NCBI GenBank assembly: GCA_947461795.1 | Contig: CANHMG010000008.1 | Location: forward strand, 1-46,508 | Source of the DNA: Flavobacteriaceae bacterium | GTDB lineage: Bacteria; Bacteroidota; Bacteroidia; Flavobacteriales; Flavobacteriaceae | Length of the DNA: 46,508 nt | Direction: 5' to 3' | Shown here: positions 1 through 46,508 of the stretch, piece after piece | Position numbering within the stretch: the stretch's first letter is position 1 | How the letters are laid out: every line of letters begins with the position of its first letter | Notes under the pieces: model-generated | What the model saw: only the letters and a program-made list of their open reading frames with translations | What the model was told of the DNA's origin: nothing | Database searches by the model: none | Translations under genes and position numbers: made by a program

Positions 1-1562
1 CAATCTGCTCTTACCCAATATTGGTATGAAGTTGCAGCAACTAATGGATTGCTTGCCAATGTACTTGTGATAGGATAATTTGTATTGTTATTGGTTTGAA
101 TACCGGCTCCAGAAGGAACATTAGAACCTGCTGTTTGAACAGCTATTTCCCATGAAGTTGCAGTACTTCCTACTCCATTAACCCATGCGGCATTAGCACT
201 TGTTGGTTCTACTTGTGCTACCGTACCATTGATTGGTTGAGGACAAGTCGCTGCTTGAATGGTTAAAGTATATCCAAATGTTGGTGTTGCGGTAGTAGAA
301 GAAACTACTATATATATAATACTTCCCGCAGTTACGGCAAGCGAAGGAATGATCCTAACATTTGCAGTGGCATTTCCAACACCTGCAATACACGTATTTC
401 CAATATTAGCACAGCTAGAATATACAAAAACACCTGTGTTTGTAGCCCCTTGTGGATTCAGAGTAATTACTATGTTTCCTGTGTTTTCAACTGTATACGC
501 ATACACAACGTCGTTTCCTCCCAAAAATCCAGCGCCAGCGCCACACAATGTAGCACCTCCAGGAGAAGTGTTTAATATATTATTACCGTAAATAGAAGTA
601 TTACTAGTATTAGAATACGGTATAGGTGTCACCACAATTGGTTCGGCGCAAGTTCTACCTAAAGGAGGTGTATTGAAATTAAACGGCCCAACCCATTCAC
701 TTACTGAAGTAGGGCAAATCGACCTAACATAAAATTGTATTCCTGAATTAGGAGTTAAACCCGTTGCTTCATAGCGTCTTGGGTTAGTAGTTGAAGTAAA
801 CGTGCCAGAATTTGTACCTGTTCCTAAAAGAAATCCTGCAACACCATATTCTACTTGAAATTCTGAATTAGTACTCGTCCAAGTAAGTCTTGCTGTTGTA
901 GCAGTAATATTTGATACCCCTAAAGGAGCTACAGGGTCTATACATCTTTCTACAATTTTCACATCATCAAGTAACCAACGATCTCCGCCTGTTGCGCCTG
1001 TAGGTTGCGTAAAAACTTTTATAAAAGCTATATAGCGTTGTCCCGTAAAAGCCAAATTGAGAGTTTTTTCTTCATAATCTAACTGATCGGCCGTCAACGT
1101 ACTCAACTCCGACTCTGTATATTCTATTAAAGGAGGTAGAATAAGAAAAGCAGCTAAATTAGTTTGATCTGGATCTGAAGAAACACGTATTTGATATTTT
1201 GTACCCGTATCTCCATTTAGAGTTTGTCTAGTAAAAAAACGTAATTGGCTATTTGCCAAAATATTTCGTTGTGGCGTAATTAACCATTCTTCGGCATAAA
1301 TACCTGGACCCGTGTTTTCACGATCTACAAAGGCAGCCTTTGTTCCTGAGTTGGCAGGAAATGCTGCTGGCGGTGTGTTTTTCTTCCAGTTCTGACCTGT
1401 GTTAGTTCGGTTATCTCTTACTAACCAGTTACCTGAAGTCATGGTCCAAACTCCAGATGCATCTGCATTATCTGGTGCAGATTCAAAATCCTCGATTAAT
1501 GTTTGGGAATACCCTACTAATGAAGAAAAAGACAACAAGAAAATTAAAATAATTTTTTTCAT
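1..1562 (-). CDS. Partial (3' part off the left edge) secreted surface protein with choice-of-anchor J-like and fibronectin type III-like domains
   Basis: Minus-strand frame is open from ATG at 1562 to the window edge: MKKIILIFLLSFSSLVGYSQTLIEDFESAPDNADASGVWTMTSGNWLVRDN... then FN3-like 'PVAPLGVSNITATTARLTWTSTNSEFQVEYG'. Has a signal peptide. Absent from the ORF track because it has no stop inside the window. Confidence 0.85.
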   Translation of the reverse strand, partial: MKKIILIFLLSFSSLVGYSQTLIEDFESAPDNADASGVWTMTSGNWLVRDNRTNTGQNWKKNTPPAAFPANSGTKAAFVDRENTGPGIYAEEWLITPQRNILANSQLRFFTRQTLNGDTGTKYQIRVSSDPDQTNLAAFLILPPLIEYTESELSTLTADQLDYEEKTLNLAFTGQRYIAFIKVFTQPTGATGGDRWLLDDVKIVERCIDPVAPLGVSNITATTARLTWTSTNSEFQVEYGVAGFLLGTGTNSGTFTSTTNPRRYEATGLTPNSGIQFYVRSICPTSVSEWVGPFNFNTPPLGRTCAEPIVVTPIPYSNTSNTSIYGNNILNTSPGGATLCGAGAGFLGGNDVVYAYTVENTGNIVITLNPQGATNTGVFVYSSCANIGNTCIAGVGNATANVRIIPSLAVTAGSIIYIVVSSTTATPTFGYTLTIQAATCPQPINGTVAQVEPTSANAAWVNGVGSTATSWEIAVQTAGSNVPSGAGIQTNNNTNYPITSTLASNPLVAATSYQYWVRAD

Positions 1563-1747
1563 AAAATGAAAATTAAGTTGGTTTATTATGGTTTTGTGTT
1601 TTTCGAGCACCAAATTTAACAAAATTTATGAAAGCATTAAGATATTTTTGTTTTTTAACGGTTTTTCTTAAAATAAACCGATATAAAACTCAATAGAATA
1701 GCAAATTAAGGATTCAAAATCATTAGTTTTGCACCAGAAATTGTATC

Positions 1748-2992
1748 ATGTTAGAAAAAGAAACTATCCATTTTGAAAAAACAGTAATCGTCGGTATCAT
1801 TACTCAAAATCAATCCGAAGAAAAACTTACGGAGTATTTAGACGAACTAGAATTCTTGACTTTTACCGCTGGCGGTGAAGTTGTAAAACGCTTCTTTCAA
1901 AAAATGGAGCGTCCCAATCCTAAAACCTTTCTAGGTACTGGGAAAATGGAGGAAATCAATCTTTATGTTAAGGAACATCAAATTTCTACAGTTATTTTTG
2001 ATGACGAATTATCTCCATCACAACAAAAAAATATCACCAAAATATTAGAGTGTAAAGTGCTAGATCGCACCAATTTGATTCTGGATATTTTTGCACAAAG
2101 AGCCGAAACTTCCTATGCTAGAACACAAGTAGAATTGGCTCAATGTCAGTATTTACTCCCACGATTATCAGGAATGTGGACGCACTTGGAAAGACAAAAA
2201 GGTGGAATTGGAATGCGTGGACCAGGAGAAACAGAAATAGAAACGGATCGTCGTATCGTTCGCGATCGAATTGCTTTATTAAAAGATAAAATTAAAATCA
2301 TAGACAAACAAATGTCGGTTCAACGCGGCAATCGGGGCGCTATGGTACGTGTCGCTTTAGTAGGTTATACCAATGTTGGAAAATCTACTTTGATGAATGT
2401 TATAAGCAAAAGTGAAGTTTTTGTTGAAAATAGATTGTTTGCCACTTTAGATACTACTGTTCGCAAAGTCGTTATAAAAAACTTGCCTTTCTTACTTTCC
2501 GACACTGTTGGATTTATTAGAAAACTTCCAACGCAATTGGTAGATTCTTTTAAAAGCACTTTGGATGAAGTTCGAGAAGCCGATTTGTTATTGCATGTCG
2601 TTGACATTTCTCACCCAGAATTTGAAGATCATATTGCTTCTGTAAATCAAACTTTACTAGATATTAAAAGCAATAACAAACCGATTCTGATGGTTTTTAA
2701 TAAAATTGATGCCTATCAATATCTCACGATCGACGACGACGACTTAATCACCGAAAAAACCAAAAAACACTACACTTTAGAAGAATGGAAACAAACTTGG
2801 ATGAGTGATGTTGGCGAAAAAAACGCACTATTCATTTCGGCAACTCACAAAGAAAATTTAGAGGTTTTTAGAGAACGGGTTTATGAAGCAGTCAGACAAA
2901 TTCACATTACACGATTTCCTTACAACAAATTTTTATATCCGGACTACAAGGACGTTATAGAAAACGATGACCTCAGTCCAGAATTCGAATAG
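1748..2992 (+). CDS. hflX: GTPase HflX
   Basis: 414 aa; HflX N-domain, 'GGIGMRGPGETEIETDRR', P-loop GYTNVGKSTL, DTVGFIRKLP, NKID. Confidence 0.95.
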   Translation: MLEKETIHFEKTVIVGIITQNQSEEKLTEYLDELEFLTFTAGGEVVKRFFQKMERPNPKTFLGTGKMEEINLYVKEHQISTVIFDDELSPSQQKNITKILECKVLDRTNLILDIFAQRAETSYARTQVELAQCQYLLPRLSGMWTHLERQKGGIGMRGPGETEIETDRRIVRDRIALLKDKIKIIDKQMSVQRGNRGAMVRVALVGYTNVGKSTLMNVISKSEVFVENRLFATLDTTVRKVVIKNLPFLLSDTVGFIRKLPTQLVDSFKSTLDEVREADLLLHVVDISHPEFEDHIASVNQTLLDIKSNNKPILMVFNKIDAYQYLTIDDDDLITEKTKKHYTLEEWKQTWMSDVGEKNALFISATHKENLEVFRERVYEAVRQIHITRFPYNKFLYPDYKDVIENDDLSPEFE

Positions 2993-3003
2993 ATAAAATC
3001 AAA

Positions 3004-3028
3004 AAAAGCCCTCAAATAAAGGGCTTTT
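3004..3028. terminator. Bidirectional rho-independent terminator between hflX (+) and DUF3078 (-)
   Basis: AAAAGCCCT-caaataa-AGGGCTTTT, perfect 9-bp arms, between two convergent genes. Confidence 0.85.
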
Positions 3029-3044
3029 CGTTTAAAAATATATT

Positions 3045-3962
3045 TTAGAAACCATAATTGGCGGCTAGACCAAAAATTTGTCTAGTTTGAAATCCGTTAA
3101 ATGCATTGTCATCATAAATCGTTTGAACCACTAAATTCGTCGTCAAATAGCGATTGATGCGCATTACCACGGCCAACGTATAATCTAAATCAACATTTTG
3201 TGGGTCTTCAAGGTAATTGGAGTACATATTGAGCGTGTTCTCCATCGAGACATTGGCCATGAGATCTAGTTTATAATAAGCGGAGGTATAAAAACCAAGT
3301 TCATAACGAGAACTTCTTCCTTCTTCAACTCCAAAATAGGCTTTTTCTGGTAAAGTAAAATCTCGATCGACAAAAGTTATTTTTGAAGTTAATGGCGCAA
3401 GATTCAATTTCAAATTATCATTCTTCTTCCAAAACATACCAGGACCGAAAGTCAAATATGCTGGCGAAAAAATGTTGGTAAATTCTTTTCTTGTTTCTTT
3501 TCCGTTGGCATCTTTTCCGTACTCATACCCTTTTGCGAATTGCGTTCTAAAATTCAAAAAGAGGGAATAGTACCAATTTTCAACCGCCTTTTTACCTAAC
3601 ACAGAATTGAATTCAAATCGATCGTCTGTTTTCTTTGCAAAGTCAGAGTTCTTAGTTTGAAGTAAACCATAAGAAGCAATTACTTTATTATCCCATGTCA
3701 GATTGTTTTTCTTGTAATTAAAGTCGTAGTTTACACCCACATTCCCCGACATGTTGTTTTCTCCACCAGCTACCCAATTATTGAAATTCGACTGGTTAAA
3801 AAGAAAAATCAAATTCCCTTTTCTTTTCCATCCATTCTTAGTTGTATCGACGATTTTCTGAACTGCCTGATCGGTATTTTTGATGATTTCCTTCTCAGCG
3901 TCTTGCGCGTGAAGCGCATTTATTCCTGAAAACAAGAAGGTGAAAAGTAAGAGTTTTTTCAT
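3045..3962 (-). CDS. DUF3078-family outer-membrane-like protein
   Basis: 305 aa with signal peptide; 'GWKRKGNLIFLFNQSNFNNWVAGGENNMSGN' is typical of DUF3078. Confidence 0.8.
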   Translation of the reverse strand: MKKLLLFTFLFSGINALHAQDAEKEIIKNTDQAVQKIVDTTKNGWKRKGNLIFLFNQSNFNNWVAGGENNMSGNVGVNYDFNYKKNNLTWDNKVIASYGLLQTKNSDFAKKTDDRFEFNSVLGKKAVENWYYSLFLNFRTQFAKGYEYGKDANGKETRKEFTNIFSPAYLTFGPGMFWKKNDNLKLNLAPLTSKITFVDRDFTLPEKAYFGVEEGRSSRYELGFYTSAYYKLDLMANVSMENTLNMYSNYLEDPQNVDLDYTLAVVMRINRYLTTNLVVQTIYDDNAFNGFQTRQIFGLAANYGF

Positions 3963-4025
3963 TATTTTACGGATTTGTGTTTCCCCAAAGGTAAAAAATC
4001 TCCCAAGACAATATTGAATAACCGA

Positions 4026-4535
4026 CTATTTCTTCTTTTTAAATAAAGGAACTGCCGAACATGCTTCCCCATACATTATACTTTTTGCAACAGGTTGTAG
4101 AAACTGAATTGCAAGTATGTAGGCGCTTCTCGGCACTGGTTTTTTGGAACAGCCTTTAAGAATTACCGGCTTGTTCTCAAACTGCGTATAATCTAATTTT
4201 GGCAGTATTTCACCATATATCGCCGTTTCTAGTTCTTCCAAAGTTCCGAAGACAATTTTCTTTGCAAATGGAATCAAACAGCTTGTCACTAAGATTGTGG
4301 CCCAAGCAGGAATAATAATATCCGGACTACAATAAACTGCCACATATTTATTTTGATATTGCGTCCAATCGTGTGACAAAAGTGCGGTCCTAAAATCTTT
4401 CTCCTTGAGCAGAACGCCTTCGTGTAACCATTGTGAAACGTCGATTTGCATGCGTTCACCAGCCTGATAGAAATCTTCTAAATCGAAAACTTCTAAAGCA
4501 CTATTGGCAACCTTATTTACAATTTCGTCTTGCAC
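4026..4535 (-). CDS. DUF2480 family protein
   Basis: 169 aa downstream of the SUF genes; apparent GTG start (complement 4533-4535). Confidence 0.75.
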   Translation of the reverse strand: MQDEIVNKVANSALEVFDLEDFYQAGERMQIDVSQWLHEGVLLKEKDFRTALLSHDWTQYQNKYVAVYCSPDIIIPAWATILVTSCLIPFAKKIVFGTLEELETAIYGEILPKLDYTQFENKPVILKGCSKKPVPRSAYILAIQFLQPVAKSIMYGEACSAVPLFKKKK

Positions 4536-4536
4536 C

Positions 4537-4860
4537 TTACAGCATCCCTAATTCAAGTTTTGCTTCTTCACTCATCAAATCTTTGCTCCATGGCGGATCA
4601 AAGGTGATTTCGACTTCTGCTCCTTTTACATTTTCAATTGCTTTGACCTTCTCTTCGACTTCTCTTGGTAACGTCTCGGCAACTGGACAGTTTGGCGAAG
4701 TTAACGTCATTAAGATTTTTACTTCATAATCTTCATTCACCATGACGTCGTATATCAATCCTAACTCATAGATATCCACCGGGATTTCTGGGTCGTAAAT
4801 AGTCTTTAATTTTTTAACGATTGCTTCTCCTAAAACCGTTGTGTCTATTTCTTGTTCCAT
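4537..4860 (-). CDS. SUF-associated DUF59/MIP18-family Fe-S assembly protein (SufT-like)
   Basis: MEQEIDTTVLGEAIVKKLKTIYDPEIPVDIYELGLIYDV...MTLTSPNCPVAETLP...DPPWSKDLMSEEAKLELGML. Start placed at the internal Met, not at the ORF-track start 4893. Confidence 0.9.
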   Translation of the reverse strand: MEQEIDTTVLGEAIVKKLKTIYDPEIPVDIYELGLIYDVMVNEDYEVKILMTLTSPNCPVAETLPREVEEKVKAIENVKGAEVEITFDPPWSKDLMSEEAKLELGML

Positions 4861-4864
4861 GTTT

Positions 4865-5284
4865 TTATTTTTTTGAATGGTACGCCAGCGCATACATTTT
4901 AATTTGCTTGATCATCGAAACCAAACCATTGGCTCTGGTCGGTGACAGTTGTTCTTTCAATCCAATTTTGTCAATAAATTCAGTGTCTGCCTCTAGGATC
5001 TCCGCTGCTTTCTGATTGGAAAATACGCGAATCAAAATCGCAATAATTCCTTTAGTAATAATGGCATCACTGTCGGCAGTAAAGAGAATATTTCCGTCTT
5101 TTTCTTCACTGTGCAACCAAACTTTCGACTGACATCCTTTGATTGTATTATCGTCTGTCTTGTATTTCTCGTCGATGAGCGGAAGACTTTTCCCTAAGTC
5201 GATGGTATATTGAAACCGTTCGTCCCAATCATCAAACATAGAAAATTCATCTACAATTTCGTCTTGTATTTCTTTGATTGTCAT
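4865..5284 (-). CDS. sufE: Cysteine desulfuration protein SufE
   Basis: MTIKEIQDEIVDEFSMFDDWDERFQYTIDLGKSLP...KGCQSKVWL. Start set at MTIKEI. Confidence 0.92.
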   Translation of the reverse strand: MTIKEIQDEIVDEFSMFDDWDERFQYTIDLGKSLPLIDEKYKTDDNTIKGCQSKVWLHSEEKDGNILFTADSDAIITKGIIAILIRVFSNQKAAEILEADTEFIDKIGLKEQLSPTRANGLVSMIKQIKMYALAYHSKK

Positions 5285-5718
5285 TTTTCGGGAATGGCTA
5301 AAAGAGTGATGCAATTGACTAATTTTTCAATTTCCACAGGTGGATTTCCGTGATCAAACCCATTGGTTTCATAGGTTTTTCCTTTGTAGGTCACTTTTAT
5401 GTTTGCGATTGCCGCACCATCGTAAAACCTTTTCTCTGTTGGTCCTTTAAGGTTTGGAATGCCCTCCAAATCTACCTCTTGGAATGCGTCAATCATTTTT
5501 TTCCAATCTGACTTCGAAATGTTTTGCTGCACTAATTTTTCGTTGCCATTTCGGTCTTTTGTCGCCGTGAATTTCTGATTTTGAACCACGATTTGTTGAT
5601 AGAAACCTCTTGTCGTTGCTGTATATTCAATAACGGCAGTTTCTATATCTTGCTTTTGTTCGCTATTGCAACCTTTCCCAAGAAAAATGGTTAAAAATAA
5701 TAGGGATAGTAATTTCAT
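5281..5718 (-). CDS. Small predicted lipoprotein embedded in the SUF cluster
   Basis: 145 aa with signal and Cys motif (MKLLSLLFLTIFLGKGCNSEQ); ATGA overlap with the sufE start. Confidence 0.75.
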   Translation of the reverse strand: MKLLSLLFLTIFLGKGCNSEQKQDIETAVIEYTATTRGFYQQIVVQNQKFTATKDRNGNEKLVQQNISKSDWKKMIDAFQEVDLEGIPNLKGPTEKRFYDGAAIANIKVTYKGKTYETNGFDHGNPPVEIEKLVNCITLLAIPEK

Positions 5719-5728
5719 AATACTTCTT

Positions 5729-6943
5729 TTAGCTTAACATTAATTGTGCTTTTTTGACCGCTTCTACCATAACGTCTATTTCTTCTTTCGTATTATAAAA
5801 TGCAAGGGAAGCTCTGATCGTTCCTGGTATTTGATAGAAGTCCATGATAGGTTGTGCGCAATGATGTCCTGTTCGTACAGCGATTCCTTTTTTGTCGATA
5901 ATAGTTCCGATATCGTACGGATGAATGCCATCAATGTTGAACGAAATTACGGAAGTTTTTTCTTTTGCGGTTCCAAAAATTTTCAAGCCTTCTATTTCTA
6001 AGAGTTTTTGAGTTCCGTAATCGAGCAGCTGTAATTCTTGTTTCGCAATATTGTCAAAACCTATCGAATTCATATAATCTACGGCTACTCCAAGCACGAT
6101 TCCGCCAGCAATATTAGGCGTTCCCGCTTCAAATTTGTGTGGCAATTCTGCGTAAGTCGTTTTTTCAAAAGTGACGGTTGCAATCATTTCACCGCCACCT
6201 TGATAAGGCGGTAACTTATTTAGCCATTCTTCTTTTCCGTATAAAATTCCTGTGCCAGTTGGACCACACATTTTATGTCCAGAAAACACATAAAAATCAC
6301 AATCTAAATCTTGAACATCTGGCTTTAGATGCGGAACTGCTTGTGCGCCATCAATCAAAACGGCAGCGCCAACGGCATGTGCTTTTCGAATCATCTCGCG
6401 AATTGGATTGATGGTTCCTAAGGCGTTTGAGATGTGATTTACCGCTACAATTTTTGTTTTGGATGACAATAGTTTTTCGTATTCCTCTTGCATCAATTCG
6501 CCTGACTGATTCATAGGAATTACTTTCAAAGTGGCTCCAGTTCTTTCACACAACATTTGCCACGGCACAATATTGCTGTGATGCTCTAACGCAGAAACCA
6601 AAACCTCATCGCCAGATTTTACGATACTAGCAAAACCAGCCGCAATGATGTTGACACTATGCGTCGTTCCTGAAGTAAAGATGACTTCATGGGAATGTTT
6701 TGCGTTGATATGTTTTTGAATTTTTTTCCGAGATGCTTCGTATGCATCCGTAGCCAATTGACTTAAAGTATGAACACCGCGATGAATATTCGCATTGATT
6801 TCTTGATAATATTTCGCAATGGCATCAATGACGACTTGTGGCTTTTGCGAAGTGGCTCCGTTGTCAAAATAGACCAATGGCTTTCCGTTTACCGTTTGAG
6901 TAAGGATGGGGAATTCGGCTCTTATTTTGGAAATGTCAAACAT
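5729..6943 (-). CDS. sufS: Cysteine desulfurase SufS
   Basis: MFDISKIRAEFPILTQTVNGKPLVYFDNGATSQKP...SGHKMCGPTGTGILYG...RTGHHCAQP; the ORF extends to 6970 but this Met fits the family start better. Confidence 0.95.
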   Translation of the reverse strand: MFDISKIRAEFPILTQTVNGKPLVYFDNGATSQKPQVVIDAIAKYYQEINANIHRGVHTLSQLATDAYEASRKKIQKHINAKHSHEVIFTSGTTHSVNIIAAGFASIVKSGDEVLVSALEHHSNIVPWQMLCERTGATLKVIPMNQSGELMQEEYEKLLSSKTKIVAVNHISNALGTINPIREMIRKAHAVGAAVLIDGAQAVPHLKPDVQDLDCDFYVFSGHKMCGPTGTGILYGKEEWLNKLPPYQGGGEMIATVTFEKTTYAELPHKFEAGTPNIAGGIVLGVAVDYMNSIGFDNIAKQELQLLDYGTQKLLEIEGLKIFGTAKEKTSVISFNIDGIHPYDIGTIIDKKGIAVRTGHHCAQPIMDFYQIPGTIRASLAFYNTKEEIDVMVEAVKKAQLMLS

Positions 6944-7114
6944 AGTTTTTTCTGGAAAATCAACAAACAAAAGTAGTTGAATTGGATTAGAATTTTAGCA
7001 AACAGTTGTTAATAAATTCGATGCGACTTGTTGCATTTATTTGCTCGAGAAGACGCTAAGGCGCAAAGGATCTATTTTTGTTGTCCGCGTTTTTCAATTG
7101 ATTCGAGATGCCTT

Positions 7115-7212
7115 AGCCCCGATAGCAGCGGTATCCTTTTGTGCCAGGGTTTACTTCGTCAGTTCGTTCCGCTCGTGAGGCACAAAAGATTTAGCGAATA
7201 GCGGGATTAGCT
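7115..7212. repeat. Copy 1 of a structured dispersed intergenic element
   Basis: AGCCCCGATAGCAGCGGTATCCTTTTGTGCC...GGCACAAAAGATTTAGCGAATAGCGGGATTAGCT. Inner arms CTTTTGTGCC/GGCACAAAAG are a perfect 10-bp inverted repeat. Outer arms are shared with 24996-25092. Confidence 0.85.
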
Positions 7213-7220
7213 CCTAAAAC

Positions 7221-8537
7221 CTACAAATCAAATCCTATCTTAACGCCCAATTTAGTCGCTATAATTTTTGTAATTCGTTGTTTCAGTTCTGGTATTTTGA
7301 TGCTTTCGATAACTGCATTTGAAAACGCATACATCAGTAATGCTTTGGCTTCTTTTTTCGGAATTCCGCGCGATTGCATATAGAACATGGCGGTTTCGTC
7401 TAGCTGTCCAATCGTGCAACCGTGGGAACATTTGACATCGTCTGCAAAAATTTCTAATTGCGGTTTGGCATTGATGGTTGCTTTATCGCTCAATAAAATA
7501 TTGTTGTTCTTTTGGAAAGCATTGGTTTTTTGTGCTTCTTTTTCGACATATATTTTCCCGTTGAAAACACCTATCGCGCTATCAGAAAAAATGCCTTTAT
7601 AATCTTGGAAACTCTCGCAGTTCGGCTGTGCGTGGTGCACTAGCGTATAATGATCGACGTGTTGTTTTTCGCCAATAATGGTAATGCCGTTGAGATGACT
7701 TTCGATTCGTTCGCCAAAATGATAAAAGTTGAGATTGTTTCTCGTAAGGCTTCCTCCAAAACTGAAGGTGTTGACATGCACGCGACTTTCTTGTTGCTGC
7801 GACACGTAAGTATTGTCGATTAGAGACGCGGTATGATTGTCGTTTTGAATTTTGTAATAATCAACAATCGCTCTTTTTTGGGCGAAGATTTCGGTAACGG
7901 AATTGGTTAACACGGCATTTTCGTTGAGACTTTGATGTCTTTCAATAATTTGAACATGGGAGTTTTCGCCAACAATAACCAAGTTTCGCGGTTGAACCAA
8001 CAATGCGGCTTCGCTTCCGGTAGAGAAATACATGATTTCAATTGGCTTGTCGGTGACTTTGCTTTTTGGGATGTTAATATACGCTCCTTCGCTCGCAAAG
8101 GCCGTGTTTAAAGACGTCAGACTTTCTTCTTTGTTGGCGATGTGATTAAAATAATTGTCGATGACCATTTTGTATTTCGGCTTGTTTAGTGCCGAAGACA
8201 TCAGACAAACATCGATTCCGTCGTGCGTGGTAGAAGACAAAAACGAACTAAAAATACCGTCGATAAAAACGACCTTATAGGTGTCGATTTCGTGTAGGAA
8301 ATATTTCTTTACATCGGCAAACTGAATAGTGTTTTCATTTTTTGAAAAAACCGTAAAGTCATTTTTGAGCAATGAATTCAACGAAGTGTATTTCCACGCT
8401 TCCTCTTTTTTAGTCGGAAAACCTTTGCTTTCAAAATTTTGGATGGCAGAAGTTCTGATGTTGTGCAAATCTGCATCTACATCAACGCGTTCTTCAAATG
8501 CCATAAAAGAGGCGATGAGTTTTTCTTTTAATTCCAT
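7221..8537 (-). CDS. sufD: Fe-S cluster assembly protein SufD
   Basis: MELKEKLIASFMAFEERV...; '...FADDVKCSHGCTIGQLDETAMFYMQSRGIPKKEAKALLMYAF' is the SufBD core. Confidence 0.93.
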   Translation of the reverse strand: MELKEKLIASFMAFEERVDVDADLHNIRTSAIQNFESKGFPTKKEEAWKYTSLNSLLKNDFTVFSKNENTIQFADVKKYFLHEIDTYKVVFIDGIFSSFLSSTTHDGIDVCLMSSALNKPKYKMVIDNYFNHIANKEESLTSLNTAFASEGAYINIPKSKVTDKPIEIMYFSTGSEAALLVQPRNLVIVGENSHVQIIERHQSLNENAVLTNSVTEIFAQKRAIVDYYKIQNDNHTASLIDNTYVSQQQESRVHVNTFSFGGSLTRNNLNFYHFGERIESHLNGITIIGEKQHVDHYTLVHHAQPNCESFQDYKGIFSDSAIGVFNGKIYVEKEAQKTNAFQKNNNILLSDKATINAKPQLEIFADDVKCSHGCTIGQLDETAMFYMQSRGIPKKEAKALLMYAFSNAVIESIKIPELKQRITKIIATKLGVKIGFDL

Positions 8538-8586
8538 ATATCGGTAGTTGTAGGTCGTCATTTAAAAAACGAAAACCAGTAACGTT

Positions 8587-9339
8587 TTATGCTTCTTGTT
8601 CTTGTTTGATCCAGTCGTATCCTTTTTCTTCGAGTTCGTAGGCGAGTTCTTTTCCGCCTGATTTCACAATTCTTCCGTTGTATAGAACGTGAACGAAGTC
8701 CGGAACGATATAATCTAAAAGTCTTTGATAATGCGTGATAACGATGATGGCGTTGTTTTCGCTTTTCAATTTATTAACGCCGTTGGCAACAATTCGAAGC
8801 GCATCGATGTCTAATCCGGAATCGGTTTCGTCCAAAATAGCGAGTTTTGGCTCAAGCATCGCCATTTGAAAAATCTCGTTTCTTTTCTTCTCGCCACCTG
8901 AAAAACCTTCATTAAGTGACCGCGACAAAAATTTCCGGTCGATCTCTAACAATTCTGATTTTTCACGAATAAATTTAAGCATTTCATTCGCTGGCATTTC
9001 TTCTTTTCCGTTGGCTTTTCTGGTTTCATTGATGGCCGTTCTCATGAAATTTGTTACTGAAACGCCAGGGATTTCAACAGGATATTGGAACGAAAGAAAA
9101 ATACCTTTGTGAGCGCGTTCTTCAGGCGCCAAATCCGACAAATCTTCACCATCTAAGAATACTTGTCCGTCGGTTACTTCGTAATTTTCATTTCCGGCAA
9201 TGACCGCTGAAAGTGTACTTTTACCAGAACCATTTGGTCCCATAATAGCGTGAACTTCACCGGCTTTCACCTCGAGATTGATTCCTTTTAATATTTCTTT
9301 GTCTTCGACTGAAGCGTGTAGATTCTTTATTTGTAACAT
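8587..9339 (-). CDS. sufC: Fe-S cluster assembly ATPase SufC
   Basis: ABC ATPase: [17 protein letters not shown], '[18 protein letters not shown]', [13 protein letters not shown]. Confidence 0.96.
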
Positions 9340-9375
9340 GTTGCTTTTATTAAGGCTTTTGAATTTATTTAATGT

Positions 9376-10824
9376 TTATCCGACGCTTCCTTCTAGGGAA
9401 ATTTCTAAAAGTTTTTGCGCTTCTACGGCAAACTCCATGGGTAATTTATTTAAGACATCTTTGCTGAAACCATTTACGATCAAAGCAATGGCTTTTTCGG
9501 TTGGAATACCGCGCTGGTTGCAATAAAAAACTTGGTCTTCACCAATCTTTGAAGTGGTTGCTTCGTGTTCTATTTTGGCTGTAGGGTTTTTGCTTTCGAT
9601 GTAGGGAAAGGTGTGTGCGCCGCAATTGTTTCCCATCAACAGCGAATCGCATTGCGAAAAATTTCTAGCGTTTTCAGCACGAGCACTAATTTGAACCAAT
9701 CCACGGTAACTATTTTGGGATTTCCCTGCAGAAATTCCTTTTGAGATAATGGTCGACTTGGTGTTTTTTCCCAAGTGAATCATTTTCGTTCCGGTATCCG
9801 CTTGTTGGAAATTATTGGTCACCGCAATCGAATAGAATTCGCCAACTGAATTATCGCCTTTTAATACACATGATGGATATTTCCATGTAACTGCCGAACC
9901 AGTCTCTACTTGTGTCCAAGAGATTTTCGCGTTTTTCTCGCACAATCCACGTTTGGTTACAAAGTTAAATACGCCGCCTTTTCCTTCTTTATTTCCTGGA
10001 TACCAATTTTGAACGGTAGAATATTTAATTTCAGCATCATCTAAGGCAATCAATTCAACCACTGCAGCGTGCAATTGGTTCTCATCTCGACTTGGAGCCG
10101 TGCAACCTTCAAGATAAGATACATAGCTTCCTTCATCTGCAATGACCAAAGTCCTTTCAAATTGCCCTGTTCCCGCTTGATTGATGCGGAAATAGGTTGA
10201 TAATTCCATTGGGCAACGAACGCCTTTTGGAATATAACAAAACGAACCGTCGGAGAAAACAGCAGAATTCAATGCTGCATAAAAATTATCTTTTTGAGGC
10301 ACGACCGTTCCTAAATATTTTTTTACCAATTCTGGATGTTCGCGAATTGCTTCCGAAATACTCATGAATATAATACCTTTTTCACCCAATGTTTTTTTGA
10401 ATGTTGTAGCAACAGAAACCGAATCGATAACAATATCCATGGCGACACCAGAAAGCATTTTTTGTTCATCGATAGATATTCCAAGCTTTTTGAAGGTTTC
10501 TAATAATTCTGGATCAACCTCATCAAGGCTTTCGTATTTCGCTTTGCTTAAGGGAGCCGAATAATACGAAATGGCTTGGAAATCAGGTTTTTCGTAATGT
10601 ACATTGGCCCATTCGGGTTCGGTCATTTGTTCCCAAGCACGAAATGCTTCGATGCGCCAATCGGTCATCCATTGTGGTTCTTCTTTTCGAAGTGAAATTG
10701 CACGAACGATATCTTCATTGAGGCCAATTGGAAAAGTATCCGATTGGATATCAGTATAAAAACCATACTCGTATTCTTTGCTTTCGAGTTCAATTTTTAA
10801 ATCGTCTTCGGTATATTTTGCCAT
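9376..10824 (-). CDS. sufB: Fe-S cluster assembly protein SufB
   Basis: 482 aa; '[21 protein letters not shown]', '[20 protein letters not shown]', '[23 protein letters not shown]'. Confidence 0.96.
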
Positions 10825-10839
10825 AATTGAAGTTAAAAT

Positions 10840-11169
10840 TTATAGTGAAAATGATTCGCCACAACCACAAGTCCTGTTGGCATTTGGATTATTGAAAACA
10901 AATCCTTTCCCGTTTAATCCGCCAGAAAATTCTAATATAGTTCCGGCTAGGTATAGGAAAGATTTTTTTTCGACAGCTATTTTAATATTGTTGTCTTCAA
11001 ATACTTTGTCGGTGTCGCCTATTTCTTTGTCGAATTTTAATTCATAAGACAAGCCCGAACAACCACCGCTCTTAACTCCAACACGAACATAATCACTTGT
11101 TGGGTCAAAACCATCTTGGTTCATCATATCGACAATTCTTTTACTTGCTGATTCTGATACTTTTATCAT
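10840..11169 (-). CDS. HesB/IscA/SufA-family Fe-S assembly accessory protein
   Basis: 109 aa; 'VRVGVKSGGCSGLSYELKFD', 'NPNANRTCGCGESFSL'. Confidence 0.93.
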   Translation of the reverse strand: MIKVSESASKRIVDMMNQDGFDPTSDYVRVGVKSGGCSGLSYELKFDKEIGDTDKVFEDNNIKIAVEKKSFLYLAGTILEFSGGLNGKGFVFNNPNANRTCGCGESFSL

Positions 11170-11199
11170 TTGTTATTTTGATTTTGTCTAAATAAGAGG

Positions 11200-11207
11200 C
11201 AAATATA
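11200..11207 (-). promoter_or_regulatory. Putative Bacteroidetes -7 box (TATATTTG) upstream of the SUF operon
   Basis: Complement reads TATATTTG about 30 nt upstream of the sufA-like ATG. No clear TTTG -33 element at the consensus spacing. Confidence 0.35.
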
Positions 11208-11348
11208 TTACTTTTAAAAGTTTCTTTACTACACCTTAACATTTTTATCGGTGATATTTAAATAGAAAAAATTGATTTCAATAATTATATGAAACGTTTT
11301 TACTAATTTGCCTTTTCAAATCACTTATGCTTTTAGATATTCATAACA

Positions 11349-12206
11349 ATGAAATTATACCCTATAGAATCAGGAAATTTTAAATTAGATGGCGGCGCCA
11401 TGTTCGGAGTGGTTCCTAAAACGATATGGAACAAAACCAATCCAGCTGACGAAAACAATCTTATCGATATCGCAGCCAGATGCCTTTTGATAGAAGATGA
11501 AAATCGACTTATTTTGATTGATACAGGAATGGGGAACAAACAATCTGATAAGTTTTATGGATACTATTCACTCTGGGGAACTCATAGTATGGATAAGTCT
11601 TTAGCAAAGTTTGGTTTTCATCGTGATGACATTACCGATGTGTTTATGACGCATTTGCATTTTGATCATTGTGGTGGAAGTGTGCAATGGAATAATTCAA
11701 AAACAGCCTATGAAGTTGCTTTTAAAAAAGCAAAATTCTGGAGCAATCAAAGTCATTGGGAATGGGCAACAAAACCTAATGCAAGAGAAAAAGCTTCTTT
11801 CCTTTCAGAAAATATTTTACCGATGCAAGAAAGTGGTCAATTGGCATTTATCCAAAAAACAGAATCTTCTTTTTTAGAAAAATCGGAATTAAACTTTGGG
11901 ATTCATTTTGTGGATGGTCATACCGAAAAGATGATGCTTCCTCAAATTCAATATAAAGACAAAACGATATGTTTTATGGCAGATTTAATTCCAACTGCAG
12001 GGCATATTCCTTTGCCTTACGTTATGGGATATGACACACGTCCATTATTGACATTACCTGAAAAAGAACTGTTTTTGAATAAGGCAGCTGATCACAATTA
12101 TTATTTGTTTTTAGAGCATGATGCTCATAATGAAATCATAACAGTAGAAAGAACCGAAAAAGGAATCCGTTTGAAAGAAGTGTTTACTTGCAACGATGTT
12201 TTTTAA
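11349..12206 (+). CDS. MBL-fold metallo-hydrolase
   Basis: 285 aa; 'LIDTGMGNK', 'FMTHLHFDHCGG', 'VDGHTEKMM', 'LEHDAHNE'. Confidence 0.9.
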   Translation: MKLYPIESGNFKLDGGAMFGVVPKTIWNKTNPADENNLIDIAARCLLIEDENRLILIDTGMGNKQSDKFYGYYSLWGTHSMDKSLAKFGFHRDDITDVFMTHLHFDHCGGSVQWNNSKTAYEVAFKKAKFWSNQSHWEWATKPNAREKASFLSENILPMQESGQLAFIQKTESSFLEKSELNFGIHFVDGHTEKMMLPQIQYKDKTICFMADLIPTAGHIPLPYVMGYDTRPLLTLPEKELFLNKAADHNYYLFLEHDAHNEIITVERTEKGIRLKEVFTCNDVF

Positions 12207-12239
12207 TTTTAATTAATAAATTAAAGTTAATTTTTTTAT

Positions 12240-12713
12240 TTGACGCATCAACTATTAATAAAACATTTATATGTTTGTGTTATGGGAAGTATTGAAACTA
12301 TTAACTTTTATTTGCTCGATAAAGCAATTCGCACCTACAGAAATTATTCTCAAAAAAAATTAAAGGAAAACGGTTTTACTATTACTGTTGACCAATGGTT
12401 GATCATTAAAGTTCTATTAGAAAATCCAGGAATTCCTCAAATAAGCCTTGCAGAAAAAGTTTTTAAAGATAATGCTTCGGTAACTCGAATTATCAATCTT
12501 TTAGTTAAGGCTAAGTATTTAGATCGTAAAACCAATCCAAAAGATAGAAGAACTTCAATACTTAAAGTTACTCCTAATGGGGAACAAATCATCTATAAAG
12601 TACAAGATTTAGTTTTACAAAACAGGAAAAATGCACAGAATGGAATCTCAATAGAGGATTTAGAAAATTTAAATAGTACTTTAAAAAAAATAATTCTTAA
12701 TTGTCAATCATAA
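12240..12713 (+). CDS. MarR-family transcriptional regulator (likely start at 12282, MGSIETINFY)
   Basis: Winged-helix 'QISLAEKVFKDNASVTRIINLLVKAKYLDRKTNPKDRRTSILKVTPNG'. Confidence 0.88.
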   Translation: MTHQLLIKHLYVCVMGSIETINFYLLDKAIRTYRNYSQKKLKENGFTITVDQWLIIKVLLENPGIPQISLAEKVFKDNASVTRIINLLVKAKYLDRKTNPKDRRTSILKVTPNGEQIIYKVQDLVLQNRKNAQNGISIEDLENLNSTLKKIILNCQS

Positions 12714-12725
12714 AACAACAATGTT

Positions 12726-12815
12726 ATGATAAAAATAATTTACTTCATTACGCTTTTATTCATTTCTTCCATTCGAATTATTTTTTCATTCATTGAATCC
12801 TTCTTTGCATCCTAA
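12726..12815 (+). CDS. Candidate 29-aa hydrophobic micro-ORF
   Basis: MIKIIYFITLLFISSIRIIFSFIESFFAS*; starts 12 nt after the marR stop; below the ORF-track cut-off. Coding status unproven. Confidence 0.25.
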   Translation: MIKIIYFITLLFISSIRIIFSFIESFFAS

Positions 12816-12886
12816 AATATTGTTAACTAATTCAACTTTTAAAACAAATCCTAATTATTTTTGACTCATAATAAAACCCAAAAAAA

Positions 12887-14485
12887 ATGAATGTAATTAA
12901 AACTGCTTGCTTTTCGATTGTTCTAAGTTTGACCGTATCGTTTTCTATTCAAGCACAAAGTGCACAAGCTTTTACAGCAAAAAAAGGCAAATTAACAGAC
13001 GATCAATTGAATAGATGGAGTCACCTTGACTTATCAAAAGACAGTATTCCAGGAATGAGCGTTGATCGAGTTTATTCTGAATTAATCAAAAACAGAAAAA
13101 GCAAAAAAGTTATCGTTGGTGTTATTGATTCTGGAGTTGACATTGATCATGAAGATTTAAAATCAGTTATTTGGACAAATAAAAAAGAAATTGCGGGTAA
13201 TGGCATAGACGATGATAAAAATGGATATATCGACGATATTCACGGATGGAATTTTTTAGGAAATTCAGGAAATGAAAATCTAGAAATGACCCGAATGATG
13301 AAAAACCCTGATGACGGTTCGGAAACTTACAAAGCTGCGAAAGCTGAATATGATTCTATGATGAAAGACAACCTTCAAGGGAAACAACAAGTAGATTTTT
13401 TATTTAAATCCAATCAAACGATAAAAGACTTGCTTAAAAAAGAGAATTATACTTTAGATGAACTTAATTCAATTGTGTCTGAAGACCCTGCCGTGCTTAA
13501 ATCAAAACAAGTTATGGCTCGTATTATTGGACAAACCGGCCCTAGTTTTAATGATGACTTGAATGATTATAAGAATCAAGTTTATGACATGCTAAATTAC
13601 AATCTTAACAAAGATTTTGATGGCAGAAAAATATTGGGTGATAATGCAGATGATTTCAATACTAAATATTATGGCAATAATACTGTTTATGGACCTGATA
13701 AAAAACAAGCGCTTCATGGCACTCACGTAGCGGGAATTATTGCTCAAAGTAGAAACAACAAACTCGGTGGTGATGGTATTGCAGACAATGTAGTAATTAT
13801 GGCGATTCGCGCAGTTCCAAATGGAGATGAATATGACAAAGATATTGCCTTGAGTATTCGATATGCAGTTGATAATGGTGCAAAAGTAATTAATGGAAGT
13901 TTCGGGAAAAGTTATTCTCCTCACAAACAATGGGTATACGACGCCATTAAATATGCAGAAAGTAAAGATGTTTTAATTGTTCATGCTGCTGGAAATGATG
14001 GAAAAGACATTGACATTGAAAGTAATTTTCCAAATGATTCTGATGATAAAAAAACAGAATTTGCAGATAACGTTATTACTGTAGGAGCTTTAAACAACGA
14101 ATATGGTGCAAATCTAATTGCTCCGTTTTCTAATTATGGAAAACTTAATGTAGATGTTTTTGCTCCGGGAATGCAAATTTACGCCACTACTCCAAACAAC
14201 ACTTATAAATACGAACAAGGAACCTCAATGGCTTCTCCAAATGTGGCTGGTGTTGCGGCTTTAATACGTTCTTATTTTCCTAATTTAAAAGCAAAACAGG
14301 TAAAATATATTCTTATGAATTCTGGAACTGCTATAGAGTCTAATGTTGAAGTAGGTGGGGATCCAAAAGATTTACGCCCTTTAAGTCAAATTTCAACTTC
14401 CGGTAAAATGGTCAATGCTTACAATGCTTTTAAAATGGCAGAACAGATGTCGCCAAAACCTAAAAAGAAAAAAGTAAGAGGATAA
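12887..14485 (+). CDS. Subtilisin-like S8 family serine peptidase, secreted
   Basis: 532 aa; signal peptide; catalytic blocks GVIDSGVDIDHED (Asp), LHGTHVAGII (His), GTSMASPNVAGVAAL (Ser). Confidence 0.93.
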   Translation: MNVIKTACFSIVLSLTVSFSIQAQSAQAFTAKKGKLTDDQLNRWSHLDLSKDSIPGMSVDRVYSELIKNRKSKKVIVGVIDSGVDIDHEDLKSVIWTNKKEIAGNGIDDDKNGYIDDIHGWNFLGNSGNENLEMTRMMKNPDDGSETYKAAKAEYDSMMKDNLQGKQQVDFLFKSNQTIKDLLKKENYTLDELNSIVSEDPAVLKSKQVMARIIGQTGPSFNDDLNDYKNQVYDMLNYNLNKDFDGRKILGDNADDFNTKYYGNNTVYGPDKKQALHGTHVAGIIAQSRNNKLGGDGIADNVVIMAIRAVPNGDEYDKDIALSIRYAVDNGAKVINGSFGKSYSPHKQWVYDAIKYAESKDVLIVHAAGNDGKDIDIESNFPNDSDDKKTEFADNVITVGALNNEYGANLIAPFSNYGKLNVDVFAPGMQIYATTPNNTYKYEQGTSMASPNVAGVAALIRSYFPNLKAKQVKYILMNSGTAIESNVEVGGDPKDLRPLSQISTSGKMVNAYNAFKMAEQMSPKPKKKKVRG

Positions 14486-14574
14486 TCAATTTTTTCTTCT
14501 TCTATTAAAATGAGCTTGTGAGATTACTAATCTTCAAGCTTATTTTACTTTTATAAAATATCAAACCTAAAGCT

Positions 14575-16470
14575 ATGAAAAAATATTTTTTGCTTCTTTT
14601 CTTATTTATTTCCATTTCTACAGTATGGTCTCAGAGTAGTAATTACTGGCAACAGAAAGTTGATTATACAATGAATGTTACCATAGACGCCAAAAATTAC
14701 CAATACAAAGGAAATCAAACTTTAGTGTATACCAATAATTCTTCAGACACTTTGAAGCGGGTTTTTTATCATTTATACAACAATGCTTTTCAACCAGGAA
14801 GCGAAATGGATGCACGCGTACAATCTATTGCTGACCCAGATCGTAGAATGATTCTTAAAACAAAAGTTGATGGAAAAGAAATCAAAGAAAGTCGAATTGC
14901 AAAATTAAAACCAAATGAAATTGGCTATTTAAAAATTTCAAATTTCAAACAAGATGGTTCGGTTGCAATTGCTAAAGAAGTGGGCACTATTCTCGAAGTT
15001 ACTCTAGCAAAACCTTTATTACCGAATGCTAAAACTACTTTAACTCTTGACTTTGATGGGCAAGTACCTGTTCAAATTCGCCGATCAGGAAGAAATAATG
15101 TTGAGGGAGTTGAGTTTTCTATGTCACAATGGTATCCGAAAATGGCTGAATTTGATTTCGAAGGTTGGCATGCTGATCCTTATATTGCCAGGGAATTCCA
15201 TGGTGTTTGGGGTAATTTTGATGTCAATATTACTATTGATAAAGACTATATTTTAGGTGGAAGTGGTTACTTACAAAACAAAAATGACATTGGAAAAGGC
15301 TATCAAGACGCAGGTGTGGTTATTAATTACCCTAAGAAAACCAAAACGTTAACATGGCATTTTATTGCTCCAAATGTTCATGATTTTACTTGGGCTGCAG
15401 ATAAAAATTACTTGCATGATGTGTTTCAAATACCAAACGGAACTACATTACATTTTCTCTACAAAAACAATCCGAAAATTATCGATAATTGGAAAAAAGC
15501 AGAACCCGAAACGGCTCGATTGATGCAATTCTACAATCAAACGGTAGGCAAGTATCCTTATGATCAATATTCCGTTATTCAAGGCGGTGATGGCGGAATG
15601 GAATATGCCATGTGTACCTTGATTTTAGGTGAAGGCGACTATGATGGATTGATTGGTGTGATTGCTCATGAAATGGCGCACTCGTGGTTTCAACACCTAT
15701 TGGCTTCGAACGAAAGTAAACACGGCTGGATGGACGAGGGTTTTACTTCTTTTTTAGAAGATTTAGGCATCAATGAAATCGCCACTAAAAAAGCAATCAA
15801 TCCGCATGAAGGTTCCTATAATGGCTATTATTTTATGGCAAACTCAGGAAAGGAATTACCGCAATCTACTCATTCGGATCGGTATGATTTCAATCAAATG
15901 TATAGCATAACTTCGTATAGCAAAGGGGATGTTTTTTTAGCTCAATTGGGTTATTTGATTGGTAAAGACAATTTGATGAAAACTGTGAAACGTTATTTTG
16001 ATGAATTTAAATTTAAACATCCAATACCGAATGATATCAAACGAACTGCAGAACGTGTTTCGGGGGCCAATTTAGATTGGTATCTCACCGACTGGACGCA
16101 AACTACCAATACGATTGATTATGGAATAAAAAGCGTTTCTGAAAAAGACAATATCACTACAATCGAATTAGAACGTATCGGTAGAATGCCAATGCCTATT
16201 GATTTGACCGTTGATTATTTGGATGGCACGAAAGAAACTTTTTATATTCCATTGCGCATGATGAGCTTTGTAAAAGAAAATCCGAATCCAGAAATCAAAA
16301 GAACTGTTATGTCAGATTGGGCTTGGGCGAATCCAACATATAAGTTACAACTTTCAAAACCTCAAAGTAGTATTCAGAAAATCACGATTGACGAAAGTGG
16401 CTTGATGGCAGATGTTAAAAGAGATAACAATGTTTATCCAAAAGAAGTAAAACCAGAAGTAAAAAAATAA
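14575..16470 (+). CDS. M1-family metallopeptidase
   Basis: 631 aa; signal peptide; zinc site 'VIAHEMAHSWFQ...WMDEGFTSFLEDL' (HExxH-18-E). Confidence 0.92.
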   Translation: MKKYFLLLFLFISISTVWSQSSNYWQQKVDYTMNVTIDAKNYQYKGNQTLVYTNNSSDTLKRVFYHLYNNAFQPGSEMDARVQSIADPDRRMILKTKVDGKEIKESRIAKLKPNEIGYLKISNFKQDGSVAIAKEVGTILEVTLAKPLLPNAKTTLTLDFDGQVPVQIRRSGRNNVEGVEFSMSQWYPKMAEFDFEGWHADPYIAREFHGVWGNFDVNITIDKDYILGGSGYLQNKNDIGKGYQDAGVVINYPKKTKTLTWHFIAPNVHDFTWAADKNYLHDVFQIPNGTTLHFLYKNNPKIIDNWKKAEPETARLMQFYNQTVGKYPYDQYSVIQGGDGGMEYAMCTLILGEGDYDGLIGVIAHEMAHSWFQHLLASNESKHGWMDEGFTSFLEDLGINEIATKKAINPHEGSYNGYYFMANSGKELPQSTHSDRYDFNQMYSITSYSKGDVFLAQLGYLIGKDNLMKTVKRYFDEFKFKHPIPNDIKRTAERVSGANLDWYLTDWTQTTNTIDYGIKSVSEKDNITTIELERIGRMPMPIDLTVDYLDGTKETFYIPLRMMSFVKENPNPEIKRTVMSDWAWANPTYKLQLSKPQSSIQKITIDESGLMADVKRDNNVYPKEVKPEVKK

Positions 16471-16485
16471 AAACAAAATACATAT

Positions 16486-16519
16486 AAAAAGCCTTCCTAA
16501 ATGTACCGGAAGGCTTTTT
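16486..16519 (+). terminator. Rho-independent terminator after the M1 peptidase
   Basis: AAAAAGCCTTCC taaatgtacc GGAAGGCTTTTT, perfect arms and U-tract. Confidence 0.85.
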
Positions 16520-16530
16520 AATTGTAATTA

Positions 16531-16641
16531 TTATATATCCTCTTTATATGCTAGCAGTTGTTTCTTCAACTTGAGGATCACGCTTGTTTTGTTGACCTTA
16601 GCTCGATTGTATGATGTAAAGTTAGTTGGAATTGACACTCT
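16531..16641 (-). pseudogene. Possible decayed gene tail (36 codons plus stop)
   Basis: Minus frame between two stops: RVSIPTNFTSYNRAKVNKTSVILKLKKQLLAYKEDI*. Protein-like and locally less AT-rich than its surroundings; no intact N-terminus. Confidence 0.25.
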
Positions 16642-16756
16642 TTATTTTACATCATTTGGGTATTAAATTACAAAATTCACATACTCTTTTTTTGTCTTTT
16701 TTAAAATCTAGCGGCCAATTCTGTTAGTGGTTTCTTTTTTATATAAAAACGGTTCG

Positions 16757-16764
16757 TACCTTTG
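16757..16764 (+). promoter_or_regulatory. Putative -7 box (TACCTTTG) upstream of rnpA
   Basis: Matches TAnnTTTG; 23 bp before the likely rnpA ATG. No clear -33 partner. Confidence 0.35.
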
Positions 16765-16786
16765 CCAAGTTGTATACAAAATCCAA

Positions 16787-17173
16787 ATGAATTTCACTTA
16801 TCCTAAATCCGAAAAACTAAAAAGCAAAAACACAATTGATCTTCTTTTTTCTGAAGGTAAATCGGTTTCAAAATACCCCTTGCGCCTGGTGTATGCTCCT
16901 TTAATTGGGGAGATTGAAAGTCCAATAAAATTTGGCGTTTCTGTCTCAAAAAAATATTTTAAAAAAGCCGTTGAGCGTAATTATTTTAAAAGAGTTTTGC
17001 GAGAATCCTATCGGTTAAACAAACATATACTTCCAGATTTTGCTAAAAAACCATACGCAATGATGTTTTTCTATCAAACGAATGAGCACTTGTCTTATGA
17101 TGAAATTAATGCAAAAACAATACAATTGTTTGAGAAATTTAAAATTCAAATTAATTCAGAAACGAATAATTAA
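16787..17173 (+). CDS. rnpA: Ribonuclease P protein component
   Basis: MNFTYPKSEKLKSKNTIDLLFSEGKS...FGVSVSKKYFKKAVERNYFKRVLRESYR; the KxxVxRNxxKRxxRE signature. Confidence 0.92.
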   Translation: MNFTYPKSEKLKSKNTIDLLFSEGKSVSKYPLRLVYAPLIGEIESPIKFGVSVSKKYFKKAVERNYFKRVLRESYRLNKHILPDFAKKPYAMMFFYQTNEHLSYDEINAKTIQLFEKFKIQINSETNN

Positions 17174-17283
17174 GTTCAAATCTCATTCGGATTCACTAAG
17201 GTAATCCTAATAATTATTGTTTTTACCCGTTAAACTTTTATATTTGACGTCAATTCGAGAATTCGAACATTTTAAGTATTCCA

Positions 17284-18936
17284 ATGAAATTAAATTCCAA
17301 GCTCTCAATTTTTAAAAAAAGATATCTTATTCCAATACTTTTAAGTGGGTTTTTATTCATTGGTGTTAGTTTTAAAGAAGATTTTTTTGAAGTTGCGAAA
17401 CAAATTGAAATATTCACCAGCCTTTTTAAAGCGGTGAATTCTAATTACGTAGACGAAACCAATCCTGGGGAATTAATGGACAAAGCCATCAAAAGTATGT
17501 TGGCCGATTTAGATCCGTATACCAATTATTTTAACGAACAAGACGTTGTAAAATTTAAAATCAACAACACCGGAGAATATACCGGTATAGGTGCGTTAAT
17601 CACGCGTAAAGAAGACAAACTTATAGTTAAAGAACCGTATAAAAATTTTCCGGCAGACAAAGCGGGATTGAAAGCGGGAGATGAAATTATTCAAATAGGA
17701 GATGTTGAATTGAAAGACTTTAAAGACGATGCTTCACAATTGCTAAAAGGAGCAAAAAACACTAAAATCACTTTAAAATATATTCGTCAAGGAAAAACAT
17801 TAAGTACTCAAATTGTTTTGGATGAAGTTGAAATCAAAGCGGTTCCTTTTTTTGGGAAAATAGATGATAAAACAGGTTATATTGTTTTAACACAGTTTAA
17901 TAATAAAGCCGCTCTGGAAACCAAAGAAGCTTTAGAACAATTAAAAAGAGATGGGGCCGAAAGAATTGTTTTGGATTTAAGAGGGAATCCGGGTGGTTTA
18001 TTGAACGAAGCGGTGAATATTTGTAATCTTTTTGTTCCTAAAAATGAAGTTATCGTTACTACAAAATCGAAAATTGAGAAACACAATAACACTTATAAAA
18101 CCAATAAAGAACCTATAGATACTGAAATTCCTTTAGCCATTATTGTCGATGGCAAAAGTGCTTCTGCCTCTGAGATTGTATCGGGCGCTTTACAAGATTT
18201 AGACCGAGCGGTCATTATTGGTTCCCGAAGTTTTGGAAAAGGCTTGGTGCAACGACCTGTCGACTTGACTTACGGAACCCAAATTAAGATTACAATTTCC
18301 CGCTATTACACGCCTTCTGGACGATGCATCCAAGCGTTAGATTATTCTCATAAAGACAAGGATGGTAAAGCGATACGCACCACTTCCGAAAAATACAATG
18401 CTTTTAAAACTAAAAAAGGAAGAACGGTTTATGATGGCGGTGGTATTCTTCCCGATGTTGTTTTAGACGAAACTAAACTTAGCCCAATAACAGAAGCGCT
18501 AGTAAAGAACGACGGGATATTCAATTTTGTGACAGAGTATTATTATAAGAATCCTACTTTAGGAACAACAATTCCGACTGTGACAGAGGCTGACTTTATT
18601 GCATTTAAAGCTTTTTTGAAAAAACAGAACTTTAATTTTGATTCCGAATCCGAATTGGCTTTAAAAAACACCTTGGCCGCTGCCAAAAAAGATAAAATTG
18701 ATACCGCAATAACTATTGAATACAATCAATTATTAGCTGCAATTCAAAAAAGCGAAGAAGCGCAATTGAATGAGAATCAAAAAGAAATAAAAAATCTAAT
18801 ATTAGATGAAATCATCAAGCGTTACCAATACAAAGAAGGATTGTATCAATACTATATCAAAAATAATATTGAAGTAAAAAAAGCAACTTCTATTTTAAGT
18901 AATCAAGCAGAATACGCTAAAATTTTAACTAACTAA
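17284..18936 (+). CDS. S41-family C-terminal processing peptidase with PDZ domain
   Basis: 550 aa; PDZ 'PADKAGLKAGDEIIQIGD', 'LDLRGNPGGLLNEAVNICNLF', 'DGKSASASEIVSGALQDLDRAVIIGSRSFGKGLVQ'. Confidence 0.95.
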   Translation: MKLNSKLSIFKKRYLIPILLSGFLFIGVSFKEDFFEVAKQIEIFTSLFKAVNSNYVDETNPGELMDKAIKSMLADLDPYTNYFNEQDVVKFKINNTGEYTGIGALITRKEDKLIVKEPYKNFPADKAGLKAGDEIIQIGDVELKDFKDDASQLLKGAKNTKITLKYIRQGKTLSTQIVLDEVEIKAVPFFGKIDDKTGYIVLTQFNNKAALETKEALEQLKRDGAERIVLDLRGNPGGLLNEAVNICNLFVPKNEVIVTTKSKIEKHNNTYKTNKEPIDTEIPLAIIVDGKSASASEIVSGALQDLDRAVIIGSRSFGKGLVQRPVDLTYGTQIKITISRYYTPSGRCIQALDYSHKDKDGKAIRTTSEKYNAFKTKKGRTVYDGGGILPDVVLDETKLSPITEALVKNDGIFNFVTEYYYKNPTLGTTIPTVTEADFIAFKAFLKKQNFNFDSESELALKNTLAAAKKDKIDTAITIEYNQLLAAIQKSEEAQLNENQKEIKNLILDEIIKRYQYKEGLYQYYIKNNIEVKKATSILSNQAEYAKILTN

Positions 18937-19751
18937 TGAGGCAAGTAATTCTATTTTTTCTTTTGTTATTTAGTGTGTTTGTTGCTGCACAAGAAGAAGT
19001 GGTTCAATCTGTATATTTTGATACTTCAAAATTTAATTTAGATGAAAAACAAGGAAATACTGTCGTAGATTTTATTAAAAATACCGATTCTACACGTATT
19101 GAATCGATTCAGATTTTTGGATATACTGACGATATCGGAAAAGAAGCTTACAATTTTAAATTGTCAACAAATCGAGCCAATGCTATTCGAGAAAAGCTAA
19201 TTCAAAGCGGGATTAAAAACAAAATTATCGTTACTATCGAAGGCAAAGGCCGTATCTTAATTGACGATGACGTTGTGGAAAATCTTCCTGAGAAACGTTC
19301 TAAGAATCGTCGCGTAGATATCGTTTTAAATTTAAAGGAATTGCCAAAAATAGAAATTCCGGGTTTTTACACTACTATCCAAAAAAATCATATTGTTGGC
19401 GATCACGTGTATCTCGAGAATTTATTATTCGAACGCGGCAGCAGTAAACTTACTTTTCAAGCCAAAACACAACTCGATAAAATTGCCAAATTACTTTTGA
19501 AATATAGAAAACTCGAATTTGAAATACAAGGGCATGTATGCTGTACACCTCCGTATCAGAAAGAAGCCATTGATAGAGAAACCAGAAAGCGAAATTTATC
19601 AAGTAACCGGGCAGAATCTGTTTTTAAATATTTAACTTTTAAAAAGATTGCAAAAACAAGAATGACTTTTAAAGGGTATGGGAATTCTGTTCCCTTGGGC
19701 AAAGGATCTGAGTATGATAGACGTGTAGAATTGGTCATTACGAAAATCTAG
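18936..19751 (+). CDS. OmpA-family protein with two OmpA-like segments
   Basis: 271 aa; N-terminal 'VYFDTSKFNLDEKQ...IQIFGYTDDIGKEAYNFKLSTNRANAIREKL' and C-terminal 'LLFERGSSKLTFQAKTQLDKIAKLL...NRAESVFKYL'. Confidence 0.85.
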   Translation: MRQVILFFLLLFSVFVAAQEEVVQSVYFDTSKFNLDEKQGNTVVDFIKNTDSTRIESIQIFGYTDDIGKEAYNFKLSTNRANAIREKLIQSGIKNKIIVTIEGKGRILIDDDVVENLPEKRSKNRRVDIVLNLKELPKIEIPGFYTTIQKNHIVGDHVYLENLLFERGSSKLTFQAKTQLDKIAKLLLKYRKLEFEIQGHVCCTPPYQKEAIDRETRKRNLSSNRAESVFKYLTFKKIAKTRMTFKGYGNSVPLGKGSEYDRRVELVITKI

Positions 19752-20197
19752 TGAGATATTTTCATTTGTATATGGGGAATATCATCTTCCAAATAGGTTT
19801 CACTGGTTACTTCAAAACCATGACTTTCATAAAACTTTTGTAAATACAGTTGCGCAGAAATTGTAATTGTTGACGTATTGTAATTGTCTTTAATCGCAGC
19901 AATGGCTTTTTGCATCAATTCGTGCCCCCATTTCTTGTCGCGACTACTGGCGTCGACGACTACACGCCCAATCGAAGCTGCTCCAAAATAATCTCCCGCA
20001 TCAAAAAGTCTTGCATAGGCTACAATTTTTGAATCGTATTCGCCAATAAGATGCAAAGCCTTTGCATCCTTTCCGTCAATGTCTTGGTAGACGCAATTTT
20101 GCTCCACGACAAACACTTCACTTCGTAATTGTAATAAATTATATAGCTCGGTTGTAGATAGTTCCTGAAATCGCTTTATTTTCCATGCTAACATCAT
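19748..20197 (-). CDS. GNAT-family N-acetyltransferase (ElaA-like)
   Basis: 149 aa; 'LRSEVFVVEQNCVYQDIDGKDAKALHL...SIGRVVVDASSRDKKWGHELMQKA...FYESHGFE'. Confidence 0.9.
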   Translation of the reverse strand: MMLAWKIKRFQELSTTELYNLLQLRSEVFVVEQNCVYQDIDGKDAKALHLIGEYDSKIVAYARLFDAGDYFGAASIGRVVVDASSRDKKWGHELMQKAIAAIKDNYNTSTITISAQLYLQKFYESHGFEVTSETYLEDDIPHIQMKISH

Positions 20198-21189
20198 TGC
20201 TTTTTCTTTTGAGGTTTCTTGATAAACTCTATCGACTTAATAATTGCTTCTAGTTCGAACATTAAATCTCTTTTCTCTTTTGACGGATCATAGCAAAATC
20301 CTTCTAAGACCAGAATTCTTTTGTTCGCTCGATCAATGATGTTGTAATTGATGAAAGGTCCGGACATAAAATCATTTTTGAGTTCCCACGTGCCTTTAGT
20401 TTCGTAGGCTTCTTTCCCTTTAATATTGATGTGAAATAAATACGGCGCATACGAATCTTCTGTAACCATTTGGGTATTGCGAGCCTTGCCGTGGATGTAC
20501 AAGTTCCCAATCGAGTCGCGTGTTCTGATGATACTCCGTGTTATGGGAAGATTGCGGTTGATCGCGCCAAGAGGTATTTGGTAAATCAAAACGCTGGTAT
20601 TGCCACTTGTGATTTCCTTTTTGAGCCAGATAAACTTGCGTCGTTCCAACACATAGTTATAGCCTTTTGGAATTTTGAGATCGATTCTGAATTTTTTATT
20701 GATTTTCTTTGTACTAATGATTGCGGTATCAATAGCGCGTTGGTTTTCTTCTATTTCGGTTTGACGCATTTTGGAAATTATAGTCGATGCGTTTTTTTCA
20801 ATCAAATCAAGAATAATTGGCGTCGTTTTTCCTGAAATGTGAATCACGTTTTGGGGAAAAGCGTACTCATTTTCGATAATCTCGAATCTGTTTTTTGATT
20901 CTTTTTTAATGACAATAATATTTCTAGAATTAATCATATAGCCCTCCAACAGTTTTACAGGGAACTGGTTGATTGTAAAAAGAGGTTCTTCTTGAGGCAA
21001 ACCAACGACTGGCGAGGCAAATTTATTTCGAATTGTATCACCGATTTCGCCGTTCCACAACGGGTCGTCGATGATGACAGAGATTGTATTTATTTTGCCG
21101 GTTGTTTTTTCTTTCTCCTTGTAGTTTTTAAACTGGCAAGACTGCAAAAAAACAGAAAAAATAAGCACAAAAAAAAGGGCTTTTTTCAT
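20194..21189 (-). CDS. DUF4837-family lipoprotein
   Basis: 331 aa; lipoprotein signal MKKALFFVLIFSVFLQSCQF; the Bacteroidota family DUF4837. Confidence 0.8.
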   Translation of the reverse strand: MKKALFFVLIFSVFLQSCQFKNYKEKEKTTGKINTISVIIDDPLWNGEIGDTIRNKFASPVVGLPQEEPLFTINQFPVKLLEGYMINSRNIIVIKKESKNRFEIIENEYAFPQNVIHISGKTTPIILDLIEKNASTIISKMRQTEIEENQRAIDTAIISTKKINKKFRIDLKIPKGYNYVLERRKFIWLKKEITSGNTSVLIYQIPLGAINRNLPITRSIIRTRDSIGNLYIHGKARNTQMVTEDSYAPYLFHINIKGKEAYETKGTWELKNDFMSGPFINYNIIDRANKRILVLEGFCYDPSKEKRDLMFELEAIIKSIEFIKKPQKKKQ

Positions 21190-21215
21190 ATTGTGTTTAC
21201 TATGAAATAAGCCCT
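21169..21215 (-). terminator. Terminator-like hairpin of the upstream mltD-like gene, overlapping the DUF4837 start codon
   Basis: Minus strand: AGGGCTTATTTCATA-gtaaacacaa-TATGAAAAAAGCCCT-TTTTTTT; 14 of 15 bp paired, 10-nt loop, U-tract. The 3' arm contains the ATG (complement 21187-21189). Confidence 0.75.
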
Positions 21216-21237
21216 AAATTTAGTTAGTTTTTTTAAA

Positions 21238-23514
21238 CTATCCGTTAATTTTCAATTTCATTCCTGGTTTTAAAGAATTACCGTTGATTCCGTTCCATTT
21301 TTTGATATCTGAAACACTAACTCCAGGGTATTTTTTGGCAATGCTAAAAAGAGAATCTCCTTTTTTAACGTAGTAATGATTCTCTGCTTCTGATTTTGAA
21401 ACTTTATCTTTTTTGGTCGTTCTTTCAGCAACTGATTGACTGCTATCGACGATTAATTTTTTAGAAACTATTAATTTATCGCCCAATTGAATCGTATCAT
21501 CTTCAAGATTATTCCACATTTTTAAATCTGAAATAGCCACATTGTTTTTTCTAGCAATTGTTCCTAAATTATCTCCTGATTGAACTATATACTCAATGTT
21601 TTTAATTTCGGTTTTAGGGGCAATTTGTACTTTTTCTTCACTATTGGTGATGTCAGCAATTTTAAGTTTGCTTTCTAATTGAATCGTATTATCTTGTAAA
21701 TTATTCCACTTTTTCAAATCATCAATAGTAATGTTGTGTTTTTTAGCGATTGTAGATAAATTATCACCTTGTTCAACAACATAAAAATCCTCTGGTTTAT
21801 TATTGCTTTCTATTGCTTCTTTTTTGGTTTTATCATTCAAAGCAATATTGTCAGACTTAATTAACTTCTTAACTGTTGAAACAATTCTTTCGTTTTTAAT
21901 AATTTTCAATTCCTTTCCTAATGCAACATTGTTACTTTTAAGTTTGTTCCATTTTTTGATATCGCTCATAGCAACATCATATTTTGCTGCAATTTCACTT
22001 AAATTATCACCTTTTCTCACTTTGTGAAATTTCGTCACATCTTGAAAAGTAACTACTTTTTCTTCCTTATATACTTTCTGTTCTTTCGGTGTGGTTTGAG
22101 CTATACTATTTGATGTTGTTTTAGTATTGGAAGCCACAGTTGTAGAATCAATTTTTGGTTTTTTGACACGTGCGGCAATTCTTTCGCTGGTAATGATTTT
22201 CAATTTTCGTCCAAGCGGTGCCTTGTTACTCTTCAGCTTATTCCATTTTTTGATATCTGACATCGAAACGTCATATCGATCCGCTATTTCGCTTAAGTTA
22301 TCGCCACGTTTTACTTTATGAAACTTCGTTCTTGAAACTGTATAGCTTTCACCACTTTCAATAGAGTCGCGAGACGCTATAGATTGAAAGCGAGAAAATG
22401 GTTTTTCACGCATATCCATTTCGTGTTGCACATAAGCATAAATCTTTTCTTCATTAGAAGTAAAAACGGCTATTTTATCTAACGGCAAACGCAAGAAATG
22501 TTTGTTGTCAAAATAAGCTGGAACTACATTCAATTTAAATTGAGGGTTCAACATCTGCAATTGAGCTACTGGAATATCTAATAAATCCGACAGCTGTTTG
22601 AAGGATATTTGCTTTTGAATCATAATAGTATCCGTTGCAAAATGCTTTACAATTGCGCGATTAGGAACAATTCCGTGTTCTTTATGGTATTCATAAATAT
22701 ACATTGTAGCTAGAAAAGCGGGTACATAACCTTGTGTTTCTTGTGGTAAATATTTTCTAATATTCCAAAAATTTTGTTGACCACCAGAACGTCTGATTGC
22801 TTTCGCTACATTTCCAGGTCCTGAGTTATAGGAAGCAAGAACCAAATCCCAATCACCAAAAATTTTATACATGTTGGTCATGTATTGTGCGGCAGCTTCA
22901 CTCGCTTTTAAAGGATCGCTTCTGTCGTCTACATAAGAATCAATACTCAAATTATATTGCTTTCCGGTTTGATACATAAATTGCCAAAGTCCAGTTGCGC
23001 CAACTCTTGAAACTGCTTTTGGATTTAAAGCTGATTCTACCACTGCCAAATATTTGATCTCCAATGGCACGTTTTGCTTGGCTAAAGCATCTTCAAAAAG
23101 CGGAAAATAATACTCAGAAATCGCCATCAAACGTTCGTAAGCTTTTTTTCTGTTTTTAAGAAAAGACTTTATGATATTTTCTAAACCTTGATTGTATTCG
23201 ATATGAAATGGAGATTTAGAATCCATGTCTTTCAATCGTTGTTTCAATAAAGCTGTTGGCAATTCATAATCTACTTTTTCATCAAGATTGATGTTTTTGA
23301 TATCGTTTTCCAAGTCATTATACAAGTCTAAACTTGTCAATTCTTTCATCCATAAGCTATCAACGCATGAAGCGATATTGTCTTTTACGAAAGTTTTTTT
23401 GATTGAATCGAGATAGGATACATTACTTTGGGGCTTGGTAAAAAGATCCTGTGCGAAGGTCGTGCTAACAAAAAATAGTATAGTGACGACTGTGATTATT
23501 TTTTTTAATTTCAT
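21238..23514 (-). CDS. MltD-like lytic transglycosylase with five C-terminal LysM domains
   Basis: SLT domain 'LAVVESALNPKAVSRVGATGLWQFMYQTGKQYNL', 'ASYNSGPGNVAKAIRRSGG'; five LysM modules (YxVxxGDxLxxIAxK...DLKxWN). Start set at MKLKKIITVV. Confidence 0.92.
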   Translation of the reverse strand: MKLKKIITVVTILFFVSTTFAQDLFTKPQSNVSYLDSIKKTFVKDNIASCVDSLWMKELTSLDLYNDLENDIKNINLDEKVDYELPTALLKQRLKDMDSKSPFHIEYNQGLENIIKSFLKNRKKAYERLMAISEYYFPLFEDALAKQNVPLEIKYLAVVESALNPKAVSRVGATGLWQFMYQTGKQYNLSIDSYVDDRSDPLKASEAAAQYMTNMYKIFGDWDLVLASYNSGPGNVAKAIRRSGGQQNFWNIRKYLPQETQGYVPAFLATMYIYEYHKEHGIVPNRAIVKHFATDTIMIQKQISFKQLSDLLDIPVAQLQMLNPQFKLNVVPAYFDNKHFLRLPLDKIAVFTSNEEKIYAYVQHEMDMREKPFSRFQSIASRDSIESGESYTVSRTKFHKVKRGDNLSEIADRYDVSMSDIKKWNKLKSNKAPLGRKLKIITSERIAARVKKPKIDSTTVASNTKTTSNSIAQTTPKEQKVYKEEKVVTFQDVTKFHKVRKGDNLSEIAAKYDVAMSDIKKWNKLKSNNVALGKELKIIKNERIVSTVKKLIKSDNIALNDKTKKEAIESNNKPEDFYVVEQGDNLSTIAKKHNITIDDLKKWNNLQDNTIQLESKLKIADITNSEEKVQIAPKTEIKNIEYIVQSGDNLGTIARKNNVAISDLKMWNNLEDDTIQLGDKLIVSKKLIVDSSQSVAERTTKKDKVSKSEAENHYYVKKGDSLFSIAKKYPGVSVSDIKKWNGINGNSLKPGMKLKING

Positions 23515-23723
23515 ATAGTATATTTTTATTTCTGTAGGTAGAAAGTATGTTCTTAAGCTTCTAAAATTTTTCTTTTCGAGGACGTCTATCATTTCAAATC
23601 GTTCTAATTCAAAACATTGTCCGTGGCAAAAGTAGGAATCTTATAATAATTAAAACTATATTTATAACTTAAAGTTGTCCTAAATATTGTAAAAAGTTGC
23701 TTCTTGTCGTGTTAATTGTGATT

Positions 23724-24911
23724 TTAATCGAGGATTGCGGCTATTCCAGGCAAGGTTCTTCCTTCGAGCATTTCGAGCATGGCGCCACCGCCAGTTGACA
23801 CATAACTCATTTTTTCTTCCAATCCGAACTGTTTTACAGCCGACACAGAATCGCCACCACCAACCAAAGAAAAGGCGCCGTTTGCAGTTGCTTCAGCGAT
23901 ATAATTCCCCAATTCGATGGTTCCGTTAGCAAAAGAAGGCATTTCAAAAACACCCAAAGGTCCGTTCCAGAGAATGGTTTTAGATTCAAGAATGATTTTT
24001 TTGAAATTCTCTAATGATTTTGGCCCAGCATCTAAACCTTGCCAGCCATCTGGAATATTGTTCACATCAATAATTTGTGTCTTCGCGTCGTTAGAAAATG
24101 CATCTGCAGCAATTACATCAACCGGAATATGAATTTGCACTCCCTTTTCCTTTGCCAATCGCAAAATTTCTAAAGCCAATTCTTGTTTGTCGTCTTCACA
24201 AATAGAATCGCCAATTTTCCCGCCGAGTGCTTTTACGAAAGTGAACGTCATGCCACCGCCGATAATCATATGATCTACTTTGTCTAAAATATTTTCAATC
24301 ACCGTAATTTTTGAAGAAACTTTTGAACCTCCAAGAACGGCGGTTACAGGTTTCTCGCTATTTTTTAAAACTCTGTTTAGGCTTTCTATTTCTCTTGCTA
24401 ATAACAATCCAAAGCATTTTGTATTTGGGAAAAATTGGGCAATTATTGTTGTAGATGCGTGTGCGCGGTGCGCGGTACCAAAAGCGTCATTCACGTAGAT
24501 GTTTCCCAATGAAGCCAATTCTTTTGAAAACGCTACATCGCCTGCTTCCTCTTCATTGTGAAAACGCAAATTTTCTAACAATAAAACTTCTCCCGCTTTT
24601 AGATTTGCCGCAGCCGTTTGTGCTGGTTCTCCAATACAATTCTCAGCGAATTTTACCGTAACTCCTAGAATTTCCGATGCGGTTGCAAGAATGTGCTTTA
24701 AAGAATATTTTGCTTCCACGCCTTTTGGTCTTCCTAAATGCGACATCAAAATGACACTTCCGCCATCGGCAAGGATTTTATCGATGGTTGGTTTGGCAGC
24801 TTCAATTCGGGTGGCATCAGTCACATGGAAATTTTCGTCTAAAGGCACATTAAAATCAACGCGAATGAGTGCTTTTTTGTCTTTGAAATTGAAGTCAGCT
24901 AGTGTTTTCAT
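23724..24911 (-). CDS. pgk: Phosphoglycerate kinase
   Basis: [28 protein letters not shown]...[10 protein letters not shown]...[13 protein letters not shown]. The ORF-track N-terminus upstream of this Met is spurious. Confidence 0.96.
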
Positions 24912-24995
24912 GGAAGTTTGGTTTTTTAAATCTGCTGCAAATATACACTTAAATCTTTTTCGAGAAATCCTACGAAGCACAAAACGTGATTGAAT

Positions 24996-25092
24996 AGCCC
25001 CGATTGCAGCGGCATCCTTTTTTGTTTTTGAAAGACTGCTCAACTACGCTCGGTGTGACAATAAAACAAAAAAGATATAGCGAAAAGCGGGA
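24996..25092. repeat. Copy 2 of the structured dispersed intergenic element
   Basis: AGCCCCGATTGCAGCGGCATCCTTTTTTGTTTT...AAAACAAAAAAGATATAGCGAAAAGCGGGA. Inner arms CTTTTTTGTTTT/AAAACAAAAAAG are a perfect 12-bp inverted repeat. Outer left arm matches copy 1 at 20 of 22 positions. Confidence 0.85.
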
Positions 25093-25137
25093 CGACGGTT
25101 GAATCGTGACGAATTGTGCTGCTCCCACACAATAAAC

Positions 25138-25168
25138 TTTGGCTCTTGGCAACTTTCTGTTATATTTG
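25138..25168 (+). promoter_or_regulatory. Bacteroidetes primary-sigma promoter of holB (TTTG-N19-TATATTTG)
   Basis: TTTG at 25138-25141, exactly 19 nt, TATATTTG at 25161-25168. Matches the -33 TTTG / -7 TAnnTTTG consensus. Confidence 0.6.
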
Positions 25169-25171
25169 CTC

Positions 25172-26320
25172 ATGCTATTTTCAAAAATTTTAGGACAGGA
25201 TTACATCAAGAATCACTTGACAAAAAGCGCGCTTTCCGGCCGTATTCCGCATGCGCAATTGTTTGTCGGACCGGAAGGCTGTGGCACTTTGGCGATGGCG
25301 ATTGCTTATGCGCAGTTTATTTTGTGCAACAATCTGGATTCCGAAAATGCCGGTGGAAATGAAGCATGTAATTTGAAATTTCAAAATCTTTCGCATCCGG
25401 ATTTGCATTTTGTGTATCCGACTGTTACCACCGAAGACGTAAAAACCAAACCTAAAAGCCTTGATTTTATTACCGATTGGCGGCAATTCGTTGCGGAAAA
25501 TCCGTATGGAAGCTTGTTTGATTGGTATCAAGTGTTGGGCGTGCAAAACAAGCAAGGAGAAATTCGTGAAGCAGATGCACAGGAAGTTTTGAAATCCTTG
25601 GCTTTGAAATCCTATGAAGGTGGTTATAAAGTCATGATTGTTTGGATGGCGGAAAAGATGAATAATACTGCGTCTAACAAGTTGCTAAAACTACTGGAAG
25701 AACCAGCGGACAAAACGTTGTTTATTTTGATTGTTGAAAATGAAGAAGATTTGATTCAGACCATTCGATCGCGTTGCCAAGCGCTGCATTTTGGTGCTTT
25801 ACCTGAAAAGGAAATCACCGCTTCCTTGGTTTCACGTGAAAATATTGAACCTCGATTGGCGTCTAAAATCGCACATCAGGCGCAAGGAAATTACAACAAG
25901 GCGTTACAATTGCTGCAAGAAAATGGCGAAGATGCGGTTTTTGAAAAATGGTTTGTCGATTGGGTTCGTGCTGCTTTTAGAGCCAAAGGCAATGCAGCTG
26001 CGATTCAAGATTTGATTGCTTGGAGTGAACAAATTGCCGGTTTAGGTCGCGAAACACAAAAGAAATTCTTGAGTTATTGCATTACGATGTTTCGTCATGC
26101 TTTGTTGTTGAATTATCAAACGACGAGTTTGGTTTTTATGGAGCCCAAAATCGAGAAGTTTAAATTGGAGAATTTTGCTCCGTTTGTGAATGGCAATAAT
26201 ATTCAAGCGATTTTTCAAGAGCTTTCTGACGCGATGTATCATATAGAACGCAATGGAAATGCGAAAATAATCCTGACCGATTTATCTATCAAACTCACGC
26301 GTTTAATTCATAAAAACTAA
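25172..26320 (+). CDS. holB: DNA polymerase III subunit delta'
   Basis: MLFSKILGQDYIKNHLTKSALSGRIPHAQLFVGPEGCG...EKMNNTASNKLLKLLEEPADKTLFILI...IRSRCQ. Confidence 0.9.
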   Translation: MLFSKILGQDYIKNHLTKSALSGRIPHAQLFVGPEGCGTLAMAIAYAQFILCNNLDSENAGGNEACNLKFQNLSHPDLHFVYPTVTTEDVKTKPKSLDFITDWRQFVAENPYGSLFDWYQVLGVQNKQGEIREADAQEVLKSLALKSYEGGYKVMIVWMAEKMNNTASNKLLKLLEEPADKTLFILIVENEEDLIQTIRSRCQALHFGALPEKEITASLVSRENIEPRLASKIAHQAQGNYNKALQLLQENGEDAVFEKWFVDWVRAAFRAKGNAAAIQDLIAWSEQIAGLGRETQKKFLSYCITMFRHALLLNYQTTSLVFMEPKIEKFKLENFAPFVNGNNIQAIFQELSDAMYHIERNGNAKIILTDLSIKLTRLIHKN

Positions 26321-26324
26321 GCTG

Positions 26325-26708
26325 ATGGTTAATAGTGCTCCCATTCTGATTTTAATTTTTCTTGCCGTAACTTTTATTCAATCTGGTTATGACAAAGTCA
26401 TGGACTGGAGCGGAAATGTAACTTGGTTGAAAGAACATTTTGCTAAAACTCGATTGAAAAATCATGTGCCATTGGCGTTGCTTCACGTGCTAATTTTGGA
26501 ATTGATTTCGGGTATTTTGTGTATTGTAGGATGCATCGAATTGTTAGTCAATAGCGGCCGTACTTTCGGCTTGTACGGCGGAATTTTTTCGTGTATTACT
26601 TTGATCATGCTATTGTTTGGACAGCGATTGGCGAAAGATTACGATGGCGCAAGAACGATTGTTATTTATTTTGTTCCAGCCGTGATGGTGGTATATTGGT
26701 TGAGCTAG
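26325..26708 (+). CDS. Small DoxX-like integral membrane protein
   Basis: 127 aa with about four predicted TM segments; 'FIQSGYDKVMDWSGNVTWLKEHFAKT'. Confidence 0.65.
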   Translation: MVNSAPILILIFLAVTFIQSGYDKVMDWSGNVTWLKEHFAKTRLKNHVPLALLHVLILELISGILCIVGCIELLVNSGRTFGLYGGIFSCITLIMLLFGQRLAKDYDGARTIVIYFVPAVMVVYWLS

Positions 26709-26723
26709 AGAGTGGACTTGTTG

Positions 26724-28997
26724 CTAAACATTCAAACTCGCTCTAAACAATTTTAATTCATCCCAAGTGAATGTATCGCCGTACTTTTCTTTGAGTGGAT
26801 TGAGCGATTCTTCTTCATAACCTTCGAAAGCTTGCGCTAAGGCTTTTAATTTATCTTCCGGCAGCACTTCTGAAATGGTGACGGCTTTGATTTCAATCAA
26901 TTTTGCTAAGTGCGTGCAAATGGTTTGTTTGGTCAATTTCCGAATATTGGCTATTTCAGAAATGGTGTTTTTCTCTTGCCATAGTTCATAGGTCACAAGG
27001 AAAGTTGATTTCTTCGGTTCTTTGGTCTTCGCCGCTTTTTTGGAGGTGTAGCGTTCTACATCATATTCGTCTTCAATCAAGGTTACGTTTTGCGCTTTGA
27101 ATTCGGTTTGAATCGCTTCGACTTTATTCGTTTTGTAATTTCTAATCGCTGCGGTGTTGATGTTCTCTTTTGAAATTTCCTGTCCAGTAGCAATGGTTTG
27201 AATGAGCACTTTTGCTTTCATCATGCGCAAGATTGCTTTGGTTTGTAATTCTTCCAACTCGAGCAATTCATCAAAATAAGCTTTGGCTTTTTTGACACGT
27301 TTGATTTCTTCTAATTTCCATAGAATCTCACCTACCAAACCGTCCATGGCTTTGAAAAAATAATCATACGCCGCTTGTATTCTTTCCGAAACAAAATTGA
27401 TGTCTACTGAATCAGCCTCGAACACTTTGTTCAATTGATTTAGAAACTTGCGAGCAGGTTCAACCAATTCACCCATGATCTCGGCATTTTGCTTTGCCCA
27501 AACGGCGTGCTTTGCCTTTTCAGAAATTTCCGATTTCTCGTTGTAACTGAATTGATGATTACGCCATTCTTGCGCTAAGACAGACCAATCGAAAGTATTT
27601 TTAAGATAGGAATGCACAAACTTCATAGTCTCCGTTTGAAGTGTATTTGCTAAAATGGAAGGTTCCGCTTTGTTGGTGGCATAATTCATGACATCTTGAT
27701 CGCTCGAAATCCCATTCATTTTCAATGGAGAAAGCAAAACCAAGCCGTTTAACGAACGAAGTCGAGAAAGTGCCACATACACTTGTCCAGGAAGAAAAAC
27801 TTGCGACACGTCGATTGCAGCTTTGTCGAACGTTAATCCTTGGCTTTTGTGAACGGTAATGGCCCACGCCAATTTGATAGGATAATGCACGAAGGTTCCT
27901 AAAACTTCTTCTTCGATTTCTTTCGTCATTTCGTTGACAGTGTAGCGGATGTTTTGCCATTCATACTTTTCGACCGCAATGGTTACGTTTTCCTCGGGGA
28001 AATTCACTAAAATTTCCTCGGCTGACAGCGACTGTACGACGCCCATTTTTCCGTTGAAATATTGCTTGTTGAAAGACAAGTCGTTTTTGACGAACATTAC
28101 TTGCGCGCCGACTTTGAGTTCAAGTTGCGCATCAACAGGATATATTTTATCTGGAAAATCGCCGACAATTTCTGGCAAATACTTGACTAGTTTACCTTTG
28201 AGATCAACTAAAGATTGCTGATTGATGGCGTCTGCTTTGGCATTGTGAGTTGTTAGCGTGATATAACCTTGATTAGACTTCAGATCAAAATGAGGTTGAA
28301 CGTAAGCATTTAGTTTTTGAATGTCTTTGGCTGTAATTTCGTTGTTCCGCAGATTATTCAAAATGGAGATAAAGGCATCGTCGGATTGCCGGAATATTTT
28401 GGAAAGTTCGATGTAAATGGGCGGATTATTTTGAACCACGTGGGAATGGAAAAAGAACTTCCCTTTATAATATTTTTTCAACACGCTCCATTCTTCGTCT
28501 TTCACGACTGGTGGCAATTGCAATAAATCGCCGATATACACCAATTGAACACCACCAAAGGGCATACGGTTTTTGCGAATTGATTGCATGGTAAAGTCGA
28601 TGGCATCTAACAAATCGGACCGCAGCATGCTGACTTCATCAATAATCAGCAATTCCATATTGCGGATTACCGCCTTCTTGAGTCCGCTCATTTTGAAGTG
28701 TCGAACTAGGGTGTTTTTGGTTTCAAATTTTACGAAATCGGAAAAATGTGGCGCAATGGTGTCGGGAATAAATCCACCAAATGGCAACTGAAACATCGAG
28801 TGAATGGTAACGCCCGATGCGTTGAGAGCCGCAATTCCGGTTGGAGCGACAACTACTGTGTTTTTGTGTGTGGTTTGAATGATTTCCCGCAGTAGTGTAG
28901 TCTTTCCTGTTCCGGCTTTTCCGGTAAGAAAAATAGATCTTTGGGTTTGATTGATAAATTGAAGCGTGTATTTTGCTTCGGCTGAGATAGTTTCCAT
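26724..28997 (-). CDS. PIF1/RecD2-like ATP-dependent helicase with C-terminal helix-turn-helix-like segment
   Basis: 'FLTGKAGTGKTTLLREI', 'VVAPTGIAALNASGVTIHSMFQLPFG', 'LLIIDEVSMLRSDLLDAID', 'AWAITVHKSQGLTFDKAAID', 'VALSRLRSL'. Start set at METISAEAKY. Confidence 0.9.
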   Translation of the reverse strand: METISAEAKYTLQFINQTQRSIFLTGKAGTGKTTLLREIIQTTHKNTVVVAPTGIAALNASGVTIHSMFQLPFGGFIPDTIAPHFSDFVKFETKNTLVRHFKMSGLKKAVIRNMELLIIDEVSMLRSDLLDAIDFTMQSIRKNRMPFGGVQLVYIGDLLQLPPVVKDEEWSVLKKYYKGKFFFHSHVVQNNPPIYIELSKIFRQSDDAFISILNNLRNNEITAKDIQKLNAYVQPHFDLKSNQGYITLTTHNAKADAINQQSLVDLKGKLVKYLPEIVGDFPDKIYPVDAQLELKVGAQVMFVKNDLSFNKQYFNGKMGVVQSLSAEEILVNFPEENVTIAVEKYEWQNIRYTVNEMTKEIEEEVLGTFVHYPIKLAWAITVHKSQGLTFDKAAIDVSQVFLPGQVYVALSRLRSLNGLVLLSPLKMNGISSDQDVMNYATNKAEPSILANTLQTETMKFVHSYLKNTFDWSVLAQEWRNHQFSYNEKSEISEKAKHAVWAKQNAEIMGELVEPARKFLNQLNKVFEADSVDINFVSERIQAAYDYFFKAMDGLVGEILWKLEEIKRVKKAKAYFDELLELEELQTKAILRMMKAKVLIQTIATGQEISKENINTAAIRNYKTNKVEAIQTEFKAQNVTLIEDEYDVERYTSKKAAKTKEPKKSTFLVTYELWQEKNTISEIANIRKLTKQTICTHLAKLIEIKAVTISEVLPEDKLKALAQAFEGYEEESLNPLKEKYGDTFTWDELKLFRASLNV

Positions 28998-29030
28998 TTG
29001 GCTTAGATTAGAAAACAAAAATAGTGATTT

Positions 29031-29963
29031 TTATTTTTCAATGCTTGTTAAATAGTCATTTACAATTTTAGAACACTTAAGCGCGCCTACATTATTAAGA
29101 TGGTCCGCATCATAGAAATCTTCCTCGGAGAAACGAGTATCGTCAAATAGATTGAGATAAAACACGTCGTTTGGATTCTTAGTTTGAAACTCGGAACAAG
29201 TCGCTTTAATTTTGCTTAATTTATTTTGATTCAAGTAGCTTTCAAATATTTTTGTTTGTGGCATTGAAACAATGAGAACTTGTATCTTTCTTTCTTTACA
29301 TCTATTAATAATGCTATTGATTCTGCTTTTATTTAATTCAAAATCCATTAAACCATCTTCTTGAACGACAGCTCTTATTTTCGCTATTTGAATCGCTGGA
29401 ATTCTATCTTCTTTTTTATAATTAGTTCCCCAACCCAAAGAATCACAATCGACAATAGTGCCTTTTTTAATATATCTTTTTATCAAATCTCTTGATTTAT
29501 AGAAGCTTTGAGTTAGGGCCAAACTATAATTTCTAGGGTCTAGATTTGAAATTAATGGGATTTCTAAATGCATGAATCTTTTGTAAAAAAATTTTCTCCA
29601 ACCGTCATCCCCTGAATTATCTATTTGGCTCAGATTAGTATATTCAATACAAAAAACAACTTGCTTTAATTTTGGAAGTTTATTAAGGTATTTTTCAAAT
29701 AATAAATTGTCAAAATAAATAGTTTGACTTACGTTAGAGAGGTTAAATGCTTTTTTAGAAAAAAATTTTGGGTTTAACCCATACAAACAATGGGAATCTC
29801 CAAACAAAAGCGTTTCTGTTTCGTTGGATTTATTGTTAATTTGTTGATTTTTAACACTATAATTATTTGGGATAAATCTGTAGAAAACTTCTAATCCAAT
29901 AAACATTAAAGTGAATGGAATGCAAAATAAAATAAATTTTAGTATGAATTTTCTCATTACCAC
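29031..29963 (-). CDS. Membrane-anchored SGNH/GDSL-like protein
   Basis: 310 aa; N-terminal TM; block-I-like 'LLFGDSHCLYGLNP' and block-V-like 'FYDADHLNNVGALK'. Confidence 0.55.
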   Translation of the reverse strand: MVMRKFILKFILFCIPFTLMFIGLEVFYRFIPNNYSVKNQQINNKSNETETLLFGDSHCLYGLNPKFFSKKAFNLSNVSQTIYFDNLLFEKYLNKLPKLKQVVFCIEYTNLSQIDNSGDDGWRKFFYKRFMHLEIPLISNLDPRNYSLALTQSFYKSRDLIKRYIKKGTIVDCDSLGWGTNYKKEDRIPAIQIAKIRAVVQEDGLMDFELNKSRINSIINRCKERKIQVLIVSMPQTKIFESYLNQNKLSKIKATCSEFQTKNPNDVFYLNLFDDTRFSEEDFYDADHLNNVGALKCSKIVNDYLTSIEK

Positions 29964-29990
29964 ATGAATGAATAGTGTTTGATAAGGTTA

Positions 29991-30020
29991 AAAAAAACCT
30001 CAATCTATTTCTGGATGAGG
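29991..30020 (-). terminator. Probable terminator after the OmpH-family gene
   Basis: Minus strand: CCTCA...TGAGG followed by TTTTTTTT; short 5-bp stem. Confidence 0.5.
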
Positions 30021-30054
30021 CTTAAATTTATTTAATATTTGATGATTTTGTAAA

Positions 30055-30606
30055 TTATTTTTTTACTTCTTTTTTATCTTCTGACTTATACTTATCATTT
30101 AATAATTTGATGATTTCTTTTGTAATATCATATTTGTCTTCAGCGTATAAAACAGTAGCCGCCTCACCTGTTCCGTAGATATAGGAGTATCCTTTTTGTT
30201 TTCCGTAATCTTTAATGAATTTTTTTACTTTTTTTACTAGAGTGTCCATTTCAACGCCGCTTTCTTCTCTAATTTGCTGAACCATTGCTTGTTGGGCATA
30301 AGTCAATTCCTGTTCTTTCTTTTGCAAACGAGAACCATTTTCTTGGGCCCATGCTTGTCCCTTTGCTTGTGCATTTTTCTGAAAACTCGAAGCTTCTAAT
30401 TTAAATTTAGCCACTTCAGCCTCTAACTCTTTTCCCATTTCTTCCGACTTGGATTTGTATTTTGATTCAATATCCTTTGATTCCGTATACTCTTCTAACA
30501 ATTTTGAAGTGTCTACATAAGCGGTTTTCATTTCTTTAACCGAAGTAGTTTTATTACAGGAAAAAAGTGTAAAAGCAAGAGTAATAATTAGAAGTGTTTT
30601 TTTCAT
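30055..30606 (-). CDS. OmpH/Skp-family periplasmic chaperone, lipoprotein form
   Basis: 183 aa; 'TAYVDTSKLLEEYTESKDIESKYKSKSEEMGKELE...' coiled coil, then 'GYSYIYGTGEAATVLYAEDKYDITKEIIKLLN'. Confidence 0.85.
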   Translation of the reverse strand: MKKTLLIITLAFTLFSCNKTTSVKEMKTAYVDTSKLLEEYTESKDIESKYKSKSEEMGKELEAEVAKFKLEASSFQKNAQAKGQAWAQENGSRLQKKEQELTYAQQAMVQQIREESGVEMDTLVKKVKKFIKDYGKQKGYSYIYGTGEAATVLYAEDKYDITKEIIKLLNDKYKSEDKKEVKK

Positions 30607-30642
30607 TTTTATTTTATATTAAGAATTCAAATGTATTAAAAT

Positions 30643-31491
30643 TTAGTTGTTTTTGATAACATAAATATGTGAAGAATATTCTTTGTTTTTTGTTGCTTTC
30701 CAATTGGATTTTAAACCAATAAAAAAAGCTTTTATAAAATTCATATATCCGTTTTTGTATTTTTCTGAGAGTAGTGCCACGTAAAAAGAATCGAAATACA
30801 TCGGAATTATTTTTACTAATTGTAGTTTTTCTCTTTCAAAAAGATGCTGAATTGATTTCTTAGAAAAGTGCCATAAATGTCTTGGTACATCATAAGCTGC
30901 CCAAAAAACACCATAATGTTTCGCGTCGTAAGAATTGAAATTAGGAACAGCGATTAGTATTGTTCCATTAGTTTTTAATAATCGTTTAAGTTCTTTAATT
31001 TGAGAATTTACATCGGGTACGTGTTCTAAAACATGCCACATAGTAATCACGTCAATAGAATGATCTTCTAAACTTCTTGTGCTTTCAATGTATGAAACGT
31101 TTTTGGTTTTAGCTATTTGTTTGGCTTTGTCACTAGGTTCAACACCAATTGTTTGCCATCCGTTTTGATTAGCAATTATAAGAAAATCTCCTGTTCCTGC
31201 ACCAATATCTAATAAAACGCCTTTTGTTTTTTGAAGTTCGTTGATTAATTTGAGTTTACTTTTTAGAGCACTATTTTTAACAACTTGATAGGCTTTTTCG
31301 AACAAGGATCTTTTACTGTCTGTATGAGAAATGTAATCGTCACTCTCATAATAAGAAGCTAAATCCGTTTCTTTTGGTTGTGGATAAGTAAAGACCAAAT
31401 CGATTGTGTCGTCTTTATATAATTGGAATTCCTCTTTGGAAATAGAATGATCTTTTAGAGTAAGATAATGTTGGTAATTCGAAATGTCCAT
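30643..31491 (-). CDS. Class I SAM-dependent methyltransferase
   Basis: 'LLDIGAGTGDFLIIANQNGWQTIGVEPS', 'DVITMWHVLEHVPD', 'LLKTNGTILIAVPN'. Confidence 0.9.
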   Translation of the reverse strand: MDISNYQHYLTLKDHSISKEEFQLYKDDTIDLVFTYPQPKETDLASYYESDDYISHTDSKRSLFEKAYQVVKNSALKSKLKLINELQKTKGVLLDIGAGTGDFLIIANQNGWQTIGVEPSDKAKQIAKTKNVSYIESTRSLEDHSIDVITMWHVLEHVPDVNSQIKELKRLLKTNGTILIAVPNFNSYDAKHYGVFWAAYDVPRHLWHFSKKSIQHLFEREKLQLVKIIPMYFDSFYVALLSEKYKNGYMNFIKAFFIGLKSNWKATKNKEYSSHIYVIKNN

Positions 31492-32009
31492 TATTGATTG
31501 TAGTATTCGTCTTTTAATTTTTTTAAATAATTCACAACGGTATTTTGATAAAGAGATTCATTTGCTAAGCAATCTTCATTGTTTAGATTAATTACTGAAA
31601 AAGCAATAAATTGACGTTGCTCTTCAATTTGATCGTTTTTAGGCTGTAAATTTATTACAGCATAATTAGAACTATTGAAATATTTTTCAAATTCTGCATT
31701 GTCATAAAGAATTAATTTGAATTTGTTTTTATCAATAGTTATCCAATATTCATTTGTGTAATAATTTTCTGTTTTAAACTTTATGGATAGGAATTTTTCA
31801 ATAGTTAAATTCTTAGTGTTGTTTTCAAATAGAAAAGCATTTATACTTTCGTGGCCTAATATTTCTTTACCATTTGGCACTAAAATATAATCAGAAATTT
31901 GAATTGTTTGTCTAGAACTATAACAACTTATTAAAACAAATAGTAAGAACACAATGGAATATTTCCCTTTGTTTTCAAGTGATTTGATATATCGTTCCAC
32001 GTGAAACAT
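31491..32009 (-). CDS. Hypothetical small lipoprotein
   Basis: 172 aa; 'KGKYSIVFLLFVLISCYSSRQ'. Begins directly after the mnmG stop; stop codon overlaps the methyltransferase ATG (TAATG). Confidence 0.7.
   Translation of the reverse strand: MFHVERYIKSLENKGKYSIVFLLFVLISCYSSRQTIQISDYILVPNGKEILGHESINAFLFENNTKNLTIEKFLSIKFKTENYYTNEYWITIDKNKFKLILYDNAEFEKYFNSSNYAVINLQPKNDQIEEQRQFIAFSVINLNNEDCLANESLYQNTVVNYLKKLKDEYYNQ
31993..32008. promoter_or_regulatory. parS-like ParB-binding site
   Basis: CGTTCCACGTGAAACA, 15 of 16 to TGTTNCACGTGAAACA (N counted as a match); in the first codons (MFHVER) of the lipoprotein ORF. Confidence 0.7.
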
Positions 32010-33881
32010 TTATCTTCCCATATAAATTAACAGCACAGAAATGTCACTTGGAGAAACACCGCTAATACGCGAAGCTTGAGAAATAGTAACAGGACGTATC
32101 GTTGTTAGTTTTTGTTTGGCTTCTATTGACATTGATTTAATTTTATAATAATCAAAAAATTCTGGAATTTTTACATCTTCTAATCGAGTTAGTTTATTGG
32201 CGTTGTTCCTTTCTTTTTCAATATAGCCCGAATATTTTACTTGAATTTCAGCTTGTTCTAATATCTCTTGATCTAAAGGAGTTTCTTCTAGATAAGTAAT
32301 TACTTTATCGAATTTCAATACATCTTCTAATCCAATTTGAGGTCTTGAAAATATTTTAAACATTTTATCCGATTGAGTCACTAAAGCCGTTTCTTTTGAT
32401 TCTAAAATAGGATTTACTTCCGCAACACTTACGCTGGTTTCTTTAAAAAAAGAAACCAATTTTTCAGATTCTTCGAATTTATATTCCATTCTTTTTAAAC
32501 GTTCTTCTGAAGCTAATCCAATAGCGTTTGATTTTGGCGTAAGTCGATAATCAGCATTGTCTTGTCTTAATAAAGTTCTAAACTCAGCTCTTGATGTAAA
32601 CATTCGATAAGGTTCTTCAGTACCTTTTGTGATTAAATCATCGATTAATACTCCTATATAAGCCTCATCTCTTTTTAAAATGAGAGGTTCTTCTTCTTTT
32701 ACTTTTAATGCCGCGTTAATACCCGCCATTAATCCTTGAGAAGCAGCTTCTTCGTAACCAGTAGTCCCGTTGATTTGACCTGCAAAATACAATCCTTCAA
32801 CCAATTTAGTTTCTAAAGTATGTTTTAATTGAGTTGGGGGGAAATAATCGTATTCAATAGCATACCCAGGTCTGAAAAATTTTACTTTTTCAAATCCAAC
32901 AACAGAACGTAATGCTTTAAATTGTATTTCTTCTGGTAAGGAAGTTGAAAAACCATTTACATATACTTCAACTGTATTCCATCCTTCAGGTTCAACAAAC
33001 AATTGATGTCTTTCTTTATCCGCAAAACGATTGATTTTATCTTCAATTGACGGACAATATCTCGGCCCGATACTTTTAATTCTCCCATTAAACATTGGTG
33101 AACGATCAAACCCTTCCCGCAAGATATCATGAACATCCAAAGAAGTATACGTCATGTGACAAGATTTCTGAATTGTTAATGGTTTTGTGAGATTTGAATA
33201 AGAGAATTTATCCGGTTTTTCATCACCTTTTTCCTCATTCATTTTAGAGAAATCCAAAGAACGTCCATCTACCCTTGGAGGTGTTCCGGTTTTCATCCTA
33301 CCTGATTCAAAACCTACATTTACTAAATCTTCTGTAATTCCATAGGCTGCACTTTCACCTGCTCTACCTCCGCCAAACTGCTTATCTCCAATATGAATCA
33401 AACCGTTTAAAAAAGTTCCGTTAGTTAAGACAACCGTTTTTGCTTTTATTTCAATTCCTAAAGAAGTTCTGATGCCGATAATTTGGTTATTCTTTATCAA
33501 CAATCCTTTAACCATCTCTTGATAAAAATCAAGATTCGGGGTTTGTTCCAACATCAATCTCCATTCTTCAGCAAAACGCATTCGATCGCTTTGAACACGT
33601 GGCGACCACATTGCAGGTCCTTTCGATTTGTTTAGCATTTTAAACTGTATTGCGGTATTGTCTGACACAATTCCAGAATAACCGCCCAACGCATCTATCT
33701 CCCGCACAATTTGCCCTTTCGCAATTCCGCCCATTGCTGGATTACAAGACATTTGAGCAATATTTTGTAAACTCATAGTAACCAACAATGTTTTACAGCA
33801 CATATTAGCGGCAGCGGCGGCGGCTTCAGAACCAGCATGCCCAGCACCAACTACTATTACATCGTATTTATCTTGAAACAT
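32010..33881 (-). CDS. mnmG: tRNA uridine-5-carboxymethylaminomethyl modification enzyme MnmG (GidA)
   Basis: 623 aa; 'YDVIVVGAGHAGSEAAAAAANM', 'MSCNPAMGGIAKGQIVREIDALGG', 'GTPPRVDGRSLDFSKM', 'YCPSIEDKINRFADKERHQLFVEPEG'. Confidence 0.97.
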   Translation of the reverse strand: MFQDKYDVIVVGAGHAGSEAAAAAANMCCKTLLVTMSLQNIAQMSCNPAMGGIAKGQIVREIDALGGYSGIVSDNTAIQFKMLNKSKGPAMWSPRVQSDRMRFAEEWRLMLEQTPNLDFYQEMVKGLLIKNNQIIGIRTSLGIEIKAKTVVLTNGTFLNGLIHIGDKQFGGGRAGESAAYGITEDLVNVGFESGRMKTGTPPRVDGRSLDFSKMNEEKGDEKPDKFSYSNLTKPLTIQKSCHMTYTSLDVHDILREGFDRSPMFNGRIKSIGPRYCPSIEDKINRFADKERHQLFVEPEGWNTVEVYVNGFSTSLPEEIQFKALRSVVGFEKVKFFRPGYAIEYDYFPPTQLKHTLETKLVEGLYFAGQINGTTGYEEAASQGLMAGINAALKVKEEEPLILKRDEAYIGVLIDDLITKGTEEPYRMFTSRAEFRTLLRQDNADYRLTPKSNAIGLASEERLKRMEYKFEESEKLVSFFKETSVSVAEVNPILESKETALVTQSDKMFKIFSRPQIGLEDVLKFDKVITYLEETPLDQEILEQAEIQVKYSGYIEKERNNANKLTRLEDVKIPEFFDYYKIKSMSIEAKQKLTTIRPVTISQASRISGVSPSDISVLLIYMGR

Positions 33882-34330
33882 TATGGTTTTGAATTATTAT
33901 TCGCATTTGTTTGTTGTTCCACGTGAAACAATTTAATTTTCTCGTCTTCTTTTAGACGCATTTCTTTTTTGTCCTCAACAGACTTGTCTTTATATCCACA
34001 ATAATGAAGCAGGCCATGAACCATCACTCTTAATAATTCCTCTTCAAAAGAGACTTTAAATTCCAGAGCGTTTTCTTGAACTCTTTGAATCGATATAAAA
34101 ATATCTCCATGTAGTTCGTTTCCTACAGAATAGTCAAAGCTAATGATGTCAGTTAGTGTGTCGTGATTTAGATATTGTTGATTAATTTCAATTAGAAAAT
34201 CATCATCGCAAAAGATGTAATTGATATCTCCTCCCTTTTTATTTTCAGAGAGAATAACTCTTGAAAGCCAATTAGAATAATCTGCTTTCTTATTCAGTTT
34301 AAACTTTGTTTCGTAATTAAAACTAATCAT
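33881..34330 (-). CDS. ybeY: Endoribonuclease YbeY
   Basis: 149 aa; 'YLNHDTLTDIISFDYS', 'LRVMVHGLLHYCGYKD' (HGxLHxxGYDH-like). Confidence 0.9.
   Translation of the reverse strand: MISFNYETKFKLNKKADYSNWLSRVILSENKKGGDINYIFCDDDFLIEINQQYLNHDTLTDIISFDYSVGNELHGDIFISIQRVQENALEFKVSFEEELLRVMVHGLLHYCGYKDKSVEDKKEMRLKEDEKIKLFHVEQQTNANNNSKP
33915..33930. promoter_or_regulatory. parS-like ParB-binding site
   Basis: TGTTCCACGTGAAACA, a full match to TGTTNCACGTGAAACA; inside ybeY codons for LFHVEQ. Confidence 0.8.
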
Positions 34331-37300
34331 CTTTTTTAAAATATTCTTGCACTTTCTGATTGAAATTAGATCGTAAAGGTAAACTTTGTCTATTCAATAT
34401 TTCTACACTATTAAGATATTGTTGTACTGAAGAAGGTAATGCATTAGTCGTGCTATTAAAAGTTTTCTTATTCGTTTCGGATTGACGCTTTTTATCTTCC
34501 CCTTGCTCCTGAACTGCCTTTTGAAGTTTCAATAATTCATACTTCAAATTTAAAGTCTTCTGCAATGTTTCGTTATTAAAGCCTTTATTTAATAATTGCT
34601 TTTCTATCTGTTTCATTTGCTCCAAAGCATTTTGTCCGTTTCCTCCCATTCCCTTTTTATCTAACTCGTTTTGCAAAGCATCTCTTAATTGTTTTTGCTC
34701 TTTGTATATTTCCATAATATTCCTAGCATCTCCTTCACCATCTTCGCCGTTTTCACCATCTTGTCCCTCACCTTCACCGCTTTTTCCATCCTTACCAGAC
34801 TTTCCTTTATCTCCTTGACCAGGTTTATTACCCTCTCCAGGTTTGCTACCCTCACCGGGTTTCTTTCCCTCACCGGGTTTTTTCCCTTCTCCCGGCTTCG
34901 GTCCTTTTTTCATACCTTCTTTCATCTTTTCACTTATCCCGTCTTGTTTCTTTATGATATCTGGAAGTTGCATGCCAGCTCCCTGACCTTTTCCTGGTTT
35001 TGGTTTACCCATTCCTGCGCCTGACAAAGACATTTGCATATTATTAAGCAAATCACTTAAGAAATCTGCTAGTTTATTTGCTGAAGAAACAGAATACTGC
35101 TGATGTGATAACCCTTTGGGTATTTGTGCTTCTACAAGACTTTCTAATGCTTTATCTATATTGTAATGAACATTTCCAATTTCTTTAGTAATATCTTCCG
35201 CTATTTTAGGGTTTCTTAATGACATCGCAAACAAACTGTCATCTACGTGTTTGAATTGTTGCTTTAAATCTTGTTGAATCTTAAGGTTTTTATTAAATGA
35301 TGGCGAACCTCTCTTTAAACCTCTAAATTGTCCCATTACCTCTTCTTGTGAAAATGAATAGGCTAAAAGATTGTCTAATATCTGGCGAAGCATTTTAACA
35401 TCTTCTTCCATTTGTTCCATTTCAGCGCCTTCCATGCTTTGCTCCATTTTCATAGACATTTCTTTCATTTTTTTTGAAGCGCTTTTTTGTTTTGGCTTGG
35501 CTTTATCTTTCTTTTCTTTTTGTAATTCTTCAGAAGCTTTCTTTAAATCTTCATCAATACTTTTCTCTTTTTCTGCATCATTAGGAATATCAATAGGAGC
35601 TTTTAATTCTTTGTTTTCCTTTTGAAGATCTTTTAAATCTTCTTGAATTTTATCAAACTCTTTATTAATTTCATTTTGTTTTTCCGTAGAATTTTCTTTC
35701 TCATTCTCGGCTAACTTGTCTTGCTTTTCTGCCAATTTATCTAATTTATCTGCAAGCTGTTCTGCTTTCTTTTCAACATAATATTTCTTAGTCAACTCAA
35801 CTAATTGCTCTAAATTCTTTGTTTGATTTTTACTGTTTTGCTTGAATTCATCCAGCTTCATCATCAATTCTTCATTCTTAATCTTATCGGTTAATTCTTT
35901 TAGTTCGTCCAAAAGTTTTTTATTCTTCTCTAAATCCTTGTCTGCTTTATCTAACCGTTTTTGTAACTCTTCTTTAAATTCATCCTTTTTATCAGTTTTG
36001 AATTTGTCCAAATTGTCTTTCATTTTCTCAGCAAATTCCTTCATCATATTGTCTTGTTGTTTTTGACGAATGATAAAATCATTAACTTTCTGTTGGTCTT
36101 TAAACTCTAAATTATCTTTCTCTTTATTCGATTTTTGGAGTTTCTCAATTTCGGAAATTTGCTTATCCTGGTTTTTTAAAGATTTCTCTAAACCATTGAT
36201 ATTACTGTTTTGCTGTTGTAAAACTTGATCTTCTTTCTCAACATCCGTAGCAATTCTATTAGAAAAAACAGAAGACTTGCTGCTTTTATAATTGTGAATC
36301 GCATCGTTGTCAAAAACTTCAAAATAATACTCATACGATACGCCTTGTTCAACGGGTAATGTACTTGGAAATGAGAAAACAAATTGATCGTACACCTCTT
36401 TCTTTATATTCAAGATAGCTTTCTTTGTGGTTTGTGGTTTGTCCTTTTCGTAATAAACCACATTCAATTTATACAATCCATAATCATCCGAAATCTGCCC
36501 AATTACATATTTTTTCTCTGTTCGTAAACTGTCTGGTGCATTGTCAACCGTGATTGTTGGAAACTGATCTTTGATAACAGAAATCTGATAATTCAGTTTT
36601 TCATAATTAGAAACTCTATCATTTGAAGTAATAATCTGATATTCTGTATTTTGAAAAATTGATTTAGATAAAGAAAAAAAGTTCTCATTCTTCATAAATG
36701 CAACACTTGATACTAAATCTGTCCAAACTACTTTTTGAGTAGCTTGTGTATTTATTTTCCATAAAACCTTAGTGCCTTCTGGAATTATTGCATTTCCAGA
36801 TCCTTTAATTAATTCCTGTTTTTTATTCAGATAAGACGGAAATATCAATTGCATTTCAAAATTAGCAATCGAAGGTACGGTAATCACTTTCAATTCATAT
36901 TCCTCAGAAGTCACGGTGTTTGCCTCAACATAAAAAGGAATTGAATTTACTGGTTTTGGAAATTTATATTGAAATTCTCCCGGCTTCACCGATTCCATAA
37001 AATAACTTTCGCCTTCAATAAAAATCATTACATTCTCTGGAATCACTTTTCCTTTCGTCTGAATTATTAAAGTGAAATCCTTGTTCTGCTCAGTCTGAAT
37101 TTGTTTGTTTACCACTACAAATTGAAACGGTGCTGGAGGAATAAATTGATTTTTAAAATGGACCACTCTATTCAAGCTTTGAGAAATCATATCGCTGTTT
37201 CCAGATATATAGAAAAAAGCAAAAAACATTAAGGGTAAAATCGCTAAAGGAAGAAATTTTTTATTGCTTTTAAAATTAATGGCATTACTAAACGGAATTG

Positions 37301-37709
37301 GCTGTAAGGAATTGGCTTTCTGATCAATTGAAGCAACGAGTAATTCTGATGGATTGGTGTTGGAAGACAATTGAAGAAAATTAGTCAACTTATCGCTTAC
37401 TTCCGCAAAATGATTTCCAATAATAGTTGAAGCTTCATTGTAATCTATTCCTTTCTGAATTTTAAATAACTTAAAAATCGGAAATAGGATGTAACGCAAC
37501 AATAAAAACAATTCTACTCCAACAAAAGCCCAAAATAAAACAGTTCTTCCTATTGGTTTTAACCAAAGAAAATATTCAATAAAAAGAATAAATAGGAAAT
37601 ACAACAATCCTAAACCAATAAAAAATAATATTCCACGAATCAATTCATTCGTATAATACTTCTTTATAAAAGCTTCTAATTTTTGATAAATAACTCCTGA
37701 AGAATCCAA
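34323..37709 (-). CDS. DUF4175-family membrane protein with long coiled coil and Gly/Lys/Glu-rich repeat
   Basis: 1128 aa; N-terminal TM segments, Lys/Glu coiled coil, 'KPGEGKKPGEGKKPGEGSKPGEGNKPGQG'. Confidence 0.82.
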   Translation of the reverse strand: MDSSGVIYQKLEAFIKKYYTNELIRGILFFIGLGLLYFLFILFIEYFLWLKPIGRTVLFWAFVGVELFLLLRYILFPIFKLFKIQKGIDYNEASTIIGNHFAEVSDKLTNFLQLSSNTNPSELLVASIDQKANSLQPIPFSNAINFKSNKKFLPLAILPLMFFAFFYISGNSDMISQSLNRVVHFKNQFIPPAPFQFVVVNKQIQTEQNKDFTLIIQTKGKVIPENVMIFIEGESYFMESVKPGEFQYKFPKPVNSIPFYVEANTVTSEEYELKVITVPSIANFEMQLIFPSYLNKKQELIKGSGNAIIPEGTKVLWKINTQATQKVVWTDLVSSVAFMKNENFFSLSKSIFQNTEYQIITSNDRVSNYEKLNYQISVIKDQFPTITVDNAPDSLRTEKKYVIGQISDDYGLYKLNVVYYEKDKPQTTKKAILNIKKEVYDQFVFSFPSTLPVEQGVSYEYYFEVFDNDAIHNYKSSKSSVFSNRIATDVEKEDQVLQQQNSNINGLEKSLKNQDKQISEIEKLQKSNKEKDNLEFKDQQKVNDFIIRQKQQDNMMKEFAEKMKDNLDKFKTDKKDEFKEELQKRLDKADKDLEKNKKLLDELKELTDKIKNEELMMKLDEFKQNSKNQTKNLEQLVELTKKYYVEKKAEQLADKLDKLAEKQDKLAENEKENSTEKQNEINKEFDKIQEDLKDLQKENKELKAPIDIPNDAEKEKSIDEDLKKASEELQKEKKDKAKPKQKSASKKMKEMSMKMEQSMEGAEMEQMEEDVKMLRQILDNLLAYSFSQEEVMGQFRGLKRGSPSFNKNLKIQQDLKQQFKHVDDSLFAMSLRNPKIAEDITKEIGNVHYNIDKALESLVEAQIPKGLSHQQYSVSSANKLADFLSDLLNNMQMSLSGAGMGKPKPGKGQGAGMQLPDIIKKQDGISEKMKEGMKKGPKPGEGKKPGEGKKPGEGSKPGEGNKPGQGDKGKSGKDGKSGEGEGQDGENGEDGEGDARNIMEIYKEQKQLRDALQNELDKKGMGGNGQNALEQMKQIEKQLLNKGFNNETLQKTLNLKYELLKLQKAVQEQGEDKKRQSETNKKTFNSTTNALPSSVQQYLNSVEILNRQSLPLRSNFNQKVQEYFKKDD
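34819..34890. repeat. 18-bp tandem repeat encoding KPGEG(K/S/N)
   Basis: Four consecutive 18-bp units (ccaggtttattaccctct / ccaggtttgctaccctca / ccgggtttctttccctca / ccgggttttttcccttct), then a degenerate fifth. Confidence 0.85.
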
Positions 37710-37842
37710 AGAAAAGTGTTTTATTTAATAACCGATAAAAGTACGATTTTATCTGAATTAGAAAACGTTAAAAAAAACGCAAACTTTTACAATTGGAAAT
37801 CGCAATAAGTTTTACTAATTTTAATTCAAATTCAAACTGATT

Positions 37843-38871
37843 ATGAAATATTTATGGGCATACAGTATTCCATTAATAGGCGTTTTAGGCATTTACTTTG
37901 GCGGTGTTTGGATGTATGCTGCTTTGGTTTTTGCTTTCGTATTCATTCCAATTTTTGAATTGTTATTACCTATTGACACCCGTAATTATGAAAATTCAGA
38001 GGTTGAAGAAAGAAGCCAAAATGTTTATTTTGATATTTTGTTGTACTTAAATGTTCCCATAGTTTTCAGCATACTTATTTATTCTCTTCACAAAATAACC
38101 GCCTACTCCTTGACGCAATCCGAAATTATTGGAATGACAATAAGTGTCGGAATCATTTTAGGTTCTAATGGAATAAATGTCGCACATGAACTCGGACATC
38201 GAACTTCATTTATTGAAAAAATGTTGGGTAAATTGCTTTTAATTCCAAGTCATTATACGCATTTTTTTATCGAACACAATCACGGACATCATCTTCATGT
38301 TTCAACTCCTGAAGATCCATCCACCGCCAAATACAATCAAAATCTTTATTCTTTTTGGATTCAAACCGTACTTGGAACCTATACAAAAGCGTGGAAAATT
38401 CAGCTAAACCTGAATAAAAATGAGAAGCGCACGTTTTTATCTCTCAAAAATGATATGTTCTGGTTTACAATTATTCAAATTTTTTACTTAGTACTTGTTT
38501 ATTACTTCTTTGGGTTAAATGGCTTATGGTTTGCGATTTTTGTCGGTATAGTGGGTTTTTTATTGCTTGAGACAATCAACTACATCGAACATTATGGTTT
38601 GAAAAGAAATCAATTAGCTTCTGGCAGATACGAACGTGTTTCTGAAAAACATTCTTGGAATTCGAATCATATTCTTGGAAGAATCATGTTGTATGAACTC
38701 ACTCGTCACAGCGACCATCATTACAAATCTCAAAAAAAATATCAGGTTTTAGAATACCATGATGTAAGTCCACAAATGCCCTATGGTTATCCTACAAGTA
38801 TGGTTTTGGCATTTTTTCCACCATTATGGTTTGCAGTAATGAATAAAAGAATTCCGCTTGAAATGCGATGA
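37843..38871 (+). CDS. alkB: Alkane 1-monooxygenase (AlkB-like non-heme diiron hydroxylase)
   Basis: His boxes HELGHR, EHNHGHHLHVSTPEDPSTA, LTRHSDHH, plus NYIEHYGL; multiple TM segments. Confidence 0.85.
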   Translation: MKYLWAYSIPLIGVLGIYFGGVWMYAALVFAFVFIPIFELLLPIDTRNYENSEVEERSQNVYFDILLYLNVPIVFSILIYSLHKITAYSLTQSEIIGMTISVGIILGSNGINVAHELGHRTSFIEKMLGKLLLIPSHYTHFFIEHNHGHHLHVSTPEDPSTAKYNQNLYSFWIQTVLGTYTKAWKIQLNLNKNEKRTFLSLKNDMFWFTIIQIFYLVLVYYFFGLNGLWFAIFVGIVGFLLLETINYIEHYGLKRNQLASGRYERVSEKHSWNSNHILGRIMLYELTRHSDHHYKSQKKYQVLEYHDVSPQMPYGYPTSMVLAFFPPLWFAVMNKRIPLEMR

Positions 38872-38925
38872 AAATTCTTCTTCGAATGAGACATACATAA
38901 TCTGAAAATCCAAACCTTGATTTAC

Positions 38926-38933
38926 TATCTTTG
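38926..38933 (+). promoter_or_regulatory. Putative -7 box (TATCTTTG) upstream of gltX
   Basis: Matches TAnnTTTG, 18 bp before the likely ATG. No clear -33 element at N19. Confidence 0.35.
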
Positions 38934-38951
38934 CCGAAAATTTTCAATACC

Positions 38952-40457
38952 ATGTCAAAACCTGTTAGAGTTCGTTTTGCTCCAAGTCCAACCGGACCAT
39001 TACATATTGGTGGCGTTCGTACTGCCTTATTCAATTATTTATTTGCTAAAAAACATAACGGTGTTTTCTTTCTCAGAATAGAAGATACAGACCAAAACCG
39101 CTTTGTTCCAGGAGCCGAACAATACATTTTTGAAGCATTAGACTGGCTCGGAATTGCACCTAGTGAAACCGTTGGAAAGAATGAAAAATATGGTCCATAC
39201 AGACAAAGTGAACGAAAAGCAATTTACAAACAATATGCTGACCAATTAATTGCTTCTGGAAATGCATATTATGCTTTTGATACAGCTGAAGCACTCGATT
39301 TACATAGAAAACAACACGAAGATCAAGGCAAAACTTTTATATACAATTGGCACAATCGTGAAAAACTGGATACTTCATTGGTGCTTTTAAAAGAAGAAAC
39401 GGAAAAACGAATTGCTGTTGGCGAAGATTTCGTCATCCGTTTTAAAACACCTGTTGATGAGACATTACACTTACATGATATTATCCGTGGTGATATTCAA
39501 TTTGAAACCAATCTTTTAGACGATAAAGTTTTGTTCAAAAGCGATGGTATGCCAACCTATCATTTAGCGAATATTGTTGATGATCATTTGATGGAAACTT
39601 CTCACGTAATTCGTGGAGAAGAATGGTTACCATCAATGCCGTTACACGTTTTGTTGTATCGCTCTTTTGAATGGGAAGCGCCAGAATTTGCACATTTACC
39701 TTTAATTTTAAAACCAATTGGTAACGGAAAATTATCCAAACGAGACGGCGATAAATTAGGATTTCCGGTATTTCCACTCGAATGGACAACAGCAGAAGGT
39801 GTGTCATCTGGCTACAGAGAAAACGGATTTTTCCCAGAAGCAGTCATCAATTTCTTAGCGCTTTTAGGCTGGAATGATGGCACTGATAAAGAATTATTTT
39901 CATTAGACGAATTGGTGGAAGCTTTCGATTTGAATCGAGTGCATAAATCGGGAGCCAAGTTTGATCCTGATAAAAACAAATGGTTCAATCACCAATATTT
40001 ACAAAAACAATCGAACGAAAGTTTAGCAAATTCCTTTTTACCAATTCTTAATAATAAAGGGATTTCTATTCCTAAAGAAAAGTTAGTTAGAATAGTTTCT
40101 TTAATTAAAGAACGAGCCCATTTTGTTTCTGAATTTTGGGAAATGAGTGATTTCTTTTTTGAAGCGCCAATGTCTTATGATGAAAAAGCATCGAAAAATT
40201 GGAAAGAAGATACACCAGCATTGATGGGGCAATTGATAGAAATCTTAAAATCTATCGAAGATTTTAATTCAATTAATATAGAAACCATCATAAAAAATTG
40301 GATGACTCAAAACGAAATCGGCATGGGAAAAGTGATGCAACCCTTTCGATTGAGTTTGGTTGGTGCACTCAAAGGGCCACATTTGTTTGATATTGTTGAA
40401 TTGATTGGGAAACAGGAATCTATCAATAGATTAGAGAATGCCATAAAAATGTTATAA
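38952..40457 (+). CDS. gltX: Glutamate--tRNA ligase
   Basis: MSKPVRVRFAPSPTGPLHIGGVRTALFNYLFAKKHNG; 'GNGKLSKRDGDKLGFPVFPLEW' KMSKS-equivalent. Confidence 0.97.
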   Translation: MSKPVRVRFAPSPTGPLHIGGVRTALFNYLFAKKHNGVFFLRIEDTDQNRFVPGAEQYIFEALDWLGIAPSETVGKNEKYGPYRQSERKAIYKQYADQLIASGNAYYAFDTAEALDLHRKQHEDQGKTFIYNWHNREKLDTSLVLLKEETEKRIAVGEDFVIRFKTPVDETLHLHDIIRGDIQFETNLLDDKVLFKSDGMPTYHLANIVDDHLMETSHVIRGEEWLPSMPLHVLLYRSFEWEAPEFAHLPLILKPIGNGKLSKRDGDKLGFPVFPLEWTTAEGVSSGYRENGFFPEAVINFLALLGWNDGTDKELFSLDELVEAFDLNRVHKSGAKFDPDKNKWFNHQYLQKQSNESLANSFLPILNNKGISIPKEKLVRIVSLIKERAHFVSEFWEMSDFFFEAPMSYDEKASKNWKEDTPALMGQLIEILKSIEDFNSINIETIIKNWMTQNEIGMGKVMQPFRLSLVGALKGPHLFDIVELIGKQESINRLENAIKML

Positions 40458-40458
40458 A

Positions 40459-40488
40459 AAAAACTCCCTAAATAGGGAGTTTTTTTTA
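40459..40488. terminator. Bidirectional terminator between gltX (+) and porin-like gene (-)
   Basis: AACTCCCTAAATAGGGAGTT (40462-40481) flanked by A- and T-tracts. Confidence 0.85.
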
Positions 40489-41145
40489 TAAACTAATTAG
40501 CAGTTGTGCGCCAAGTAATCCGATATTTCCTTTGAATTTATTACCACCATTCAAAGCCTTCAAATCATCGTCTTTATTGAGTTTGTTCATAAAATTATTC
40601 ACTCCATATTGGTAAAAAATAACGGCTTTAACTCTTTTGCTGCCAGCTGTTAACCCAAAATATAAGTTTCCATTAATTGTTGTTACATCAACAATATCTT
40701 CTGCTTTTAAGAGCGTTCCAGTAAGCACATTTGCTTCTTTATTTGATGCCACTTTAAGTTTTCCATTGACTTGTAATACCGGACCAAAATCGACAGCAAA
40801 ATAATCTTCAACAATATTGTAACTCAATAAAAGTCTAACTTGAACACCTTCTACAGTATATTTTACATCTTCTTTTTTAAAGGAAGCATTAACGGTTTCA
40901 AGTGAAAAATTGTTATTGAAAAACTGCATTCCGAAAGTCATGCTGAAATCATTGTAGAAATTTCCTCTTACAGATAATCCACCCATAAAACCCGATTCAG
41001 GTTTTGCTTTAAAATTACTTGACAATAATGACATCTGGCTAATACCCGCAGAAATTCCGATGCGATTGCCATCTTTTTCCCTGTATTGTGCATTCACTTG
41101 AAAACCAATTAAAACAACGGCTAATAGTATAAGAAGTTTTTTCAT
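40486..41145 (-). CDS. Outer-membrane beta-barrel (porin-like) protein
   Basis: 219 aa; signal peptide MKKLLILLAVVLIGFQVNAQ; alternating beta-strand pattern. Confidence 0.65.
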   Translation of the reverse strand: MKKLLILLAVVLIGFQVNAQYREKDGNRIGISAGISQMSLLSSNFKAKPESGFMGGLSVRGNFYNDFSMTFGMQFFNNNFSLETVNASFKKEDVKYTVEGVQVRLLLSYNIVEDYFAVDFGPVLQVNGKLKVASNKEANVLTGTLLKAEDIVDVTTINGNLYFGLTAGSKRVKAVIFYQYGVNNFMNKLNKDDDLKALNGGNKFKGNIGLLGAQLLISL

Positions 41146-41212
41146 ATTGTAAATTTATAGGCGCTAAAATACTCTGTTTTTGTGGCATTTAGCAGACAAT
41201 TTCTAACAAATA

Positions 41213-41467
41213 TTATGTTTTTTTAAATTTTTTAAACAGCCATTTTACTACATAAGGAAGTGCCATATTGATAATGGTCATATATGATTCGGAGAAAATT
41301 GTTTTGTAGGAACTCAAAAAATTGCTGACAATACCTTGTGGCGTGAAACTTTCTCTGGTTTTTTGAACACTCAACAAAAGTTTTTGATATTGAATTTCTT
41401 TCTCGAGTTTTAGAATTTCTAAATCTTTCTCAATTTCGGCATAGTTGGAATATTTTTTAGCTTCCAT
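41213..41467 (-). CDS. Small hypothetical protein, third member of the YtxH/holin-like trio
   Basis: 84 aa; 'MEAKKYSNYAEIEKDLEILKLEKEIQYQKLLLSVQKTRESFTPQGIVSNFLSSYK'. Confidence 0.65.
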   Translation of the reverse strand: MEAKKYSNYAEIEKDLEILKLEKEIQYQKLLLSVQKTRESFTPQGIVSNFLSSYKTIFSESYMTIINMALPYVVKWLFKKFKKT

Positions 41468-41469
41468 AA

Positions 41470-41820
41470 TTAGTCGTTAAAAAAGATTTCTGAAAAATTC
41501 TGCATGATTTTACCTTCAACAATTTTGTCTTTTATCAAAAATAAAAAACCGGTAAAAACTAAGTAAACACCCGCAACGATTAAAAAACCTAGCGCGTAAC
41601 TATCTAAAGATATACCAATAGCAAAAGCTGCTGCAACCGAACTAAACAACAAAAACATACTAAAACATAAAAGAATTAAAGTAAATTTTAGAAGCATTGT
41701 AGTCGATTTCATTGCAACTTTAAAACCCCACAATTTATAATAAGCGACACTGCTTTCTATATACGCTTGAGCCTGTTCTTGAATGTCTTCTGTTTGCCCT
41801 TTCAATTCATCAAAAGCCAT
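41470..41820 (-). CDS. Holin-like membrane protein (annotated 'phage holin family' in Bacteroidota)
   Basis: 116 aa; amphipathic N-terminus plus two TM segments. Confidence 0.7.
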   Translation of the reverse strand: MAFDELKGQTEDIQEQAQAYIESSVAYYKLWGFKVAMKSTTMLLKFTLILLCFSMFLLFSSVAAAFAIGISLDSYALGFLIVAGVYLVFTGFLFLIKDKIVEGKIMQNFSEIFFND

Positions 41821-41840
41821 AAAATAGTATTTAGGTTAAA

Positions 41841-42170
41841 TTATTTCTGGAATTTGGAATTTTGCTTTTTCAAATCTGCCAATTTTGTTTCTAGAAACGA
41901 AATCACATCTTCAGTTTTGTGACTCATATTAGAAACCAAATCATCATATGTTTCTTCTAAATCAAATTGTGTGTTAGACACTTTTGCTTTTAAATCATCA
42001 GAAGCAGTATCTAATTTGTTTTTCAAATTTTTCTTAGCTTCATCCAAACTGTCTTTAATTTTTTCTCTTGTTTTCGATCCTTTATCAGGAGCCATTAAAA
42101 TCCCTGCAACTGCTCCAATTGCAGCTCCGGCTAAAAGTGCTAAAAGTGTTTTTCCTGTGTTGTTAGACAT
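41841..42170 (-). CDS. YtxH domain-containing protein
   Basis: 'LLALLAGAAIGAVAGILMAPDKGSKTREKIKDSLDEAKKNLKNKLDTASDDLK'. Confidence 0.88.
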   Translation of the reverse strand: MSNNTGKTLLALLAGAAIGAVAGILMAPDKGSKTREKIKDSLDEAKKNLKNKLDTASDDLKAKVSNTQFDLEETYDDLVSNMSHKTEDVISFLETKLADLKKQNSKFQK

Positions 42171-42420
42171 GATATTATGATTTAAAAATTTTACCTATCT
42201 AAAGGTACAACTTTTGTTAACAAGTTGGTGTTGATAACTAGAAAAACTGCCTAATAACTATAAAACACTTATTTTAAAGAGCCGTATTGATTGAATTTTT
42301 ATAATTAATATCCACATTCGGAAAATATATAAAATGTGTTTATAACCAATTTATGGAGCTTGTTTTTAATAGTAAATAACGATTGTTTTTAGGTTTACTA
42401 TAGTTTTATGTAATAATAGA

Positions 42421-42447
42421 AAAAGCGTTCTTTTTAGATCGCTTTTC
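42421..42447 (-). terminator. Probable terminator after glnS
   Basis: Minus strand: AAAAGCG-atctaaaaagaa-CGCTTTTT. Confidence 0.65.
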
Positions 42448-42473
42448 ATATAAAATAATTATAGTAATTAGTT

Positions 42474-44570
42474 TTAAAGTAAATTCAAAATAGTTTTTAC
42501 TTTTTCGTCTTTTTCAGTTGTTTTGATATTTTCAATAAATTGACTTAATGCTTCCAAAGACAAAGGATCCTTTTTTAAATTTTGAATGGTTTCCATTCGA
42601 ACAAATGGCGATTCACTTTTTAAAGACATTGAGTATAATTTTTGAATCGTTTCTTCATCAAAATCCTTCGGTTTTATTTGATCCGAATGTTTTAATAAGA
42701 AATTTGCAAACAATAAAGAACTTTTGTTATTTGCGATGTTCTTTTTCAAAACGTTTTGCAACAAACTGAAATTAACTACCGACTGAATACTTTCTTTAAT
42801 TGTATTTTCAATTGCTTCTCTTTCTGATGGTGTAGCTACTTTAAAGTATTTATTGATTTCCTTTAAAGAATTATTGAGGCTGTTTTCTTCTTTTTTTCCT
42901 TTTTCTTCCCAAGCATCTTTCAATCCTACCGTTTTATTGAAAACTAATTTATCGGTAGAAGAATCTTTATCAACAGTAAAATAACCTAAACGTTGAAACT
43001 GAAATTTATCTTCATTTTGAGCCGTTTTCAAACTTGGCTCAACAAAACCTTTAACAATCTTCAACGAATCTGGATTGACAAATTCTAAGAAATCTTTTTC
43101 TTTATGGGAATCTGGTGCTTCGTCTATAAACAACCGATCATACAATCGTACTTCTGCTTCAATTGCATGTGCTACAGAAACCCAATGTAATGTTCCGGAA
43201 ACCTTTCGTAGACTGGCTTCAGAGCCACTTCCACTCAAACTTTCGGTATCATAAGTTGCGTAAATTGCTATAATAGTTCCTGTTGTGTCTTTAACAACTC
43301 TTTCACCTTTAATGATATAGCCGTTTTTAAGTCGAACTTCTTTATCAATACTTAATCGGAAAAACTTAGTGGGTGCATCTTCCAAAAAGTCTTCTCTTTC
43401 AATATACAATTCTTTTGAAAAAGGTACTTTTCTATAGCCCGCTTCCTCGTCTTCTTGGTTATTTTCAGCATCAAGCCATTCTACATTTCCTTCAGGAAAG
43501 TTCGAAATAACTAGCTTTACTGGATCTAAAACCGCCATGACTCTAGGTGCCGTTTTGTTCAAATCTTCTCGTATACAAAACTCTAAAACAGAAACATCAA
43601 TCAAATTATCACGCTTAGCAATTCCGATAATATTCGCGAAATTTCGAAGTGAAGCTGGCGTATATCCGCGTCTTCGTAATCCAGAAATGGTTGACATTCT
43701 TGGGTCATCCCAACTTTTTACATGGTTTTCTTTTACTAATTGGAGTAATTTTCTTTTACTCACAACTGTATGACTTAAATTTCTTCTCGCAAATTCACGT
43801 TGTTTTGGTCGAACTAAATTTGAATCATAAATCTGATCTAAAAACCAATCGTATAATTCTCGATGCGGTAAAAATTCTAACGTGCAAAACGAATGAGAAA
43901 TTTGTTCTAAATAATCACTTTCTCCGTGAGCCCAATCATACATAGGATAAATACACCATTGGTCTCCAGTTCGGTGATGATGCTTATGTAGAATACGATA
44001 CATAATCGGATCGCGCATCAACATATTGGTCGACTTCATATCAATTTTAGCGCGTAGAATGTGAGTTCCTTCTTTAAATTCACCTGCTTTCATTCTTTGA
44101 AAAAGGTCTAAATTTTCTTCAACAGAACGATTACGAAATGGACTATCAATTCCAGGGGTAGAAGGTGTGCCTTTTTGAATTGCCATCTCTTCAGAAGATT
44201 GACTGTCGACATAAGCTTTTCCGTTCTTAATAAAGTCTATTGTCCAATCATACAACTGTTGAAAATAGTCAGAAGCATAACGCTCTTCGGCCCATTGATA
44301 TCCCAACCATTTTACATCTCGCTTTATGGCGTCTACAAATTCTTGCTCTTCTTTCGCTGGATTGGTATCATCAAAACGCAAATTTACAGGTGCATTATAA
44401 TCTGTTCCTAATCCAAAATTTAAAGCTATAGCACTTGCATGTCCAATGTGTAAATAACCATTGGGTTCTGGAGGGAAACGAAAACGCAATTTAGATTTAG
44501 ACAATCCTCTTTTGAGATCTTCTTCGATAATTTGTTCGATGAAATTTAATGCTTTTTCTTCGGTAGACAT
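42474..44570 (-). CDS. glnS: Glutamine--tRNA ligase with C-terminal alpha-helical extension
   Basis: 'LRFRFPPEPNGYLHIGHASAIALNFGL', 'LSHTVVSKRKLLQLV'. Start set at MSTEEKALNF. Confidence 0.94.
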   Translation of the reverse strand: MSTEEKALNFIEQIIEEDLKRGLSKSKLRFRFPPEPNGYLHIGHASAIALNFGLGTDYNAPVNLRFDDTNPAKEEQEFVDAIKRDVKWLGYQWAEERYASDYFQQLYDWTIDFIKNGKAYVDSQSSEEMAIQKGTPSTPGIDSPFRNRSVEENLDLFQRMKAGEFKEGTHILRAKIDMKSTNMLMRDPIMYRILHKHHHRTGDQWCIYPMYDWAHGESDYLEQISHSFCTLEFLPHRELYDWFLDQIYDSNLVRPKQREFARRNLSHTVVSKRKLLQLVKENHVKSWDDPRMSTISGLRRRGYTPASLRNFANIIGIAKRDNLIDVSVLEFCIREDLNKTAPRVMAVLDPVKLVISNFPEGNVEWLDAENNQEDEEAGYRKVPFSKELYIEREDFLEDAPTKFFRLSIDKEVRLKNGYIIKGERVVKDTTGTIIAIYATYDTESLSGSGSEASLRKVSGTLHWVSVAHAIEAEVRLYDRLFIDEAPDSHKEKDFLEFVNPDSLKIVKGFVEPSLKTAQNEDKFQFQRLGYFTVDKDSSTDKLVFNKTVGLKDAWEEKGKKEENSLNNSLKEINKYFKVATPSEREAIENTIKESIQSVVNFSLLQNVLKKNIANNKSSLLFANFLLKHSDQIKPKDFDEETIQKLYSMSLKSESPFVRMETIQNLKKDPLSLEALSQFIENIKTTEKDEKVKTILNLL

Positions 44571-44704
44571 ATTCAAAAATTTGAGTCGCAAAGTTATTAA
44601 AATTGTTGGTATAATTGAATGTGTATTGATTTGGATGCTTATTTGAATGCGTCAAAATAAATATTTCCTACTTTTACATCATAAATCATTAAGTAAAAAC
44701 TAAC

Positions 44705-45064
44705 ATGGGAACTATTAAACTCAAAAACATCAGAACTTATTCCTATCATGGCTGTTTGTTAGAAGAAGGTAAAATTGGATCCGATTATAAAGTTGATTTA
44801 GAAATAAAAACAGATTTAAGAAAATCTTCTATTTCCGATTCTTTAGAAGATACAGTAGATTATGTAGCTTTAAATAGAATTGTAATGGAGGAAATGGCGA
44901 TTCGATCAAAATTATTAGAGCATGTTGCCCATAGAATTATTGCTAGAATTTTTAAAGAAATACCTTCAATCTCAAGAATCGTTTTAGCGGTTTCTAAGAT
45001 AAATCCTCCTATAGATGGTGATGTAGAAGCTGTTACGATAGAAATGGAAGAATACAGAAATTGA
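44705..45064 (+). CDS. folB: Dihydroneopterin aldolase
   Basis: 119 aa; 'IKLKNIRTYSYHGCLLEEGKIGSDYKVDLEIKTD...VDYVALNRIVMEE'. Confidence 0.88.
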   Translation: MGTIKLKNIRTYSYHGCLLEEGKIGSDYKVDLEIKTDLRKSSISDSLEDTVDYVALNRIVMEEMAIRSKLLEHVAHRIIARIFKEIPSISRIVLAVSKINPPIDGDVEAVTIEMEEYRN

Positions 45065-45147
45065 TGATTTTACATATTTAGAAGAAATTCAATATTTAAA
45101 ATTCAAAATTCAAAATATTTTATTAAGTTTGTCCACCAATGCACAAT

Positions 45148-45218
45148 GGCGTCGTGGCCGAGCGGCTAGGCTGGGCTCTGCAAAAGCTCCTACTCCGGTT
45201 CGAATCCGGACGATGCCT
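45148..45218 (+). tRNA. tRNA-Cys (anticodon GCA)
   Basis: Cloverleaf folded by hand: acceptor GGCGTCG/CGATGCC (one G-U), D stem GCC/GGC, anticodon stem GGGCT/AGCTC with loop CTGCAAA, T stem TCCGG/CCGGA with TTCGAAT. CCA not encoded. Confidence 0.93.
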
Positions 45219-45225
45219 CAAAAAG

Positions 45226-45251
45226 CTTCCTAGAAATAGGAAGTTTTTTTT
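45226..45251 (+). terminator. tRNA-Cys terminator, copy 1
   Basis: CTTCCTA-GAAA-TAGGAAG then T8; 7-bp stem with GAAA tetraloop. Confidence 0.85.
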
Positions 45252-45313
45252 ATTTATATTTTTAGAAAAAATTAGATAAAGAAATTGTTCGAATCCAGAC
45301 TAAATTCCAATAA

Positions 45314-45340
45314 GTTTCCTAGAAATAGGAAGCTTTTTTT
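45314..45340 (+). terminator. tRNA-Cys terminator, copy 2
   Basis: GTTTCCTA-GAAA-TAGGAAGC then T7; same hairpin 89 bp downstream. Confidence 0.8.
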
Positions 45341-45485
45341 ATTTAATTTTTTCTAAAAAATCAGATAAAGAAATTGTTTGAATCCGGAGAAATTTTAAAC
45401 TAAACTATTCGTTTTCAGAGTTTCGATATGGTATTTTATTAGATAAAAGTTTCGTGTCTCGGTAACTTTGGGAGCTAATTAAAAT

Positions 45486-46160
45486 TTACTCTATCTTCTC
45501 CAAGGCTTTCTTTACTAATTTTTGATCACTTGGAAACCAACCTTGAAACATCAATGTTAATCCAAAAATAATTAATAAAACACTAATTATTTTTTTGATT
45601 TTTAAAATGTTGGAAGGCGTCATTTTACTTCGTAATTGTTTGGCTAAAAGAACCTTGCTAATATCAACAATCAAGTACGTCAACAAAACGGTAGAAAAAA
45701 AAGTAATCATTCTAGAAGTATCTAATTCTAATTTTGGTCCAATAGTTATCAGTATCATAAACCAAAATAACAATACGCCAACATTGATAAAATTTAAAAA
45801 AAATCCTTTAAAAAATAGCCCAAGATAGTTTTTCTTTATCAGCTCTTCAACGGGAATTTCATCTACTTTTTTACTAACTTTTTTTAATTTAATAAAAGAA
45901 ATAATACCATACGTTAGCATCATGATACCTCCAAAAATAAAAATAGCTGGATCGTTTTTAATTGACTGAATGAGTCGGTAGCTACTGAAATAAGCAACAC
46001 CAATAAATAATATATCCGCTAAAACCACTCCAAGATCAAAAACCATTGCCGCTCTAAATCCTTTAACTGCGCTGGTTTCTAGCAATACAAAAAAAACGGG
46101 TCCTACCAGAAAACTTAAAAAAATACCTAAAGGAATTCCAGTAAAAATATCTTCAATCAT
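45486..46160 (-). CDS. LysE/RhtB-family translocator
   Basis: 224 aa, about six TM; 'FTGIPLGIFLSFLVGPVFFVLLETSAVKGFRAAMVFDLGVVLADILFI'. Confidence 0.85.
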   Translation of the reverse strand: MIEDIFTGIPLGIFLSFLVGPVFFVLLETSAVKGFRAAMVFDLGVVLADILFIGVAYFSSYRLIQSIKNDPAIFIFGGIMMLTYGIISFIKLKKVSKKVDEIPVEELIKKNYLGLFFKGFFLNFINVGVLLFWFMILITIGPKLELDTSRMITFFSTVLLTYLIVDISKVLLAKQLRSKMTPSNILKIKKIISVLLIIFGLTLMFQGWFPSDQKLVKKALEKIE

Positions 46161-46195
46161 TTATTGGATTTTATGTAAAAATAAGAATAAAATTT

Positions 46196-46508
46196 TTAAT
46201 CCTCTTTCTCGTAAATTTTTCCTCCTGCAATAGTTTTCTTATTGATTTGTAATGGCTTACCATAAATGGATATATTACCACCTGCTCTTGATTTCGCATC
46301 AACAAGATTTGAGGCTCTGACAAATGCTTCTGCTCCTGTATTAGAAGTTATTGTAGTTAAATTTGTTTGCAAATGTTCTGCTTTATAAACACTTCCAGAA
46401 TTGATAACTACTTCTTGACTTGTAGCTTTCCCTTCTAAATTTATTTTCGAACCATCATTCATTTTTACAGTCAAATTGTTTACATCTAAAGTTAACTCAA
46501 TGATAGAA
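46196..46508 (-). CDS. Partial (5' part off the right edge) head-GIN/DUF2807 domain protein
   Basis: Frame stays open to the window edge: ...IIELTLDVNNLTVKMNDGSKINLEGKATSQEVVINSGSVYKAEHLQTNLTTITSNTGAEAFVRASNLVDAKSRAGGNISIYGKP. The ORF-track start is an internal TTG. Confidence 0.72.
   Translation of the reverse strand, partial: SIIELTLDVNNLTVKMNDGSKINLEGKATSQEVVINSGSVYKAEHLQTNLTTITSNTGAEAFVRASNLVDAKSRAGGNISIYGKPLQINKKTIAGGKIYEKED

Follow-up and report, generated by a model that had tools for sequence, protein, structure and literature searches.

Flavo-1 (Rfam RF01705) is an RNA motif described by Weinberg et al. (2010; PMC2864571), and has been considered a candidate structured RNA of unknown function since 2010. 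It is abundant in most sampled Flavobacterium genomes and is filed by Rfam as "Gene; sRNA". In a transcriptomic study of F. psychrophilum, hits to the motif were found "indistinctly" in sense or antisense, with many situated outside of transcripts (PMC9723704). Two groups of palindromic DNA repeats are the closest described systems of another kind. REPINs combine conserved ends with a variable spacer and frequent compensatory changes (Bertels and Rainey 2011, PMC3116915), while atypical REP-like structures adjoin the TnpA_Y1 transposases of subclass 2.6 in Bacteroidetes (Quentin et al. 2018, PMC6006769).

The stretch of DNA analyzed here, referred to as the window, comprises 46,508 nucleotides from a member of the Flavobacteriaceae. 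Two places within it are members of the already known Flavo-1 family. Both match RF01705 over its full length and exceed its gathering score of 42, such that the comparison with this family suggested by an earlier, sequence-only reading of the window proved correct. With an extended model (R1), copy 1 is found at 7103-7223 with 81 bits. The features of the two copies and of the genes that flank copy 1 are as follows.

7111 to 7212, + strand: Flavo-1 copy 1, full-length match to RF01705 (1-76), 64.1 bits
24992 to 25098, + strand: Flavo-1 copy 2, full-length match to RF01705, 68.2 bits
7115 to 7134, + strand: left arm, with covariation in 31 and 110 copies
7118-7205, 7119-7204, 7120-7203, 7121-7202, 7123-7200, 7124-7199, 7128-7195 and 7129-7194, + strand: base pairs of the left arm
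7125-7127 with 7196-7198, + strand: internal loop G.A / N.R / A.G
7136 to 7188, + strand: variable inner hairpin, stem 7136-7145 / 7179-7188
7189 to 7206, + strand: right arm, with covariation
7210 to 7219, + strand: conserved right border GCTCCTAAAA, judged from base frequencies at each position of the right flank (103 copies)
5729 to 6970, - strand: sufS-like cysteine desulfurase (TIGR01979, 601 bits), the next gene of the suf run downstream of copy 1
7221 to 8561, - strand: sufD (TIGR01981, 281 bits), its stop codon directly adjoining copy 1

The arms of copy 1 had been noted to recur at copy 2, and indeed the left arm AGCCCCGATAGCAGCGGTATCC (7115-7136) is identical at 20 of 22 bases to copy 2 from 24996 onward, with two differences among the 23 bases of the right arm. 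This recurrence lies far above chance, as the next best place for the left arm on either strand of the window matches at 15 of 22 bases, the same value as the best found in 20 shuffled windows. Also correctly recognized were the inner stem CTTTTGTGCC/GGCACAAAAG (7136-7145/7179-7188) and the different stem that takes its place in copy 2. The outer stem does show the proposed change from A-T to T-A, although A7124 is paired with T7199 rather than T7200, an error of one position; T7123 is the partner of base 7200, an A. Similarly, the loops differ completely between copies 1 and 2 as had been stated, but similar inserts recur in other copies. The apex is variable among the copies (59 short and 44 long), with two insert types recurring in 11 and 12 copies, and the inner hairpin of copy 1 carries an insert related to a recurrent TTACTTCGTCAGTTCGCTTCGCTCG sequence.

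The two conserved arms form a long interrupted hairpin that encloses the variable inner hairpin. Standard pairs fill 96.6% of the pair cells among 31 short copies, with two-sided changes in 109 cells compared with 37 in shuffles. In an alignment of 110 copies fitted to the model, these values are 96.8% and 372 against 106, and the signal is lost when partners are slid. The two outer pairs at 7120-7203 and 7124-7199 (in copy 1) occur in all four Watson-Crick forms, while individual bases of the internal loops are highly conserved. The proposal that pairing is maintained, rather than primary sequence, is thus strongly supported, and neither of the outcomes named beforehand as speaking against it, a lack of further copies or of covariation, was observed. 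When folded as RNA, single copies perform no better than shuffled sequence (z of 0.38 for copy 1 and -0.36 for copy 2). Accordingly, support for the structure comes from covariation and repetition, and it is a specific architecture, not stability, that is maintained.

Several variants of this architecture were encountered. A related hairpin with the Flavo-1 core and other outer arms is found in the same genome (C52:16987-17069, C45:6933-7022, C23:8413-8490 and C79:501-580), where the outer arms read GCGTGAGGGAT ... AGCCCGACCC ... TCACGCC, and further at L131:19704-19777, L113:20569-20628 and L134:19631-19690, suggesting a second family built on this core. In another variant, additional sequence resembling a hairpin (GATTACCTCACAAA ...) is present at the right arm (L121:11375-11517, and C52:8830-8933 and C39:13954-14028 of the same genome). 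In one species (L130:18050-18340, compared with L128:18400-18540), the Flavo-1 interior has apparently been swapped for a stretch of about 200 nt with the outer arms kept; an inverted repeat of its own, GCCTACCGTCTGGACAC / GTGTCCAGACGGTAGGC, delimits this replacement.

The genome of the window (2.35 Mb in 129 contigs, 90% complete) contains at least 142 Flavo-1 copies, a lower bound obtained from 150 scored candidates, and nearly all of these lie between genes. Comparable numbers are found in the sister species G134 (145) and in G251 (121), which belong to the same lineage, whereas G010 and G275, at a somewhat greater distance, have 59 and 45 copies. Across the genus, 113 of 121 genomes carry the element, often in many copies, and eight carry none. 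In the phylum the distribution is patchy: the element is common in this genus, occurs in some of the family and in some of the allied families within the order and class, and is rare beyond. Copies within 5 kb of each other lie in opposite orientation in 25 cases and in the same orientation in 10, a count that pools two genomes and uses a distance chosen after the data were seen; such an excess would fit loss through recombination between direct repeats.

With respect to genes, 54 copies lie in tandem, 18 in divergent and 11 in convergent settings, against 169, 55 and 31 among background spacers. No preference for the sense strand exists genome-wide, and in tandem settings 35 copies are antisense and 19 sense. 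Because the settings match the background and antisense copies are slightly more common, the placement is not that of a 5' cis-regulatory RNA or riboswitch. Targeting to the lagging strand was also considered and rejected, as orientations were 46 and 53 (p = 0.55) in the one complete genome used, G102, with ori assumed at dnaA and ter opposite.

Copy 1 had been proposed to be co-transcribed with the suf genes if these form one operon, and it does lie inside the suf gene run, with sufC and sufB located beyond sufD; however, the element is on the + strand and the suf genes on the - strand, so a suf operon transcript would hold the complement of Flavo-1. Its right border ends beside the sufD stop codon (7221-7223, - strand). 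In many Flavobacterium species, the spacer between sufD and sufS usually contains a terminator-like hairpin after sufD, where Flavo-1 is found here instead, and in some other species Flavo-1 sits behind an intact terminator-like hairpin. Beside copy 1, at 7050-7068 of the window, is a GACGCTAAGGCGCAAAGG-type sequence that resembles the arms of the terminator-like hairpins behind sufD elsewhere. On the REPIN-like reading set out below, the suf copy would be a passenger behind sufD and not a regulator of the Fe-S genes. Copy 2 lies in the spacer of two divergent genes, one phosphoglycerate-kinase-like (-) and the other resembling that for DNA polymerase III delta' (+).

A comparison with G134, which is 88% identical at sufB, shows that sites are mostly common to the two sister species while the bodies that occupy them often are not. 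Both this genome (G000) and G134 are draft assemblies of many contigs. Among 35 sites with both flanks present in G134, a tally read by eye from the sequences, 29 have a Flavo-1 element in the corresponding position with its orientation kept, one has it inverted, four are apparently empty and one is unclear. Of 25 parsed site pairs, the inner hairpin is kept in 10 and different in 15. At four of the latter (C31:22090, C87:7038, C4:17168 and C68:6780), the four variable outer pairs have all stayed the same, as though the apex alone had been exchanged, while others among the 15 differ throughout. For 27 measurable pairs, the G134 body is nearer to a copy from another site in 17, clearly nearer to its positional partner in 6 and about equal in 4, though a best-of-92 comparison favors other-site copies and the ratio of 17:6 overstates the contrast. 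The low identities between positional partners are firmer: 16 pairs range from 0.46 to 0.77 despite flanks, largely coding, that are 77-94% identical. At C32:1528, identity is 0.56 to the positional partner and 0.96 to a copy from another site. Since most flank sequence is coding and the best of 92 copies is at an advantage, these data are suggestive of body exchange, not proof of it, and re-insertion at a preferred site could imitate the same pattern. Copy 1 is an exception among positional partners, being identical in G134. As the window from about 5000 to 8500 is also unusually similar to the corresponding locus of the sister species (L061; roughly 89-99% identity, versus 79-90% to its left), a recent recombination or exchange of the whole sufS-sufD region is suggested. 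No empty site that was clean and showed a target duplication was found; all five sites comparable with G010 are without the element there, one of them perhaps holding a relic.

Together, these observations suggest that the copies behave more like DNA repeats, with bodies swapped between fixed sites, than like regulators of neighboring genes. The choice between an RNA and a DNA hairpin, which the sequence-only reading had left open, thereby leans toward DNA without being settled. The best explanation, held with middling confidence, is that Flavo-1 is a palindromic DNA repeat, REPIN-like and non-autonomous, and that exchange between copies rewrites its body. Using pairing-blind pattern detection, 638 of 664 cells at the four variable outer pairs are Watson-Crick, with 7 G.T and 2 A.C, and this rarity of intermediates was counted in favor of exchange between copies. 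Covariation would be equally expected of an RNA, and is for this reason counted against the DNA-repeat reading. Ranked next, as a possible but rather improbable account, is that Flavo-1 is a true structured RNA, transcribed from the + strand by its own or an outside promoter, the hairpin of which is bound or cut by a protein. In addition to the strong covariation and the conservation of internal-loop bases, model-based alignments contain 57 G-U against 11 A-C combinations, a pattern to be expected of a + strand that folds as RNA. However, pairing-blind detection does not confirm this excess (7 vs 2, p = 0.18), which may thus partly reflect the search model, and G-U is rare at the variable pairs. 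The predominance of antisense over sense copies in tandem settings, along with the lack of orientation preference in F. psychrophilum transcripts (PMC9723704), also argues against an RNA.

The element might instead act on either strand as a barrier hairpin at mRNA 3'-ends, stabilizing the upstream mRNA or ending transcription in the manner of REP/BIME sequences. Tandem copies do follow the upstream gene closely (its stop codon is a median 14-22 nt away), Flavo-1 takes the place of the terminator-like hairpin after sufD, and at one convergent site it is found in two species where others have such a hairpin; from these two sites only, a 3'-end role is possible. Yet a T-run (five consecutive T in the 15 nt 3' of the element) follows none of 103 copies and is seen for 7 of 103 on the other strand, which also led to the rejection of Flavo-1 as an intrinsic terminator. 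The absence of enrichment between convergent genes, the many copies between divergent ones, the intact terminator-like hairpins that precede Flavo-1 behind sufD in some species, and the unexceptional stability of single copies make this role unlikely. Conservation of the Flavo-1 site itself across some 14 species at the convergent locus was rejected, since the remaining species have either a terminator-like hairpin there or sequence that is unrelated. Sites of the attC type possess conserved imperfect arms around a variable apical hairpin, and Flavo-1 agrees with them in shape. That it serves a tyrosine recombinase as a folded-strand recombination site, the variable hairpin forming the apex, is nonetheless very improbable, given that gene-cassette arrays are absent and the ORFs between neighboring copies look like ordinary housekeeping genes.

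If Flavo-1 is indeed a REPIN-like repeat, we infer that copies would spread in bursts, in the form of single-stranded DNA hairpins on which a putative enzyme acts. After spreading, sites would stay, and exchange between copies, by short gene conversion or by template switching through the conserved arms, could swap the inner hairpin or the whole body, the incoming one mostly being another that is properly paired. A more specific form of this proposal, which we regard as doubtful, is that exchange is active and hairpin-dependent, and that a RAYT-independent enzyme replaces the bodies while the chromosomal sites themselves stay put, with covariation arising partly from this process rather than from selection on RNA. 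The family of RAYT or Y1 transposases (PF01797) is absent from the 90%-complete genome, only 2 of 30 strong PF01797 loci in the genus have Flavo-1 within 1.5 kb, and several Flavo-1-rich genomes lack PF01797 altogether; a RAYT/IS200 partner is not supported on these grounds. An autonomous master copy, with a transposase between close copies, was rejected, as the ORFs there look, judged from their sequences, like housekeeping genes. No paper on the dynamics of body exchange, or on a flavobacterial palindromic repeat beyond the papers cited here, was found.

Should Flavo-1 be mainly a DNA repeat that exchanges bodies, covariation alone would be no evidence of RNA function for such families, and Bacteroidota would have a mobilizing or exchange enzyme still to be discovered. 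Flavo-1 also offers a testable natural system for exchange among repeats of about 100 nt at dispersed sites.

Compared with known systems, Flavo-1 resembles the structures associated with TnpA_Y1 subclass 2.6 in its occurrence in Bacteroidetes, its hairpins without a canonical tag and its copies elsewhere in the genome (PMC6006769), but the weaker PF01797 loci sampled, which may or may not belong to this subclass, are not systematically flanked by it. With REPINs and REP doublets it shares many intergenic copies, conserved pairing ends that form hairpins, a variable spacer and common compensatory changes. Unlike these, it has no linked RAYT gene and no demonstrated GTAG/CGTC tag, GTAG being absent from its consensus, although many copies show AGGAGC on the - strand, a few bases beyond the hairpin foot; its arms also contain several internal loops, and its bodies are apparently exchanged between sites. 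In contrast to the filing of RF01705 by Rfam, neither the orientation of copies nor the data on body exchange suggests a simple sRNA gene. Both copies nevertheless share the arms, internal loops, variable apex and Bacteroidota host of Flavo-1, and the greater variability of the inner hairpin relative to the 76-position model does not amount to a difference at the family level.
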